Made by a program: the position numbers and the translations under genes
From: Leptolyngbya boryana PCC 6306
GTDB lineage: Bacteria > Cyanobacteriota > Cyanobacteriia > Leptolyngbyales > Leptolyngbyaceae
Assembly (NCBI RefSeq): GCF_000353285.1
Contig: NZ_KB731324.1
Location: 1,506,577 to 1,570,576, forward strand
Length of the DNA stretch: 64,000 nucleotides
Reading direction: 5' to 3'
Part shown: positions 1-64,000 of the stretch, piece after piece
How positions within the stretch are numbered: position 1 is the stretch's first letter
How the letters are laid out: every line of letters begins with the position of its first letter
Notes under the pieces: model-generated
What the model saw: only the letters and a program-made list of their open reading frames with translations
The model's database searches: none
Told to the model about the DNA's origin: nothing

Positions 1-1703
1 ATTTCTGCATGTTCTGCAATTCCCAGAAGTTCATCATAGCTATAGAGATAAAGTAAATGCGTTAATGTGCTAGTAACAGCAAAGAAATCACTATCAGATT
101 GAATCAGCGTGAGAAGCTGCTGATAGAGAGGAGGAATCAGTGTTTGAACTCCCATTAAGCAAGCATCAAGTAAGAGTAAGGCAGCACTTTCAGATTGCTG
201 CTCACATTGTTTTGCAAGCTCTAGCAATCGCATCTCAGCCGCTTCCAGTAAAGTAGACCCATAAATAGCAGCTTCAATGCAACTGCCTTCATAAGCAGGA
301 CTCCACGCGATCGACCATTCCTCCCACTGAATCGAGAGATCCTGACGTGCAGCCAGATCGATTCCACCTGTGCGATTAAAGCCCGCAATTTGTAAGATTC
401 GCAGTTGGTGCAAAAGTTGAGAGCAGGCGGGTTCTTCGAGTAGATTGAGTTGAACAATTCGCCCAATCGGTTGGGGTTCTAAATCATGCTGTTTTAATTG
501 CTGCTTGATCTCTTGAACTAAAGGCGGAACAGAAATTCCCGCAGCAAGTTTCCCTCGTTCTGACCCGCGAAAAACTTCATGGACTGCCCGCAGTAGGGGG
601 TGAGTGGTTGTCACTTCTTCTTTGATTAAAGAAGTTACGATCGCGTCAATGATATCCTGTCGCCAAATCTCTGCATGACTTCGCAAAGCAGCGAGAGCAT
701 GGGCAGCAGATTCAACGGCGATCAAATCTGCCGCGCTGATCAGTTGTTGATGTGATCGTAATGCTGTCACGATTTGAGCAAACACTTCGCGATAGATCGC
801 ATTGTGAGTGTAAGTGTCTTCTTGAGCGGAGCTTTGATAACGATGCTGCCAAACCTGATGATAGAAGCCTGGATTGGGCATTCCCGCATCATATCCAGTC
901 AGGCTATCTAAGCGATCGTAAGAAAAAGGAGTCAGCGCAATGCCTTGCTGAACGATCGCAGGTTTAAGGCACTGTTCAAGATAGGAAAAGACTAGGCTTG
1001 CTTGTGGCTCAGTCGGTGGATTCAAAAGCTGAGTGTGAAGTGCATAACTATGAAAGCCACCCGTTACCACTAAGATTTGACCCCCGTATCGCGCGATCGC
1101 TTGCCGAATTTTCTCGGTCATAAAGGCTTCACGCTGCTGATCTTCGAGTGTGGGTTCGTCTAAAGCTCGACAGTGAAAACAAAACTGATGCGCTCGATCG
1201 AGATAAGTTTCCAAAGTCAGCGCTGGATCAATTTCAAATAAATGATCCCAGAGATGATCCAGCCCTTCAATTCCAAGCGTTTCGCATAATTGGCTGACGT
1301 ACTGACTTTGGCGAAGCTCTCGATCGCTATAACGATGATGAGCCGTTTTTGTCGTCGCCATTTTCGACCAGGGCAAATCAATGAATTCAGCCGGAATGTC
1401 TAATTCTTTGGCGATTTGTAGCGCTTGCCATTCTGGAGAATAGACACAGTAAGGATAGAACGCAGCTAAGCGAGTATTGTCTGAAAAATGCGCATAGCTA
1501 TAAACCGCGATCGGTAATTGGTGCAGTAAGTTAAGCTCGGAAATTTGATCATTAAAATCCGCAGGCCCTTCAATCAAAATTGCAGCAGGGCGAATCTTCG
1601 TTGCAAGTTCTCGAACAAATCGCGCACAAGCAGGACTATGATGGCGAACTGGAAAAAAGATCACCTTCGCATCTAAATTCAGAATTGAAGTATCAAAATC
1701 CAT
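1..1703 (-). CDS. DUF5682 family protein (YehM-like), 3' end cut by the window
   Basis: Reading minus from the ATG at 1703, the frame stays open to base 1 (567 codons plus two bases), so the C-terminus lies outside the window. The N-terminus holds FFPVRHHSPACA and, a few residues on, LIEGPADFN; further in comes VTGGFHSYAL. These are the signature segments of DUF5682, a family I know from MoxR-linked gene clusters and whose fold is related to ChaN/erythromycin-esterase proteins; the biochemical activity is not established. The start codon overlaps the stop of the MoxR gene by one base (TAATG), so translation is probably coupled. Family is recognised from motifs; function as part of the MoxR-dependent complex is inference. 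Confidence 0.85.
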   Translation of the reverse strand, partial: MDFDTSILNLDAKVIFFPVRHHSPACARFVRELATKIRPAAILIEGPADFNDQISELNLLHQLPIAVYSYAHFSDNTRLAAFYPYCVYSPEWQALQIAKELDIPAEFIDLPWSKMATTKTAHHRYSDRELRQSQYVSQLCETLGIEGLDHLWDHLFEIDPALTLETYLDRAHQFCFHCRALDEPTLEDQQREAFMTEKIRQAIARYGGQILVVTGGFHSYALHTQLLNPPTEPQASLVFSYLEQCLKPAIVQQGIALTPFSYDRLDSLTGYDAGMPNPGFYHQVWQHRYQSSAQEDTYTHNAIYREVFAQIVTALRSHQQLISAADLIAVESAAHALAALRSHAEIWRQDIIDAIVTSLIKEEVTTTHPLLRAVHEVFRGSERGKLAAGISVPPLVQEIKQQLKQHDLEPQPIGRIVQLNLLEEPACSQLLHQLRILQIAGFNRTGGIDLAARQDLSIQWEEWSIAWSPAYEGSCIEAAIYGSTLLEAAEMRLLELAKQCEQQSESAALLLLDACLMGVQTLIPPLYQQLLTLIQSDSDFFAVTSTLTHLLYLYSYDELLGIAEHAE

Positions 1704-2800
1704 TACAACACCTGATGATGAGCCGTGTAATAGTCTTGCCAAAGCTGGTCTTGGCGATTTTTTACTACATGATTAAAGTAATGCCGGAGCTTTTTCAAAT
1801 CATCGGTTGCATCTTTTAAAGCAGAACCGACTAAGCTGTGTAAAAGATTTTCAGGAGTGGGAGCGCGATCGCCATAATAATAAGCATGAATCACCGAAGC
1901 ATATCCGACTGAAACTGCCTCAGCGGTACTCATCACAGTTGTGAGCGGCTCAAATGTTCGACCATCTTCAGTTTGTCCGGTGCGAAGCTCGCGAAATGTG
2001 GTAACTAAAACTTCTGTTAAATCTTCATTCAAACTCGCTGGAATGGAAGCCTGTTCTAACATCCGATTCGTTTCTCGTTGTACTAGCTCGATTTCTTGCT
2101 GCAAATCTGAGATAGGTTGCAAGGTCTCGAAATTGAAGCGCCGTTTCAGGGCTGCACTCATTTCATTGACTCCGCGATCGCGAGTATTAGCAGTTGCAAT
2201 CACATTAAATCCGACTTTTGCATATAAGCTCCGATTGCTATCGGGTAATTCTGGAATGCTCATCATACGATCGCTGAGCACAGACAGTAAAGTGTCTTGA
2301 ATCTCTAAGGGACAGCGCGTAATTTCCTCAAATCGGACAATCTTACCTTCGCTCATTCCGCGATGAAGTGGGGCGGAAACGAGCGATCGAGAACTTGGGC
2401 CTTCTGCTAGTAACAGAGCATAGTTCCAAGAATATTTAATATTGTCCTCAGTTGTCCCCGCACTGCCTTGAATCGTGAGAGTTGAATCTCCACTGATTCC
2501 TGCCGCGAGCAACTCGCTCAGATAGCTTTTTGCAGTCCCCGGCTCACCAATCAGCATCAAACCGCGATTCGTTGCGAGTGCGACAATGCAGCGTTCCAAT
2601 TGGGCACGACTGCCAACGAATTTTTGAGTAATTCCCAGTGCGCGATCGCCCAAAATAAATTTCAAAACCGATTGCGGCGTGAGCTTCCATCCCCCCGGAC
2701 GAGGTGCATCTTTATCGAGTTCGACAAGTTTCTTCAGTTCGGTTGCGTAGAGCGATTCGGCAGCGGGGCGTTGAAGTTCAATCTGAGCGCGTTTAGGCAT
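1703..2800 (-). CDS. MoxR-type AAA+ ATPase (YehL-like)
   Basis: 365 residues. A Walker A loop GEPGTAKS lies near residue 84, Walker B/acidic segment [10 protein letters not shown] near 153, sensor-1 [12 protein letters not shown] near 200 and an arginine-finger region ALKRRFNFE just after. This order and the GEPGTAKS loop fit the MoxR subgroup, ATPases that act as chaperones for metal-cofactor or VWA-domain partners. It starts 8 bases inside the DUF4132 gene and its stop overlaps the DUF5682 start, so the three genes form one transcript. By analogy with E. coli yehL the partner VWA protein should lie just left of the window. ATPase assignment is firm; substrate is unknown. Confidence 0.93.
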
Positions 2801-5339
2801 GACGTTTTTTGGAACGGTGGGTCAGGTGGTCGATTTCGCGGAGTACTTCGCTAAAAACAAGTGGAGCAACTGTCGTTAGCGGAATGCGATCGCGCTCAGT
2901 GGGGACACGCCTACCATCCCAATCATTTGCAACAAAGAAAATGCGATCGATGCGTTGATACCCGTGCTCGCGGGGCATCTCCGAGACACTGAGAATAGCA
3001 GCGGTATGGTCAGCACGAAATCGCTTACAATACCCGCGCCAATGTCCGCGCCCGATATAGGTTTCAGTCCAGCCTAGCTTCATCAGAGATTGAGTTAAAT
3101 TGACAGTGAAAACGCCTCGATCGGCGAACCGGGTGACAATCGTAGCATCTTGTTCCTGGGTTGACACAGAATATATTGGGCGATTGACTTGGGCAAAGGG
3201 CGGAATCAATTCATAGTCGGACAACAACTCCGCCCAGGTTGATCGATCTGGCATCTCCAACGGATGTGGCAAGTAAATCTCGGCTTCTGAAGAGAGTTCT
3301 ACGGGCATATCAGAGCTATCCGCGAGAGTTCCATCCTCGGCAATGCGAAAACACATCGATTTAGCTTGCCAAATCAAACTCTGAGCCATTGGACGTACGA
3401 TCGGATGAAAGACGAAGGACTGAAATTCTGCAACAGTATAAGCAGCTCTGTGAATCATTTGCTGCTCAAATCGTAGCGATTGCAGGGTGAGAAATTGCTT
3501 GAGTTGGGTTTTGCTGAGTTGGGTTTGATGGGTCTTGGGTCTACGTTTGCGGGGGCTTCCCGAATTCGCAATCGTAGTGCAATGCCTCTCAAGAACTTCT
3601 CGCATTGCACAATCTTCTAACTGTCGCCGAGATAGATTGCGCGCTTTTGCAATCTCATCGAGTGCTTGTTCAGGTCGAATCAGTCTAGAAATCGGTGGGT
3701 ATGCGAATTGCATCAATTGGTAAATTGCTGTCTCTGACGCATGCAATGTTAGTGCAGCGATTCCCGATGTTGCAAGCTGATGCTTTGATGCTTTACACCA
3801 GGCTCGAATCAAATCAGCTAACTTGAGAAGAATCTCATCATCGCCTAATCGCCCTAATGCTAAAATTACCCAGTCTGCTCGACCTTTCGGCTTTTTTAAG
3901 CTCCATTGTTCATAGAGTTGCCACACAAATTGGCTGAGTGAATCAGCATTTGTATGTTGTCTCAGAATTGATGAGCAATTGTCAGGATCAGCTTGAAGTA
4001 GATTCAAGATTGCTTGATGGTGAGTTGTTGAGAGTCGAGTGTCACCAACGACGATCGCGGGTAAATCACTCACTTTCACCCAATCTAGTGGCTCAAGCTT
4101 CGGAGCCGCATCTACGATCGCTTTGAACCACTTGGGCGTTTTTCCCAGTTCTTCTCGCTGCGGAGCATCAAAAATTTGCAGTTCGATCTGCTGATATTCA
4201 TCACTCATTTTTTCTCGAATCAAATCGCCAAATCCTTGTCGCTGCATCATTCTGAGCCAAGCGATCGCGGTTTCTCTTAAAGGATGTTTTTGAATCGTGA
4301 GGGGAAGTAATCCCGCGATCGACAATTCTAGATTCTCTTCTAGCCATTGCTGTGCTCGATCGCGAATTCGCGATCGCTGAACAAGAGCAAGAATTTGGGG
4401 AGCGACAATGGGCGATCGGATCAAAGTCAGCACATCAAACATCTCAGCAGCATTTGATACTTCTTTGTTGCTATTGAGCGCAGCAATGCTTTCTGTGACG
4501 AGTTCTAGTGCAGTTAATTCCGTATGTGCCAACCATGCTCGAACCTGTTCGGCTGTCCCCAATCGTAATCTTAAACGACGAACATGATGCATGACTAAAT
4601 CCGCACTTTCTAGCCCAAAAATAACTTCAAGTCTAAAATTGCGATCGAAAGCAGCATAGGATCTTTCAGGCTTCCATTTTGCAACTAAGGCTTCAAGCCA
4701 GTCATGTATACCTAATAAGGCGGAAAGATGAGGTCTAAAGTAGAACCTTTGAGGCTCCCAATTTGCCCTAATATAAGTTTTGATTGCTTCAAATTTCGTC
4801 TCATTCAAGTAAGGCAAAATATGCTGCCTGAATCCTACAAATAGTTGATATTGCCGATGCTCAGTTAATTTATCTAATAGCTGTTCAATCGATAGAAAAT
4901 AGCTTAGGATAAACGTCATTTGAGCAGGCGCATAGTTACTTTCAACGAGGGTAAACCATTCCTGTATTTCAGCAATCTCGACTGGAGCGGCTAGAGGCTC
5001 AGTTTCAAAACGTTCAGTTTCAAAGCGTTTTACTAAATCTCGAACGCGATCGAAGTGATGTGCTTTCGTAATTGCCTTATACCAAAAAATTGCTTCCTCG
5101 ATCGACATTGAAACCGGAATCTCACACGCCTCCCATTGCCAATGTCTACTTTTCAATCGTTTTACTTTTTTTAATTTTGCGATCGCAACTTCTCGGTCAA
5201 AAGACTGCGGCTCTGGACGGATCAATTGGGGACGTTTGCGCCAAGTTGCCCAACACCAATCTGCTGGATCAAGATCGATGAGAGGATGACGGTCACATTG
5301 ATGTGTGCCACAGGCATCGAAAGAATCATACAGCATCAT
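2793..5339 (-). CDS. DUF4132 family protein (MolR/YehI-like)
   Basis: 848 residues, first gene of the minus-strand operon. The middle is alpha-helical, leucine-rich and HEAT-like. The C-terminus carries the DUF4132-type ending: a W[11 protein letters not shown] stretch, then DRIFFVAND and [13 protein letters not shown]. coli MolR and YehI share this arrangement. No catalytic motif is visible. The following MoxR gene begins 8 bases before this stop. The family call rests on the C-terminal motif and on neighbours; the older literature link of MolR to molybdate is weak, so no function is claimed. Confidence 0.75.
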
Positions 5340-5487
5340 CTGGTTGATGGTTCAATTATACTATCACGGAGATTTGACTCGCTATCATAGCACGCAACTT
5401 AGTGATGAAGCGTGTTCGTTAAGTGCATTTGGCTCTATAGATAGACGATACTCAGCTTCTCCTGACTAGGATTTAGGTTTTAGCCTT

Positions 5488-5991
5488 ATGACTCAAGTTC
5501 TAGAACCTCAACAATCGCGGCTCCTCTCTAAGCAATTCATGCTCGCTGGAATCTTGCTCGGTATGGGATTTGCGGGATTTTTCGATGGAATTGTGCTGCA
5601 TCAGATTTTGCAGTGGCATCACATGTTAAGCAGTGTGCGACCGATGACGAACATGAGTGATGTCAAAGTCCATTCAGTCGCAGATGGATTGTTTCATTTA
5701 GCCGATTATGGATTGACGATCGCGGGTGTAACTTTACTTTGGCGATCGCATCTCCAAGATCAACTGCCAAAATCTTCCCAACCATTCATCGGATTAATTC
5801 TATTTGGGGCAGGATTATTTAATACGATCGAAGGCTTCATTGATCACGAAATTTTAGGAATTCATCATGTCCATTCAGGCACACATTACCTGCTTTGGGA
5901 CATTGGTTTTTTAATGTTTGGAATTGGGCTGATTATAGCGGGTTTGAAATTACTCGATCGCTGGAAAAACGCTCCTGAATCTATGCCCTGA
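5488..5991 (+). CDS. DUF2243 family membrane protein
   Basis: 167 residues with four hydrophobic segments (about 17-35, 75-90, 103-120 and 137-158), so a small integral membrane protein. It has conserved histidines in FFDGIVLHQILQWHH, FHLADYG and FIDHEILGIHHVH, the hallmark of DUF2243 (COG4329), and these could bind metal or haem. It begins 148 bases from the divergent DUF4132 gene and ends 89 bases before the Mn catalase gene on the same strand, so the two may be co-transcribed. Function of the family is unknown. Confidence 0.85.
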   Translation: MTQVLEPQQSRLLSKQFMLAGILLGMGFAGFFDGIVLHQILQWHHMLSSVRPMTNMSDVKVHSVADGLFHLADYGLTIAGVTLLWRSHLQDQLPKSSQPFIGLILFGAGLFNTIEGFIDHEILGIHHVHSGTHYLLWDIGFLMFGIGLIIAGLKLLDRWKNAPESMP

Positions 5992-6080
5992 GTGTTCAAC
6001 TATAGGCTGATTCAACGGTTAGATTGCATCGCTAAAACGGAGAGGTTCGCATGAAATTAACTCTTTTTTAGAGGAATCTT

Positions 6081-7013
6081 ATGTTTCTACACACGAAGCG
6101 TTTACAGTACTTTACTCCTCCCTCTAAGCCCGACCCAATCTACGCCAAAAAGCTACAAGAATTAATTGGCGGTTCGATGGGTGAAATGACCGTAATGATG
6201 CAGTACTTATTCCAAGGCTGGAACTGTCGCGGTCCTGCAAAATATCGCGACCTATTGCTAGATACGGGAACCGAAGAAATTGGTCACGTTGAAATGCTCG
6301 CAACAATGGTGGCTCATCTTCTCGATAAAGCACCTGTAGAAATGCAGGAAGAAGGCGCAAAAGATCCAGTTGTCGGTGCAGTCATGGGCGGAACCAATCC
6401 CCGCGATGTAATTGCAGCAGCGATGAATCCTCAGCACGAAATTGTGTCTGGACAAGGTGCAATGCCCGCCGATAGTGTCGGCTTCCCTTGGAACGGTCGC
6501 TTTATTGTTGCCAGTGGAAACTTGCTGGCAGATTTTCGCTCGAACCTGCACGCAGAATCACAAGGTCTAATGCAGGCGGTTCGGTTATACGAAATGACCG
6601 ACGATCCAGGTGTGAGAGACCACTTGAGCTTTATGATTGCACGGGATACGATGCATCAGAATCAATGGTTAGCCGCGATCGAAGAATTACAGAGCGACGG
6701 ATTTGAAGAGACGGTCACTCCCAAGATTGCCCACGAATATGGCAAGAAAGAGTACGCTTATCAATTCTGGAACAATTCCGAAGGTCAAGAAAGTGCTGAA
6801 GGTCGATGGGCAAAAGGACAATCGATCGATGGTAAAGGTCAGTTTGAGTATGTAGCTAACCCCCAAGCCGTTGGTCCAATCCCAGAACCACCGCAACCCG
6901 ATCCAAAACTACATGCCACTCCCGCGACTCCTGCCATGCAGAAGACCAGCGATAACGGTGCAAAAAACTTTGTCGATAGCGCAGTCGATACAGTCAAACA
7001 GATTACGAAGTAA
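6081..7013 (+). CDS. Manganese catalase (non-haem, dimanganese)
   Basis: 310 residues. It disproportionates hydrogen peroxide at a dimanganese centre in a four-helix bundle, in the cytosol. The ligand set is complete: E35 (GEMTVMMQ), E66 and H69 (TEEIGHVEM), E159 (HAESQG) and H192 (TMHQNQ). The C-terminus (about 250-310) is proline-rich then hydrophilic, probably a flexible oligomerisation tail. The RBS is AGAGGA, about 10 bases before the ATG. Downstream is a G-rich inverted repeat shared with the convergent rod-linker gene. With the DUF2243 gene it forms a likely peroxide-stress pair, which is inference. Confidence 0.95.
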   Translation: MFLHTKRLQYFTPPSKPDPIYAKKLQELIGGSMGEMTVMMQYLFQGWNCRGPAKYRDLLLDTGTEEIGHVEMLATMVAHLLDKAPVEMQEEGAKDPVVGAVMGGTNPRDVIAAAMNPQHEIVSGQGAMPADSVGFPWNGRFIVASGNLLADFRSNLHAESQGLMQAVRLYEMTDDPGVRDHLSFMIARDTMHQNQWLAAIEELQSDGFEETVTPKIAHEYGKKEYAYQFWNNSEGQESAEGRWAKGQSIDGKGQFEYVANPQAVGPIPEPPQPDPKLHATPATPAMQKTSDNGAKNFVDSAVDTVKQITK

Positions 7014-7059
7014 GAGAGTGTAGGGAGTTCTTGTGTAACAGCCCTAAATTAGGTATGAA

Positions 7060-7113
7060 GTGGGGAGTGGGGAGTGGGGAATTGTTCCCGTAGTTGCTCC
7101 CTACTCCCCACTC
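7060..7113. terminator. G-rich tandem repeat forming an inverted repeat between convergent genes
   Basis: Three copies of a GTGGGGA unit on plus (7060-7080) face a C-rich arm TCCCTACTCCCCACTC (7098-7113), with a loop of about 17 bases. A long GC-rich hairpin can form in transcripts from either strand, between the Mn catalase stop and the linker gene stop. It looks like a bidirectional terminator built from the heptamer-type short tandem repeats common in filamentous cyanobacteria. Confidence 0.55.
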
Positions 7114-7148
7114 TGCAAAATCAATGCAGTTGACGACTAATTCACATC

Positions 7149-8009
7149 CTATAGCGGAGTAATGCTCGCGATTTTACCGCCCTGACGCTGAACTCGCTGC
7201 ATATGTGCCGACAGTTCCTCATAAGGAATCACCACAACCTTATTCACCCGGCGAACTTTTGGATAACCGCCACCGCGAATACCAGCCACTTCCACCCGGT
7301 AGAATTGCCCCGATCCGTGCGCCTTGGAGCCACCAAATGCACTCGCCGTCGCATCTCCTTTCTGAGCAGACAAGAACGCAAAGCCCGGTGCTGAAGACGG
7401 AATAATCGTCGGAGCAGATTTCTGAGCAATATTCTTCGCTAAGCGAGGTGCACTGCCGGTCAGAGTTGCATTATCACTATTGGCATAGCCGCGATACAGT
7501 TGCAGCAAGCGAGGGAATCCAACCGTGCGTTGACCAACGCCAGTCGTCGTGAAATCCCGATAGTAAGGCACAATGTTTTCGCCAAAGCTGGATTGATACT
7601 CATCCGAATCAATGTAAGAATCAATGTCTGCTTCAAATCCCTTGGACTGATACAGATCTAGATGCTCAGTGATCTCAGACTGATCGTAAGGCGCACGACC
7701 CAACAGGTGCTTAAAGTTCAACTCGATCGTCCGGCTTTGGAAGCAGTTGTAAAAGAATTTCTCCTTGTACAAGTCTGATTTAGCAACTTGGCGCACAAAC
7801 TCTTGCACGGTGATCTGACGGTTGCGGAGCAAAGACTCTGAAATGGTCAGGCGCTCAGACTTTAAGAGATGAGGATTTCCCAAAACTTGCTGATAAACCG
7901 CAAGAATCACGCCTTCGATCTCGTCCTGAGTCGCATAAGGACGCAATTCGACTTTGGCATCATCCAAACTGGAGATACCCAAGCGAGCTGCTGCTGTTGT
8001 AATAGCCAC
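7149..8009 (-). CDS. cpcC: Phycobilisome rod linker with CpcD domain (second of two)
   Basis: 286 residues. The N-terminal phycobilisome linker domain spans about residues 20-170, with the family segments [36 protein letters not shown] and [16 protein letters not shown]. The C-terminal CpcD-like cap (about 230-286) starts at [11 protein letters not shown] and ends [13 protein letters not shown]...ITPL. It joins phycocyanin hexamers in the peripheral rods of the thylakoid-bound phycobilisome. It is the last gene of the cpcB-cpcA-linker-linker string, separated from the previous linker by 172 bases containing a GC-rich hairpin. The strong CTCCT complement of an RBS is seen just upstream of the ATG. 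Confidence 0.95.
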
Positions 8010-8092
8010 CTAAAACTCTCCTTTATATCGTAGGAAATGAACTGAATAAGGGACTTGCCATTCATTAGCATCCCACTGCTACATTGCAGAAA

Positions 8093-8117
8093 CCGCCCGA
8101 AGTTGAGCTTAGGGCGG
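8093..8117 (-). terminator. Hairpin between the two rod-linker genes
   Basis: CCGCCC (8093-8098) pairs with GGGCGG (8112-8117) across a 13-base loop, and on minus the stem is followed by TTTC. It sits in the 172-base gap between the two linker genes. It probably reduces read-through or stabilises the upstream mRNA, setting the lower linker dose seen in cpc operons. This is inferred from structure and position. Confidence 0.5.
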
Positions 8118-8181
8118 GATAGAATCGAGATTAAAGAAATCGTTCCTGGGACTTCATCGATTAGCAATTCCCTCAATCGAT

Positions 8182-8997
8182 TTAGACAGGAGTCACACTG
8201 ACCACTCTGCTGCCCGAACGATTCAACTGTTGAAGTTTCGAGGACAGTTGATCATAAGAAACAAGCACTTCCGTGGTTGCCTGCCGCACAACGGCTGAGT
8301 TTGGAGATGCAGAGCGCAACACCCGCAGACGATAGACATCACCACGGTTGCCACCTAACGCACCTGAAAGTGCAGTTGCCGAAGGAGCAGAGATCGGGGT
8401 TGCTAGGTTCTTCGCAACTTCCCAGGTTAAACGAGGCTGTTTTTGTCCCTGAGAGCGATCGCTATTTGCATATCCGCGATAGAGATGCAATAAACGACTA
8501 AAGCCGATCGCCCGTGAGCCAGGGTGATCGACTTGGAAATCGCGATGGTAAGGAACAATGTTTTCGCCGAAGCTGCTTTGATACTCAACTGAATCCAGAT
8601 AAGAGTTGATTTCAGCTTCGTAGCCTTCATTCAGGAACAAGTCCAAATGGTAGGAAATCTCAGCCTGCTCGTAAGGTGCACGTCCTAGGAAATGCTTATA
8701 GTTCAGCTCGATAAAGCGCACATGGAAGTTCGGATACAAAAACTTCTCGCGATAGAGATCAGACGTTGCGATCGCCCGCACAAAGTCCCGCACCGAAATC
8801 ACACCCTGAACGAGCTGCGATTCTGCTGCAACCAACCGTTCGCTTTGCATCAGATGCTCGTTGCCAAGCACTTGCCGATATGCTGCTCGAATCACGGCCT
8901 GCACTTCATCTTGAGTCCAATTCGCACGGAGTTCAACGGGCTTTGCTTCTTCAAAAGGCGTAATCCCTAACCGTGCAGCTTCTTGTAAACCAGGCAT
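8182..8997 (-). CDS. cpcC: Phycobilisome rod linker with CpcD domain (first of two)
   Basis: 271 residues. The linker domain (about 20-165) contains [42 protein letters not shown] and [16 protein letters not shown]; the CpcD-like cap (about 220-271) runs from [10 protein letters not shown] to VSVTPV. It is paralogous to the next linker downstream. It follows cpcA by 134 bases that contain a long hairpin, the usual arrangement where linker expression is cut relative to the biliprotein subunits. It most likely attaches one of the distal phycocyanin hexamers; which of the two linkers is core-proximal cannot be told from sequence. Confidence 0.94.
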
Positions 8998-9063
8998 AGT
9001 TTGGTTCTCCCAATCTTACAAAGGACTAATCAATTGTTTCTTAAGCGTTCATGCCGACAAAAG

Positions 9064-9122
9064 TTGCCCAGAACGATAAACATAGCTCTCTCACAGACAG
9101 GAATGCTGATCGTCCTGGGCAA
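9064..9122 (-). promoter_or_regulatory. Long hairpin downstream of cpcA
   Basis: TTGCCCAGAACGAT (9064-9077) pairs with ATCGTCCTGGGCAA (9109-9122) over 14 bases with one mismatch, leaving a 31-base loop. It lies 9 bases after the cpcA stop on the transcribed strand. No U-run follows, so it looks more like an mRNA-stabilising or processing hairpin than a strong terminator. Such a structure would make cpcBA mRNA more abundant than the linker mRNA. Confidence 0.55.
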
Positions 9123-9131
9123 ACCGCACAA

Positions 9132-9620
9132 TTATGCAAGTGCGTTAATGATGTAGTCGATGTAGGAGTTTGCTTCCAGTGCAGGGTCACCGCTCAAGCC
9201 ATGGTTTGCTTTGATGTAGCGAAGCGCTTCAGCATACCAAGCAGGAACCAATTCAAAACGGCTGTGCATTTCAGCCAAACCTGCCAACAGATACTCATCT
9301 GCAGGTCCAGTTCCACCTGCGATTAAGCAGTATTGGATCATCCGAATATAGTAACCGATGTCACGCAAGCATTTTGCTTTACCGCGTGCGTCGGAAGCAT
9401 AATTCGCACCCTGCATTTGGGTGGTGTAGGGGAATTTTTGGTATACAGCGTTTGCTGCACCTTGAGCGAGTGAATCTGCTTTGTCACCCAAAGCTTTTGC
9501 AGCTTCGAGATCAGCGGTTGCCAAGCGGAGGCGACCGAAAGCGATTTGCAGCTCGGTGTTACCGAGGAAACGACCTTGTGAATCAGCAGCAGCAACTGCT
9601 TCTGTCAATTGTGTTTTCAT
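9132..9620 (-). CDS. cpcA: Phycocyanin alpha subunit
   Basis: 162 residues, the family's normal length, if started at the ATG at 9620; a longer frame to 9656 adds 12 residues unlike any CpcA, and GGAG lies correctly before 9620. The phycocyanobilin-binding C84 is in [12 protein letters not shown], and the classic [20 protein letters not shown] and [11 protein letters not shown] stretches are present. It pairs with CpcB to make the alpha-beta monomer of rod hexamers. Several normally conserved positions differ (for example [13 protein letters not shown] and [13 protein letters not shown]), so it may be one of several cpcA copies. It is not PecA-like enough to call phycoerythrocyanin. Confidence 0.95.
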
Positions 9621-9700
9621 TGGATTCTTTCTCCGTAGTGTTGTAGAAGTTTTCAAACTAAAGCGAGTGCGATGAATCGCATCGCCGAGAATTGAGGGAG

Positions 9701-10219
9701 TTAGCTGATCGCAGCAGCAGCACGATCGAAGTAGCTGCTCAATTCAGCAATCAAAGAGCTACAATCACCCGGTTGGATATTGTTGCGATCGTTGGCAATT
9801 GCGATCGCAGCTTCTTTCATTTTGACGATGCTGTTCGCCATTGAAGAGGTCGGAACGCCCAAAGCAATGTAGGTTTCACGCAGACCATTCAAGCAGCGAT
9901 CGTCGAGCACGCTTGCATCACCCAAGAAGACTGCATAGGTAACGTAGCGCAGAACGATTTCCATATCGCGCATACAAGCTGCAACACGACGGTTGGTGTA
10001 AGCATTTCCACCAGGAGCAATCAATTGAGGCTGTTCTTCAAACAATGCCCGTGCTGCATTCGTAACGATCGTCGAAGCGCTACCTGTGATTCTGTTCACA
10101 ACATCGGTGCGCTTTGCACCGTCTTTTACGACTGCCAAGAGAGCGTCGATTTGTGCGCCACTGACGAGCTGACCTTGTGTATCAGCCTGTGAAACGACCT
10201 TAGTAAAGGCATCTAGCAT
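9701..10219 (-). CDS. cpcB: Phycocyanin beta subunit
   Basis: 172 residues, the canonical length. Both bilin-binding cysteines are present, C82 ([10 protein letters not shown]) and C153 (PGDCSSL), as are N72 (GGNAY, the residue usually methylated) and the C109 segment [13 protein letters not shown]. It is first in the minus-strand operon, 80 bases before cpcA, with GGAGATTGAATCA before the ATG. The chromophore lyase genes cpcE/F that often follow are not in this window and must be elsewhere. Confidence 0.96.
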
Positions 10220-10763
10220 TGATTCAATCTCCTAATGTGTTGGATTGAGTAAACTTCCTGTTTAAATCTGTGAGAATCAGTCGCACCTGGAGAGCAACCG
10301 TCTCATTAAGACTAGCCATAAGAATTAAAGTCTTAAGCTTTTCTGTTAAAGATTTACTTCTTTTGACTATTCTTGCTGAATTAATTAGAGCAGTCTGCTT
10401 GTGCAAAACTTGTGCAATTTTCAGCAGATAAGATACAAACTTAGTTAAGAAATATAAACTGAAACAAAAGCCAGTTTTTGTAAGCTTTCTCAGGATTTCT
10501 GAAGCTTTCTATTTCAAAGTTTAGTCATTAAGAAAAACGAAATTAAACGGCAAAGTGCTTTCAGGGCAGAACTTTCAGCGTCATTTCGTAATGGTTTTTT
10601 ACGAATTTATAGCGAGGTTTCTGTTGGCTTTATCTGGTATTCTGTGTTGACGAAGTTAAGGTCTGTAACGTTTTATCGAACGGATGTCTGTTGAAATCCC
10701 CTTATCTTTTATGATCGAAGGTGCCATTTTTTCAAGTTTTATAAAGTTGGAGGTTTGTATAAC
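10220..10763. promoter_or_regulatory. Divergent control region between cpcB and cpcG
   Basis: 544 bases, clearly AT-rich, between the start codons of cpcB (minus) and cpcG (plus). It must hold both promoters and a long cpcB leader. AT-rich, TATA-like stretches occur on both strands but no pair of -35/-10 hexamers is convincing enough to name. A 60-codon open frame at 10224-10406 on minus ends 4 bases before cpcB; it has no recognisable content. Confidence 0.6.
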
Positions 10764-11516
10764 GTGGCAATTCCTCTCTTAGCCTATTCTCCTACTTGTC
10801 CTAACCAGCGGGTTGATGCATTAGGCGCACCCGATGATGAAGCAATCATTTATTCAACTGATAATCAGTATTCACCCACGGAGATGGGAGATCTGATTAA
10901 TGCGGCGTATCGCCAGATCTTCTTCCATGCTTTTCGATGGGATCGAGAAACCATTCTTGAGTCTCAACTTCGCAATAGACAGATCACGGTGCGTGATTTC
11001 ATTCGCGGACTGTTGCTCTCGAATACCTTTATCGATAGCTTCTATAACAAAAATAGTAACTATCGCTTCGTGGAACACTGTGTCCAGAAAGTTCTGGGAC
11101 GGAAAGTTTACAACGAAGCTGAGAAGATTGCTTGGTCAGCCGTTGTGATGACCAAAGGGGTCAAGGGGTTTGTCGATGACTTGCTGAACAGTGAAGAGTA
11201 CATCGAAAACTTTGGTGAGAACACTGTTCCGTATCATCGCCGTCGGACTCTACCAAGCCGGACATTGGGTGAAACGCCGTTTAACATTACTTCTCCCCGC
11301 TACGATGGTTACTATCGGGCGAAGTTGGGCTTCCCTCAAACGATCTGGCAAGAAGTGGTTCGCAACTTCACGTCTTACGAGAATCGACCCAAAAATGGCG
11401 ATCCTTCGCTGTTCCTCAATATGGCGAGAAGTGTCAACACTCAAGGCGGCAATCCAGGTCGTACTTCTGTGTATGACATTGACATTGAAAAGTCTGTTCC
11501 TTATCGCAAACGCTAA
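10764..11516 (+). CDS. cpcG: Phycobilisome rod-core linker CpcG
   Basis: 250 residues from the GTG at 10764, preceded by TTGGAGG with 11 bases spacing. A TTG at 10755 would add three residues, but the GTG gives the family N-terminus M-A-I-P-L-L. The linker domain (about 10-190) includes [42 protein letters not shown] and [12 protein letters not shown]. There is no CpcD domain, as expected for CpcG, which joins phycocyanin rods to the allophycocyanin core. It is divergent from cpcBA rather than at the end of that operon. Confidence 0.93.
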
Positions 11517-11587
11517 TTAGTCTGCGATCGTCATCCGATTTGGATGCTGAGGAACTTTACTTCATCGTCTAAATCGGATTCATCCAT

Positions 11588-12163
11588 CTATTCGCGAATC
11601 CAGAGCGCCAGCCCGCCGCCACGACCGCGCGCTGCAATTAAATCGTCAGTGATCAAAAAGAATGCAAAGAAAGGCAGTTTAGCGATCGATATCTCTTCAA
11701 ATTCCTGTTCTTTTGCTTCTCCACCTCGAACCGCACCTTTTTTCAGCACGATCGATCCAAACGTCACCTGGATCTGTGTGAATTCAAACGCCAACAAATT
11801 TTTCTTCGTCTGAAATCGGGCAGGTCCCGTAAATTTCAATTGCAATGCGCCAAGCTGTGCCAGATTTCCGATGCGCTCCGCTTCATCTCGCGCAAAAGAA
11901 ATCTGAGCCTTTGCCAATTTCGGCACGTAATAGCCTTTTTTTAACTGAATACCGCCTTGTCGAAGCTTGCGGGTTCCAGTCGCGAAGCAAAGTCGCCACT
12001 GACCAACAAGCTGATCAAAAGAAAATTGCGGTGGATGTTGTTTCGCAAATTTTTCTGCCTGTAAGAGCGCATCCACAACCTGGTTTGCATCCGGTCGGGG
12101 CGTACCGTCTCGAAACGCCTTTGCTGCCTGATTTAGAATCTCAATACTCATAAAACTGCTCAC
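11588..12163 (-). CDS. Conserved hypothetical protein, possibly PAP/fibrillin-like
   Basis: 191 residues (187 from the second ATG at 12151). The visible pattern is an N-terminal helical part (about 1-45), then LVGQWRLCFATGT and alternating beta-type segments to SIAKLPFFAFFLITDDLIAARGRGGGLALW. The VGQWRL...GT entry followed by a beta-barrel-like body resembles plastid-lipid-associated (PAP/fibrillin) proteins, which bind lipophilic molecules at thylakoids or plastoglobules. This is resemblance by eye only. It is convergent with cpcG and divergent from groES. Confidence 0.6.
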   Translation of the reverse strand: MSSFMSIEILNQAAKAFRDGTPRPDANQVVDALLQAEKFAKQHPPQFSFDQLVGQWRLCFATGTRKLRQGGIQLKKGYYVPKLAKAQISFARDEAERIGNLAQLGALQLKFTGPARFQTKKNLLAFEFTQIQVTFGSIVLKKGAVRGGEAKEQEFEEISIAKLPFFAFFLITDDLIAARGRGGGLALWIRE

Positions 12164-12193
12164 CCGTTCGGGAACCCGTACTCATCCAAAAGT

Positions 12194-12221
12194 TGCATCT
12201 AACACCGCACTTCGTTAAATT
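12194..12221 (+). promoter_or_regulatory. Probable sigma-70-type promoter of groESL
   Basis: TTGCAT (12194-12199) and TTAAAT (12216-12221) are spaced by 16 bases and end exactly at the CIRCE operator, so a repressor on CIRCE would cover the transcription start. Assigned from spacing and position. Confidence 0.5.
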
Positions 12222-12247
12222 AGCACTCAGGAGATGAGAGTGCTAAC
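12221..12247 (+). promoter_or_regulatory. CIRCE operator (HrcA binding site)
   Basis: A perfect TTAGCACTC-N9-GAGTGCTAA inverted repeat, 145 bases before groES. This is the consensus operator of the heat-shock repressor HrcA, so groESL is expected to be derepressed on heat or protein-folding stress. Confidence 0.97.
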
Positions 12248-12391
12248 TCAAAGATCCAAATGCCTGTAGACTGGTAAGCGTTGAAAAATTACCCGTACTG
12301 CGGCAACTGGCTGAACCTGTTGTGAAATGGGACATCCAGCTTAACAGTATTTGATCGTTTCGTGTCCATTTAGATTGTTTGGAGAATTTGT

Positions 12392-12703
12392 ATGGCAGCT
12401 GTGTCTCTGAGCGTTTCCACCGTCAAACCGTTGGGCGATCGCGTATTTGTGAAAGTGAGCGAAGCAGAAGAAAAAACTGCTGGCGGAATTATTTTGCCGG
12501 ATAACGCTAAAGAAAAGCCCCAAGTCGGCGAAATCGTTTCGGTTGGAAACGGCAAGCTCAATGAAAAAGGCGAACGTCAACCCATGGAAGTTCAAGTCGG
12601 CAACAAAGTTCTGTACTCGAAGTATGCAGGAACCGACATCAAACTCGGTGGCGACGACTATGTTCTGTTGTCTGAAAAAGACATCTTGGCTGTTGTTTCA
12701 TAA
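12392..12703 (+). CDS. groES: Co-chaperonin GroES
   Basis: 103 residues, normal length. It has the N-terminal [23 protein letters not shown] segment with the mobile loop and the C-terminal [28 protein letters not shown]. The heptameric lid caps the GroEL cage in the cytosol. First gene of the CIRCE-controlled operon, with groEL 100 bases downstream. Start chosen at the ATG after GGAGAATTT. Confidence 0.98.
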
Positions 12704-12734
12704 CGATTCTCGATTTTGGATTGCAGCAATCTAA

Positions 12735-14444
<1,710 letters not shown>

Positions 14445-14464
14445 TCTCAGTCTCTAAACAATTT

Positions 14465-14503
14465 AGCGCGATCGTTTCTGCAAAGGAGCGATCGCGCTTT
14501 TTT
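14465..14503 (+). terminator. Rho-independent terminator of groESL
   Basis: AGCGCGATCG (14465-14474) pairs with CGATCGCGCT (14489-14498) and is followed by a run of T to 14503. The stem contains the HIP1 octamer. Confidence 0.85.
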
Positions 14504-14565
14504 AGCGGAATGTTTAGCGATCGCGTATCCTAAATCAGTAGGAAGCTGCCATCTTTTGAAGAATT

Positions 14566-15747
14566 ATGTTGAAGTCATTAAAGCTTGAGAATTTTCGGGG
14601 GTTTAAATCATTTGAGCTTCAGCAACTAGGAAGAATTAATTTGCTAGTTGGGTCGAATAACAGCGGCAAGACTTCCATATTGGAGGCAATCGATCTTTTG
14701 CAGTCGAGAGCAAACCTTACCTCTCTAAAGAACCAGATGCTGGCACGTGGAGAGCTTTCAATAGGTGAAGATCAAGAAGAGGAAATTACTCTAGATGCAC
14801 AACAAATATTCCACAATTACAGTGCTTCAGAAGATGTTGAATTACTACTCAAAGGTGAGCTTGAAAATGGTTCTCAGTTAATACTGCGGATTGCTGTATG
14901 GTCTGAAAATCTTGAGAAATCATTTTATGTTCACGGTCAAGTCAATGTTCAGGGTGAGACTAAGGGAGAACTTATGTTTCCTAAGCCTGAAGCCTCTAAA
15001 AATCAATCACTTATTACTAAAGAGACATATCCTTTCTTAAGATTTGGTTGGGAATTCCCAAAAAGCCCAAGTAGTATTGGCGTAGATATTGTAGGTATCA
15101 GAGTGTTTCCTGGCTATGCAATATCTATGCGAGAACTTAGAGAATATGTCAGAGAGGATATTCTTTCTACCAAGAGCGCTTACTTTATTAGATCTTCCTC
15201 ACTTACTTCTTATGAAATGACAGAAATATTTAATCGAGTTGTTCTTACTCCTGATGAAGAACTTGTAAATCGAGCCTTACAAGTCATTGAGCCAACTATT
15301 CAACGAATTGCGTCAATGGGCATAAACCTAACTAGACGCAACAATAATCATGGCAACTTCTTTGTTCTCAGATCCGATATTAATCAACGAGTTCCAATTG
15401 GGAACATGGGTGAGGGAATGTGGCGCATGCTAGGGCTTGCGTTGGGATTAATTAATGCTAAAGGTGGCATTTTGCTTGTTGATGATATTGATACAGGATT
15501 GCACTTCAGCACAATGGTTGGAATGTGGAAAATGATTTGGGAAACTGCCAAGCGTTTGGATGTGCAGGTTTTTGCCACGACCCACAATAGCGATTGTTGG
15601 ACAAGTCTCGCTGAAATTGCGCGATCGCAGGATGCTGCAGAACAAGGAATCACAATTCATCGAATCGAGAAAGATAAACAACGCTCGGTTGTCTTTAATG
15701 AACGAAAGATTGTGATTGCGGCTGATCAAGATATTGAGGTTCGTTGA
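14566..15747 (+). CDS. AAA15/OLD-type ATPase, first gene of an ATPase-TOPRIM pair
   Basis: 393 residues. It starts LKLENFRGFKSFEL and has Walker A GSNNSGKT at 29-36, an ABC-like signature region MGEGMWRMLGLALGL near 283-297, Walker B ILLVDDIDTGLH near 304 and the H-loop ATTHNSD near 341. This is the SMC/Rad50-like architecture of AAA15 proteins found in OLD nucleases and the ATPase (AriA) of PARIS. No TOPRIM domain is fused; the next gene supplies one. Codon use is AT-richer than the flanking groEL. An anti-phage role is inference from architecture. Confidence 0.9.
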   Translation: MLKSLKLENFRGFKSFELQQLGRINLLVGSNNSGKTSILEAIDLLQSRANLTSLKNQMLARGELSIGEDQEEEITLDAQQIFHNYSASEDVELLLKGELENGSQLILRIAVWSENLEKSFYVHGQVNVQGETKGELMFPKPEASKNQSLITKETYPFLRFGWEFPKSPSSIGVDIVGIRVFPGYAISMRELREYVREDILSTKSAYFIRSSSLTSYEMTEIFNRVVLTPDEELVNRALQVIEPTIQRIASMGINLTRRNNNHGNFFVLRSDINQRVPIGNMGEGMWRMLGLALGLINAKGGILLVDDIDTGLHFSTMVGMWKMIWETAKRLDVQVFATTHNSDCWTSLAEIARSQDAAEQGITIHRIEKDKQRSVVFNERKIVIAADQDIEVR

Positions 15748-15749
15748 GC

Positions 15750-16415
15750 GTGGCGAAGAAAGTTTTCCCGAAGAAGCTTCTTGTAGAGGGCAACGAAGAT
15801 AAAAGAGTTATTCCTGAACTAATCGAGAAAAATGGTGTGATATGGGTAGATGAGCAGAACCATCCTATTGTTCAAATTCAGGCACTCGATGGGTATGAAA
15901 AGCTCACCGATCCTGACGAATTAGCAGTTCAACTGGATGCGTCTGGATTACAGATACTTGGTATCTTAATTGATGCGGATGAGCAACCTAATTCTCGATG
16001 GCAAAGTATCAGAAATGCTGCTCGTAAAAGTATTCCGGATTTGCCGAGTCAACTTCCAGAAGCTGGACTGATTCATCAAGCTCAGAACTCTATCGGTGAT
16101 CCAATCAAATTTGGAATCTGGCTGATGCCTGACAATCAATTACAAGGGATGCTAGAAACTTTTCTTGCAAACCTCATTGAGGATGATAGACAGGAACTCT
16201 GGCAATATGCTCAGGAAGCGACACAAATTGCCGCCACTAAATCTGCTCCTTTCAAGCTAACGCATACAGATAAAGCTAATTTGTATACCTGGTTAGCTTG
16301 GCAAGCTCCACCGGGAAGACAACTTCATCAGGCAATCCAAGAACGAATTTTGCAGCCACAGCATCCAACAGCACAAGCATTCGTTCGCTGGTTTAAGAAT
16401 TTGTATAACGTTTAA
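15750..16415 (+). CDS. DUF3226 (TOPRIM-fold) protein, partner of the ATPase
   Basis: 221 residues from the GTG at 15750, chosen over the TTG at 15744 because GAGG at 15736-15739 is 10 bases from the GTG. TOPRIM acidic motifs are visible: LLVEGNEDKRVIPEL near the N-terminus and GILIDADEQPNSRW near residue 75. DUF3226 proteins are putative metal-dependent nucleases or effectors. It begins 2 bases after the ATPase stop, so the two are translationally coupled. Separate ATPase plus TOPRIM partner resembles the two-gene layout of PARIS, though there the partner is DUF4435. Six bases after its stop the groEL relic begins. Confidence 0.88.
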   Translation: MAKKVFPKKLLVEGNEDKRVIPELIEKNGVIWVDEQNHPIVQIQALDGYEKLTDPDELAVQLDASGLQILGILIDADEQPNSRWQSIRNAARKSIPDLPSQLPEAGLIHQAQNSIGDPIKFGIWLMPDNQLQGMLETFLANLIEDDRQELWQYAQEATQIAATKSAPFKLTHTDKANLYTWLAWQAPPGRQLHQAIQERILQPQHPTAQAFVRWFKNLYNV

Positions 16416-16420
16416 TTGTG

Positions 16421-16491
16421 ATCGCGGCAATAGTTCTGATAACTGAATGTCTTGCTGTGAATAAGCATGAACCGAAAAATGGCGCTGCGGT
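16421..16491 (+). pseudogene. Relic of a groEL 3' end
   Basis: Bases 16421-16491 align without gaps to groEL 14331-14401. By eye 53 of the first 70 positions match, with the first ten identical. In frame it reads IAAIVLITECLAVNKHEPK against [19 protein letters not shown] in GroEL. Changes are both synonymous and non-synonymous and no upstream groEL sequence precedes it, so it is non-functional. It is followed, as is the true groEL, by a GCGATCGCGC palindrome plus T-run. It marks either the displaced 3' end left by insertion of the ATPase-DUF3226 cassette or the remains of a second groEL. Confidence 0.8.
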
Positions 16492-16500
16492 TAGTCCATC

Positions 16501-16520
16501 AGCGCGATCGCGCTTTTTTT
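16501..16520 (+). terminator. Palindrome with T-run after the ATPase-DUF3226 pair
   Basis: AGCGCGATCGCGCT (16501-16514) is a perfect palindrome containing HIP1, followed by seven T. It matches the right half of the groESL terminator and lies just past the groEL relic, so it may be the relic's original terminator now serving the cassette. Confidence 0.6.
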
Positions 16521-16591
16521 GAATTCAGGAAATTGCTCCAGCGGTGGTGTATTTAACGGAACCACCAGAATGCAAAAAACTGAGCTATTTT

Positions 16592-17086
16592 ATGCGATCG
16601 AATATTGCTCGATTGGGTTTAGGAATTGTTGCTTTATCTATTTTCTCAGCCGTTCCAGCCAGCGCCGCCAATGTTGAAATGCGAGTCCTTACAGCAAACG
16701 ATACTGGCGCGATCTGTCCTGATAAGGTGACGTTGACAGAAACTCCGCGACCCTATCGTGAGGGAGGTTATACGATCGATGGGTCAGCAAACCTCAAGGC
16801 GATCGCAGAGAACATGACGATCGCTGCGACTGATGATTATAGTGTCACTTGGGTCGGCAAACTCAAACCTAAGTACAGCAAATGCACCGCAACGGCTGGC
16901 ATCACTCGTATTGGCAATGAAGCTTATCAAGGACATTCTTATCTGCGCCTCCGCTTCATGAATGGAAAGGTTTACCTGATCCTTGATATGACTGGACAGG
17001 CAGATGCCAACGACTTCACAACGGTGATCTTGCAGAAATCAGTGCGAAATGGCAATCCAACCTGGAGTTGGGGAGGAACCGACTAA
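16592..17086 (+). CDS. Exported protein of unknown function
   Basis: 164 residues from the ATG at 16592; a longer frame from 16544 puts 16 charged residues before the signal peptide and is unlikely. The N-terminus is a signal peptide: RSNIARLGLGIVALSIF then a probable cleavage at ASA-AN. The mature part has two cysteines (AICPD and SKCTA) that could form a disulfide, is beta-rich and ends WSWGGTD. I do not recognise a domain. It stands alone, convergent with the EamA transporter. Confidence 0.7.
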   Translation: MRSNIARLGLGIVALSIFSAVPASAANVEMRVLTANDTGAICPDKVTLTETPRPYREGGYTIDGSANLKAIAENMTIAATDDYSVTWVGKLKPKYSKCTATAGITRIGNEAYQGHSYLRLRFMNGKVYLILDMTGQADANDFTTVILQKSVRNGNPTWSWGGTD

Positions 17087-17137
17087 AGCGGAAATAAAGC
17101 GCGATCGAACTTTAACGTAAGAGAACCAGACAACTTT

Positions 17138-18001
17138 TTAGAACAACGTCAACACAATTACGCCGAATACCATAATTGCGGCTCCACCGAGCCGCTCTTT
17201 TAAACCTGTTTCTCGAAATAGGAAATGCCCAAACAGTACACTGATGAGCGCACTCATGCGTTTAATCGCAATGACTTGCGTGACTAACGTATAGGTTACG
17301 GCAATCATTTGAAACGTAATTGCGATCGCATGAAAGAACCCAATCAACATCAGCGGCTGCAAATTTGGCAAAATCTGCTTGAACTTGTGGCGGGAATTGA
17401 ACAGCGCGATCGGAAACATGCCGACTGCTAAATAAGCATAAAGTGCTGTTGACCAAAAGAGCGGGGAGGAATTGACGACTCCAACCTTATCGAAATTAGA
17501 CGTAATACTCCAGATGAAGGCAACCATCAACATAAATCGGCTGCCTTTATTTTTCAGCAATGCTTTCAAGGGTGCAAAGTAGCCTTTCTTGCGCTCGCGT
17601 AAGTTCAAAACATAAGAGCCAATTACGATCAGAGCAATTCCGATCGCATCAGCAAAGGTTGGATTTTCCTGCACAATTAACGGCGACGTGACCAGCAAGA
17701 ATAATGGAGTCAGCGTCACTAATGGAACCGTTAGCGATAAATCTGCGATTTGAATTGCGCGAATGTAAAGCGTAAAAGAAATGACATTCAACGTTCCACC
17801 AATCAGCAATGCAACCCAAAATCCAGGCTCAACTTTTGGGATACCAGCCGCAAATAGTAAGGGAATCAGAAAAAGAACAGCAAAGATATTGGCAGTCCAA
17901 GCCACGATGTAAACATCTAAGTTTCTCAGACTGTATTTACTCGAAACATCCTTCAAAGACTCAAAAAAAGCCGTTAGAATTGCAAATGCCAACCAAATCA
18001 T
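17138..18001 (-). CDS. EamA (DMT superfamily) transporter
   Basis: 287 residues from the ATG at 18001, which places the first membrane helix at the N-terminus (MIWLAFAILTAFFESL); the frame continues upstream to 18097 but the extra residues are hydrophilic and lie inside miaE. About ten hydrophobic segments in two EamA repeats (roughly 1-125 and 150-285) are visible, with SLTVPLVTLTPLFLLVTSPL and AIKRMSALISVLFGH at the repeat signatures. Substrate cannot be told. Its start codon shares two bases with the divergent miaE start. Confidence 0.85.
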   Translation of the reverse strand: MIWLAFAILTAFFESLKDVSSKYSLRNLDVYIVAWTANIFAVLFLIPLLFAAGIPKVEPGFWVALLIGGTLNVISFTLYIRAIQIADLSLTVPLVTLTPLFLLVTSPLIVQENPTFADAIGIALIVIGSYVLNLRERKKGYFAPLKALLKNKGSRFMLMVAFIWSITSNFDKVGVVNSSPLFWSTALYAYLAVGMFPIALFNSRHKFKQILPNLQPLMLIGFFHAIAITFQMIAVTYTLVTQVIAIKRMSALISVLFGHFLFRETGLKERLGGAAIMVFGVIVLTLF

Positions 18002-18608
18002 GAGAGTTTCCGTGGTTTCTTCTTTGCCGACGATTCGCTTTTTGCAACAGCCGACGAGTTCTGCTTGGGTCGAGCAAGCCTTGGCTAATCTAAACACAAT
18101 TTTGCTAGATCATTCTCACTGCGAGCGGAAAGCGGCTGGAGTTGCGTTGAATTTAATGTTTCGCTATCCTTCCAGTGCAAAATTAGTGCGGATGCTAACC
18201 GCGATCGCTCAAGAAGAACTCGAACACTTTGAGCAAGTCAACCAAATTTTAGAGCGTCGCAACATTCCGCTTGCATCGCTTGCACCGCCGCCTTATGGTG
18301 CAAGTTTGAACAAACAAATTCGTCGCGAAGAACCCGATCGCATGTTAGATTCTCTCTTGGTTTCTGGCTTGATCGAAGCTCGGAGTCATGAGCGGTTGGG
18401 ACTTCTCGCCACGCATTGCGAGGATCAAGAATTAGCGAAATTTTATCGAGCCTTGATGGCTTCTGAAGCTCGACATTATGGGGTGTATTGGACGTTAGCG
18501 GATACTTACTTTGAGCGATCGCTGATCACTCAACGCCTCGAAGAACTCGGAGCCATCGAAAGCCAAATTCTCTCGACGTTATACCCCCAGCCCAGAATTC
18601 ATAGCTAA
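18000..18608 (+). CDS. miaE: tRNA-(ms2io6A)-hydroxylase MiaE
   Basis: 202 residues. It is a ferritin-like diiron oxygenase that hydroxylates the isopentenyl group of 2-methylthio-N6-isopentenyladenosine at tRNA position 37. Diiron ligand segments are in order: HCERKAAGVALN, EELEHFEQV, EARSHERLGLL and SEARHYGVYW. The N-terminal part before FLQQPTS is short and variable in the family. The ATG overlaps the EamA start on the other strand. Its stop overlaps the next gene's ATG (TAATG), so the two are one operon. Confidence 0.93.
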   Translation: MRVSVVSSLPTIRFLQQPTSSAWVEQALANLNTILLDHSHCERKAAGVALNLMFRYPSSAKLVRMLTAIAQEELEHFEQVNQILERRNIPLASLAPPPYGASLNKQIRREEPDRMLDSLLVSGLIEARSHERLGLLATHCEDQELAKFYRALMASEARHYGVYWTLADTYFERSLITQRLEELGAIESQILSTLYPQPRIHS

Positions 18609-19105
18609 TGCAGTATCGAGACTTTCTGATTCGAGCTTGGCAGCCGCACGATCGCATGGCTGCTTTCAACCTGATTGGCTCAGTGTTGGCAGAGTATGGA
18701 CTGATTCAGGAACCCGAAGGAGCCGATCTCGATGTCTTAGAAGTCGAAACTTTTTATCAGAGTGGCGAATTCTGGGTCGTTGAGCGCAATCTTCAACTGG
18801 TGGGAACGGCAGCTTATTATCCAATTTCTAGAGGCAAAAATGCGGTTGAAATTCGCAAAATGTACTTGCGACCCGAAGCGCGAGGAGTGGGATTAGGAAA
18901 GTTTTTATTGAGCGAATTGGAAAACGCGATCGCTCAAAAAGGCTTTGAACAAATTTGGATCGAAACCGCGAGTGTTTTAAAAGAAGCCGTTCAACTCTAC
19001 GAAAAAAATGGTTATCAACCCGCAACAGGTGTTGAAACTGCCCGATGCGATCGAGTGTATGTCAAATACCTGACTGAGAATCAACCTGCCTTCCTTGAGT
19101 TGTAA
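18608..19105 (+). CDS. GNAT family N-acetyltransferase
   Basis: 165 residues. The acetyl-CoA binding loop is RPEARGVGLGKFLL near 97-110, preceded by the beta-strand VEIRKMYL and followed by IWIETASVLKEAVQLYEKNGY, the order of motifs A and B in GNAT enzymes. The acceptor is unknown. Coupled to miaE by a one-base overlap. Confidence 0.9.
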   Translation: MQYRDFLIRAWQPHDRMAAFNLIGSVLAEYGLIQEPEGADLDVLEVETFYQSGEFWVVERNLQLVGTAAYYPISRGKNAVEIRKMYLRPEARGVGLGKFLLSELENAIAQKGFEQIWIETASVLKEAVQLYEKNGYQPATGVETARCDRVYVKYLTENQPAFLEL

Positions 19106-19117
19106 ATGTCAAAACCA

Positions 19118-19140
19118 CTTCCCACTCCCCACTCCCCACC
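19118..19140. repeat. C-rich short tandem repeat
   Basis: Three adjoining copies of CCCACTC-type heptamers after the acetyltransferase gene. It is the complement of the G-rich repeat at 7060-7080 and belongs to the same short tandem repeat class. Confidence 0.6.
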
Positions 19141-19266
19141 AAATTCAGGATCGCCCTACGTCAAAAAATCCATCCCCCCTCCCGTAATGAAGTTTAAAAA
19201 ATCAGACTCACATACGACCAGAGCAGCTAAACTCGATTAGTTTGCTCGTGTTAGGGGTGAGAAATT

Positions 19267-20412
19267 GTGGGACTTGGCAAGTGGGTCGGATTTCTAGCAT
19301 TAGCGATTTCCCTCTATGTGCTGTGGGAGATGCGACAGGTTTTACTGCTCGTCTATGCAGCAGTTGTGTTTGCGACCGCATTAAATAGTTTTGTCAATAC
19401 ATTGCAGCGCTTCAAAATCAAGCGAGGCGGAGCTGTTCTCATTGCAATTGTGACCTTATTGACTGCGGCGATCTTTTTCGTCGCGCTGATTGTGCCGCCG
19501 TTTATTGCACAGTTCCAGCAGTTAGTAGAAATTGTGCCCCGGGGACTCGATCGCGTTCAGATCTGGGCGCAACAAATGCAGAACACGCTTCCTGGAGGAA
19601 TGGCGCAATATATCCCGGATGTAGAAGATTTGATCCGTCAGGGTCAACCGCTTGTAGCGCGGTTACTCAGTAACTTCTTTTCATTCTTCTCGAACACATT
19701 CAACGTTCTGTTGAATATTCTATTGATCTTGATTCTGACCGTTATGTTGCTGATTGATCCTCAATCCTATCGACGAGGATTCATCGCACTATTTCCGTCG
19801 TTTTATCGGAGACGGGCAGATCAAATTCTGGCAATGTGCGAAGTTTCATTGGTCAATTGGGTAATTGGGATCATGATCAATATGATTGTGATCGGTCTAG
19901 TCAGCGGAATCGCACTGCTGATTTTAGGTGTACCGCTGGTATTAGCCAATGCGCTTTTAGCCGGATTGTTGGAAGCAATTCCGAATGTGGGTCCTGTTTT
20001 AAGTGTGATTCCACCAATGGCAGTGGCATTACTCGATGCGCCCTGGAAAGCCGTTGCCGTGCTAGTACTGTACATTGTGATTCAGCAATTAGAGCAGTAT
20101 TTACTCGTTCCGTTTGTGATGTCGCGTCAGGTGGCAATTTTACCTGCGGTAACGTTGATGTCACAAGTTGTATTCACGGTTTTCTTTGGCTTTCTTGGCT
20201 TGTTTTTAGCCATTCCGCTTGTGATTGTGGGTCAGATTTGGGTGCGTGAGGCATTAGTGCGGGACATCCTCGATCGCTGGCGCAAAGACGAAATCGAAGC
20301 AGAACTGCTCGAACCCACCCCCCCAGAATTACAAAAGCTGCCAGCAGCCACACCAATCCACAGCTCGACTGTACCAAAAGATGAACCGCCGAGCGAGTCT
20401 CAAGAGGAGTAG
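19267..20412 (+). CDS. AI-2E family transporter (PerM/TqsA-like)
   Basis: 381 residues from a GTG start. Seven to eight membrane helices are visible, including the N-terminal pair (about 5-80) and the C-terminal block AIPNVGPVLSVIPPMAVALL plus GFLGLFLAIPLVIV, the signature of the AI-2E transporter family. The middle holds an amphipathic stretch with FFSNTFNVLLNILLILIL. The last 50 residues are charged and proline-rich, cytosolic. Despite the name, most family members export unknown small molecules or act in ion transport. Confidence 0.9.
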   Translation: MGLGKWVGFLALAISLYVLWEMRQVLLLVYAAVVFATALNSFVNTLQRFKIKRGGAVLIAIVTLLTAAIFFVALIVPPFIAQFQQLVEIVPRGLDRVQIWAQQMQNTLPGGMAQYIPDVEDLIRQGQPLVARLLSNFFSFFSNTFNVLLNILLILILTVMLLIDPQSYRRGFIALFPSFYRRRADQILAMCEVSLVNWVIGIMINMIVIGLVSGIALLILGVPLVLANALLAGLLEAIPNVGPVLSVIPPMAVALLDAPWKAVAVLVLYIVIQQLEQYLLVPFVMSRQVAILPAVTLMSQVVFTVFFGFLGLFLAIPLVIVGQIWVREALVRDILDRWRKDEIEAELLEPTPPELQKLPAATPIHSSTVPKDEPPSESQEE

Positions 20413-20432
20413 TTGACTGCAATCTTGCGAAG

Positions 20433-20487
20433 TGGAGGAATAGGGCAAACCCAGGCACAGAAAGCTCCCTATTCCCCCACTCCTCCA
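20433..20487. terminator. Inverted repeat between convergent genes
   Basis: TGGAGGAATAGGG (20433-20445) faces CCCTATTCCCCCACTCCTCCA (20467-20487), pairing in two blocks around an extra C-rich insert. It lies just after the AI-2E transporter and before the end of the convergent protease-like gene and may terminate transcription from the left. Confidence 0.4.
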
Positions 20488-20583
20488 TCTCCCTATCGGT
20501 TCTGTTGAGTGGCGGCAAGTATGACTGAAACGAAGCGAGGAGAATTTTTTGCCGCTCTAACAGAATGGTTAGCTGGCTAGCCA

Positions 20584-20988
20584 CTAGGATTTTGGATTGA
20601 CTTCAAACTCCATCTTGGAGCGGTAGAAGCAAACATCAAATTCAAGAAAGAAGTTTGTCTGTCCCAAGATTAACGGAGTGTTTGGGCGCTTCACCCATGC
20701 GAAGAGTAATTCAACGGGTTGAAATTCACCGATTTGGGCAATCGCAGAAAAAGGCATCGCTGGCTGATTACTGAGATTCCCTGCTAACTGAATAATGGCT
20801 CTGCGATCGTCCCAAACTCCCCCCAATTGAAGACCGAGTTCATAGGATAAGACATTAACTGTTGCTCCGCTATCTACGAGACCGACTGCTTCAACGCTCC
20901 GAGCTTCTCGATGTAACATTAATGGAAGTCTCGGCAAACTATCAAACTCATTTTGAACTGGACTGTTGGTTGAATATTTGAATCGCAT
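20584..20988 (-). CDS. Retropepsin-like aspartic protease domain protein
   Basis: 134 residues. The single-domain aspartic protease hallmark VGLVDSGATVNVLS is near residues 35-48, followed by a hydrophobic segment with PLILGQTNFFLEFDVCF near the C-terminus, as in retropepsin-like (gag-asp) proteases. Such a chain would act as a dimer. It overlaps nothing and starts 3 bases after the stop of the small upstream gene, so the two are an operon. No signal peptide. Confidence 0.8.
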   Translation of the reverse strand: MRFKYSTNSPVQNEFDSLPRLPLMLHREARSVEAVGLVDSGATVNVLSYELGLQLGGVWDDRRAIIQLAGNLSNQPAMPFSAIAQIGEFQPVELLFAWVKRPNTPLILGQTNFFLEFDVCFYRSKMEFEVNPKS

Positions 20989-20991
20989 ACA

Positions 20992-21207
20992 CTATTGCTG
21001 ACTTGCATCTGGCTGCTTGAAAGCCTCCATCAAAACTGCACCCGCGCCATAGCAATCATATGGAGTTGGCAAGTCATAGGTTTTGAAGGGTTCTAATGGC
21101 CCAAGCTGCTCAGTCATCTCCAAATCCTCAGCTAGAATCCGAATCAGCTTAAGTTTTTCTGCGGCAGAGAGTCGTCTTGCATCAGGAAGCAAATCAGCTA
21201 ATGTCAT
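20992..21207 (-). CDS. Small conserved hypothetical protein, partner of the protease-like gene
   Basis: 71 residues beginning TLADLLPDARRLSAAEKLKLIRILAEDL, a helical segment that resembles the short N-terminal parts of antitoxin-like proteins. The second half is proline/tyrosine-rich without motif. It precedes the protease-like gene with 3 bases between them. Toxin-antitoxin behaviour is possible but not shown. Confidence 0.65.
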   Translation of the reverse strand: MTLADLLPDARRLSAAEKLKLIRILAEDLEMTEQLGPLEPFKTYDLPTPYDCYGAGAVLMEAFKQPDASQQ

Positions 21208-21512
21208 GTCGTGTACCTCTTTTCAAGCAATCACACTTACAGCTTACTCGATATCAAACTGACCAGAAGACACGCCTTGGCTTGCTAGTACGCGAATGCT
21301 ATATCCTGATCGTCCATAAATCCGCCCACTCAACGATTCAAATGATACATTCTTATGCCAACTATGTACGCAAGCAACTTGATCTTCATATCTAACTCTG
21401 CATTTCCAAATAACGCCCCTACCAACTAGAACGAAGCCAGCTAACAAATTGATTATGGTGAACGACTAGTGCGCTAAACTTGAGCCTGTATCACATCTGG
21501 AATAGTTGAGTT
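21208..21512. other. Intergenic stretch with one doubtful open frame
   Basis: 305 bases between divergent genes. A minus-strand frame at 21244-21447 could code 67 residues with no recognisable domain; I do not count it as a gene. Both neighbours need promoters here. No repeat or RNA gene seen. Confidence 0.4.
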
Positions 21513-21938
21513 ATGAGAATGCGATCGATGGTTGCAATCCTCCTGGCAGCGTGCATTTGGCTGTTGGGGACATTCGATGCGTGGGCATTGGTGCAGATTA
21601 AACTCTCAGATGTATCGTATCGAGAATGTCCCGAGGATTTAGCCAAAGGAGCGATTACAGCGGGCGGTGTACCTCAATCGGCGCGCTGTTTTATGGTGTT
21701 TGGCAAGGCAACCAATCCGACCAATAAATTGATCGTCAACGCAGATATTTTTGGACGAATTTACGATGCGAATGAAGATCCGATTATTGAAAATCGGACT
21801 CGCTTAGGTTCAATTCCAGAAGTGCCACCTGGAGTCAGTGAATTTGAATTTCCGATTAATGTGCCAGAGAGTCAGCCTTTGCCGTTAAAGCTTTTACAGT
21901 TCAAAGCGGCTGGATTTACGGGAACAGTCCGTCGTTAA
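21513..21938 (+). CDS. Conserved exported protein of cyanobacteria
   Basis: 141 residues with a signal peptide (MVAILLAACIWLLGTFDAWA). The mature part has two cysteines (RECPED and ARCFMV) and an immunoglobulin-like beta pattern, VFGKATNPTNKLIVNADIFGRIYDANEDP, with a conserved-looking NRTRLGSIPEVPPGVSEFEF. I recall related proteins in other cyanobacteria but no known function. It stands alone, 49 bases before the bestrophin gene. Confidence 0.75.
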   Translation: MRMRSMVAILLAACIWLLGTFDAWALVQIKLSDVSYRECPEDLAKGAITAGGVPQSARCFMVFGKATNPTNKLIVNADIFGRIYDANEDPIIENRTRLGSIPEVPPGVSEFEFPINVPESQPLPLKLLQFKAAGFTGTVRR

Positions 21939-21987
21939 GATCGCAAATGGTCAAGTATTATGAAGCGGTTGCAATGCGATCGAATGT

Positions 21988-22932
21988 ATGAGTTTTGAAA
22001 AACAGCGCTGGCTGCGAACGGCACTTCAACTGAAAGGATCAGTTGTTTTAGATGTTTTACCGCGATCGCTCTTTTGCGGTTTTTTTGGGCTAATTGTCTC
22101 GATTGCATTTGGTCAAGGGATTCCGGTTTCAGTTCCTGCCTTAGCGAGTTTAATTCCTAATATTGTCTTAGGCTTGCTCTTAGTGTTTCGTACTAATACA
22201 GCCTACGATCGCTTTTGGGAAGGCAGAAAAGCTTGGGGAAAATTGGTCAACGATACCCGAAATCTCGCTCGACAAATCTGGGTGACCGTGTGCGAGAAAA
22301 CAGAGCGCGATCGTATCGAAAAAATTGAAGCTCTGCATTTGTTAGTTGCTTTTGCAGTAACCACAAAAGCACATCTTCGCCAAGAACTTGCAGACTCAGA
22401 GTTAGAAAGTTTGTTAACTCCTGAGCATGTTTCAAAACTGAAAACGGTGACGAATCCACCTTTGAGAGTTGCGTTTTGGATTGGCGATTATTTGCAATTA
22501 CAGCATCAGCACGATCGTGTCAAAATTCATCAACTCGTTGAGATGCAGCTACTCCTAAATGGATTAGTCGATTGTTTAGGCGCATGTGAGCGAATTCTCA
22601 AGACACCGATGCCGATCGCTTATGCCATTCACCTCAAACAGTTAATTTTGCTCTATTGCCTATCTTTGCCGTTTCAAATGGTGGGAAATTTAGGCTGGTG
22701 GACGGCTCCAGTGGTTGTGCTGATTAGCTTTACGTTGTTTGGAATTGAAGCGATCGGCATTGAAATTGAAAATCCATTTGGACGCGATCCAAATGATTTA
22801 CCCCTCGATGCAATCTGTGAAACGATGCTGAAAAATATTATCGATTTAATCAGCTTAGAGCCGAGTATTAACCCTCAAGATCTATCGCTGATTACGACCT
22901 ACGAAGAACAGCAACGTAACGCTCGCTCCTAG
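21988..22932 (+). CDS. Bestrophin-like anion channel (UPF0187)
   Basis: 314 residues. The segment SIAFGQGIPVSVPALASLIPNIVLGLLLVFRTNTAYDRFWEGRKAWGKLVNDTRNLARQIW is split between helices 1-2 and the family RTN-x-AYDRFWEGR signature near residue 70. Two later helices lie near 225-255. Bestrophins are pentameric chloride or bicarbonate channels; in cyanobacteria and algae some sit at thylakoids and tune pH or bicarbonate supply, which would suit this genome but is inference. The last 51 bases overlap the convergent lnt gene. Confidence 0.9.
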   Translation: MSFEKQRWLRTALQLKGSVVLDVLPRSLFCGFFGLIVSIAFGQGIPVSVPALASLIPNIVLGLLLVFRTNTAYDRFWEGRKAWGKLVNDTRNLARQIWVTVCEKTERDRIEKIEALHLLVAFAVTTKAHLRQELADSELESLLTPEHVSKLKTVTNPPLRVAFWIGDYLQLQHQHDRVKIHQLVEMQLLLNGLVDCLGACERILKTPMPIAYAIHLKQLILLYCLSLPFQMVGNLGWWTAPVVVLISFTLFGIEAIGIEIENPFGRDPNDLPLDAICETMLKNIIDLISLEPSINPQDLSLITTYEEQQRNARS

Positions 22933-24363
22933 TAGAGTCGGAGTCAGCCAATCGCCCCATTTCACATACAAAGTCTGGGTTTGCTGGCGATAAATGGTGT
23001 CTGCGTGAACTGCATATTGATTCGGGTGCGATCGCCATTGCACCCGACCATGTGGATCAACAATGCCGGAGTATCCTGTGTTCGTTACCCGCACTGCCCA
23101 CCGATCAGTTTCGATCGCTCGAATCACATCATGTGCTTCATGTTGTGCCATGAGTACGGTGCTGTAAGGATCTAAATTCGAGGCAGTGATCAAAAACTGC
23201 GCGCCTTTTGCCACCTGACGGCGAAACACTTCTGAAAATGCAGAATCGAAGCAAATCCCGATCGCGATTCGTCCTAATGGCGTTTGAAAGTCTTGATTAA
23301 AGTCTCCCGGCGACATCGAGGATTCAATCGGCGATAACCGCCCGAGAACTTCCTCAAACGGCATATATTCGCCCAAAGGAACTAATTTGATTTTGTTGTA
23401 TCGAGCGATCGTGTTGCCTTGGTCGATCGCGATCAAGCTTTGGGTATATCGCGTGCCCTCTGGAAAAAATGTGCCAATCAATGCAAGCGTTTTCTTGTCC
23501 GCGATCGCTTGATTGACGCTATTTTTCAAATTCTGCCCTTGCCACAAAAACGGCAATGCTCCTTCTGGCGTGACGACAAAATCAGCATTTTGATCTGAAA
23601 GAGTTCGATAGCCTGAAGAATAGCCGTCTAATGCTTTTTTCAACCCTTCTGCAAAAAGTTTGACTCGCGTTGGCACATTGCCTTGCACAATGCCTGCGGT
23701 AAGTTTGGCTTCCGGGTTCTGTACGATCTCGCTTTGATAAAGTCCAAATCCGATCAGATGCAGCCCAAGAAAACTCGCAATGGCAATTCCATATAACCGC
23801 TTCTCTTTAGCTAACCAAGCCTCTGCAAGCAATCCATTCACCAGCACGATCGCGGCGGTGACAGTCAAAGTCCCTGAAATTCTTCCCAAATGTAAAATAA
23901 TTAGATTCGCTGGACTCTGCGTATAAGCGAGCGATGTCCAATCGAGAGCGCTCCACTGTCGCACCGTTTCTAGCCCACACCAGAGCGCGACCCCGATGAG
24001 AATTCGCAACATTGGAGCTTTAAGCGTTCTCACGCCCCACGCCCACAGCCCTACACACAGCGCTCCCCATCCTGTGATAAATGTCCAAGCGAATGCGACG
24101 ACTGCCACACTGGCAATCCACGGAATTCCGAGCCACATCAACGGATGCAAGCCCGTAATCCAATGCAGCGCAAATCCGTGATAAACAATTCCCCAAAGAA
24201 TGGCAGGCTTTCTCGATCGAGTCTTGACCGTCACGACCCACAAGGGAGCCAACGCGATCCAAGCCAGACTCCAAAGCCCAATCGGCGCAGGCGCACATCC
24301 CATCAATCCAGCGCTGAAAATTGCGATCGGTAAAGCTATTTTCAGCTTCATAAAACACAACAC
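22882..24363 (-). CDS. lnt: Apolipoprotein N-acyltransferase
   Basis: 493 residues (489 from the second ATG at 24351). The N-terminal half has six or more membrane helices; the C-terminal half is a nitrilase domain with the catalytic triad visible as E in VTPEGALP, K in YNKIKLVPLGEY and C in AIGICFDSAF. It adds the third acyl chain to lipoproteins in the inner membrane. The 3' end overlaps the bestrophin gene by 51 bases on the opposite strand. Confidence 0.94.
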   Translation of the reverse strand: MLCFMKLKIALPIAIFSAGLMGCAPAPIGLWSLAWIALAPLWVVTVKTRSRKPAILWGIVYHGFALHWITGLHPLMWLGIPWIASVAVVAFAWTFITGWGALCVGLWAWGVRTLKAPMLRILIGVALWCGLETVRQWSALDWTSLAYTQSPANLIILHLGRISGTLTVTAAIVLVNGLLAEAWLAKEKRLYGIAIASFLGLHLIGFGLYQSEIVQNPEAKLTAGIVQGNVPTRVKLFAEGLKKALDGYSSGYRTLSDQNADFVVTPEGALPFLWQGQNLKNSVNQAIADKKTLALIGTFFPEGTRYTQSLIAIDQGNTIARYNKIKLVPLGEYMPFEEVLGRLSPIESSMSPGDFNQDFQTPLGRIAIGICFDSAFSEVFRRQVAKGAQFLITASNLDPYSTVLMAQHEAHDVIRAIETDRWAVRVTNTGYSGIVDPHGRVQWRSHPNQYAVHADTIYRQQTQTLYVKWGDWLTPTLLGASVTLLFFVGRNQR

Positions 24364-24536
24364 TAACTCTTGTGCGATCGATACTACCAGTTAACTTATA
24401 AATCCTGCTGCTGGGGATTTTTTGAATTCAATCTCGATATGAACTTTAGTAAGCAACCGTTTCATTCTGTTTCTATCTCCGCGCAATTTTAGATAAACCG
24501 CATAAGCTGAAGAGAATCTTAAGATTGGAAGCAGAC

Positions 24537-25409
24537 ATGGAAGTCAGCGAGCTACTCCGACGATATGAATACGGCGATCGAGATTTCTCTGGAGTCAATC
24601 TCAGGAATGCAGACCTCAGCAATCTCACCCTTGTCGATATCAATTTGGAAAACGCCAACCTTACTGGTGCAAACTTCAGTCGATCGTTCTTAATGAAAGC
24701 CAACCTTAAAGGCGCTTTTCTCAACTGGGCAAATTTCCAGTTTGTCAAACTCACTGAAGGCAATTTTACCGATACAGATTTGACGAAAGCCCGCTTGAAT
24801 GGCGCATTTCTGGTCAAATCTGACTTTACGCGATCGCGGCTAAGTGGAGCCGATCTCAGCCATGCGAACCTTCGTAGCGCTATCTTGGAACGAGCGAATC
24901 TCTGCGGCACGAAGCTGATCGGAGCCAATCTGCGCGGAGCTAAGCTTGATGGCGCAAACCTCAACTGGGCAAATCTGCAAGCTGCAAAACTCAGTGGTGC
25001 ATCGCTCAAAAACGCTTTTCTCAGCGATACCAACCTTGCCGAAGCCTTCTTAAATGGAGCCGATCTCAGCGGTATCGATCTCACGGGAATCAACCTCAGC
25101 GAAGCAAAACTTAGTGGTGCAAATTTGGAGGGTGCGTCGTTATCGCTCTCAAATTTTAGAAATGCCCGTCTGCATGGAGCGAATCTCTCAGGTGCAAATC
25201 TGACGGGAGCAAACTTAGAAGCTGCCTTTCTCTATGGCGCAAACTTGCAATGGACAAATCTGAGCCGCGCAAATTTAACGCGATCGGATCTCAGTAACGC
25301 CCGAATTCTCGGAGTCAAACTCGAAGAAACCATTCTTACGGATACCGTCTTCTCAGATCTGGCTCGCCGATATATTACGCTCGCTGATCAATCTCATGCA
25401 ATCGTGTGA
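24537..25409 (+). CDS. Pentapeptide-repeat protein
   Basis: 290 residues from the ATG at 24537; a TTG at 24525 adds four residues. After a short head (EVSELLRRYEYGDRDFSG) almost the whole chain is A(D/N)LXX repeats, about 45 of them, so it should fold as a long right-handed quadrilateral beta-helix. No other domain. Such proteins are abundant in cyanobacteria with mostly unknown roles. The last 35 bases overlap the convergent acyl-CoA dehydrogenase gene. Confidence 0.95.
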   Translation: MEVSELLRRYEYGDRDFSGVNLRNADLSNLTLVDINLENANLTGANFSRSFLMKANLKGAFLNWANFQFVKLTEGNFTDTDLTKARLNGAFLVKSDFTRSRLSGADLSHANLRSAILERANLCGTKLIGANLRGAKLDGANLNWANLQAAKLSGASLKNAFLSDTNLAEAFLNGADLSGIDLTGINLSEAKLSGANLEGASLSLSNFRNARLHGANLSGANLTGANLEAAFLYGANLQWTNLSRANLTRSDLSNARILGVKLEETILTDTVFSDLARRYITLADQSHAIV

Positions 25410-26457
25410 TGCGATCCAACGTTGCCTCTAAGACGGCTGCCGTCTGCCCCGAAACAGAGAACACTAATGCTTCTCGATAAACTCTCTGGGCTGGATGTCC
25501 TTTAGAATTTGCCGCTCCACTCGAAGCTACAACGGCGGCATGAGCGCACTTTGTAGCGAGTTCGATCGCCCAAGCTCGCAATTTCAAACGTTCCTCGAAG
25601 CTTTGATCTTGAGCCGTAGTAATCAAGTGCTGACAGCGTTGCCATTCCTCAGACAGCGCGGCATAGGCAGGTGCGATCGCTAGCTCTGATTTAGTTTCGA
25701 TCGCCGCTTTGAGAATATCTAATCCAGCCTGAGCACACCCGAGTGAAAAGAAACTGTGATTAAGCACATTCACGCGATCTTGCTTGAAAATTGCCCCTGC
25801 TTCCGCTACAAATGCCACATCTGAAGCTGCAAGATGCCACTTTCTCAATTCTGCCGTTACCGTATTCGTCGAACTCATTGCCGCTAGCTGCATCGGTTCA
25901 CTCAATCGAATTGAACCCTGAGTATCGGTATTCGTAAACGGAATCATGCCGTAAACCGCTTGACCATTGGGCAGAACGGCTGCAATCAGCGCCGATTCAA
26001 ACAAGCCGAATCCGGTGATCCAGGGAATATGACCGTGAAGCTCATACCCATGAGCCGTCTCGATCGCTTGAAGCGGCGGATGATTCGATCGCCGTAAATG
26101 TGAAAACCCAATTCCCACAAGCTTCTCACCTGTTCCCATCTTCGGTAAGTAAGCTTGCTTCAACGCTTCATTCTCGCTTTTCGATAAAATTGCTCCAGCA
26201 CTTTGATGTTGCGTTTGGAGAAAGGCAAGCGCACCAGAAAATCGAGCCGTTTGAGTTTGAAAGGAGTGAAACGCAGAAACGTCTAATTCTGCGCCGTTAT
26301 AAAGTTTAGGAACTCTCAGCGCCAGCAGTTGACGATCGCCCAATCCTTGTAATGCCGATCGCAATGCTTTGACCTCTTCATCGAGCTGGTTGGCGATCGG
26401 TTGAATCGTTTCCCGCAGATAAGTATTCGCGATTTCCAGAAGAGATGCAGTTTGCAT
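25375..26457 (-). CDS. Acyl-CoA dehydrogenase family protein
   Basis: 360 residues. The three-part fold is visible: N-terminal helices (1-110), a middle beta domain with GIGFSHLRR and HGYELHGHIPWITGFGLFESALIAAVLPNG (about 120-230), and C-terminal helices with YREALVFSVSGQT. The middle segment matches flavin-dependent acyl-CoA dehydrogenases/hydroxylases. The usual catalytic glutamate cannot be placed with confidence, so a monooxygenase-like or DszC-like relative is possible. Isolated gene. Confidence 0.82.
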   Translation of the reverse strand: MQTASLLEIANTYLRETIQPIANQLDEEVKALRSALQGLGDRQLLALRVPKLYNGAELDVSAFHSFQTQTARFSGALAFLQTQHQSAGAILSKSENEALKQAYLPKMGTGEKLVGIGFSHLRRSNHPPLQAIETAHGYELHGHIPWITGFGLFESALIAAVLPNGQAVYGMIPFTNTDTQGSIRLSEPMQLAAMSSTNTVTAELRKWHLAASDVAFVAEAGAIFKQDRVNVLNHSFFSLGCAQAGLDILKAAIETKSELAIAPAYAALSEEWQRCQHLITTAQDQSFEERLKLRAWAIELATKCAHAAVVASSGAANSKGHPAQRVYREALVFSVSGQTAAVLEATLDRITRLHEIDQRA

Positions 26458-26501
26458 GTATAAAAGGGTGAATGTGAGAATGTGCGAATTCTGATTTGCG
26501 T

Positions 26502-27131
26502 ATGACTGATTTTAGCCAAACTGCGGTACTCAACTGGGTTGAACGCGCCAAAATTCTTGGATATTTAGTCGCGATCGCTTGGATTGTGGCGGTGATCAAT
26601 TTTGGCTTTTTCGCAAAGTCTTTGAATAACTTAGGGATTCGTCCCCGGCAATTGCCTGGATTATGGGGTGTGCTGTTTGCTCCGTTTTTGCATGGCAGTT
26701 GGGGACATTTAGAAAGCAATACGATCGCGTTTATCACTTACGGTGGACTAATTCTGTTACAAAACCCTGAGAATTTTGGAGCCGTCACGTTCACTGTTGC
26801 ATTAACAAGCGGATTCGGAACATGGTTACTTGGGCGCGATCGCACCAATCATATTGGTGCAAGTGGCGTAACGTTTGGGTATTTAGGTTTTTTAATGTCT
26901 TTGGCATTCTTCGATCGTAATATCCCAACCGTTCTCCTCTTAGTGTTCACCGCCTTTTTTCACAGCAAATATCTTTGGGGTTTGCTTCCCATCTATCAGC
27001 GCATCTCCTGGGAAGAGCATCTGTTTGGCTTTCTCGGCGGCATTTTTGCTGCACGATATTTGCCGCAACTTCGAGAAGGATTTGGTCAATTTCTAGATGT
27101 TTTTAGGCAAGCCGAGGCTTGGATTCGATAA
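26502..27131 (+). CDS. Rhomboid family intramembrane serine protease
   Basis: 209 residues from the ATG at 26502. Six membrane helices. Rhomboid features: HGSWGHLESNTIAF (helix 2), catalytic serine in GASGVTFGYLG (GxSG) and catalytic histidine in EEHLFGFLGGI (last helix). It cleaves membrane proteins within the bilayer. The stop lies two bases from the convergent VapC-type toxin gene. Confidence 0.9.
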   Translation: MTDFSQTAVLNWVERAKILGYLVAIAWIVAVINFGFFAKSLNNLGIRPRQLPGLWGVLFAPFLHGSWGHLESNTIAFITYGGLILLQNPENFGAVTFTVALTSGFGTWLLGRDRTNHIGASGVTFGYLGFLMSLAFFDRNIPTVLLLVFTAFFHSKYLWGLLPIYQRISWEEHLFGFLGGIFAARYLPQLREGFGQFLDVFRQAEAWIR

Positions 27132-27133
27132 AT

Positions 27134-27532
27134 TTAAAGCCAGTTTTCTAGATTTAACGACTGCACATTCTGCAAATCGGCATCATTAGAAACAACGGTT
27201 AAAGAATTCACGATCGCAGTTGCCGCGATCAAAATATCTGCATCTTGAATCGGTCTACCCCGTCTGCGCAAATCAGCATGGATTCTCGAAGCAGTTTCAA
27301 TGATTTCGAGATCATCAATCAGCAAGATTTCGACTGATAAACAAAAAGTTTTAAAATTTGATAGCTGGCGAGTTGCATTGGAATAGATAAGACCGCGCTT
27401 GATTTCGTAGTAGCTCATACAGCTAATACAAAGCCTTGAGCGAGATTGCCTTGCGCGTCTGAATTGACGCATCGCTTGCTGGTTTTCTTTCAAAATCACG
27501 GTGATAATATTTGTATCCAGCAAGTAACCCAT
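27134..27532 (-). CDS. VapC-type PIN-domain toxin
   Basis: 132 residues with all PIN acidic positions: D in MGYLLDTNIITVIL, E in YYEIKRGLI, D in RPIQDADILIAATA and D in VSNDADLQNV. These proteins are Mg-dependent RNases, commonly cutting tRNA or rRNA. It starts two bases after the upstream antitoxin-like gene. The start is ATG with no spare upstream frame. Confidence 0.93.
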   Translation of the reverse strand: MGYLLDTNIITVILKENQQAMRQFRRARQSRSRLCISCMSYYEIKRGLIYSNATRQLSNFKTFCLSVEILLIDDLEIIETASRIHADLRRRGRPIQDADILIAATAIVNSLTVVSNDADLQNVQSLNLENWL

Positions 27533-27534
27533 CT

Positions 27535-27831
27535 CTAATTTCCACGCTTCACCGCTTCATCAAACATTTGCATCTGCGCTGGTGTCAAATCGTTGAGCAT
27601 TCCTGCAACACTATTCATGACCATAATATCTTGAACAATGCTAACCAACTCTTCTTGTGGAATCTCTAGAATCTGTTGCGGTTGCCAAAGTTCTAACAGT
27701 TCATCCGTATGTTCGCGAATCTGTTGAGTGCGATCGAGATCTTGAAGAAAAGGATGGTCTTTCTGAAGCTGATCAATAATTTGGGTAATCCGATGTTCAA
27801 CGACTTGTTTTAAATCAGTTGCTTGAGTCAT
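27535..27831 (-). CDS. Putative antitoxin of the PIN toxin
   Basis: 98 residues from the ATG at 27831 (a start at 27846 adds five). Highly helical and acidic: VEHRITQIIDQLQKDHPF, LLELWQPQQILEIPQEELVSIVQDIM. No ribbon-helix-helix or AbrB motif is obvious, so it would be a less usual partner. Position just before and coupled to the PIN gene is the main argument for antitoxin function. Confidence 0.7.
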   Translation of the reverse strand: MTQATDLKQVVEHRITQIIDQLQKDHPFLQDLDRTQQIREHTDELLELWQPQQILEIPQEELVSIVQDIMVMNSVAGMLNDLTPAQMQMFDEAVKRGN

Positions 27832-27922
27832 TTTCTTACCCTCCAAATGCCTGACTCAATTCTAACCGAGTCGTCCTCGTCGCGAAATCCTCTAAAATAG
27901 CTGCGGTGATTTGTTGCTTTCT

Positions 27923-28519
27923 ATGAAATTTCAGCGCACTTCGATCGCTCTCGTCTTTGCTGCTTTGGCACTAGGTGGATATGTTTATTACACCGAGTCA
28001 AAAAAGCCGCCTCAAGTCGATCAAGCCCAGTCCGACGAGAAGCCGCTTTTTAACTTCAGAGAACAAGACATTCAAGCGTTCACGGTGCAGACTCCAAAAC
28101 AAACCCTTGTCTTTGAGAAAGCAGGCAATTGGACATTGAAAAAGCCAGAAGTCGCCCCCGCAGATGAAGGTGCAGTGGCTTTTCTTCTCAATCTGCTTGC
28201 AACAGGGAAAAGCGATCGCACCTTTACCGTTCCCCCTGCTAAAAAGCCAGAATTCGGTTTAGATCAACCTTCTGCAATCGTTGAAGTAAAACTAAACAAT
28301 CAGCAAAATCATCGCTTAGTCATCGGTAAACCAAACTTTAATCGAAATTTCTTGTATGCCTTAGTTGATCCGCCTGACAATCGAGATCTCTCTGTTTTAC
28401 TCATTCCGATCAACTTTCAAAATGCAGTTGATCGCCCTTTAATAGAATGGAAACGGGATAAACCCAAACCTAAAGCTAGTCCCTCTATCCGCCCTAGTGC
28501 TTCTCCTTCTCCCAAATGA
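27923..28519 (+). CDS. DUF4340 domain protein, membrane-anchored
   Basis: 198 residues from the ATG at 27923. One N-terminal membrane helix (SIALVFAALALGGYVYY), then a beta-rich DUF4340-type domain with FREQDIQAFTVQTPKQTLVFEKAGNWTLKKP and FGLDQPSAIVEVKL, ending in a proline/serine/lysine-rich tail. DUF4340 proteins often accompany gliding/ABC-type exporters, but none is here. Its stop overlaps the purU start by four bases (ATGA). Confidence 0.85.
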   Translation: MKFQRTSIALVFAALALGGYVYYTESKKPPQVDQAQSDEKPLFNFREQDIQAFTVQTPKQTLVFEKAGNWTLKKPEVAPADEGAVAFLLNLLATGKSDRTFTVPPAKKPEFGLDQPSAIVEVKLNNQQNHRLVIGKPNFNRNFLYALVDPPDNRDLSVLLIPINFQNAVDRPLIEWKRDKPKPKASPSIRPSASPSPK

Positions 28520-29370
28520 ACACTCCAACCGCGACCCTGTTAATTTCCTGCCCTGATCAAAAAGGCTTAGTTGCAAAGCTTGCGAACTTTATCTACTCAA
28601 ATGGCGGCAATATTATTCACGCTGATCAACATACTGACTTCTCAGCAGGATTGTTTCTGAATCGAATCGAATGGCAACTTGAAGGATTTCATTTACCACG
28701 TGAGGTAATCGAGCCTGCTTTTCAAGCCGTTGCCACTCCTTTAAATGCGAGTTGGAAATTACATTTCTCAGATGCCGTGCCGCGAATTGCGATTTGGGTG
28801 AGCAAGCAAGATCATTGTTTGTATGACTTGCTTTGGCGACAGCGATCGGGAGAATTCAAAGCGGAAATTCCAGTGATTATCAGCAATCATGAAGAGCTTG
28901 GAGCGATCGCGAAACAATTTGAGATTGATTTCCATCACATTCCCATCACCAAAGAAACGAAACTTGAACAAGAAGCAAAACAATTAGAACTCTTAGAACA
29001 ATACAAGATTGATTTAGTCATCTTGGCAAAATATATGCAAGTTTTGAGTGCAGATTTTGTCTCAAAATTCTCGAATGTGATTAATATTCATCACTCATTT
29101 CTACCTGCATTTGCAGGCGCGAACCCTTATCAAAGAGCTTTTGAACGAGGGGTAAAAATCATTGGAGCGACGGCACATTATGTAACTAAAGATCTCGATG
29201 AAGGTCCAATCATTGAACAAGATGTGGTCAGAGTCAGCCATCGAGATGATGTCAAAGATCTCATTCGCAAAGGAAAAGATTTAGAGCGAATTGTGCTTGC
29301 AAGAGCCGTTCGACTACATCTACAAAATCGCGTTTTGGTGTATGGAAATCGAACAGTTGTCTTTGGTTAG
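28516..29370 (+). CDS. purU: Formyltetrahydrofolate deformylase
   Basis: 284 residues. An N-terminal ACT domain (about 1-85, LLISCPDQKGLVAKLANFIYSNGGNI) precedes a formyltransferase-type domain with INIHHSFLPAFAGANPY and IGATAHYVTKDLDEGPIIEQD, the PurU pattern with catalytic N, H and D. It hydrolyses 10-formyl-THF to formate and THF, balancing one-carbon units and feeding PurT. Coupled to the DUF4340 gene. The 3' end overlaps the histidine kinase gene by 51 bases. Confidence 0.95.
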   Translation: MNTPTATLLISCPDQKGLVAKLANFIYSNGGNIIHADQHTDFSAGLFLNRIEWQLEGFHLPREVIEPAFQAVATPLNASWKLHFSDAVPRIAIWVSKQDHCLYDLLWRQRSGEFKAEIPVIISNHEELGAIAKQFEIDFHHIPITKETKLEQEAKQLELLEQYKIDLVILAKYMQVLSADFVSKFSNVINIHHSFLPAFAGANPYQRAFERGVKIIGATAHYVTKDLDEGPIIEQDVVRVSHRDDVKDLIRKGKDLERIVLARAVRLHLQNRVLVYGNRTVVFG

Positions 29371-30732
29371 AAGATGGCGAGCCAGTTCGATCGTGACAGT
29401 CGTGCCTTGACCTTTTTCGCTTTCAATCGTCATCACGCCCTGCTGTAACTCCACACACTTTTTAACGACTGCTAAACCTAAACCTGTTCCGGCTGCATAG
29501 TTTAGATTTTGCCCCCGATAAAAGGGTTCGCAAATCCTCGGCTGATCTTCTAAAGGAATTCCAATTCCTTGATCTTTGACTTGAAATCGAATGCGATCGC
29601 TGGTTCCATTGAGCAGTAATAAAACACTACTGCCTGGCTCAGAATACTTGATCGCATTCGCCAGCAAATTACTCAAAATCGAATACAACAATCGCTCATC
29701 CAAATTGGCATGAGTATATTTTCCTTGCGTTTGAAAGTGGATCACGTGATTCGTCGAAATCTCAAAATCTTCCACGAGATTCAAGCAAAATGCTTCTAGA
29801 TCGATCGTTTCTGGATTGCACTCTAGTTTTCCTGCATCTGCTCTAGTTAAGGTCAGCACATCGATAAATAGTTGCTGCATTGATTTTGCAGCAGATTGAA
29901 TTCGATCGAGATTTTTCAATCGCCGGGCTTCACTCCAATCTGAATTCCCTTTAATCAGCAATTGAACTGATCCTAGAACGACACTCAGCGGGGTGCGAAA
30001 TTCATGAGAAACCATCGAGAAAAAATGAGTTTTCAGATCGCTGATTTCCTTCTGCTGCATCAATTTCTGCTTTAGATATTCTGCTTGATGACGTTGAGTG
30101 ACCTGACTATACAAAGCCGCAAAGCAGATAAAAATTGCCATAAATCCAGCAATCATCATCCAAACTTCGATCACTTTTCGCGTCTGAATACTTTGTTTTG
30201 ATTGCTCAATTGATTGTTTTAACTCTGTCTGCTTTTGCTGAGAAAGTTGGGAAATTACAGTGTGGATTCGTTCTCTCAAAGCAATACTTCGACTCGTTAA
30301 AATGCTTTGCTGCATCAATGCAGTTTGATTGATGTCATACAGCGCGATCGATTCGTTTAAAAGCTCAACTCGCTGTAAGACTATTTTTTGTAGCTCTTGA
30401 TAACTTGAAAATTCTTTTGGCTCTAGCAAAAACTGCTGATGCAACTGGCTCAGCTTCACTGGAATCCGATCAATAGCAGATTTATATCGATTGAATTCGC
30501 TGCGATTTCCTAGATAAATATATCCGCGCCGAGCAGATTCTGCGCTCGTAATTTCTGCAAACACTTCATCTAAATTTTTAATCACTTCATAAGTTTGCTG
30601 AGACTTGTGACTGCTTTCCACTAGTTGATTTACATTTTGATATGAGATTAAACTGCTGATACAAAGAATCACAAGCAGCAATCCAAAGCCTGCAACGAGC
30701 CAGTTTCGTTCTGATGAATTTAAGAAAGTCAT
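29320..30732 (-). CDS. CHASE3 sensor histidine kinase
   Basis: 470 residues. A membrane helix at about 12-32, an extracytoplasmic CHASE3-type helical domain (about 35-185, with the conserved ITSAESARRGYIYLG), a second helix near 190-210, HisKA with the phosphorylated H in FFSMVSHEFRTPLSVVLGS (about 242) and HATPase with N, G1 and G2 boxes (LANAIKYSE, DQGIGIP, GTGLGLAVV). It senses an unknown signal and probably phosphorylates the divergent response regulator 112 bases away. Confidence 0.93.
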   Translation of the reverse strand: MTFLNSSERNWLVAGFGLLLVILCISSLISYQNVNQLVESSHKSQQTYEVIKNLDEVFAEITSAESARRGYIYLGNRSEFNRYKSAIDRIPVKLSQLHQQFLLEPKEFSSYQELQKIVLQRVELLNESIALYDINQTALMQQSILTSRSIALRERIHTVISQLSQQKQTELKQSIEQSKQSIQTRKVIEVWMMIAGFMAIFICFAALYSQVTQRHQAEYLKQKLMQQKEISDLKTHFFSMVSHEFRTPLSVVLGSVQLLIKGNSDWSEARRLKNLDRIQSAAKSMQQLFIDVLTLTRADAGKLECNPETIDLEAFCLNLVEDFEISTNHVIHFQTQGKYTHANLDERLLYSILSNLLANAIKYSEPGSSVLLLLNGTSDRIRFQVKDQGIGIPLEDQPRICEPFYRGQNLNYAAGTGLGLAVVKKCVELQQGVMTIESEKGQGTTVTIELARHLLTKDNCSISIHQNAIL

Positions 30733-30844
30733 ATTTTCTAATTTTTCAGATCGAGCCGTTTATCCGCAAAAATAGCAGGAAAAATTAACTATTGTGTGCA
30801 GCTAGATTGATTACAGTAACGATCATGCAAGCTTTCCTGTCGAT

Positions 30845-31528
30845 ATGCGTATTTTAGTCGTTGAAGATGACCAGCATTTAGCAGAGATTCTCACCGAAAC
30901 TCTGAGCGATCGCGCTTACTCAGTAGATGTTGTAAAAGATGGTGAGTCTGCCTGGGATTGGCTAAATTCTTTGGTATATGACCTGATCGTCTTGGATGTT
31001 ACCCTCCCTAAATTAGATGGCATTAGCTTATGCAAACGTCTACGAGGAGCACTCAATGAGAATGGAACGACCCCGGTCTTAATGTTGACCGCACGAGATA
31101 CGATCGCCGACAAAATCTTAGGACTTGATGCTGGTGCAGATGATTACATGGTCAAGCCTTTTGATATTGAGGAACTAATGGCGCGAGTTCGTGCTTTACT
31201 TCGGCGCGGAACCAGTAGCCCAAATCCGACCTTGATCTGGGGCGACTTACAAATCGATTCAAGTACTTATGAAGTCAATTATGCCAATGCACCGCTGACG
31301 CTCACCCCGAAAGAGTATGCGTTGTTAGAGTTGCTTGTCTCTAGTGGACGAAAGGTACTGAGCCGCTCAGGAATTATCGATCGGCTTTGGTCACTTCAAG
31401 ATCCACCCACTGAAGAAACGGTCAAATCTCACATCAAAAGTTTGCGCCAAAAGCTCAGAAATGCAGGTGCGCCTGAAGATTTGATTGAAACTGTTCACGG
31501 AGTAGGATATCGATTGAAACAACTCTAG
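30845..31528 (+). CDS. OmpR/PhoB-type response regulator
   Basis: 227 residues. The receiver (1-120) has VEDD, the phospho-acceptor D51 in YDLIVLDVTLP, T in MLTARD and K in MVKPFD. The C-terminal winged-helix domain (about 130-227) has LTPKEYALLELL and EETVKSHIKSLRQKLRNAG...GVGYRL. It is the likely partner of the CHASE3 kinase that is transcribed away from it. Confidence 0.95.
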   Translation: MRILVVEDDQHLAEILTETLSDRAYSVDVVKDGESAWDWLNSLVYDLIVLDVTLPKLDGISLCKRLRGALNENGTTPVLMLTARDTIADKILGLDAGADDYMVKPFDIEELMARVRALLRRGTSSPNPTLIWGDLQIDSSTYEVNYANAPLTLTPKEYALLELLVSSGRKVLSRSGIIDRLWSLQDPPTEETVKSHIKSLRQKLRNAGAPEDLIETVHGVGYRLKQL

Positions 31529-32070
31529 GAATGTCTTGAACTGGCTGCGCAAACAGTGCGTGTGTGAGTTCTTACAGATGATATGACCAATTTAGTGAAG
31601 GGCGATAGCAGTTTTGTCGATCGTCTTTTTTGCTGTTTGTTTGTCGTTACTGCTCGGTCTAATCAGGTGAAGTTGGATCGTAGGCAGACGAAGACTTGCT
31701 TTCTTCGAGAAGAAATACTTAAATTTTCTGTCTAATCTGCTTCTAAGGGGTATCATACCGAACATCGGTCGATCTAATATTCCAAAGGTCCGAATTAGGC
31801 AGAAGCAGTCAAGCTAACTCCCCAATCTAGAGTGTTATACCGGCTCTCAGCAGCCTAAATCGCTCCAGAGGAATGTTATGCTGACTGTCTTCGGGCTAAC
31901 AGGTGATTAGACGGAAAGAGTCAGGCTAAACAATTGTTGGGCAGTATTTCTTTACGTAGTGGAGGGCAAGTAGATCCAAGTTTTCTAGGTGGCTGGCTAG
32001 GATTTTCAAAACCACGTTTCAAGACTTAAAGCGGTTAAGCTTTATAAAACTAGAACCTGAAAGTCAATTT
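31529..32070. other. Long non-coding stretch before the integron-type cassette
   Basis: 542 bases with no convincing gene on either strand. A weak hairpin-plus-T region follows the response regulator (about 31608-31632). Short motifs recur: CTAAT/ATTAG-type blocks (31657, 31731, 31754, 31916) and CTAAC/CTAAA blocks (31813, 31895, 31925). CTGCTTCT (31737-31744) can pair with AGAAGCAG (31801-31808). Two GTTRRRY cores are present, at 31936-31942 and 32034-32040, the second 30 bases before the cassette ATG. I recognise no known RNA family. Confidence 0.5.
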
Positions 32071-32760
32071 ATGGTTGAATTTAAGTGGGAATTGCTTCTT
32101 GATATTATAAGAACAGCTTGCACGGTCGGTACATTCTTTATAGCTATTAGTGCTTTTAGAATCTTTCTTAAAAATAAGCTTGCTGAGAAGCAATTAGATT
32201 TAGTGATTGAATTGATTAGAGAAATATCTGACTCTAAATTAATAGTTGTTTATCGACTTGATCCTCAACAAGCGTCAGAGATGATGAAACGCGGAGTCGC
32301 AGGTGAGATAACTCCTCAATTATCTTTATTTGGCATTGCCTCTGATGTTTCAAAAGAAAACTCTCCGTTGTTCTTACGTCAGGATGTCTGTGATCACCTG
32401 ACCTCAATTAGTAGACAATATTCAGAAAATCCCTTGCTTCCTACAAAAATTGCCTTCTCTTTACGTCAAATTGTGCCTCGTCCTAAGGGTTTAGTGGTTA
32501 AGGCAAACCAGGCTGGCTATGTATTTGATCTTTGTGAAATACCTAAAAATTCAGTTATTTATTTAGCTCAAAATTTAGAGAACTTCGATAACAAAGGGAT
32601 AATATCGGCGTTCTCTACTTATGGTGAATTTGTGACAGTATGTAGAGACTTAGTTATATCTATAGAGATTTGGCTAAGTAAGTACGGAATTAAGGATGTC
32701 AATGCATTGCGAGGGGGTAGTCGTAAGTCCACAGAAAAGAGCAGCCCAACAAGGCGATAA
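32071..32760 (+). CDS. Orphan membrane-anchored protein encoded by an integron-type cassette
   Basis: 229 residues. One membrane helix (about 11-33, IIRTACTVGTFFIAISAFRIFL), then a charged helix and a soluble domain with no motif I recognise. Base composition is AT-rich with many AGA/ATA codons and no GCGATCGC octamer, unlike its neighbours. The stop codon lies inside the attC site, the usual layout of integron gene cassettes. No promoter or good RBS is evident. Function unknown; transfer from elsewhere is likely. Confidence 0.75.
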   Translation: MVEFKWELLLDIIRTACTVGTFFIAISAFRIFLKNKLAEKQLDLVIELIREISDSKLIVVYRLDPQQASEMMKRGVAGEITPQLSLFGIASDVSKENSPLFLRQDVCDHLTSISRQYSENPLLPTKIAFSLRQIVPRPKGLVVKANQAGYVFDLCEIPKNSVIYLAQNLENFDNKGIISAFSTYGEFVTVCRDLVISIEIWLSKYGIKDVNALRGGSRKSTEKSSPTRR

Positions 32761-32829
32761 AGCGGACGTGTTCAACTTTGTAGTTGAGTTGCAAAGGTTG
32801 TTTTCCGCTGCTTATCTTGGTCGTTAGAC
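32744..32829 (+). other. Integron attC recombination site
   Basis: 86 bases bounded by R'' GCCCAAC (32744-32750) and R' GTTAGAC (32823-32829), both matching the RYYYAAC/GTTRRRY cores. Between them the arms pair imperfectly in the attC way: AAG with CTT, ATAA with TTAT and GCGGA with TCCGC, with small bulges, and an inner stem TCAACT/AGTTGA closes the loop. Length, core sequences and the ORF stop inside the site all fit. No integrase gene or second clear attC is in the window. Confidence 0.82.
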
Positions 32830-32953
32830 TGCTGAATTTCGGTTAGGACACAACTTGAAACTTGTCCATGTTCTAAGCAACGATTTTCAATTACTCCCGC
32901 AGTTTTAACTACATAGGAAGATATAATTCCGTGCGGTCAAATTTCTGATTCCT

Positions 32954-33331
32954 ATGCCATCGAATAACTCTGAGTCGCAAGCTCAAGCCCGAAGAATTTT
33001 AGATGCGATCGCCTTTATCCCTTTTGAGCAGTGCCAACTACTAAGCCGTGAGTTTAATAGTCTTCCTGCACGTCCCGGTATTTATGCGATTCGGCACAAA
33101 AACGATGGGTTGCTTTATGTCGGTAAAACGAAAAGTTTACGAGGTCGCTTTAGCGGTGGGCACAAAGCTTTTTTATAGGCTTGGCTTGACAAATACAATG
33201 ACGAGGAAGTTCGGATTGCGGCACAGGTTATTTCTCATTGGGAGAACCCCACGTTACTATTGGAGCTAGAAGCCATAATTCTAAGAGCCACTGAACCCCC
33301 TTACAACGCCCAGATCCCGACTGAAAGGTGA
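32954..33331 (+). pseudogene. GIY-YIG nuclease gene interrupted by one TAG codon
   Basis: The frame starts at ATG 32954 and codes a GIY-YIG domain (PGIYAIRHKNDGLLYVGKTKSLRGRF, catalytic R in RGRF). It meets TAG at 33176-33178 and then continues open in the same frame to TGA at 33329-33331, coding the rest of the domain with the catalytic glutamate in LLELEAIILRATEPPYN. Relatives usually have W at the stop position (AFLWAWLD), so TGG to TAG is the simplest change. The product is truncated at 74 residues unless the codon is read through. The next small gene follows after 4 bases. Confidence 0.85.
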
Positions 33332-33335
33332 TGCC

Positions 33336-33542
33336 ATGCAAGCCAAACTTCAAGAGAGACTTTCTCCCGCCGATGCAGAGGTGATTTTAGGACGGTTGCC
33401 TGAGCGGATTCGTGCTGCTCTCATGACGCGTGCTGCTGAAATTGAATATCCAATCGAAGCAGTAGTTGAAATGGCGATCGCAAGCTTTCTTGATTCAGAA
33501 GCGTTGGGTTTTGCAGATTGTAAACCAGGGCGCGGTCAGTAG
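33336..33542 (+). CDS. Small conserved protein paired with the GIY-YIG gene
   Basis: 68 residues, LQERLSPADAEVILGRLPERIRAALMTRAAEIEYPIEAVVEMAIASFLD, predicted helical, acidic. I recall such short genes directly behind GIY-YIG genes in cyanobacteria but not a name. It begins 4 bases after the stop of the broken nuclease gene, so the two were an operon. Its own reading frame is intact. Confidence 0.7.
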   Translation: MQAKLQERLSPADAEVILGRLPERIRAALMTRAAEIEYPIEAVVEMAIASFLDSEALGFADCKPGRGQ

Positions 33543-33650
33543 CGTATTTTGGTTGATGCTTGCATGGGCTAACAATTCAAATACAACGGACAGCCCGAAA
33601 GGCTTTCTGCTCTATTCTCAGTCTTCCGCCTATTGGCACTGAATCTGCTG

Positions 33651-34820
33651 CTAACCTCGCAAAAATCCCGCAATTCGATCGACCGCTTCCACCAAAATTT
33701 CCGGCTCATGCACTAACGCAAATCGCACATATCCTTCTCCCGACTTGCCAAATCCTGCTCCTGGAGAAACCGCAACTCCCGTCGCCTCAACCAACTTCAC
33801 CGCAAAGTCGATCGAATCTTTCACCCAAGGCTCCGGCAACCTCGCCCAAACATACATTGCCGCTTCAGGCATCGGCACAGGCCACCCAATCTCATGTAAG
33901 CGATCGACAAACACATCCCGGCGATGCCGATAAATCTCAACCGCTTGATGCACCCCCGCTTGATCACCTTGCAACGCTGCAATTGCACCATTCAAAATGC
34001 CAAGATACTGATTAAAATCAACCGCCGCTTTCACTTGTCGCAGCGCCAGAATTAACTCCGAATTGCCGATCGCATATCCCACCCGAAATCCGCCCATCTT
34101 GTAAGACTTCGAGAAGGTAAAAAACTCGATCGAAACTGTCTTATCTGGATCAGCTTGCAGCACCGAAGGCATAGTTTCCTTACCCAGATAAAAATCTGCA
34201 TAAGGAAAATCATGCACCAAAACCAGATCATGCTCTTGACAGAATCGCACCGCTTTTTGGAAGAAAGACAACGGCGCGATCGCAGTCGTTGGATTGTGCG
34301 GATAGCTCAATACCATCATCCGCGACTGCGCCAAAACCTCTGCTGGAATCTCCTCGAACACAGGCAAAAACTGATTTTCAGCCCGAAGCGGCATCGGATA
34401 AATCTGACCACTTGCCAAATAAACCCCACCCGCATGAGAGGGATAGCCTGGATCGAGCAGCAGCGCAAAATCACCCGGATTCAAAATTGCCAGAGGTAAA
34501 TGTGCCGTTCCTTCCTGGGAGCCGATGAGGGGTAAAACCTCAGTTTCTGGATCAACCGCGACTCCAAACTTCTTCGTGTACCACTCTGCCGCCGCTTGCC
34601 GAAATGCCTTTGTCCCATGAAAGAGCAAATATCCATGGGTAGACGGATCATAGAGAGACTGAGCGATCGCTTCAATCACATGCGGCTCCGTCGGCAAATC
34701 CGAAGATCCTAATGACAGATCCAGAATCTCTCGCCCCGCCGCTCTTGCTCTCGATTTTGCCCGATCCATATCTGCAAAAACATTCATTTGCAGGGGGGCT
34801 AAGCGTTTGGCAAACTGCAT
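33651..34820 (-). CDS. Class I/II PLP-dependent aminotransferase
   Basis: 389 residues. PLP lysine in FFTFSKSYKMGGFRVGYA near 236, substrate-arginine region YVRFALVHE near the C-terminus and the fold-type I features LGSSDLPTEP, NPGDFALLLDPGYP and LSYPHNPTTA. It resembles the LL-diaminopimelate/alanine aminotransferase group, but substrate cannot be fixed. It lies 14 bases after the thioredoxin gene on the same strand and may be co-transcribed. Confidence 0.9.
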   Translation of the reverse strand: MQFAKRLAPLQMNVFADMDRAKSRARAAGREILDLSLGSSDLPTEPHVIEAIAQSLYDPSTHGYLLFHGTKAFRQAAAEWYTKKFGVAVDPETEVLPLIGSQEGTAHLPLAILNPGDFALLLDPGYPSHAGGVYLASGQIYPMPLRAENQFLPVFEEIPAEVLAQSRMMVLSYPHNPTTAIAPLSFFQKAVRFCQEHDLVLVHDFPYADFYLGKETMPSVLQADPDKTVSIEFFTFSKSYKMGGFRVGYAIGNSELILALRQVKAAVDFNQYLGILNGAIAALQGDQAGVHQAVEIYRHRRDVFVDRLHEIGWPVPMPEAAMYVWARLPEPWVKDSIDFAVKLVEATGVAVSPGAGFGKSGEGYVRFALVHEPEILVEAVDRIAGFLRG

Positions 34821-34834
34821 TTTTCTACCCTTAA

Positions 34835-35167
34835 TTAAGCGGTCACTAATCCTTTGTTCAGCAATTCCTCAATCTTTTGCTTGTTCATTGCTCCTTCCGC
34901 CGATTGCTTCATTTCGCCATCCTGAATCAAGCGAAACGCCGGAACGCCTTCAACTTTGAATTTTTTCACGCTTTCGGGGTTCGGATCGACTTCCATTTTC
35001 ACCACTTTTAAGCGATCGCCGTATTCTTTCGCGATCGTCTCAATCACTGGAGCCATCAGCCGACAAGGACCGCACCACTCTGCCCAAAAATAAACCAAAA
35101 CGGGTTGAGTGGCGTTCAATACCTCAGCTTCAAATTCCGAATCACCAATTACAAGAACGCTACTCAT
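34835..35167 (-). CDS. Thioredoxin
   Basis: 110 residues from the ATG at 35167; a TTG at 35185 is an in-frame alternative. The active site is WAEWCGPCR near 28-36 and the cis-proline lies in VEGVPAF. Classic cytosolic thioredoxin length and motif, so it reduces disulfides using ferredoxin- or NADPH-thioredoxin reductase. First gene of a probable pair with the aminotransferase. Confidence 0.94.
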   Translation of the reverse strand: MSSVLVIGDSEFEAEVLNATQPVLVYFWAEWCGPCRLMAPVIETIAKEYGDRLKVVKMEVDPNPESVKKFKVEGVPAFRLIQDGEMKQSAEGAMNKQKIEELLNKGLVTA

Positions 35168-35268
35168 GATGAGATTTCCCAACAAATTGCCTTTTCAATT
35201 TTAAAGCCCTTCGCTACGTTCTGGGAAAGCGTTACAGTGAGAAAGCACGCATTCAGTCTCGATCGTCT

Positions 35269-35655
35269 ATGTTTGGTACTTTTCAGCAGAGCAGTCTCCG
35301 CATCGAAGTCGAAGCTTCTGAAGCCACGCTGACTAAAGCGTTGACCGATGTGAACGAATTACAAAAATGGCTCTGGTTTGAGCGCTTCTCGATTGGCTAT
35401 CCAGAAACCCTGACTCCTGGCGTAAAACTCAAAGGGCAAGTCGGATTGGTCACGATCCAGCACGAAGTCGAATTGAGTGAACCTCATCGCGTTCGCTTTC
35501 TGCTTAGCCAGGGCATTGACGGCTTTCACGAATGGGCGTGGGGCGATGGCTGGGTACAATCGCGCATCGAAGGCATCTCTCTCCTTCCGCTCAATCTTGG
35601 ACAAACCGCAACGTTATTGAGCCTGAAACAATATCTGCAATCAAAAGCTGCTTGA
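35269..35655 (+). CDS. SRPBCC-like conserved protein
   Basis: 128 residues with alternating beta strands: SLRIEVEASEATLTKALTDVNELQKWLW at the start, then VGLVTIQHEVELSEPHRVRFLLSQGIDGFHEWAWGDGWVQSRIEGIS. The helix-grip pattern suggests a START/SRPBCC ligand-binding fold, by eye only. Divergent from the thioredoxin gene and followed by a clear terminator. Confidence 0.65.
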   Translation: MFGTFQQSSLRIEVEASEATLTKALTDVNELQKWLWFERFSIGYPETLTPGVKLKGQVGLVTIQHEVELSEPHRVRFLLSQGIDGFHEWAWGDGWVQSRIEGISLLPLNLGQTATLLSLKQYLQSKAA

Positions 35656-35677
35656 ACTCGCCGCAGATTCACAAAAA

Positions 35678-35705
35678 AAACGATCGCCTAACCAGACGAT
35701 CGTTT
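35678..35705. terminator. Bidirectional hairpin terminator
   Basis: AAACGATCG (35678-35686) pairs perfectly with CGATCGTTT (35697-35705) around a 10-base loop. A-rich on the left and T-rich on the right, it serves the plus gene ending at 35655 and the minus gene ending at 35726. Confidence 0.8.
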
Positions 35706-35725
35706 GCAAATATTATCTAATAAAA

Positions 35726-36073
35726 TTATATTTTCCGAGCCGTGCTCGCTGCCGGAACCAGAATTTCTTGGAGAATCGACTTCAACTCCTCACGGCGTTG
35801 ATAGCAATCGAGCCGATATAGCACCTGACCGCCCTGAAACAGAAGCACCGTCGGCAATGTCGTAATCCGATACATACTGGCGAGCTTCAAATTCTCGTCT
35901 GCGTTAACACCCACTAATTTCAACTGAGTGCCCCATTCTTTCAGGAGCAAATTCAGCGAAGGTTCAATCAACCGACAGATTCCACACCAGGGTGCCCAGA
36001 AATGCACAAGAACAGGGGTCGTAGACTCAAGAACTTCTTGTTTAAACGCCCCTTCGCTAATGCCTGCTTGCAT
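35726..36073 (-). CDS. Thioredoxin-like protein with WCGIC active site
   Basis: 115 residues, thioredoxin fold with WAPWCGICR near 27-35 and cis-proline in ITTLPTV. Replacing the usual CGPC by CGIC should raise the redox potential, so it may be a more oxidising or client-specific thioredoxin. Monocistronic by appearance, 52 bases from the NnrU gene upstream. Confidence 0.88.
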   Translation of the reverse strand: MQAGISEGAFKQEVLESTTPVLVHFWAPWCGICRLIEPSLNLLLKEWGTQLKLVGVNADENLKLASMYRITTLPTVLLFQGGQVLYRLDCYQRREELKSILQEILVPAASTARKI

Positions 36074-36124
36074 AGTTCTCCAGAATGATTAATTATTTGC
36101 TTTTTACTAACGCTTGGGATCATG

Positions 36125-36838
36125 CTACCAGGGTACGTTCCCAGATGCACGAATGACGATCGGATGAAGCCACCAAAACAATAGCGTAAATGCAGTCACA
36201 CCGAGGTATGCAGGACGTAAAAATTCTTTTAGATCCAGTTTCTGCTTCCCCGAAAAAATCGCTCCAAACGGAACGATCGAGGTTCTCGCTTTCACGGCTT
36301 CAAACGCTTCGCCATACCGAAGTGCTAACCGTCGATCGCCATTCCACACCCCAAATAAATGATGCAAAATTAACCCGATCGAGGTCACAACCATGAAACT
36401 GGTTCCTATCCATACTGTATGAGTAATGCACCACAAGATTTGTCCGACCATTTGCGGATGTCGCGAAATCCGAATTATTCCGCTTTCGTATAAATGCACT
36501 TGCGGTTTTTGAATCGCTGCGATCTCTAACAAATTAAAAGTCGCGGGATAAAGAAACAGAAAAGAAATCGCAGATCCGATCCAAACGGCTTCACTCACAC
36601 CCGGAATGCCTTGCACATTCCAGAGTTGCAGCCCATCATACCGATGATTAAAAAAGTAAATCATCATCGGAACGGCAATCCCTAAACTCACCAGCGCAAA
36701 AATCACACGGTAAAATCTTGCTCCAATCCGCTGCTCTGCCATCATTCGCAACGAAGCTAACCCACTATGCGCGATCGCAAATCCAACCAACCAACCGAAC
36801 ATTATCAAATGGCTCGACGTAAACCAAGACATACCCAA
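36125..36838 (-). CDS. NnrU family membrane protein (Z-ISO related)
   Basis: 237 residues with about six membrane helices. Family signatures are HSGLASLRMMAEQ near the N-terminus and SRHPQMVGQILWCITHTVW, with haem-ligand-type histidines and YGEAFEAVKARTSIVPFGAI. NnrU proteins are related to plant 15-cis-zeta-carotene isomerase (Z-ISO), which is haem-dependent, so a role in carotenoid isomerisation is possible in a phototroph. That role is inferred from family relationship only. Confidence 0.8.
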   Translation of the reverse strand: MGMSWFTSSHLIMFGWLVGFAIAHSGLASLRMMAEQRIGARFYRVIFALVSLGIAVPMMIYFFNHRYDGLQLWNVQGIPGVSEAVWIGSAISFLFLYPATFNLLEIAAIQKPQVHLYESGIIRISRHPQMVGQILWCITHTVWIGTSFMVVTSIGLILHHLFGVWNGDRRLALRYGEAFEAVKARTSIVPFGAIFSGKQKLDLKEFLRPAYLGVTAFTLLFWWLHPIVIRASGNVPW

Positions 36839-36861
36839 CTGAAATGAAGACCAGATCTAGC

Positions 36862-38688
36862 TTACAAGCTTGCGGAGCGGATCACTTCAAGATTCAAAGT
36901 ATACAGTGTACTTTGTCCAGCATTCCAGGTAGCAATGGCTAAGCCCGTTTCTCCGTGCGCCGCGATCGCGCAAATCCCCGCAGGAAGTTCTGCCTGCCCA
37001 ATTTGCTGTCCATTGTAGTCGAGCGCAATTAAATGATGATCATCACACACGACAATTCCCCAAGGATAAGCAGTGACGAATTTTGGGGTGATTAGAATTC
37101 CAACTCGGATCACGCGATACGGTTTGAGATGGAGCAACACAAGCGATCGTTCAAACCCTGTTTCAATCGCAATTAGAAAATGAGCATTCCTCGTTGGAAA
37201 GACTCGCTCAATTTGTAGAGGAATGCTGAACGTCCCAAACGCTTTTCCATGTCGATTGAAGAAATCGAATCGGGTGGAGCCAAGTTCTCTAGATACCAGT
37301 TTTCTAGATACGAGTGCAATGTGTCGAGTATGAAGGGCTGCGATCGCAATGAATTCGCCAGATCTCGGTTCGCAAAGTGCAGGACGACAGGCAAGCTGCG
37401 CCTGTGGTAATGTCCAAATGCTGAAAAATTTAGCTTGGCTTTGGTTGAGTGTTGCAACAGCCATCCATTTGCCAGATGGGTCGATCGCAATACGAGAAGG
37501 GTGATTAAATTGAGCCACTCGCTGCGCAGTCGTGTCTGACAGTCGATAAATTGAACGCTCCGTGACCGCAAAACATCCGCTCGATCGCACGATTAAGTCC
37601 TGAATGGGTTCTGCAATGGCATCGTTGCGCCGAATCTTTCCGGCACGGCGATCAAAGAATCCCTTGGCATACGATCGAGCGGAAATCGCTTGATCTTGGC
37701 TGTAAAAGATCAAGCTCGACTCGCACAAATCGCGATCGCATTCAGGCAAGACTTCAATTACGGAAAGTTGATCAACCCGATCAAGTAAAGCTTCTTGTCT
37801 TAAAGTTTGCAAGGTAAATTTTGGAGCCGCGATCGCCGTTGCAAAGTTGTGCGGGGCGAATTGCGGTTGAGATCGATCTTGTATCGCCCCTTGCAGCGCC
37901 TCAAGCATTTGGGTTGCAGACTGATACCGTCTTGCTTTTAACTTCTGAAGTGCCGTTAAAATTACCGTCTGTAGCCGTGTCGGAATATGCGCGGGAATAT
38001 TCACAGCTTGATTGAGATGCGCCACCATTAAGTCAGGCGGTGCGCCTGAAAACGGGCGATGCCCAACTAACAATTCATACAGCAAAACACCAACTGCATA
38101 GAGATCCGTTGAGTGAGAGTACTGCCCATAGAACCGCTCCGGAGCCATATAAGCAGGTGATCCTGTTAAATTTGCAGGTTCACGAGTCAGGTCGTGACTC
38201 AAGCGTGAAATTCCAAAATCAGAGATTTTTGCACTCCAACCTGAAGCATCCACACTCAGCAAAATATTCTCAGGCTTAATGTCACAATGCACAATGCCTT
38301 GAAGACTCGCATGTTCTAATCCTGCGAGCACATCGCACACCAGTTTTACACTGAGCGCTGGATGTAACCGATGATGATTTTCCATCAATTGCCGCAGCGT
38401 TCCACCCTCGCAATACTCCATCACGAGGCAGCGCTTTCCCTGCCAATGCTCGATCGCTTCACAGGCAACAATATTTGGATGTTCAAGCGTTACTAAGAAC
38501 TTCAATTCTCTTAAAAACTGGCTCGTTGGAGAGCCAGTCAAATCGAGGGCTTTGAGCGCGACTAACTTTCCAGTTTGACGGTGCATTGCACAATACACTC
38601 GTCCAAACTGTCCCCGCCCAATCAAGCCTAAAATTCGATAGTTCGATCGCTTGACTTCCTGTAACCTCAACACATCCGCGCGACTCAT
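36862..38688 (-). CDS. Ser/Thr protein kinase, last gene of the V4R operon (SpkG-like)
   Basis: 608 residues. The kinase domain (about 15-275) has GRGQFGRVYCA, invariant K in VALKALD, DFG in ISDFGISRL and APE in YMAPERFYGQ. The catalytic loop reads HCDIKPEN, so the arginine before the catalytic aspartate is cysteine (non-RD). The C-terminal 330 residues show repeated beta-type segments ending VLLHLKPYRVIRVGI and CAIAAHGETGLAIATWN, like a beta-propeller sensor. Six bases separate it from the upstream V4R gene. In Synechocystis the comparable operon ends with the kinase SpkG. Confidence 0.9.
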   Translation of the reverse strand: MSRADVLRLQEVKRSNYRILGLIGRGQFGRVYCAMHRQTGKLVALKALDLTGSPTSQFLRELKFLVTLEHPNIVACEAIEHWQGKRCLVMEYCEGGTLRQLMENHHRLHPALSVKLVCDVLAGLEHASLQGIVHCDIKPENILLSVDASGWSAKISDFGISRLSHDLTREPANLTGSPAYMAPERFYGQYSHSTDLYAVGVLLYELLVGHRPFSGAPPDLMVAHLNQAVNIPAHIPTRLQTVILTALQKLKARRYQSATQMLEALQGAIQDRSQPQFAPHNFATAIAAPKFTLQTLRQEALLDRVDQLSVIEVLPECDRDLCESSLIFYSQDQAISARSYAKGFFDRRAGKIRRNDAIAEPIQDLIVRSSGCFAVTERSIYRLSDTTAQRVAQFNHPSRIAIDPSGKWMAVATLNQSQAKFFSIWTLPQAQLACRPALCEPRSGEFIAIAALHTRHIALVSRKLVSRELGSTRFDFFNRHGKAFGTFSIPLQIERVFPTRNAHFLIAIETGFERSLVLLHLKPYRVIRVGILITPKFVTAYPWGIVVCDDHHLIALDYNGQQIGQAELPAGICAIAAHGETGLAIATWNAGQSTLYTLNLEVIRSASL

Positions 38689-38694
38689 CCCAAG

Positions 38695-39351
38695 CTAGAC
38701 AAATAAACGAGGCAAAATTGATTCGTGGTCGAGTTGCTTATCGACTAATGCTTCAGCCACTTCTAGGCGTTTTTGCAGCCCGATAATAAAGAGATTGCTT
38801 GCTGCTCCGAGCGATTCACACTGAGTCTGCACACAATGTAAATCCCGCCCTGCTAGTTGGCTAAAAACCGATGCCAAAACGCCAGCTTCTAGAAAACACG
38901 ACGGCACTTCAGCCTCGGTTGCAAGTCTTGCAAAAGGCGAATGATGAGTTTCAACAATCAGAAATCCACGATCGTGATACGTCTGATCCAGATTCAACTG
39001 ACCCAGCCCGTAAGTGATCCAACATTGCTTCAATGCCTGAAGAAAATCCGCCATCTGCATTTCGACGAGCGGAGTTTCGTAGTACTCGCTCACTTCATCT
39101 CGAAAGCGATTGAAGAAATTTTTTCCCCACCAGCGTCCGCAGTTAAACAACACTAGACGAGAAGCTTGTCCTGTTTCCTTTGCCAAACCCGAGTAGATGG
39201 CTTGGATCAAAGTCTCGGGAAGTGCGAGTAAGCGATCGCCCCGACGACTTTCGAGCAATCCCATTTCTAGATCGCCGCGCACATAGACATCGCTCGCGTA
39301 ATAGTTTGCGGGAAGACGATCGTGAATTAATAAATCGCGAACAGAAATCAT
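38695..39351 (-). CDS. V4R domain protein (second copy in operon)
   Basis: 218 residues. The C-terminal V4R (4-vinyl reductase-like) domain has FLIVETHHSPFARL, SCFLEAGVLASVFSQLAGRDLHCVQTQCESLGA and a small-molecule-pocket-type fold with several cysteines. V4R proteins bind hydrophobic or tetrapyrrole-like ligands; in the Synechocystis slr0144-slr0152 cluster similar proteins are linked to photosystem II assembly. It overlaps the stop of the preceding gene by one base (TAATG). Confidence 0.82.
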   Translation of the reverse strand: MISVRDLLIHDRLPANYYASDVYVRGDLEMGLLESRRGDRLLALPETLIQAIYSGLAKETGQASRLVLFNCGRWWGKNFFNRFRDEVSEYYETPLVEMQMADFLQALKQCWITYGLGQLNLDQTYHDRGFLIVETHHSPFARLATEAEVPSCFLEAGVLASVFSQLAGRDLHCVQTQCESLGAASNLFIIGLQKRLEVAEALVDKQLDHESILPRLFV

Positions 39352-39848
39352 TAGAAAATACCTGCAACAGTGAGCATTTCTTCTTCCTGGGCTGGAATAA
39401 CAGGGTCAACAAGACTCAGAAAAGGTTCTAACAGCGCAACTTGCTGAGCATTGAGAGAGAACCGAAGCTGTTGCTGTATCAATCGGAAGAAGACAGCATT
39501 GATTTTTTGGTCTTGATGCAATGCGATCGCATCCTTGAGCCAACTCAGCAAGCGCTTTTGTACATATTCGGCATCATTGAGCAACATTCCCATGGCACAT
39601 TGACGCAGGATTAACATGCCATATTTGATCGTGCGCTCCAAAGCAGTTGTCTCAATGCTCGGCAGTTCGAGTTGCAGTTCATCAGCGGCACGCTGAACTA
39701 GATCAATTTCGTGATCGCGGAGGGCACGGTATGCACTCATGCGCTCTGAAATCGAAGCAACATATTGCCCGATCACTTGTAATTCTTCGGGTTTGAGATA
39801 GCGGTTCTCGGCTTCGTCAAATACGCCTTCAAGAGGAGATTGCATCAT
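39351..39848 (-). CDS. Globin/phycobilisome-like protein (second copy in operon)
   Basis: 165 residues, all-helical. LKPEELQVIGQYVASISERMSAYRALRDHEIDLVQRAADEL and LERTIKYGMLILRQCAMGMLLND follow the helix pattern of phycobiliproteins. The bilin-binding cysteine environment of phycobiliproteins is not evident (a C occurs in LRQCAM), so it may be a chromophore-free relative. It sits between the small gene and the V4R gene. Confidence 0.75.
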   Translation of the reverse strand: MMQSPLEGVFDEAENRYLKPEELQVIGQYVASISERMSAYRALRDHEIDLVQRAADELQLELPSIETTALERTIKYGMLILRQCAMGMLLNDAEYVQKRLLSWLKDAIALHQDQKINAVFFRLIQQQLRFSLNAQQVALLEPFLSLVDPVIPAQEEEMLTVAGIF

Positions 39849-39861
39849 CGTTTTAGAGAAG

Positions 39862-40176
39862 TTAGAAGAGGTTAGAGAAATCAGTCAGAGTAAACTTACT
39901 CTCAGTTAGTTCATCAGATAATCTTTCCGGTTCAGGAGCCACTGCCATCGTGACCGCTGGCGTTCCATCCCAACGCATTGCGGCAAAAAATTGCTTCACT
40001 TTTAGCTCAAACGAGAGTTCGGTCAGCACTTCAGGCGCGACGGCTTGCTCCAACATCGCGACTTCTTCAGCCGTCGAATACTGCGCTTGATTTTCCCAAT
40101 TACAAGTCGTGAAAAAAGAATGAACGGAGGACTGTAGCCAATTCTGAGTATCTTGGGGAGCGAGTGACGAAATCAT
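39862..40176 (-). CDS. Small conserved protein of the V4R operon
   Basis: 104 residues with LAPQDTQNWLQSSVHSFFTTCNWEN, AMLEQAVAPEVLTELSFELKVKQFFAAMRWDG and an acidic C-terminus ending LTDFSNLF. No domain recognised. It begins inside the stop of the preceding V4R gene (ATGA overlap) and occupies the place of slr0145 in the Synechocystis cluster, which is an assignment by position. Confidence 0.7.
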   Translation of the reverse strand: MISSLAPQDTQNWLQSSVHSFFTTCNWENQAQYSTAEEVAMLEQAVAPEVLTELSFELKVKQFFAAMRWDGTPAVTMAVAPEPERLSDELTESKFTLTDFSNLF

Positions 40177-40853
40177 TTCAACTCTCCCGAACGTAACCGT
40201 TTTTCGATGTCTCTTGCGGTTGCACCTTCATTCAGCCAGAACGATGCCGCATCGATTCGCTCTTGCCCACCGAGCAAGAATTTACAGTAAGTCTCACCCA
40301 TCGAATAGCATTGAATCTCAATACAGCTGAGTTGCTTTTTGACGAGTTCCGTGAAGAAACCTGAGAATAACCCTGCATACAAAAAGCAGACGGGTTTCCC
40401 AACATCGCCCAAGGTTCTCGCAACTGCCGAATCAAAGACATTGATGAACATAAACCCTTGTTTGCGATCGCCCAAATCGACTTCCCAACGTCCCCAACCT
40501 TGCGCCGTGAAAGGCCACCACCAAGTTTCGAGCAAAAACATCAAATTCGTCTGACGAATCGAGCGATCGTATTCTTTCTCAAACCACTTCTCGAAAAAGA
40601 AAGCGTCTTTTTGCCCCCACTCACACCCGATTGTGTACATGGTTGCGGCTGAGGCATCTCCGACTTCTTCTTCTAGCCCTTCGACTAAGCCAATGATAAA
40701 GTCTTCAGTCGTCAGAACGTTCTGACTATTATTCCAATCCACGATCGTGCCTTGATCGGGGTCGAACTGGAAAAAATCCTTGAAACCATAATGGTTGTGC
40801 TTTTTGGGATTTTTGAGTTTTGAGGGAGTTTGGTGAGCAAGGGAGAACGCCAT
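40173..40853 (-). CDS. V4R domain protein (first copy in operon)
   Basis: 226 residues from the ATG at 40853; a longer frame to 40952 would overlap the upstream gene and adds an atypical head. After HNHYGFKDFFQFDP comes a helical part with EEVGDASAATMYTIGCEWGQKDAFFFEKW, then the V4R domain: FINVFDSAVARTLGDVGKPVCFLYAGLFSGFFTEL and LSCIEIQCYSMGETYCKFLL. Several cysteines are in the ligand-pocket region. It is paralogous to the V4R gene at 38695. Confidence 0.85.
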   Translation of the reverse strand: MAFSLAHQTPSKLKNPKKHNHYGFKDFFQFDPDQGTIVDWNNSQNVLTTEDFIIGLVEGLEEEVGDASAATMYTIGCEWGQKDAFFFEKWFEKEYDRSIRQTNLMFLLETWWWPFTAQGWGRWEVDLGDRKQGFMFINVFDSAVARTLGDVGKPVCFLYAGLFSGFFTELVKKQLSCIEIQCYSMGETYCKFLLGGQERIDAASFWLNEGATARDIEKRLRSGELK

Positions 40854-40938
40854 AGTCGCGACAAGGGTGGAAGGACAAAAAGGAAGCAACAACAGGTTGC
40901 GCTGATAGTGGTCAGTGTGCCCAGAACAAGCTCTGAAA

Positions 40939-41412
40939 TTAGACGGTTCCAAGCATTCGACGATTCACTTCCAGAAGCGGCAGGATCAAATTGGCTTCAC
41001 TCGGGGTGAGCACTTGTTTGACCACTTCTTGCATCACGGTATAAGTCACGCCACAGGATTTTTGAGCGTTGAAGGCACGCATAATGGTCTGAAACCAAAA
41101 TAGAAATCGTTCTCTCAACGTTTCTGAATCATCCAACAGCATTGCGACGGCAGAATAGCGCAAAACTCTTAAAGTGTCGCGCTTCCATTTCGGTGTGACG
41201 TCCTCGCTCCCATTGCGGAGTAAGGTTGGATCGATCGCTCTCATTTTGGCGAGGACTTGTTGAACAATCGCAGCTTCGCTCGCTTGTAATTTTTGATAGG
41301 TTTGGACGCGCAATTCAAACGATCGAGCATACTCCGCCAAAAAACGAAGCTCCTCATCGGTCGCGTAACGTCCTTCGGTTGTTTGACTTAACCGTTGGAT
41401 TTGGCTCAGCAT
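40939..41412 (-). CDS. Globin/phycobilisome-like protein (first copy in operon)
   Basis: 157 residues from the ATG at 41412 (an upstream TTG at 41424 is less likely). All helical, LRFLAEYARSFELRVQTYQKLQASEAAIVQQVLAKM and LRVLRYSAVAMLLDDSETLRERFLFWF, with the same plan as the 39351 gene. No bilin-cysteine motif. It precedes the first V4R gene by 85 bases, so each globin-like gene stands near one V4R gene. Confidence 0.72.
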   Translation of the reverse strand: MLSQIQRLSQTTEGRYATDEELRFLAEYARSFELRVQTYQKLQASEAAIVQQVLAKMRAIDPTLLRNGSEDVTPKWKRDTLRVLRYSAVAMLLDDSETLRERFLFWFQTIMRAFNAQKSCGVTYTVMQEVVKQVLTPSEANLILPLLEVNRRMLGTV

Positions 41413-41472
41413 AGGGGGTCGCAATTACAGCAATTACATTTGTATGCAGCGTTCCCGATTGGGTTAAGAGAC

Positions 41473-41958
41473 TCACACTTCAGAGGAGTTTGAGAAATAA
41501 TTCGACATATTGAAGGTGGTCGTATCTTCGATCTTTTTCATCATCGATCGCGTGATTAATTTGCCAGCTTCAACCAAAACTTGCCCGGTCAGAGGATGCA
41601 GCAAATCTTGTTCTGCTCTGCGTCCAATCAACGCTTCGATGTCTTTGATCGAATTGATATACATCCCTGGGGGCAGTTCGACGACGACTCCACTGCCGAT
41701 GACTCTTGCCTGACATGCTAATCGCGAGTTTGTCTTGCACGATGTAATCACTTCTAATGTGCGTTGCTCTCGCCGATTTGTGGGAGTCAAAGCGTCCATG
41801 CCTGATTTGACATAGACATGACAGGTCGCACACATGCCGCGACCGCCGCATTCTTTGAGAACATCTAGATCTTTGTTGATTAGAACCGAGAGGAGATTCC
41901 CCATTGTTTCGACCGCACTCTCTTGGGCGATCGGTTCGAGGCGGACAGTTTTTACCAT
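41473..41958 (-). CDS. Adrenodoxin-type 2Fe-2S ferredoxin
   Basis: 161 residues. Cluster ligands are C-x5-C-x2-C in KECGGRGMCATCHVY and the fourth cysteine in SRLACQARV. A C-terminal extension of about 60 residues (IKDIEALIGRRAEQ...) follows the ferredoxin fold and is not part of ordinary PetF. It would pass electrons within the operon's pathway. Seven bases after the stop of the upstream gene, hence co-transcribed. The Synechocystis cluster also contains such a ferredoxin (slr0148). Confidence 0.9.
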   Translation of the reverse strand: MVKTVRLEPIAQESAVETMGNLLSVLINKDLDVLKECGGRGMCATCHVYVKSGMDALTPTNRREQRTLEVITSCKTNSRLACQARVIGSGVVVELPPGMYINSIKDIEALIGRRAEQDLLHPLTGQVLVEAGKLITRSMMKKIEDTTTFNMSNYFSNSSEV

Positions 41959-41964
41959 GATTTT

Positions 41965-42717
41965 TTAGGGCAAGAGGAGGGCTTTTTGCAAGTCGGTAAG
42001 CGCTTGCTGCTCGACTAAAGCGGCATAACCTCGCACAGCTTGCGAACAACGTTGAATAAAGCGGGCTATCCAACGTCGCAACACTTCGAGGTCTTGAGCA
42101 GTTACAGACTGTTCTAGGCTTGAGGGTTCCCCTAAAAAGATGATTTGCCCCGATCGCTCAATCTGAAATTGCTGGAACCATACATCGTCTAGACGGCTTG
42201 ATTTCCAGTAGTTCGCAATGACGGCGATGCCTAAAAATCGTTGGGTAAACTCACTCAACTCGTTCATGACCTGCATGACATCCTTGAGTTTCGGATGGGC
42301 AGGAGACGGAAGCGGCGGAAGATTGCCAGTTTCGACTGTCGGATTCGTCGCGATCTCTAATGTCGAATTGGTTACGATCTCCAATGTCGGATTCGTCGCG
42401 ATCGCGGAGCGCAGCACCGTAAAAGCAGAAATAAATTGTTCAGAATTTAAAGTATCGTTTTTAATCACTAAGGCAAGCAGATCAGAGTGCAATCGATGGA
42501 GTGCAATCTGGTACTCAGCGAAGTGAAACGCGAACCCATCATACTCCGGCGGAATCGTTGCCACGAGTTGCAAGATACTCTGGAGCAAATCAGATTTATT
42601 TCCTTCGGCAAAAGCAGGGTGGTGCGTATAAAAAACTGGCTCAGAGTGTCCACTTAGTAGGGCGATCCCCACGATTCCTGGTACATTCAGAAAGTCCCGT
42701 ATAACTTCCTGGTTCAT
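41965..42717 (-). CDS. Roadblock/LC7-like protein with internal octapeptide repeat, first gene of the V4R operon
   Basis: 250 residues. The first 110 look like a roadblock/LC7 domain by eye: VPGIVGIALLSGHSEPVFY and FHFAEYQIALHRLHSDLLALVI. Residues about 104-127 are three imperfect copies of an eight-residue unit (TNPTLEIV, TNSTLEIA, TNPTVETG). The last part is helical with LKDVMQVMNELSEFTQRFLG. First gene after the 210-base divergent control region shared with rbcR. Confidence 0.65.
   Translation of the reverse strand: MNQEVIRDFLNVPGIVGIALLSGHSEPVFYTHHPAFAEGNKSDLLQSILQLVATIPPEYDGFAFHFAEYQIALHRLHSDLLALVIKNDTLNSEQFISAFTVLRSAIATNPTLEIVTNSTLEIATNPTVETGNLPPLPSPAHPKLKDVMQVMNELSEFTQRFLGIAVIANYWKSSRLDDVWFQQFQIERSGQIIFLGEPSSLEQSVTAQDLEVLRRWIARFIQRCSQAVRGYAALVEQQALTDLQKALLLP
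42337..42408 (-). repeat. Three 24-bp tandem repeats inside a coding region
   Basis: Units at 42337-42360, 42361-42384 and 42385-42408 start TGTCGGATTCGTCGCGATC, TGTCGAATTGGTTACGATC and TGTCGGATTCGTCGCGATC. The outer units are nearly identical, the middle has several changes. In frame they add eight residues each to the roadblock-like protein. Confidence 0.85.
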
Positions 42718-42927
42718 AAGCTGATCTACTCATCGTTCTGTACAATACTTGCCACATCTATTTTTTAGGGAGATGTAATTTGTGCGATAACGCAACGGAC
42801 TTCAGGATAAGTTTACAATTTTTTGCATTTCCGGTCTTGCTTCCCAGTTTAGAGTGAACGCACTCACAGTTTGCTAAATTTGATTTCTTACTCGCTTTAA
42901 GCTCCCCACAACTTTAGGCTTAGCCGT

Positions 42928-43950
42928 ATGTCTGACCTTCCTTTCACCCTTGATCAATTACGTATCCTAAGAGCGATCGCGTCTGAGGGTAGCTTTAAAC
43001 GGGCCGCTGATAGTCTGTATGTGTCTCAGCCTGCCGTTAGTTTGCAAGTCCAGAATCTAGAACGGCAGTTGGATGTGCCCTTATTTGATCGGGGTGGGCG
43101 ACGGGCGCAGTTAACGGAGGCAGGACATCTACTGTTAAATTATGGCGAGAAAATCCTAACGCTGTGTCAGGAAACGTGCCGGGCGATCGAGGATTTGCAA
43201 AATCTCCAGGGTGGCACTCTGATTATCGGAGCAAGTCAGACAACGGGAACCTATCTGCTGCCCAGAATGATTGGTCTGTTTCGTCAGCAATATCCAGATG
43301 TGGCGGTTCAGTTGCATGTGCATTCTACCCGCAGAACTTCCTGGAGTGTTGCCAATGGTCAAATTGATTTGGCGATTATTGGCGGTGAAATTTCTCCAGA
43401 ACTTCAAGATTCATTGGAGATTATTCCCTATGCTGAGGATGAACTCGCGCTAATTTTACCTCCCAATCATGCATTGGCAAGGTTAGAGACGATTCAAAAA
43501 GATGATTTATATCGATTGCAGTTTATTGCCCTGGATTCGCAATCGACGATTCGGAAAGTCATTGATCAGGTGTTGGGGCGTTGTGGGATTGAGACACGCC
43601 GATTAAAGATCGAGATGGAACTCAATTCGATCGAGGCGATTAAGAATGCTGTTCAGTCTGGGCTAGGAGCTTCTTTTGTGTCAATTAGCGCGATCGAGAA
43701 AGAATTGCAGATGGGGATGTTGCATCGCGCTAAGATCGATGATGTCGTGGTGAAGCGGACTCTTTCAGTGATTATTAATCCGACTCGCTATCGATCAAAA
43801 GCAGCGGATGCGTTCTGTCGAGAGATACTGCCGAAGTTTACAAATCAGCCGATCGAGTTTGAGCGTCCGACTCCAGCTTTTCCAGAAACCCAGAGTTTAA
43901 AGGCAATGCTTCAAGCAGCGAGTAATCGAGCGATTTCGGAGTTGGAATAA
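42928..43950 (+). CDS. rbcR: LysR-type regulator of RuBisCO genes (RbcR/Ycf30-like)
   Basis: 340 residues. The winged helix-turn-helix is at 6-65: [53 protein letters not shown], given here in overlapping parts of the known RbcR start. The effector domain follows, with [18 protein letters not shown] and [14 protein letters not shown]. RbcR activates the rbc operon in response to carbon status. It is divergent from the V4R operon, with both promoters in the 210 bases between. Confidence 0.88.
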
Positions 43951-44057
43951 AGTCTGGCGGCATTGCGATGGGGTTTGTCTCAACAGCTTGTCGATCGCAG
44001 GTTTGGGCTGGACTAGAATTTAGTTGAGCTTTGATGAAATTCTGCACCCTCACGACT

Positions 44058-44507
44058 ATGGACGAAATCGATCAGTTGTTGGCAAGTCTCCATCCCTCTC
44101 CACCTCCCCCTGCTTCAAGACCCTCTCCACCTGCTGCCAATTTCTCAACTCGATCGATCGAGGATCTTTTGTCTCAGATTGACGTGTCTGAGACTCGAAC
44201 CGCGCGGTCTGCTGCACCTCCTCAGCAGTTAGTCGAGGAGATCAAAACAGAAAACTTACAACAGCAGGCAGAAGTGGCACGACAGGTCGAGTTAGATCGA
44301 CAACAAAAACAGCAGCGTCGTGAGCAACTCAAACAGCAACGCCGCGCTGAATTAGCTGCACAAGCTGAACAATGGCTAAAATCTCTTCAGCCAAAATCAT
44401 CAGAAGGGCGCTGGTTTGAGGAATTTGCTTGTCACTATTCGTCTCGCCTAGAAGCCGCGATCGATTATTTAGAAGCTCTGCAAGACATTACCCCGTCTTC
44501 GGATTGA
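44058..44507 (+). CDS. Conserved protein with proline-rich head and coiled coil
   Basis: 149 residues from the ATG at 44058 (an ATG at 44034 would add eight residues). The head MDEIDQLLASLHPSPPPPASRPSPP is proline-rich, followed by RSIEDLLSQIDV and a charged coiled coil (about 70-110, QQAEVARQVELDRQQKQQRREQ), then EGRWFEEFACHYSSRLEAAIDYLEAL. Function unknown; seen in other cyanobacteria by recollection. It precedes the lipid-A-related gene by 25 bases on the same strand. Confidence 0.7.
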   Translation: MDEIDQLLASLHPSPPPPASRPSPPAANFSTRSIEDLLSQIDVSETRTARSAAPPQQLVEEIKTENLQQQAEVARQVELDRQQKQQRREQLKQQRRAELAAQAEQWLKSLQPKSSEGRWFEEFACHYSSRLEAAIDYLEALQDITPSSD

Positions 44508-44532
44508 GGATTTTTACTGTTTTGGAGCGACT

Positions 44533-45747
44533 ATGCGTTTATTGTGCTTAAGTAATGGTCACGGGGAAGATACGATCGCCATTCGGATTCTTCAAGCTTT
44601 ACAACAGAAATCAGATGTGACGATCGAAGCTTTACCGATCGTAGGCGAAGGCCATGCATATCAAAAAGCAGATATTCCAGTGATTGGCACCGTGAAAGTT
44701 ATGCCATCCGGTGGATTTATTTATATGGATAACAAACAGCTCGTGAGAGACATACAAGGGGGATTAGTAAAATTAACACTTGAACAAATTAAAGCGATTC
44801 ATACCTGGGCAAAATCAGGCGGGATGATTTTAGCCGTTGGCGATATTGTGCCGATGCTATTTGCCTGGACAAGTGGCTTGCCGTTTGCCTTTGTTGCGAC
44901 CGCAAAATCTGAGTATTACTTGCGCGATGAGAATGGCTTTATTCCTCGAAAATCCTGGTGGGACGATCGATTAGAACGTTCCACGGGATGTATTTTTCAA
45001 CCTTGGGATCGTTGGTTAATGAAACGCCCGCAGTGTAAGGCTGTTTTTCCGCGCGATCGCTTAACGGCTCAAGTTCTCAAGCGCTTTCATGTGCCAGCGT
45101 TTGATTTAGGCAATCCGATGATGGATGGCTTAGAGTGGTCGGGTGTAAAAGAGTCTGACTGTTTGACGATCGCGTTGATTCCCGGTTCGCGCCCGCCTGA
45201 ATGTTTTGCCAATTGGGAATTAATGCTGCGCGCGCTCAATGCGATGATGGGCGATTTTCAACGTCCCATGCGATTTTTAAGCGCGATCGCGCCCGGAATC
45301 GATCTCGATCACCTGCATCATTTATTGCTGAGTTATCGCTGGACTTCTACAGAATCCAATATTTACGTTAATGGATACGGCGAGAAACAAGCCACACTCC
45401 AGTTAATGCCAGGGCGATTTGCAGAATGTATTCAGCGCAGTGAACTTGCGATCGCGATGGCGGGAACGGCGACTGAACAATTTATTGGACTTGGAAAGCC
45501 TGCATTCATCATGCCGGGAGAAGGTCCACAATTTACGCCCGCTTTTGCTGAAGCGCAAACTCGATTGCTAGGTGCCTCCGTTACCTTGGTTGAGCAACCC
45601 TCACAAATGGGGAATGCAGTGCGATCGCTGTTAGAAAATCCCGATCGCATTCAAATGATCGCCGACAATGGGCATCGACGTATGGGAGAACCGGGTGCAG
45701 CGGATCGAATTAGCGATCGTCTCCTCGAAATCTTGAAAACCTGCTAG
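44533..45747 (+). CDS. Lipid-A-disaccharide synthase-related protein (TIGR03492 type)
   Basis: 404 residues. MRLLCLSNGHGEDTIAIRILQAL opens a GT-B-like fold; ALIPGSRPPECFANW and AIAMAGTATEQFIGLGKPAFIMPGEGPQFTPAFAEAQ are in the positions of the nucleotide-sugar site of LpxB. This relative is present in cyanobacteria and plants beside true LpxB and its acceptor is not known. It follows the 44058 gene closely. Confidence 0.88.
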   Translation: MRLLCLSNGHGEDTIAIRILQALQQKSDVTIEALPIVGEGHAYQKADIPVIGTVKVMPSGGFIYMDNKQLVRDIQGGLVKLTLEQIKAIHTWAKSGGMILAVGDIVPMLFAWTSGLPFAFVATAKSEYYLRDENGFIPRKSWWDDRLERSTGCIFQPWDRWLMKRPQCKAVFPRDRLTAQVLKRFHVPAFDLGNPMMDGLEWSGVKESDCLTIALIPGSRPPECFANWELMLRALNAMMGDFQRPMRFLSAIAPGIDLDHLHHLLLSYRWTSTESNIYVNGYGEKQATLQLMPGRFAECIQRSELAIAMAGTATEQFIGLGKPAFIMPGEGPQFTPAFAEAQTRLLGASVTLVEQPSQMGNAVRSLLENPDRIQMIADNGHRRMGEPGAADRISDRLLEILKTC

Positions 45748-45778
45748 ATTTTGTACACTTCGGCAGTCATCGTTTTAA

Positions 45779-45807
45779 AGTCCCCAAATTTAGGAATTTG
45801 AGGGACT
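45779..45807. terminator. Hairpin after the lipid-A-related gene
   Basis: AGTCCCCAAATT (45779-45790) pairs with AATTTGAGGGACT (45795-45807) across a 4-base loop, with one bulge. It is followed by AAAA rather than T on plus, so it may equally be a dispersed repeat of the AGTCCC-type common in cyanobacteria. Confidence 0.45.
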
Positions 45808-45848
45808 AAAACCGTGAACCCCGACGCGAATCCATCCACATCAAACTC

Positions 45849-46208
45849 ATGGGAAAACTGACTACTCACGTTCTAGATACCGCTCACGGCTGTCCTGCCG
45901 CAGATCTCAAGATTGAACTCTGGCAAATTGATTCGCAAACGGATCAGAAAACCTTGATTAAAACAGTTTTGACAAATTCAGATGGACGGACTGATAGCCC
46001 AATGTTGAATGAATCAGAGATCAACGTTGGCATCTATGAGCTAGTTTTCGCGATCGGCGAATACTTCGCCTCGAAATTCGCTCATCCTGTAGAGCCTGCA
46101 TTTCTCGATCGCGTTCCCATCCGTTTCGGAATCGCAGATGCGACTGCCCACTATCATGTTCCACTGCTAGCTTCCCCGTGGTCGTACAGCACCTATCGAG
46201 GTAGTTAG
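45849..46208 (+). CDS. uraH: 5-hydroxyisourate hydrolase (transthyretin-like)
   Basis: 119 residues. It has both family signatures: LTTHVLDTAHGCPA at the start and the C-terminal YRGS. Catalytic H, R and H residues are in HVLD, RVPIRFGI and AHYHVPLL. It converts 5-hydroxyisourate to OHCU in urate breakdown and purine salvage. No other ureide gene is adjacent. The stop overlaps the convergent hydrolase stop by four bases (TTAG). Confidence 0.95.
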   Translation: MGKLTTHVLDTAHGCPAADLKIELWQIDSQTDQKTLIKTVLTNSDGRTDSPMLNESEINVGIYELVFAIGEYFASKFAHPVEPAFLDRVPIRFGIADATAHYHVPLLASPWSYSTYRGS

Positions 46209-46912
46209 CGCGAACTCACAGCCGAATTCAAAAGATCGAGCAAAGCTTGACGATAGATGCGCTTGCCAGAATCATTTAAATGTACGCCATCTAAGGTGAG
46301 ATCTTCCCGCAGCGCTCGATCGCGAAATAAGGGTTGAATCACGTCTATTCGCACCGTGACATCTTGCTCTGTTCCAACTTGACGAATCAAAGTGTTAATT
46401 TCATCGACCCGATCGAGTGTACCTGCCACATTTGGATTTTTACTCGCTTCAACCGTCGAGTAAAATGCAGGCAACAAGGTGATTTCTGATGCTCCTAATC
46501 CACGAGTTAACGTCACAATCTGGCGCAAATTATTTTTGAAATCGACATTGTTAATTGAATACATCGCGTCATTTGTGCCGATCGCAACGATCACGTTTTG
46601 GCACTGAATATTGCCTGCTTTAAGCTGCTTCAACTGTTCGAGAAGCGACACAGTACTCATGCCGCCCATTGCAAAGTTATAGTTTGATTGACCCAGCGAA
46701 TTGCCCAATCCAGAAGAAATTGAATCCCCGAAAACGCAACCTGTATAACGCTTTCCCGTACTTGCAGTAATTTGAGAACTGACCTTAGAACGCCACCAGT
46801 CTACCGAAGGCAGCTTATCTACTTTCGGAGACGAAACCGCAGGCAAAACACAGGGCGAACTAGCAAGAAGTGTAAACCCAAAGAGTAAGCCAATTTTGAG
46901 CACACGCTTCAT
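46205..46912 (-). CDS. Exported SGNH/GDSL hydrolase
   Basis: 235 residues from the ATG at 46912 (an upstream start adds five). A signal peptide (KRVLKIGLLFGFTLLASSPCVLPAVSS) precedes the SGNH blocks: VFGDSISSGLG (nucleophile S), NYNFAMGGMS (G), VIVAIGTNDAM (N) and LDGVHLNDSG (D, H). A secreted or periplasmic esterase/acylhydrolase of unknown substrate. Confidence 0.9.
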   Translation of the reverse strand: MKRVLKIGLLFGFTLLASSPCVLPAVSSPKVDKLPSVDWWRSKVSSQITASTGKRYTGCVFGDSISSGLGNSLGQSNYNFAMGGMSTVSLLEQLKQLKAGNIQCQNVIVAIGTNDAMYSINNVDFKNNLRQIVTLTRGLGASEITLLPAFYSTVEASKNPNVAGTLDRVDEINTLIRQVGTEQDVTVRIDVIQPLFRDRALREDLTLDGVHLNDSGKRIYRQALLDLLNSAVSSR

Positions 46913-47273
46913 GCAAAAACACTCCAATCATCAATAATTTCTTTGACTTAGTATGGTAAATAAAAGTTCAGTACTTCGTATCCGTATTGGCACATTTCTC
47001 AGTCGCCCCAAGTTAGATTTCCCCAGAACCCTGAATCCCATCAGGACGAATTCTGATATCCAGTCACCATAGAATTGTTCATTCCTCTTGGCAAGCGATC
47101 GGGCACTTCCAGAGAGAAAATGCGTCACGTCAGGTTGGGATCTGAAATTTTACAAAGTTTTGAGTTTACAAAGTTTTGATATTGCACGAAATCAGATCCC
47201 GATGCCCTTCCTCCATGCTTGTAAACTGTAGAGCTAGTGCATTTTGCCTGTTTTGATGTTGATTGAGTTGCTC
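46913..47273. other. Intergenic region with nested inverted and tandem repeats
   Basis: 361 bases between the divergent SGNH hydrolase and glycoside hydrolase genes. GGGATCTGA (47137-47145) is the inverted partner of TCAGATCCC (47192-47200). Between them lie two direct copies of TTTACAAAGTTTTGA (47149-47163 and 47165-47179), spaced by 16 bases. The arrangement looks like a regulatory site or stem-loop before the glycoside hydrolase. No gene of credible length is seen; a 65-codon minus frame (46931-47128) has no features. Confidence 0.5.
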
Positions 47274-48533
47274 ATGATTAAGCTTCGATCCTGGTTCCGT
47301 CACTGGAGAAAAACGATTCTGATGCCGCTCTTTTTGGCATCTTTTGTCACTGTTGTTTGGGCGAGTACTCCTGCAATCGCTCAGATGCAACGTCCTCTCC
47401 TGTTTCCTTCACAACCGACTCCGACCCCGACTGTTCAACCTTCACCCGTCGTTCCACAAATTCCTCGCACCGAGATTCGAGGTGTATGGCTGACGTTCAA
47501 CGATCTCGATGTCATGAAAGATCGCACGAAAGTGCAGAACGCAGTGGATCAATTGGGACGCTTGAATTTCAATACGATTTATCCGGTGGTGTGGAATTCT
47601 GGATATGTGACGTATCCCAGTGCAGTTGCCCAACGCCAGGGCATCCAGCCTTTTGTGTATCGTGGTTCAGATGGACATGACATTCTCGCGGATGTTGTCG
47701 ATCGCGCCCGTCGTCGAGGCTTGCTCGTCGTTCCCTGGTTTGAGTTCGGATTCATGATTCCGTTCACGTCAGAACTCGCGCTGAATCATCCAGACTGGCT
47801 GACTCAGCAGCGCAATGGCGACCAGACTTCCATCAGTGGAGCAGGCGAAGTGGCTTGGCTCAATCCCTTTCATCCTCAGGTGCAGCAGTTCATCACCGAT
47901 TTAGTCTTAGAAGTGGTGACTCAGTACAACGTGGATGGGATTCAGTTTGATGACAATATGAGCCTGCCGCGTGAGTTTGGCTATGATGCTTACACCCGAG
48001 CGCTCTATAAGAGAGAGACAAAAAAAGACGTTCCCAATAATCCAGCGGATCAAGCTTGGATGCGTTGGCGAGCCAACAAAATTACGGCATTCATGGCGCA
48101 ATTGAAGAAAGCCGTGAGAGACCGCAAACCCAATGCAATTTTCTCAATTTCACCTAACTATTATGACTTTGCCTACAAATTCCATTTGCAGGACTGGCTC
48201 GCTTGGGTTCGGCAAGGGATTGCAGATGAATTGATTGTGCAAGTGTACCGTCCGAATTTGCAAAGCTTCATTGAAAAGATTTCACGTCCTGAAATTCAAG
48301 AAGCCCAAAAACGAATCTCAACCGGGGTTGGGGTCTTCACAGGGCAAAGAACAAATCCCGTTTCGATTCGCCAAATTCAAGAGCAAACGCGAGCGGCTCA
48401 GGAACGAGGGTTAGGCGTTGCCTACTTCTATTACGAGAGCCTTTGGGATATTGCTCCGGAGCCTGCCAGCGATCGCCAAGCGGGATTCCAGGCGCTTTTC
48501 CCTGAACCTGCGACTCGACTCGCACAGTGGTAG
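47274..48533 (+). CDS. GHL10/DUF187 family glycoside hydrolase, secreted
   Basis: 419 residues from the ATG at 47274; in-frame ATG at 47256 and TTG at 47244 are alternatives. Signal peptide/membrane segment TILMPLFLASFVTVVW then PAIAQ, a proline/threonine-rich linker and a TIM-barrel hydrolase: TEIRGVWLTFNDLDV, YPVVWNSGYVTYPS, VPWFEFGFMIPF and YNVDGIQFDDN (acid residues D/E at strand ends). Family members such as YngK act on cell-envelope polysaccharides. Confidence 0.9.
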   Translation: MIKLRSWFRHWRKTILMPLFLASFVTVVWASTPAIAQMQRPLLFPSQPTPTPTVQPSPVVPQIPRTEIRGVWLTFNDLDVMKDRTKVQNAVDQLGRLNFNTIYPVVWNSGYVTYPSAVAQRQGIQPFVYRGSDGHDILADVVDRARRRGLLVVPWFEFGFMIPFTSELALNHPDWLTQQRNGDQTSISGAGEVAWLNPFHPQVQQFITDLVLEVVTQYNVDGIQFDDNMSLPREFGYDAYTRALYKRETKKDVPNNPADQAWMRWRANKITAFMAQLKKAVRDRKPNAIFSISPNYYDFAYKFHLQDWLAWVRQGIADELIVQVYRPNLQSFIEKISRPEIQEAQKRISTGVGVFTGQRTNPVSIRQIQEQTRAAQERGLGVAYFYYESLWDIAPEPASDRQAGFQALFPEPATRLAQW

Positions 48534-48611
48534 ATCGTGCAGGGGTAGATTTGTCTATTTTTAAGACTGTCTTCCAACTTTTGCGGATCGAAGTGTGTAA
48601 AAATGTGAAGC

Positions 48612-49529
48612 GTGTGGATAACTTCATCGCCGACTACTGCTTTAACTCCGACTGCCGTTGCCCTGGGAAACTTTGACGGTATCCATTTGGGGCATCGACA
48701 AGTCATTGCACCTGTGCTGGAAAATGACGGGATCGCCCGGACTACGGTTGTAACTTTTAGTCCACATCCGAAAGAATTTTTCACTGGAGAACCTCGATCG
48801 CTGCTCACGCCTCAAGAAGAGAAAGTGTTGCACCTAGAAGCGATCGGGGTTCAACAATTGGTGTTGCTGCCGTTTAACCGTGAACTGGCAAAGCTAACGC
48901 CGCAGCAATTTGTCGAAGAAATTTTGGTCAATCAGCTTCAGGCTCGACAGGTGAGTGTAGGGGCTGATTTTTGTTTTGGACATCGACGCACGGGAACGGC
49001 GGACGATCTGAAAGCGATCGCGGCAACGTTTGGGATTGGGGTGACGATCGTGCCGTTGTTACTCTTTCAAGGCAAGCGAATTAGTAGTTCAGCAATTCGA
49101 GAAGCGCTGTTGTCTGGAGATTTGCAGACCGCGAATCGAATGCTCGGCAGACCTTATCGGCTGATTGGACAGGTCGTAACGGGTCAACAACTGGGTCGCA
49201 CGATCGGATTTCCAACTGCGAATTTGCAGCTTTTAGGAGATAAGCTTGTGCCTTGCCGGGGCGTGTATGCGGTGAGAGTTTCAGGGGCTGGAGAAACTTC
49301 GATTCTGGGTGTGATGAACATTGGCAATCGTCCGACGGTGAATGGTCTCAGTCAAACGATCGAAGTGCATTTGCTCGATTGGTCGGGCGATTTGTATGGA
49401 AAGACGCTGATTGTGGAACTTGAGGAGTTTATTCGCCCTGAGCAAAAGTTTGCGTCATTAGAAGAGTTGAAGGCGCAGATTCAAGCAGATTGTGAAACAG
49501 CACGATCGACACTCGCAGCAATGAGTTAG
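48612..49529 (+). CDS. ribF: Bifunctional riboflavin kinase / FAD synthetase
   Basis: 305 residues from a GTG start. The N-terminal FAD synthetase part has AVALGNFDGIHLGHRQVI, FSPHPKEFF, GADFCFGHRRTGT and RISSSAIREAL; the C-terminal riboflavin kinase part has GRTIGFPTANL, PCRGVYAVRV and IGNRPTVNG. It makes FMN and FAD in the cytosol. Monocistronic by spacing. Confidence 0.96.
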   Translation: MWITSSPTTALTPTAVALGNFDGIHLGHRQVIAPVLENDGIARTTVVTFSPHPKEFFTGEPRSLLTPQEEKVLHLEAIGVQQLVLLPFNRELAKLTPQQFVEEILVNQLQARQVSVGADFCFGHRRTGTADDLKAIAATFGIGVTIVPLLLFQGKRISSSAIREALLSGDLQTANRMLGRPYRLIGQVVTGQQLGRTIGFPTANLQLLGDKLVPCRGVYAVRVSGAGETSILGVMNIGNRPTVNGLSQTIEVHLLDWSGDLYGKTLIVELEEFIRPEQKFASLEELKAQIQADCETARSTLAAMS

Positions 49530-49637
49530 CAATCATCACCGCACATCTGCCTATCTCAGGGCTTTAAGGGTATCGGTGACTTCACGATCGCCTTTTAGAA
49601 TTCAGATATGATGTGAGCAGAGAGCTTGGAAACGTTG

Positions 49638-50012
49638 ATGAGCCTTGATGAACTTTTACATGCAGTTCAAGCATTAGACGAAACCGACTTAGATCAATTG
49701 GTTCGTCAAGCTCTCTTGTTGCAAGCACAGCGTAGAGCGAATATTCTATCGTTAGCAGAATCCGAATTACTGCTGCAAATCAATCAAGGAATTCCAGCAA
49801 CACTCCATCAGCGATATCAAGAATTGGCTGAGAAACGAGATGCCGAAATGCTGAGCAATTTGGAGTACGAAGAATTGTTAGAGTTGAGCGATCGTATTGA
49901 AGATCTCACCGTTCAGCGATTGGAAGCGCTTACAAAATTAGCAGCGCTACGTCATGTATCCTTACAGCAGGTCATGGATGAGCTAGGAATTCAGGCTCCT
50001 AGCTATGTCTAG
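49638..50012 (+). CDS. Helical conserved protein paired with an HNH nuclease
   Basis: 124 residues from the ATG at 49638 (a TTG at 49626 adds four). Entirely helical and leucine/glutamate-rich: LDELLHAVQALDETDLDQLVRQALLLQAQRR, RYQELAEKRDAEMLSNLEYEELLEL and RLEALTKLAALRHVSLQQVMDELGI. The same-strand HNH gene starts 8 bases before its stop, so the two form a module seen repeatedly in cyanobacteria. Role as regulator or inhibitor of the nuclease is only a guess. Confidence 0.75.
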   Translation: MSLDELLHAVQALDETDLDQLVRQALLLQAQRRANILSLAESELLLQINQGIPATLHQRYQELAEKRDAEMLSNLEYEELLELSDRIEDLTVQRLEALTKLAALRHVSLQQVMDELGIQAPSYV

Positions 50013-50454
50013 GGAATACATATCTATTGGACTGAGACAACTTGTTTTTGAGCGTGCTCAAGGATATTGCGAATATTGCCGTAGTCCTGCACGAGTCGCG
50101 TTGGAGACTTTAGCGATCGAGCATATTTTACCTGTGAGCCGAGGGGGTAAAACGGTTGCAGAAAATCTAGCGTTGGCTTGTCAAGGCTGTAATAACTATA
50201 AGTACACTAAGACTGAGGCAGTTGATCCAGTTTCTGCACAAGCTGTGCCGCTGTACAATCCTCGCCAGATGAATTGGGTAGAGCATTTTGCGTGGAATGG
50301 AGACACAACTCTCATGCTGGGACTGACACCAACGGGTCGAGCCACTGTGAACGCGTTGCGAATCAATCGTACGGGGGTAGTGAATTTACGGCAATTGTTG
50401 CGAGATGCAGGACAGCACCCACCTGACGATCCTTCTCCACCTCAACAAGATTGA
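50005..50454 (+). CDS. HNH endonuclease
   Basis: 149 residues. The zinc/HNH core is C-x2-C in GYCEYCRSP, H in IEHILPVSRGG, N in ENLALACQGCNNYK with a second C-x2-C pair. The C-terminal half (about 85-149) is without motif and ends proline-rich. It overlaps the preceding helical gene by 8 bases. Target unknown; possible roles are restriction or a selfish homing-type activity. Confidence 0.9.
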   Translation: MSREYISIGLRQLVFERAQGYCEYCRSPARVALETLAIEHILPVSRGGKTVAENLALACQGCNNYKYTKTEAVDPVSAQAVPLYNPRQMNWVEHFAWNGDTTLMLGLTPTGRATVNALRINRTGVVNLRQLLRDAGQHPPDDPSPPQQD

Positions 50455-50493
50455 TAGGATAATAAATTTGAGATTTTACCTTGTGAGCTTGCT

Positions 50494-51528
50494 GTGAATC
50501 GTCGAGAACTTCTGAAATTATTAGGTCAAACTTCGGGCGGGCTGATTGCTGCAAGCGTTTTGGGTGGCTGTCAAGCTAAATCGATGGATTTACTATTTTC
50601 GCTTGATCCGGCTGAAGCTCTACCAGATCATTTGATCACGCCGCTTGACGAGTTTTATGTGCAGTCTTATGCGCTTCCTTCTCAGGTGAATGTTGAGAAA
50701 TGGCGGTTGAAGATTGGGGGTGAAGTCAATACTCCTGTGACTTTGAACTTTCAAGATATTCTCAATGCGCCGCAAGAAGAGTTTTACCTGACGATGGAAT
50801 GTATCGGCAATCCAGCAGGTGGGAATTTAATCGGGAATGCGAAATGGACAGGTACGCCATTGCTGCCCTTTTTGAAGCAGGCAGGTGTGAAAAAAAGCGC
50901 GATCGAGTTTGCGATGAAAGGCGCAGATTGGTATGAAACGACTTTACCTGTTGCAGAATTAATGCGTCCTGAAGTGCGATTAGTTCATCAAATGAATGGC
51001 ACACCTTTAACGGCAGCACATGGCTATCCGGTTCGGATTATCATTCCGGGACATTTTGGGCAGAAGCAACCGAAATGGATCGTCGGAATTGATGCGATCG
51101 CCAAAACGAAGACCGGATTTTGGGAGAATCAAGGCTGGTCGAATACTGCCGAAATCCCAACTCATTCATTGATGCGGCAAGTTCACGATTCTAGAGTCTG
51201 GAACAAGCAGCATCAAGTCAAACTCACCCGCGATAACTGGGAAAAAGGCGTTTTACTAGCAGGAGTTGCTTTGGATCGATCGACTGCGATCACGTCAATT
51301 CAAATCAGTACGGATGACGGTGTAACCTGGCAAGCTGCCGAGCAGAATCGTCCAGAATCGCCGCATGAATGGACATTGTGGCGCTATCTGTGGAAACCAA
51401 CTCAGGCTGGAAAATATTCGCTATTAGCGCGCGCTAGCTCAGAACGACAGCAGCAAGCGATCGAGGACAAAAATAGTAAAGACGGAAGCTCTGGAATCCT
51501 GAAAATTCAAACTACTTTAGACGCCTAG
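50494..51528 (+). CDS. Sulfite-oxidase-like molybdopterin enzyme
   Basis: 344 residues, GTG start. The N-terminus NRRELLKLLGQTSGGLIAASVLGGC has a twin arginine and a lipobox-like LGGC, so it is probably Tat-exported and lipid-anchored. The molybdopterin domain has the Mo-ligand cysteine in TMECIGNPAGG, plus AHGYPVRIIIPGHFGQKQPKWI. The C-terminal dimerisation domain (SIQISTDDGVTWQAAE...) is an immunoglobulin-like fold. Oxidises sulfite or a related oxo-acceptor; substrate not determined. The stop overlaps the convergent gene by CTAG. Confidence 0.9.
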   Translation: MNRRELLKLLGQTSGGLIAASVLGGCQAKSMDLLFSLDPAEALPDHLITPLDEFYVQSYALPSQVNVEKWRLKIGGEVNTPVTLNFQDILNAPQEEFYLTMECIGNPAGGNLIGNAKWTGTPLLPFLKQAGVKKSAIEFAMKGADWYETTLPVAELMRPEVRLVHQMNGTPLTAAHGYPVRIIIPGHFGQKQPKWIVGIDAIAKTKTGFWENQGWSNTAEIPTHSLMRQVHDSRVWNKQHQVKLTRDNWEKGVLLAGVALDRSTAITSIQISTDDGVTWQAAEQNRPESPHEWTLWRYLWKPTQAGKYSLLARASSERQQQAIEDKNSKDGSSGILKIQTTLDA

Positions 51529-52304
51529 TTTTTACTCGCAATGCGATTTGTTCTGAAGGTGACGTTCGAGCCTTCTTGAGTCTGTTCTAAAACTAGGAGC
51601 GGCGTGGGTTTGGCATTTTGATCCCAGCGCATGTTCGCGATTCTGCCTTGAATCGCAGGTTGCCACGTATCATTTTCATGCGTGGGGCTGAGGAAGGTTT
51701 CAAAGCAATCAATGATTTGATTGATCGTCACAGAAGTCGGCTGAGTTGGAAGTTTGAGAATTTTGATTTGAATCCGAAACAGGACGCGAGTCGATTGAGC
51801 CGATTCGCCAGATTTGTACAAGACATCAAAGATTTCATCGACTTGGCGACCTGTGCTCGCAATTCCAATTTCTCCCTGATTTGCTTGAGTCGGGCGGAGT
51901 GCCAATGTAATTTTGTCTTTGACTCTGATTTTGATTTGATTGACGATCGCGAAATGGAAGACCTCTTCTGCCATTCTCATCCGCAGATAGTCGAGGTTAA
52001 ATTCACGCGAGTGAATCAGATCGGGGTTGCGCTCCATTTTCCCCATCATTTCCACCGCATATTTCAGCTTTTTCTGAATTTCGCGATTTTTAACGATCTC
52101 AAACTTCACCTGTTTCTTCAGCTTATTCGCCTGCAGTGTCGAGAAAACCCCTAAAACGATCAGCAGTAAAAACAGCCCGCCGGAGGTCATCATCCAAACA
52201 TTACCGCCAGCAGGAGAATTCGGACGAGCAGGCTGACTCGATGCAGATTGAGTTTTGACAGGCTTTGCAGCAGTCTGAGCCAAAAGGGGGGACACCATCG
52301 ACAT
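51525..52304 (-). CDS. Conserved membrane protein of unknown function
   Basis: 259 residues. A proline/serine-rich N-terminus, one membrane helix (VWMMTSGGLFLLLIVLGVFSTLQ, about 36-58), then a charged coiled coil (about 60-95) and a mixed soluble domain with RMRMAEEVFHFAIVNQIKIRV. I recognise no domain. Convergent with the sulfite-oxidase-like gene and divergent from the HAD gene. Confidence 0.7.
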   Translation of the reverse strand: MSMVSPLLAQTAAKPVKTQSASSQPARPNSPAGGNVWMMTSGGLFLLLIVLGVFSTLQANKLKKQVKFEIVKNREIQKKLKYAVEMMGKMERNPDLIHSREFNLDYLRMRMAEEVFHFAIVNQIKIRVKDKITLALRPTQANQGEIGIASTGRQVDEIFDVLYKSGESAQSTRVLFRIQIKILKLPTQPTSVTINQIIDCFETFLSPTHENDTWQPAIQGRIANMRWDQNAKPTPLLVLEQTQEGSNVTFRTNRIASKN

Positions 52305-52402
52305 AAGACGTTTTTACAGGAAGAGGTGGTCGATTCCAGAATGCCCCGATGTCACTGGGAACTTGATAATTTGTACACAAATCAAGTCAGGATTTTTTTG
52401 AA

Positions 52403-53158
52403 ATGACACCACTCGATTGTGCTGAAAATTTACACCGAATTCGATTAATTGCAACAGATATGGATGGAACGCTGACCATTCAGGAAAAATTCAGCACGAA
52501 ACTGTTAGCAGCCTTTGATCGATGCCATCACGCTGGAATTCAAATCCTTGTGGTGACGGGGCGATCGGCAGGTTGGGTGAGCGGCTTAGCGAATTATTTG
52601 CCGATCTGGGGTGCGATCGCAGAGAATGGCGGCTTGTTTTATCGCGGTGAAACTCAAGAATTCCTTGTCCCAATTCTCGATGTGAATTTGCATCGTCAGA
52701 AATTAGCAGAGATGTTTGCCGAGTTGCAGACTCATTTTCCTAATCTGCAAGAATCGAGTGATAATGCCTTTCGGCGAACAGATTGGACATTTGATGTGGC
52801 AGATTTGACGTTAGAAGAACTCGAACGCATCAATCTCCTGTGCCAAACCAAAGGTTGGGGCTTCACATACAGCACGATTCAATGTCACCTGAAACTGGTA
52901 GCACAAAGCAAAGCATTGGGATTGAGCCGAATTTTAGAGCATGACTTTACCCACTACGATCGCGAACAGATTGCCACGATCGGCGACAGTCCCAACGACG
53001 AAAGTTTATTTGATGCAAGCCAGTTTCCCATCTCGATTGGAGTTGCGAATCTGAAGCGTTATCAGAATCAACTTCAGCATTTGCCGACTTATGTAACGAT
53101 CGCAGAAGAAGGCAATGGATTTTGCGAATTCGTCGATGCTGTCTTAAAGGGTCGGTAA
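52403..53158 (+). CDS. HAD superfamily phosphatase (Cof/IIB type)
   Basis: 251 residues. HAD motifs in order: I ATDMDGTL, II VVTGRS, III/K in GLSRILEHDF and IV IGDSPNDESLFD. A cap of the IIB kind lies between II and III (about 80-175), as in sugar phosphatases of COG0561. Substrate unknown. The txlA gene follows after 29 bases on the same strand. Confidence 0.92.
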   Translation: MTPLDCAENLHRIRLIATDMDGTLTIQEKFSTKLLAAFDRCHHAGIQILVVTGRSAGWVSGLANYLPIWGAIAENGGLFYRGETQEFLVPILDVNLHRQKLAEMFAELQTHFPNLQESSDNAFRRTDWTFDVADLTLEELERINLLCQTKGWGFTYSTIQCHLKLVAQSKALGLSRILEHDFTHYDREQIATIGDSPNDESLFDASQFPISIGVANLKRYQNQLQHLPTYVTIAEEGNGFCEFVDAVLKGR

Positions 53159-53187
53159 ACTATAGAAAATTGCTGATATCAGAAATC

Positions 53188-53742
53188 ATGGAATCCTCAA
53201 CCCCAAATCGTATCCGAAACTTTCTTATTGCCATCGTTGCAATCACTCTTTCGGTTGCCGTCGCACTTGGGCTGAAAACTCAAACTACAGGCGTTTCGCT
53301 GAATGCGATGTCTGCTGAGGCAGTTCCGCTGGAAGTGGCACTCACCAATGGCAACCCAACGCTGATGGAGTTTTACGCCAATTGGTGTACAAGCTGTCAG
53401 GCAATGGCTCCCGAACTCAAATCGTTAAAAGATAGCTACGGCGATCGCATTAATTTCGTCATGCTGAATGTGGATAACGAGAAATGGTTGCCAGAGATTT
53501 TGTCGTATCGCGTCGATGGTATTCCGCATTTCGTCTATCTGAATGACAAAGGAACCGCGATCGCGCAAGCAATTGGGGAACAACCACGCACCATTATTGA
53601 AGAAAATCTGGTAGCGTTATCTTCTGGTTCAGATTTACCTCACGCTCAGAGTATTGGACAAACTTCGGCGTTCTCATCGCCCGTTGGAACCAAGCCAAGC
53701 GATCCGCGAGGTCATGGCAGCCAGGTTGTTGAAAAATCATAG
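53188..53742 (+). CDS. txlA: Membrane-anchored thioredoxin-like protein TxlA (HCF164-like)
   Basis: 184 residues from the ATG at 53188; a longer frame from 53122 overlaps the HAD gene and has no signal features. One N-terminal helix (FLIAIVAITLSVAVALGL), then a thioredoxin fold with FYANWCTSCQAM (CTSC) and cis-proline in VDGIPHFV. The tail is Ser/Gly/Pro-rich. In cyanobacteria and chloroplasts HCF164/TxlA acts on the thylakoid lumen side in cytochrome b6f and disulfide assembly. It is followed 6 bases later by the disrupted permease gene. Confidence 0.88.
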   Translation: MESSTPNRIRNFLIAIVAITLSVAVALGLKTQTTGVSLNAMSAEAVPLEVALTNGNPTLMEFYANWCTSCQAMAPELKSLKDSYGDRINFVMLNVDNEKWLPEILSYRVDGIPHFVYLNDKGTAIAQAIGEQPRTIIEENLVALSSGSDLPHAQSIGQTSAFSSPVGTKPSDPRGHGSQVVEKS

Positions 53743-53880
53743 AAAGCTATGTCTCGATCGAGTGCGTTACGCTACTACGTTTTATCTCGTCTATTGATGG
53801 CTCCGCTGATGCTCTGGCTGATTACGACGATCGTATTTCTGCTGCTGAGAGCCACGCCTGGGGATACAGTTGATGCCATG

Positions 53881-53900
53881 CTAGTACTACAGTTGTAGAT
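53881..53900. repeat. Left end of the IS element with target duplication
   Basis: CTAG (53881-53884) is the target copy, followed by the 16-bp terminal repeat TACTACAGTTGTAGAT (53885-53900), perfectly matched in inverted form at 55323-55338 with CTAG repeated at 55339-55342. Confidence 0.92.
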
Positions 53901-55338
53901 CTATCGTGATAAGTCTTGGGAATATATAGCCTGACGGCGTTTGTAGTGATGGAACTGTGCCACTGTTTGATGCTGTTGCCGCCACATCGACCAATGCAAT
54001 CGAAACAACATCGACTGTTTGAGTTCCCAACCTAAATGCCAGATCAAGCGGCGAATCTCAGCAATTGAGTTTGGAATTACAGACCACGCTTGCGCTTGAA
54101 TGCGGAGAACTGACGCGATAGATGCCCCCCTTTTTCTAATTCAGATGCATGTGAGCGGACTATCGTCAAAAACGCATGAGCGAGGCAAGATAAGGTGATA
54201 TGACGATACCAGCCTTGCCAAGTTCTGACCTCATACTGGTCGAAGCCGACTTCCCCTTTGGCAGTTTGAAAGCACATTTCGATTGTCCAGCGCGTGCCTG
54301 CGATCTTGACGACGGCTTCGAGGGGAGTTTCCGTCGGAACAAATGCTAAGAAGTAGGCAACTTCATTGGGTTGGTCAACAGAACGGCGTGCCACCACCCA
54401 ACGCTGCCAGTTTGGTCGCTCAGGATGCGGGATAGCAATCGCTGTCCAATCGAACCAGCGTTGTCCTTTTGCACCGCTGCCTGCACTCAGGCGTGACCAA
54501 TCACTGGAGTCAAGTTCAGCAATAACTTGGTCAATCCGCTGTTTTTCCCACTTGAAACTGACCGAGTGATCACACGCGACCTCCAGCACATAGCGCACCT
54601 GATGTTGTTCCAACAAATCGCGCAAGTGGTAGTCACTGCCATACACACTATCCCCTGTCACCCAGCCCACGGGCACTTGTGCTTCAAACGTTCGCTCCAG
54701 CATCATACGTGCCAGTTTTGGCTTGGTAGCAAACTTGCGCTCCACGGGGATATGCGCCGCTCGACAACGTGCCGCGTCGTCTGTCCAACTTTTCGGCAAG
54801 TACAATTCTCGGTCAAGAAATGTATGTCCTTGACGAGTTGCATAGACTAGGAACACGCCAATCTGACAGTTCTCGACTCGTCCTGCGGTTCCAGAGTACT
54901 GCCGCTGTACCCCAACGGAATGCTTGCCTTTTTTGAGAAATCCGGTTTCATCAATCACAAGCACAGCTTCACGATCTCCCATCTGTTCCACCACATAGCT
55001 GCGAACATCATCCCGCAACTCATCTGCACTCCATTTTGACCGATTCAACAGATGTTGGATGCCATAAGGTGTCTCATCGCCACATTGCTCTGACAACTGC
55101 CAACCGTTCTTGCGCTCAATTGGACTCAGCAACCCTTGAACGTACTCCTGCATCCGTTGTCTGGCTTCGACTCGTCCGAACTGATACCCGACTCGCGCAA
55201 TCAGTGCATCGAATTCACGCAGCCATGTCTGCACCTCAGTCCTCATTTGTAGCAATGCACCTGGATGACTCAGCATCGACCACCAGCCCCAAAATGTTCA
55301 CGACATTTCTAGGGTTCCCAATATCTACAACTGTAGTA
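53885..55338 (-). mobile_element. IS701-family insertion sequence
   Basis: A 1454-bp element bounded by perfect 16-bp inverted repeats and flanked by the 4-bp duplication CTAG, as expected of IS701 members, which favour YTAR targets. It holds one transposase gene on minus and non-coding ends. The transposase is intact, so the element may still move. Confidence 0.92.
54077..55276 (-). CDS. IS701-family transposase
   Basis: 399 residues, complete. DDE residues: D in LVIDETGFLKKGKHSVGVQRQ, D in WVTGDSVYGSDY and E in WTIEMCFQTAKGEVGF. The upstream half has a helical DNA-binding-type region (LREFDALIARVGYQFGRVEARQRM). It ends with RQFSAFKRKRGL. ATG at 55276 with a second in-frame ATG at 55246. 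Confidence 0.95.
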   Translation of the reverse strand: MLSHPGALLQMRTEVQTWLREFDALIARVGYQFGRVEARQRMQEYVQGLLSPIERKNGWQLSEQCGDETPYGIQHLLNRSKWSADELRDDVRSYVVEQMGDREAVLVIDETGFLKKGKHSVGVQRQYSGTAGRVENCQIGVFLVYATRQGHTFLDRELYLPKSWTDDAARCRAAHIPVERKFATKPKLARMMLERTFEAQVPVGWVTGDSVYGSDYHLRDLLEQHQVRYVLEVACDHSVSFKWEKQRIDQVIAELDSSDWSRLSAGSGAKGQRWFDWTAIAIPHPERPNWQRWVVARRSVDQPNEVAYFLAFVPTETPLEAVVKIAGTRWTIEMCFQTAKGEVGFDQYEVRTWQGWYRHITLSCLAHAFLTIVRSHASELEKGGHLSRQFSAFKRKRGL

Positions 55339-55342
55339 CTAG
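55323..55342. repeat. Right end of the IS element with target duplication
   Basis: ATCTACAACTGTAGTA (55323-55338) is the inverted match of the left end, followed by CTAG (55339-55342). Confidence 0.92.
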
Positions 55343-56228
55343 GCACTCGGGCATCGCAAGCCGCAAAAGACGAGTTGCGGGCGCAGCTTGGATTGAACAA
55401 ATCTTTGCTATTTCAATACTTTGATTATATTGGAGCGCTCTTGCGCTTCGATTTGGGTAAGTCTTTGACGACTCAAGGACAATCGGTTTGGGAAATTATT
55501 GGCAAGTTCTTTCCGGCAACGGTTGAACTAACAATCGTCGGTTTAGCGATCGCGCTCGTTGTCGGCATAACCGTCGGCGCGATCTCTGCCTCACGTCCGA
55601 ATAGTTCACTCGATGCGACGGGTCGGCTGTTTGGCATTATTACGTACTCCATTCCGATGTTTTGGTTTGGAATGGTCTTGCAGCTAATTTTTTCAGTCGG
55701 TTTGGGATGGTTTCCATTGGGGACTCGATTCCCAGTGACGATCAGCCCGCCGCCGAATGTCACGGGTTTATATACGATTGATAGTTTGCTGAGTGGAAAT
55801 TTCGAGCAATTTGCGATCGCGATTTACTATCTCGCCTTACCTTCGATCACCTTAGGGGTGCTGATTAGTGGGATTTTTGAGCGAATTGTGCGCGTCAATC
55901 TTAGGCAGACTTTGCAAGCCGAATATGTCGAAGCGGCACGCGCAAGAGGAATCCCAGAATCGAAAATCCTGATCAATCACGCCTTGAAAAACGCAATGAT
56001 TCCAGTGATTACAATTCTGGGGCTGACGCTGGCTGCGTTGTTAGGAGGAGCAATTCTCACCGAAGTGACATTCTCTTGGCCGGGACTTGCAAATCGCTTG
56101 TACCGAGCCATTAATCAAAGAGACTATCCCACGGTGCAAGGCATTGTCGTTTTCTTTGCGGCAATTGTGTCGATCGCGAGTATTGCGATCGACATTATCA
56201 ATGCTTATATTGATCCACGAATCCGCTA

Positions 56229-56831
56229 CTAGCGAGGCAGACAAGCAACCGGAATCGGGTTAGACGAGGTGCGAATCGCAGTTTCATTCAAATTCCGCGA
56301 CGCGATCAAGTTCTGACCTTCTCGGTAAGCTTCGAGATTCATCATAGCTTCGTGCCCTGAAGTTCCAGCAGGACCATTGTTGCGGAATGCGATCGCAGCA
56401 CTGCGGTTGTTTGCATCAAACTGACGGTGCTGAGGCGAGCCTGCGGCTTGCAGAACTGTATTATATTGAGTCGAACTAATCGTTTCTGCATTCATCGACT
56501 GCTCCATGTTCGTCGAACTTGGAGATTGATTCACACTCGAAGGCGAAGGGGGAACTGCACCATTTCCGAGTGGAACTGAGGTATTTCCTTGAATGCCGCT
56601 TGATGCCGTATCGTAGCTCGAAGGAGAGGTTTGATTAGAAGCGCCAGAAGACGAGGTTTGATTGGAATAATTGGAGGAAGATTGAGTATCCACTGGACCT
56701 CCAACTCCACCATTAATATAAGCTGAACACTCCGCAGCAGTAGGAGCAGATTGTGCGAGAACAGGGAGTGCCATTAATGCGGCTGTACCTGTTGCACTGA
56801 GAGTTGCCAAGGTGCGTTGTAAAAGATTCAT
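56229..56831 (-). CDS. Exported serine/asparagine-rich protein of unknown function
   Basis: 200 residues. A signal peptide (LLQRTLATLSATGTAALMALPVLAQS, cleavage near AQS-A) leads to a low-complexity Ser/Asn/Gln/Gly region (about 45-130) and a C-terminal part with RQFDANNRSAAIAFRNNGPAG and NETAIRTSSNPIPVACLP. Two cysteines (ECSAY and VACLP) could pair. The low-complexity middle suggests a surface or cell-wall protein. The stop overlaps that of the disrupted permease by CTAG. Confidence 0.75.
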   Translation of the reverse strand: MNLLQRTLATLSATGTAALMALPVLAQSAPTAAECSAYINGGVGGPVDTQSSSNYSNQTSSSGASNQTSPSSYDTASSGIQGNTSVPLGNGAVPPSPSSVNQSPSSTNMEQSMNAETISSTQYNTVLQAAGSPQHRQFDANNRSAAIAFRNNGPAGTSGHEAMMNLEAYREGQNLIASRNLNETAIRTSSNPIPVACLPR

Positions 56832-57043
56832 TTTTCTCCTCGAAGGTCGTTAGATGTGAATTTTTTGTAATGATAGATACGCTATTACTGTAGAAATTCA
56901 ATCTGCGATCGCCCTCTGTCTTCTGGCATTGATGCTAATCTGCCAAGAGTTAGAAACGGTACCAACAAATCTAATCCAACTTTAATTGTGAGAATTGAGA
57001 GCCTGAATTACAGCCTCGCTCATGCATTCTGTCGATCGATGAT

Positions 57044-59017
57044 TTAGCTCTTGGCTAAAGTAATCCAAGCTCGTAAGACTTCTGCAACCGTCCAGGCTTG
57101 AGCGAAACACCCCTGTGGCATCATCGGTGCGTCTCCATCGAAAATTTCGCTGAGGCTGCCTAAGCCTTGATTCCGCAGATGGTTTGCCATCGGTTCGAGA
57201 AATTCTCGGGCTTTGACCGGATCACCATACACTCGATGATGCGCGATCGCAAACGATCCAATCAACCAGCCCCAGACTGTGCCCTGATGGTAAGCTCCAT
57301 CTCGTTGAACTGAGTCACCGCTGTACCGTCCTCGATAGTTCATATCGCGTGGATCAAGCGATCGTAATCCGTAAGATGTGAGCAGCGATCGCGAACAAGC
57401 ATCGACCACGCCTTTCTGCTGATTCACATTCAATGGACTTTCCGGCAGAGAAACCGTAAAAATCTGATTCGGGCGCAGTGAGGCATCGTTGCCCTCAGGT
57501 GAATCGAGAACATCGTAGCAGTAGCCTGCTTCTGCATTCCAAAAGCGTTCAAAGCGGGCAAGCACTCGTTCTGCCATCGCGTCATATTCTCGGTAAGGTT
57601 TCCCGAGTTGCCGAGCGAATTTTGCCATAATTCGCAGCGCATTGTACCAAAGAGCATTGACCTCGATCGGTTTACCAATCCGAGGCGTAACCACCCAATC
57701 TCCAACTTTGGCATCCATCCAGGTCAATTGAGTTCCAGCTTCTCCGGCATACAGCAAGCCATCGGCTGAATCTAAGTGAATGTTGTACCGAGTCCCACGA
57801 CAATGCCAATCGATAATTTCAGACAGCATGGGAAATAAATTATCGATTACATCATGATCTTCGGTTGCATTGTAGTAATCAAAAATCGCGATGAAGTACC
57901 ATAACGTTGCATCGACAGTATTGTATTCAGGAATTTCTCCAGCATCAGGGAAACGATTCGGAAGCATCCCTCGATCGAGATATTGCGCGAACGTGTAGAG
58001 AATCGATCGGGCAATTTCTACTCGTCCGGTTGCTAGCGTTAAGCCCGAAAGACTAATCATCGTATCGCGTCCCCAGTCTCCAAACCAGGGATATCCCGCA
58101 ATGATGGTTTTCCCATTCGGAGCACGATTCACAATGAACTGATCTGCCGCAAGTACCAGTTGGCGCACCCAAATTGGAGAGGTTTCGACTTGTTTGACGC
58201 GATCGAGTCGCCAGCAGTCAAATAGTCTTTGTTCATGATTATGCTGGGCGCGTAGGGCAGTTTCGCCATCAAGATTCGGATTCGCTTCTGTACTCGTAAT
58301 GAAGGTGAGCGACTGACCAGGATAGAGCGTGGTTTGAAATGTTGCAGCATGCAGATGATCTTCTCGATCGCTGAGTCCTCGCGATCGCTCAACGGCTAAA
58401 TCGAATCCGTAGTACCAATCATGAAAGGCTGTGACGCTCGCACCTCGGCAGATTAAAAAGAAAGGCGTTGCATCAGGATAGGCAGAGAGCTTCAAACCAT
58501 GCTCAATTTCCTCTATTTCCATTTGCCAACCATTTCCATTGGTATTACCGTGATAATCCCGATAATTTACAAATGTCTTGAACGTCAGTGTTAACGGCTG
58601 TGTTGCACGATGTAATTGATAGTGAACATAGGTTGTGTTTTCACCTTGCTGCATCCAGATGCGTTTTTCGAGGATGGCATCGCCACAAGCGTATCGCCAA
58701 ACCGGAACCGTTCCTTCGAGAAAAAAGCGCTCAAGATGTCGGTATCCGTGCGGGCCAACAATTCCATCTGACCAACGATTTGTGCTGAGCGGGTAAACAT
58801 CTTCACCGTATCGAACGGACTCATCCAGCTTTGTCACCAGCAGTGTGCGATCGAGGGGAGGCTTGAGTGCTGCAATCAGGAGTCCGTGATAGCGGCGGGT
58901 GAGAACCCCTGCGATCGTGCCGGATGCAAATCCACCAATTCCGTTTGTGACCAACCATTCTCGTGTTTCCGCAGACGGCAGAACCCCGCAAATTTCCCGC
59001 CCAAAATCAATGACCAT
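57044..59017 (-). CDS. Glycogen debranching enzyme, amylo-alpha-1,6-glucosidase (GDE C-type)
   Basis: 657 residues. The N-terminal part (REWLVTNGIGGFASGTIAGVLTRRYHGLLIAAL) is the GDE N-domain; the C-terminal GH133-like (alpha/alpha)6 barrel (about 300-650) has AGYPWFGDWGRDTMISLSGL, the conserved catalytic-type segment, and WNAEAGYCYDVLD and HQGTVWGWLIGSF. It hydrolyses alpha-1,6 branch stubs of glycogen or related glucans in the cytosol. The family usually acts beside a separate transferase. Divergent from spp, so carbon-storage genes meet here. Confidence 0.9.
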   Translation of the reverse strand: MVIDFGREICGVLPSAETREWLVTNGIGGFASGTIAGVLTRRYHGLLIAALKPPLDRTLLVTKLDESVRYGEDVYPLSTNRWSDGIVGPHGYRHLERFFLEGTVPVWRYACGDAILEKRIWMQQGENTTYVHYQLHRATQPLTLTFKTFVNYRDYHGNTNGNGWQMEIEEIEHGLKLSAYPDATPFFLICRGASVTAFHDWYYGFDLAVERSRGLSDREDHLHAATFQTTLYPGQSLTFITSTEANPNLDGETALRAQHNHEQRLFDCWRLDRVKQVETSPIWVRQLVLAADQFIVNRAPNGKTIIAGYPWFGDWGRDTMISLSGLTLATGRVEIARSILYTFAQYLDRGMLPNRFPDAGEIPEYNTVDATLWYFIAIFDYYNATEDHDVIDNLFPMLSEIIDWHCRGTRYNIHLDSADGLLYAGEAGTQLTWMDAKVGDWVVTPRIGKPIEVNALWYNALRIMAKFARQLGKPYREYDAMAERVLARFERFWNAEAGYCYDVLDSPEGNDASLRPNQIFTVSLPESPLNVNQQKGVVDACSRSLLTSYGLRSLDPRDMNYRGRYSGDSVQRDGAYHQGTVWGWLIGSFAIAHHRVYGDPVKAREFLEPMANHLRNQGLGSLSEIFDGDAPMMPQGCFAQAWTVAEVLRAWITLAKS

Positions 59018-59173
59018 AAAAATAATCTAGCCAGCCTAATGATTCTAGGAGACGGTCGCAAAGAAGGAGCAGTTTCGCTACAAGAAATTCGGATTTCAAA
59101 GCTCAATCTTGGGAATCAAGATATTTTTGCAGTTGAGATCTAAACTCGTACAGTGGCAGTTATGAGGTGAAAT

Positions 59174-59917
59174 GTGTCGCCGTTTTTATTTGTGACTGAT
59201 TTGGATCATACGTTGGTGGGCGATGACTTCGCTCACGAAGCCTTGAATGAGTGGTTGCTAGAAGCGCGATCGCACGGCAGCAAAATTGTGTATTCGACCG
59301 GGCGATCGCTAGCGCTGTACCGAGAGTTAGCAGCCGAAGCTCCTCTGTTTGAACCCGATTTGCTGATTGCCGCCGTTGGTACTGCGATCTATACAGATTT
59401 AGCAGGAGAGCCGGATGCAACTTGGTCAGAAAAGCTCAAAATCGGGTGGAACGTTGAGCAGGTTAGGTCAACTACAGCGCATTTCGCTGATCTTGTCCTG
59501 CAACCGGATACCGAGCAAAGCGAATTTAAGGTTAGCTTTTTCTTGACGGAAGAAGCTGCGATCGAGGTTTTACCGCAACTTGAGCTACTGCTGACTCAAC
59601 AGGGTTTAGACGTGCAATTGATTTACAGTAGCGGCAGAGACTTAGACATATTGCCCCGTCATGCGAATAAGGGATCGGCTTTGACCTTTGTGCGGCAGAC
59701 CTTAAATTTTGCACCTGAAGCAACGATCGTGTGTGGCGATTCGGGGAATGATATTGCTTTATTTGCGGTCGGAGAAGAACGCGGCATCATTGTCGGCAAT
59801 GCTCAAGCAGAACTGCTCGCTTGGCATCGAGATCATCCGATTCCGCATCATTATCTGGCTCAATCTCATTGTGCTGCTGGCATCTTAGAAGGGCTAAAAT
59901 ACTTCGGCTTTCAGTAA
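59174..59917 (+). CDS. spp: Sucrose-phosphate phosphatase
   Basis: 247 residues, GTG start (an overlapping ATG at 59172 is out of frame). HAD type IIB: motif I VTDLDHTL, II YSTGRS, K in HANKGSALTF and III/IV VCGDSGNDIALF, the pattern specific to SPP. It removes phosphate from sucrose-6-phosphate, the last step of sucrose synthesis, linked to salt stress. Seven bases separate it from ruvA on the same strand. Confidence 0.92.
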   Translation: MSPFLFVTDLDHTLVGDDFAHEALNEWLLEARSHGSKIVYSTGRSLALYRELAAEAPLFEPDLLIAAVGTAIYTDLAGEPDATWSEKLKIGWNVEQVRSTTAHFADLVLQPDTEQSEFKVSFFLTEEAAIEVLPQLELLLTQQGLDVQLIYSSGRDLDILPRHANKGSALTFVRQTLNFAPEATIVCGDSGNDIALFAVGEERGIIVGNAQAELLAWHRDHPIPHHYLAQSHCAAGILEGLKYFGFQ

Positions 59918-59924
59918 AAATTCT

Positions 59925-60551
59925 ATGATTGGCTATCTTAAAGGTACGATCGCTGCAATTCAAAAAACCAACACTAATCGCGTCACCTTGACGTTAGAGG
60001 TGAATCAAATCGGGTATGACATTCAAGTTGTACCGCGATTGATTCAATCTCTACCAGGTCAAGGTGAAGAGGCGCAGATTTTTACGCATTTGAATGTGCG
60101 AGAAGATCAGGTGACGTTGTTTGGGTTTGGCTCAGCAGCAGAGCGGGATCTATTTCGGCAATTGGTGAGCGTCAGCGGGATTGGACCCCAGTTAGCTGTT
60201 GCGTTGCTCGATACTCTGGGATTGCAGGACTTGGTGCAAGCGATCGTGTCGGGCAATACGCGCTTGCTTTCTCGAACGCCAGGAGTGGGAGCGAAAACAG
60301 CCGAGCGGATTGCGTTGGAGCTAAAAACGAAGCTATCCGAATGGCGACAACAATCGGGAATTGTCGTGACTCCGGGTGCAGGACCTGCGGCGAATATTCT
60401 CGAAGATGTAGAAATGACGCTACTCGCGCTCGGCTATACCGATCAAGAAATTTCACAGGCGTTGCAAGCAGTTGGGCAGAATACAGCCTTGTCGAAATCA
60501 GCAGATACCGAAGCTTGGATTCGACAAGCGATCGCTTGGTTGAGTCAATGA
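59925..60551 (+). CDS. ruvA: Holliday junction branch-migration protein RuvA
   Basis: 208 residues. Domain I (OB fold, MIGYLKGTIAAI...), domain II with two helix-hairpin-helix motifs (LVSVSGIGPQLAVALL and LSRTPGVGAKTAERIALEL) and C-terminal domain III (EDVEMTLLALGYTDQEISQAL) that contacts RuvB. It binds Holliday junctions as a tetramer. Same strand as and close to spp. Confidence 0.97.
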   Translation: MIGYLKGTIAAIQKTNTNRVTLTLEVNQIGYDIQVVPRLIQSLPGQGEEAQIFTHLNVREDQVTLFGFGSAAERDLFRQLVSVSGIGPQLAVALLDTLGLQDLVQAIVSGNTRLLSRTPGVGAKTAERIALELKTKLSEWRQQSGIVVTPGAGPAANILEDVEMTLLALGYTDQEISQALQAVGQNTALSKSADTEAWIRQAIAWLSQ

Positions 60552-60648
60552 TTACATCCTGAGATATTCCAAGCTCTATCGGTCGAGCGATTTGAGCCAC
60601 AGCGCAAACCAGGTACAACAAGATGAAATTACATATGGAGTGTATCCT

Positions 60649-61026
60649 ATGAAACTAAACTATGTTGTGAAAGCGTTGATGAGTTTTGCTTTGGCTGCGG
60701 TGATGATTTTTGCAAGTCCTGCGTTCTCGATCGCGGCTCCGATGAATGCAGAGAATACCGTTCACTCGAAAGTGAGTGAAGATACGGCAAATACCAAAAA
60801 CTTTGTGCGTGGAGCACGTGAGACCGTCAAAGATGCAGCGAGAAGCAATGCATCGAAGGTTTCTGATGCCACCGATGGCGGCTTCTTTGCGAAGAAAGCT
60901 CGAAAAGATGCAGCTCGGATCGAGAAGCGTGCAAACGAGGATGCATCTCGGACTCAGAAAGCGATCGATAACACCAAACAGGCTGTTGATAAGGCAGTGA
61001 GTGGCGTTAAAAACGCGCTTGACTAA
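60649..61026 (+). CDS. Small exported amphipathic helical protein
   Basis: 125 residues from the ATG at 60649; a frame from 60592 adds a polar head before the signal peptide. Signal peptide LMSFALAAVMIFASPAFSIAA, then about 100 residues of charged helix rich in Ala, Lys and Asp (FVRGARETVKDAARSNASKV, TQKAIDNTKQAVDKAVSGVKNAL). The pattern recalls LEA-like or apolipoprotein-like stress proteins. I do not recognise the family. Confidence 0.75.
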   Translation: MKLNYVVKALMSFALAAVMIFASPAFSIAAPMNAENTVHSKVSEDTANTKNFVRGARETVKDAARSNASKVSDATDGGFFAKKARKDAARIEKRANEDASRTQKAIDNTKQAVDKAVSGVKNALD

Positions 61027-61085
61027 GCCGGACAGGACGACGATCGGATAGCAATATTCGCTCATCGCAGTCGTTCGGTTCAGTT

Positions 61086-61107
61086 CGCTAAATCCCCTTA
61101 TTTAGCG
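61086..61107. terminator. Hairpin downstream of the small exported protein
   Basis: CGCTAAAT (61086-61093) pairs perfectly with ATTTAGCG (61100-61107) around CCCCTT. No T-run follows, so it may stabilise the mRNA end rather than terminate. Confidence 0.45.
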
Positions 61108-61123
61108 AGCTTTGAAGATACAG

Positions 61124-61161
61124 AATCCCCTCAATCTTGTAAACACAGATCTGAGGGGATT
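61124..61161 (+). terminator. Rho-independent-type terminator
   Basis: AATCCCCTCA (61124-61133) pairs perfectly with TGAGGGGATT (61152-61161) across an 18-base loop and is followed by TT. It is the likely end of the 60649 transcript. Confidence 0.65.
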
Positions 61162-61392
61162 TTGCATATTATCGTTTGCAACATGCGATCTTGACTTCTC
61201 AAAGTGCTCCACCCTCAAGAATTGCAAGACCATTCCAAGCCATCCTAATTCAAACGAATTCACATCATTCTGTGAAGTGGAGAGATGTCGCACTCAGTAG
61301 GAACAGGCAAGACACAACAGAAATCATCGAAACCTTGTCGGATTGCGTCCAATGTTGCACAGTAAAAGCAACACCGCGATCGTTCACTCCCT

Positions 61393-62247
61393 ATGTTTCA
61401 CCGAATTCTCATTTGCACAGATTTGACAGACGGTCTTCAGCGCCTCGTGCGGTTCGTACCGCAGCTTGCACAGGGCGGAATACAACAAATTACCTTTCTG
61501 CACAGTGTGCCTATTGCGGCAGATCCGGGTATGCCAAAACCGGATGCAGCAAAAATTGAACGCGCACAGGCTCAACTTGCTCCTGCACTGGAGCACAATC
61601 TAACCGGGATTGACGTTCAAGTCGAAGTCGAAAGCGGGAAACCGATTGAGGTGATGCTGCGCGCAGTCAAAAAGCATCAATCAGATGTCATTTTGATGGG
61701 GACTCAAAGCCGCAATCTGCTCACAGAAAAGCTATTTGGCAGTACCACGGTAGAATTAGCTCAGCGATCTCCCATTCCCATCCTGGCAATTCGTCCGCAG
61801 TTGATCTCAGCCATGACTTCCGAAGAATTGAGCTTACGCTGTCAGCATCTGTTTCGAGAATTGCTCGTTCCATACGATGACAGCGATGCGTCCAAACATA
61901 CGATCGCTGAAATTGCCAAACGCGCCAATGCTTCTCCTGCTTGTATGATTTGTCGCGTCCTTGAAAGTGGACACTATGAACTTTCAGCCGCAGAAGAACA
62001 GCAGATCTTGACTGAAACCTTAGAGCCTGCGAAAGCACAACTACAAGCAGCAGGACTACAAGCTGAAATTGAACTTCGTAAAGGGAATGCGCTGACTCAA
62101 ATTCTACAAGCAGCCCAAGAAAACGATATTAGCGCGATCGCCTTGTCTTCTAATTTGAGCGATCATGCATTTGGCGCAATCCCAAGCTTTGCGGCTGAAC
62201 TCCTGCGTCAAAGTATGCATCCAATCTTATTGTTTCCTGCTCCTTAA
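61393..62247 (+). CDS. Tandem universal stress protein (two UspA domains)
   Basis: 284 residues in two UspA-like halves. Domain 1 (about 1-140) has RILICTDLTDG, VILMGTQSRNLLTEKLFGSTTVELAQRSPIPILAIRP (a G-2X-G-9X-G(S/T)-type ATP loop). Domain 2 (about 155-284) begins LLVPYDDSDAS and ends FAAELLRQSMHPILLFP with a less conserved loop. A stress-response protein, probably nucleotide-binding in domain 1 only. The stop overlaps the convergent kinase by TTAA. Confidence 0.9.
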   Translation: MFHRILICTDLTDGLQRLVRFVPQLAQGGIQQITFLHSVPIAADPGMPKPDAAKIERAQAQLAPALEHNLTGIDVQVEVESGKPIEVMLRAVKKHQSDVILMGTQSRNLLTEKLFGSTTVELAQRSPIPILAIRPQLISAMTSEELSLRCQHLFRELLVPYDDSDASKHTIAEIAKRANASPACMICRVLESGHYELSAAEEQQILTETLEPAKAQLQAAGLQAEIELRKGNALTQILQAAQENDISAIALSSNLSDHAFGAIPSFAAELLRQSMHPILLFPAP

Positions 62248-63797
62248 GGCAGCAGCGTTTTAATCTGCGAATCTCGGTTGGCTAACTCTGCAATGATTTT
62301 TGGCTTTGCTTTCTCAAATTCGGTTTTGAGCAACTCTTTACTCGTAGCAGCATTGCCAACCGATGCCCAAGTTTGACTCGCGAGCATCCATTCGAGCAAC
62401 TGCGATCGCTGCATTGGTGTTGTCTGTAACGGCATCACGTAAGCGCAGTGATGAGGATCTTCGATCGCAAAAAATAAGATGTAGTAGCTTTCTTTCTCGA
62501 TCAGTAATCGCGTCAGTTTTTGCCCTTGCTCGGTCTTCAAATCCAGAAAACACTTGAGCCAGCGAGGATTGCCATCTTTATGCTGGAGTTGATTGTATAG
62601 CGCAGTGACCCACATGATGACTGGATGCGGGGATTGAATACACAAGAAGGTTTTGAAAAACTGATTGTAGAGCTTCCCAATTTGAATGTTCTCAATTTCT
62701 TGCTGCGATAACATCACCCAAAGCGTTGCAGAAGTCTCACGCTTGGTTTCGAGAATATGGGGAAAGACAATTTGCGCGATCGGTTTATTTTTAGGCCAAG
62801 TCGTTAACTGACAGGCTTCATCTGGCGAAAGACCGTTCGGATCTCTCGGCGGTGTCACAACAGGTCGCCGGAGTAGCGCTTCCCCGATGCGATGACTAAT
62901 TTGACGAGTCGCATTGTAGCGTTGTTCTAACGGCTCCAACGCTTTGAGAATATCTTCGATCGTGTCAGGACGGTCTTGTGGTAATTTTGCCAGACAACTC
63001 ATCACCAAAGACTCCAATATCTTTGGCACTTTCGCTGAAGGACTGATCGCTTCAAAAGGCTCTGGAGCTTGAAAATGATGCGTTTTATACCAACCGCCAA
63101 AAGAATGCGTATCTGCTTTGAGCGGCATTTTCCCAGTCAGCATCTCGTAGAGCAGCACACCCAAACTATAAATGTCCGATCGTGCATCCAGTTCGCGCCC
63201 TTCCATTTGCTCCGGGGAGGAATATGCCAACGTGCCCATATAAGAACTCGTTTGGCTAGCATCACTTTGCAACAGCTTCGAGATGCCAAAGTCTAAGATC
63301 TTAACGAGTTCCCCAAATCCTGGATCTTGAATGACGAGAATATTACTGGGCTTAATGTCACGGTGGATAATCGGATACGTCGTGCCCTCGATCGTGATTC
63401 CTTGATGGGCGCATTGCAGCCCTGCGCAGATTTGGCGCGCTAGGCTTAAAAATCGCGGCAATGGTAAATTCTGCACCCCAATCACATCGCTCAGACTATT
63501 GCCTTCTAGATATTCCATCACATAGTAAGGCACTTCTTGATCGTCCACGCCATAGTCCATGACTCGAACAATGTGCATACTTTTTGTACTTAACAAGGCA
63601 CAGGTTCGAGCTTCGCTGCGGAAGCGATCGCGCATTTTGCGAGTCAGTAACGTCTGTGAAAGAAACTTCACAGCAACAATGACCCCGCCGAGCAGGACAT
63701 CTTCTGCTTTGTATACTTGCCCCATCGCACCACGACCGATCAGTTGGATCAGTTGGTAGCGATTTGAGAGCAGTTGTCCAATTCTAGGGTCAGCCAT
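62244..63797 (-). CDS. Ser/Thr protein kinase (PknB type) with C-terminal unknown domain
   Basis: 517 residues. Kinase domain (about 13-290): GRGAMGQVYKA, K in IVAVKFLSQ, HRDIKPSNIL, DFG in ILDFGISKL and SPE in YSSPEQMEGRE. The C-terminal 200 residues are alpha/beta without a known motif (WVMLSQQEIENIQIGKLYNQF, LEWMLASQTWASVG), typical of the variable sensor part of cyanobacterial Spk kinases. No membrane helix. Substrate unknown. Confidence 0.94.
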   Translation of the reverse strand: MADPRIGQLLSNRYQLIQLIGRGAMGQVYKAEDVLLGGVIVAVKFLSQTLLTRKMRDRFRSEARTCALLSTKSMHIVRVMDYGVDDQEVPYYVMEYLEGNSLSDVIGVQNLPLPRFLSLARQICAGLQCAHQGITIEGTTYPIIHRDIKPSNILVIQDPGFGELVKILDFGISKLLQSDASQTSSYMGTLAYSSPEQMEGRELDARSDIYSLGVLLYEMLTGKMPLKADTHSFGGWYKTHHFQAPEPFEAISPSAKVPKILESLVMSCLAKLPQDRPDTIEDILKALEPLEQRYNATRQISHRIGEALLRRPVVTPPRDPNGLSPDEACQLTTWPKNKPIAQIVFPHILETKRETSATLWVMLSQQEIENIQIGKLYNQFFKTFLCIQSPHPVIMWVTALYNQLQHKDGNPRWLKCFLDLKTEQGQKLTRLLIEKESYYILFFAIEDPHHCAYVMPLQTTPMQRSQLLEWMLASQTWASVGNAATSKELLKTEFEKAKPKIIAELANRDSQIKTLLP

Positions 63798-63883
63798 GCA
63801 GGGAAGGGGAATCGATGAACAAGATGCTTTCAGTATGGACAGCTTCGATTTTGTAATAACTTTATGAAGCTACAATCTTGTAC

Positions 63884-64000
63884 TTAAGTATTTTGTTCTG
63901 CCTGCCGCTCTAAGGTCGCTTCCATGGTGCTGTTCAGGTGATGTCCGGTGAGTGTCGTGCTTGAGAAATAATAGCGATCGTCGTTCAATCGATACAGAGT
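63884..64000 (-). CDS. 3' end of an unidentified gene
   Basis: Reading minus from the right edge, 38 codons in one open frame (TLYRLNDDRYYFSSTTLTGHH...LERQAEQNT) run to TAA at 63884-63886. The residue mix (aromatics, YYFSSTTLTGHHL) looks like real coding and the frame starts at the last base of the window. Too short to assign; the upstream part lies outside. Confidence 0.55.
   Translation of the reverse strand, partial: TLYRLNDDRYYFSSTTLTGHHLNSTMEATLERQAEQNT

Follow-up and report, generated by a model that had tools for sequence, protein, structure and literature searches.

The window, by which we mean the whole 64-kb stretch of Leptolyngbya boryana DNA that was analyzed, carries on its forward strand a leader remnant (31613-31674) followed by an attI platform of ~265 bp that belongs to a dispersed family (31675-31936), and then by an integrated gene cassette of 887 bp (31937-32823) that closes with an attC site (32744-32829), the recombinogenic strand of which would be the bottom strand. 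The cassette ORF (32071-32760) encodes a 229-aa protein with an N-terminal hydrophobic helix and has its TAA stop codon (32758-32760) inside the attC site, and it is AT-rich (36.8% GC versus 46.5% for the window), in agreement with an earlier reading made from the sequence alone. That reading also called the product a membrane-anchored protein of unknown function, and this is consistent with our results, membrane anchoring being predicted from the one N-terminal hydrophobic helix. The protein has no Pfam or PADLOC family match, searches of plasmids and viral contigs gave no relative, its one clear remote relative (29% identity) is in a genome of another cyanobacterial family (G173), and its predicted structure is unusable (mean pLDDT 34).

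The sequence-only reading had placed an 86-bp attC site with R'' and R' cores at 32744-32829. Folding the bottom strand, which it proposed as a check, reproduced the inner stem with a z-score of only -1.8, and this evidence is by itself weak. Because folding of a single site is weak, 14 other attC candidates from L. boryana and related Leptolyngbya genomes were aligned and a covariance model was built from them, with the window site left out. Compensatory changes were found in 12 of the 21 pairs of this training alignment and the bulged extrahelical bases typical of attC are present. A hand-made attC scanner with relaxed cores gave too many chance matches and served only to seed the model. The model scores the window site at 46 bits (E 7.4e-12), below the best attC sites, and the site is one of only two matches in the 64 kb (E ≤ 10). 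There was no match to it in Rfam and, when examined as a possible unrelated dispersed repeat, the 86-bp sequence proved not to be one. The stretch from 32744 to 32829 is therefore, as judged from its covariation and cores, a genuine attC.

The boundaries of the cassette follow from the cores. The R'' box GCCCAAC (32744-32750) is the exact reverse complement of GTTGGGC at 31936-31942, as a G|TT crossover predicts, so that the cassette extends from 31937 to 32823, and the R' core GTTAGAC (32823-32829) would contain, by the integron crossover rule, the displaced right half of attI (32824-32829). The window element has the features of an integron gene cassette, namely a 3' attC with R'' and R' cores, a conserved folded stem, and an R'' complementary to the cassette's own left core, and in this the proposal of a cassette ending in a well-formed attC is borne out. 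The left boundary originally suggested, GTTAAGC at 32034-32040 (giving 32034-32829), had to be abandoned, as it mismatches R'', lies 98 bp inside the cassette, and is one of 139 GTTRRRY motifs in the window.

The same rule was examined at attI platforms in four genomes, where 36 successive boundaries of cassettes were followed, with attC placed by the covariance model. R'' is the exact reverse complement of the preceding junction in 19 of the 36 and has at most one mismatch in 29, compared with maxima of 10 and 21, respectively, in 20,000 permutations. Since 14 sites had trained the model, some of them found by means of the boundary rule, the test was repeated on the 23 others, where nine were exact and 16 within one mismatch (p < 1e-5). 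Cassette boundaries follow the integron rule far above chance. The 17 boundaries that lack an exact match could result from drift, undetected cassettes, or old deletions. One cassette of genome G020 also occurs in G022, where the homology starts exactly at the boundary and the neighbor differs, which is good evidence that cassettes can move as units.

The attI core sits 808 bp upstream of the window attC. The simple site, GGCTAAAC-AATT-GTTGGGC (31924-31942), has its G|TT crossover at 31936/31937; the family copies can be aligned as far as a conserved end, GTCTAAAYAATWGTT, with their homology ending exactly at GTT, and are divergent beyond it. Both the simple site and the two attC cores are intact at the window locus. 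The assignment as attI comes from homology to repeats that adjoin intI: in six relatives (G018, G022, G023, G009, G027, and G038) the repeat adjoins an intI gene (intact or nearly so) and points away from it, at 57-60 bp from the HMM-matched intI start in the first five and near intI in G038, and in L. boryana itself the copy at C1:5091370 likewise begins beside intI. No intI adjoins attI at the window locus. Homology to the intI-linked copy of G018 continues for 62 bp beyond the attI start on its upstream side and then ends, and this leader remnant (31613-31674), left over from the segment that separates intI from attI where a copy is complete, contains no recognizable intI coding sequence. 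A scan of the + strand from 31500 to 32050, limited to the sigma-70 consensus, gave no promoter match; that attI supplies a promoter for expression is an assumption. In a related copy (L047:6814-7083), dyads (TTATGCCGAC...TCGGTCTAAC) are spaced ~40-41 bp apart across ~270 bp, unlike in the short class 1 attI, and they are possibly an array of putative IntI binding sites.

The claim that no integrase is present holds for the window, where there is no match to IntI anywhere in the 64 kb, but not for the genome, which has a single intact IntI at C1:5090369-5091355, 3.55 Mb from the window element. This protein matches TIGR02249 at 470 bits (cut-off 265), aligns end to end with Vibrio cholerae IntI4 (2a3v; E 3e-88), and retains both the tyrosine-recombinase catalytic residues and the IntI-specific region. 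The dN/dS values of 0.02-0.03 within the genus (three pairs with measurable dS) indicate that intI is under strong purifying selection there. IntI scores above the cut-off in 28 of the 42 genomes of the family, and in G019 and G020, which have several attI copies, nothing matched intI at E ≤ 1e-60. In the intact integron, the first cassette (L009:9562-9727) is gene-less and only 166 bp long, with an attC-like sequence at 9620-9733 (34 bits).

An attI is normally regarded as a single site per integron that lies beside intI. The L. boryana genome has ten attI copies of ~190-276 bp, one with the intact intI, one with 64 intI codons, and eight without intI, together with two attI fragments. Nor is the cassette isolated, as had been thought, since apart from its own attI there are at least 25 attC sites in the genome, a second one of which is in the window (20491-20574). 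The genome-wide search for intI and further attC that had been recommended has yielded the one intact IntI, these attC sites, and arrays of one to four cassettes; the attI copies at C1:2004816 and C1:2204240 are each followed by three attC, that at C1:3536486 by two, and the others by one. All eight genomes of the genus have attC sites at many loci (11-44 per genome). Complete copies have ~1000 bp upstream of attI in common, corresponding to the intI gene, while all 21 integrase-less copies have at most 209 bp in common, and mostly less than 80 bp, with differing breakpoints. This short and variably broken homology suggests that intI was lost repeatedly while attI was retained. The attI core and dyads are conserved across the integrase-less copies, in which the intI sequence is eroded, a pattern that favors continued use but could also reflect youth.

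Individual copies vary in their state. The one at L015:4312-4709, where the 64 intI codons remain, shares 92% identity with the intI-linked attI region and is most probably a platform that was recently duplicated and truncated. An attI and its cassette are found as one unit with 89% identity in both G019 and G023 (L106:8836-9978 and L120:3060-4200) with unrelated flanks, and the integrase-less platform may itself be mobile. Several genomic attC sites, among them the second one in the window, have no detectable attI.

Given that attI, cassette, and attC are all present and intI is locally absent, we propose that the window element represents an integron with one cassette from which the integrase gene has been lost, and we put the probability of this at about 0.9. 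In the established mechanism, IntI recombines attI, as double-stranded DNA, with the bottom strand of attC in its folded form (reviewed in PMC8946536). By such a reaction an integron integrase would have inserted the cassette at the window attI, and the enzyme would have been either a local IntI, still encoded there at the time, or the single intact IntI acting in trans from 3.55 Mb away. This locus would be one of about ten scattered attI platforms, most of which have kept attI and cassettes and lost intI. Were the cassette excised, the empty junction would be CTAAACAATT-GTTAGAC, that is, the left half of attI joined to 32823-32829.

Within this reading, we consider it an even question whether the element is a dead relic, a decayed integron whose intI was lost long ago and whose attI and attC are no longer used. 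The absence of intI at the window locus would fit such decay, as would the sub-maximal score of the window attC and the visible degradation of other copies, which includes an internal deletion (L046b), a degenerate R' (L045), and the two fragments (L048 and L050). Against this stand the intact attI simple site and attC cores, the conservation of attI dyads and core in copies where intI has eroded, and the persistence of one intact IntI under purifying selection. The presence of about ten related sites and a single intact enzyme gene suggests that one enzyme could serve many sites, and the distant IntI may act in trans on the dispersed attI sites. A further and distinctly tentative extension, which we favor less than its opposite, is that of a distributed integron, where one chromosomal IntI (or a foreign one) would serve the ten or so attI platforms in trans, cassettes would be captured and expressed at many loci rather than in one array, and attI would be kept by selection without an integrase of its own.

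It is very improbable that IntI inserted the cassette in trans at a random, attG-like genomic site and that the dispersed repeat upstream of it is unrelated. The repeat does form a dispersed family, there are the attC sites without detectable attI, and, according to PMC12901181 and PMC11023631, which cite Loot et al. 2024, cassettes can be inserted at attG sites. However, the repeat occupies the attI position beside intI in six relatives and in L. boryana, and its homology stops exactly at the crossover in many copies. The attG insertions, as far as they are described in the papers citing them, resemble the present case in that cassettes lie far from the integrase gene, and differ in that insertion here is at attI homologues rather than at non-classical genomic sites. 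A chance hairpin closing an orphan gene, with no integron involved, might be suspected from the z-score of -1.8 and the commonness of GTTRRRY, but it is refuted by the boundary test and opposed by the covariance-model score and the adjacent attI, and we give it practically no weight.

The integron lacking its integrase gene that we propose can be compared with several known systems. Like the sedentary chromosomal integron of V. cholerae (IntIA/IntI4), the Leptolyngbya system has an integrase of the IntI family, an attI with a G|TT crossover beside intI, attC sites with R''/R' and bulged bases, and cassettes that end in attC; it differs in that the window locus has no intI, the arrays hold only 1-4 cassettes, and the attI family, at ~265 bp with dyads ~40 bp apart, has about ten members in one chromosome. 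CALIN elements (PMC8618304; PMC9024848), for which an origin by trans insertion or by intI loss has been proposed (PMC8618304), likewise consist of attC-bearing cassettes with no intI nearby. The window element nevertheless has a full attI, which is outside the CALIN definition, and a single attC, where at least two clustered attC are called for (PMC9024848). Retention of attC after intI loss is also seen in Treponema phagedenis, at a single locus there, versus a dispersed family of attI platforms in Leptolyngbya; integrons are usually said to have one attI each (PMC3607928).

Earlier work has already recorded integrons in Cyanobacteria (PMC8618304; PMC2426708; PMC8352920), contrary to the view that they are little documented: they are listed for the phylum in the first two of these, and a cyanobacterial attC model exists in the third. 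In a literature search of incomplete coverage, mostly without subscription papers, we came across no description of attI platforms that are dispersed and lack an integrase, and the family is apparently undescribed. The defaults of IntegronFinder 2.0 require at least two attC per CALIN and attI is not searched outside class 1, where it is poorly described (PMC9024848). Hence, with its one attC and non-class-1 attI, the window element would not be reported, and the number of such elements may be underestimated. To find more of them, the attI consensus and attC model from this analysis can be used. A genus with many integrase-less attI and rule-obeying cassettes makes the action of an integron integrase in trans on dispersed chromosomal targets testable.

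The second cassette in the window (20491-21445, - strand) has an attC at 20491-20574 (31.5 bits, E 3.6e-7). Its left core GTTAGCT at 21445 matches the R'' AGCTAAC, and its R' is a degenerate GATAGGG. As there is no adjoining attI homologue, this cassette may represent an insertion of the attG type. Within it lie the gene for a 134-aa protein that matches the PADLOC candidate PDC-M52B (E 2e-41) and a 71-aa ORF. Downstream of the first cassette lies an ORF with a GIY-YIG domain (32954-33332, + strand) that has an in-frame TAG at 33176-33178, with the frame continuing to 33332, and related sequence occurs in relatives at other loci. No empty or alternative version of the window locus was found; in G022 the syntenic slot, which has the response regulator gene on one side and the aminotransferase gene on the other (C128, L149; window 31529-33647), carries an unrelated gene pair, an apparent PIN-type toxin-antitoxin, in place of attI, cassette, and GIY-YIG. 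As its content differs between the two genomes, this slot may be an insertion hotspot. At another chromosomal place, L050 (C1:532000-543000), pieces of both window elements occur together, with a fragment of attI, a copy of GIY-YIG, and a paralogue of the protein matching PDC-M52B all within ~5 kb.
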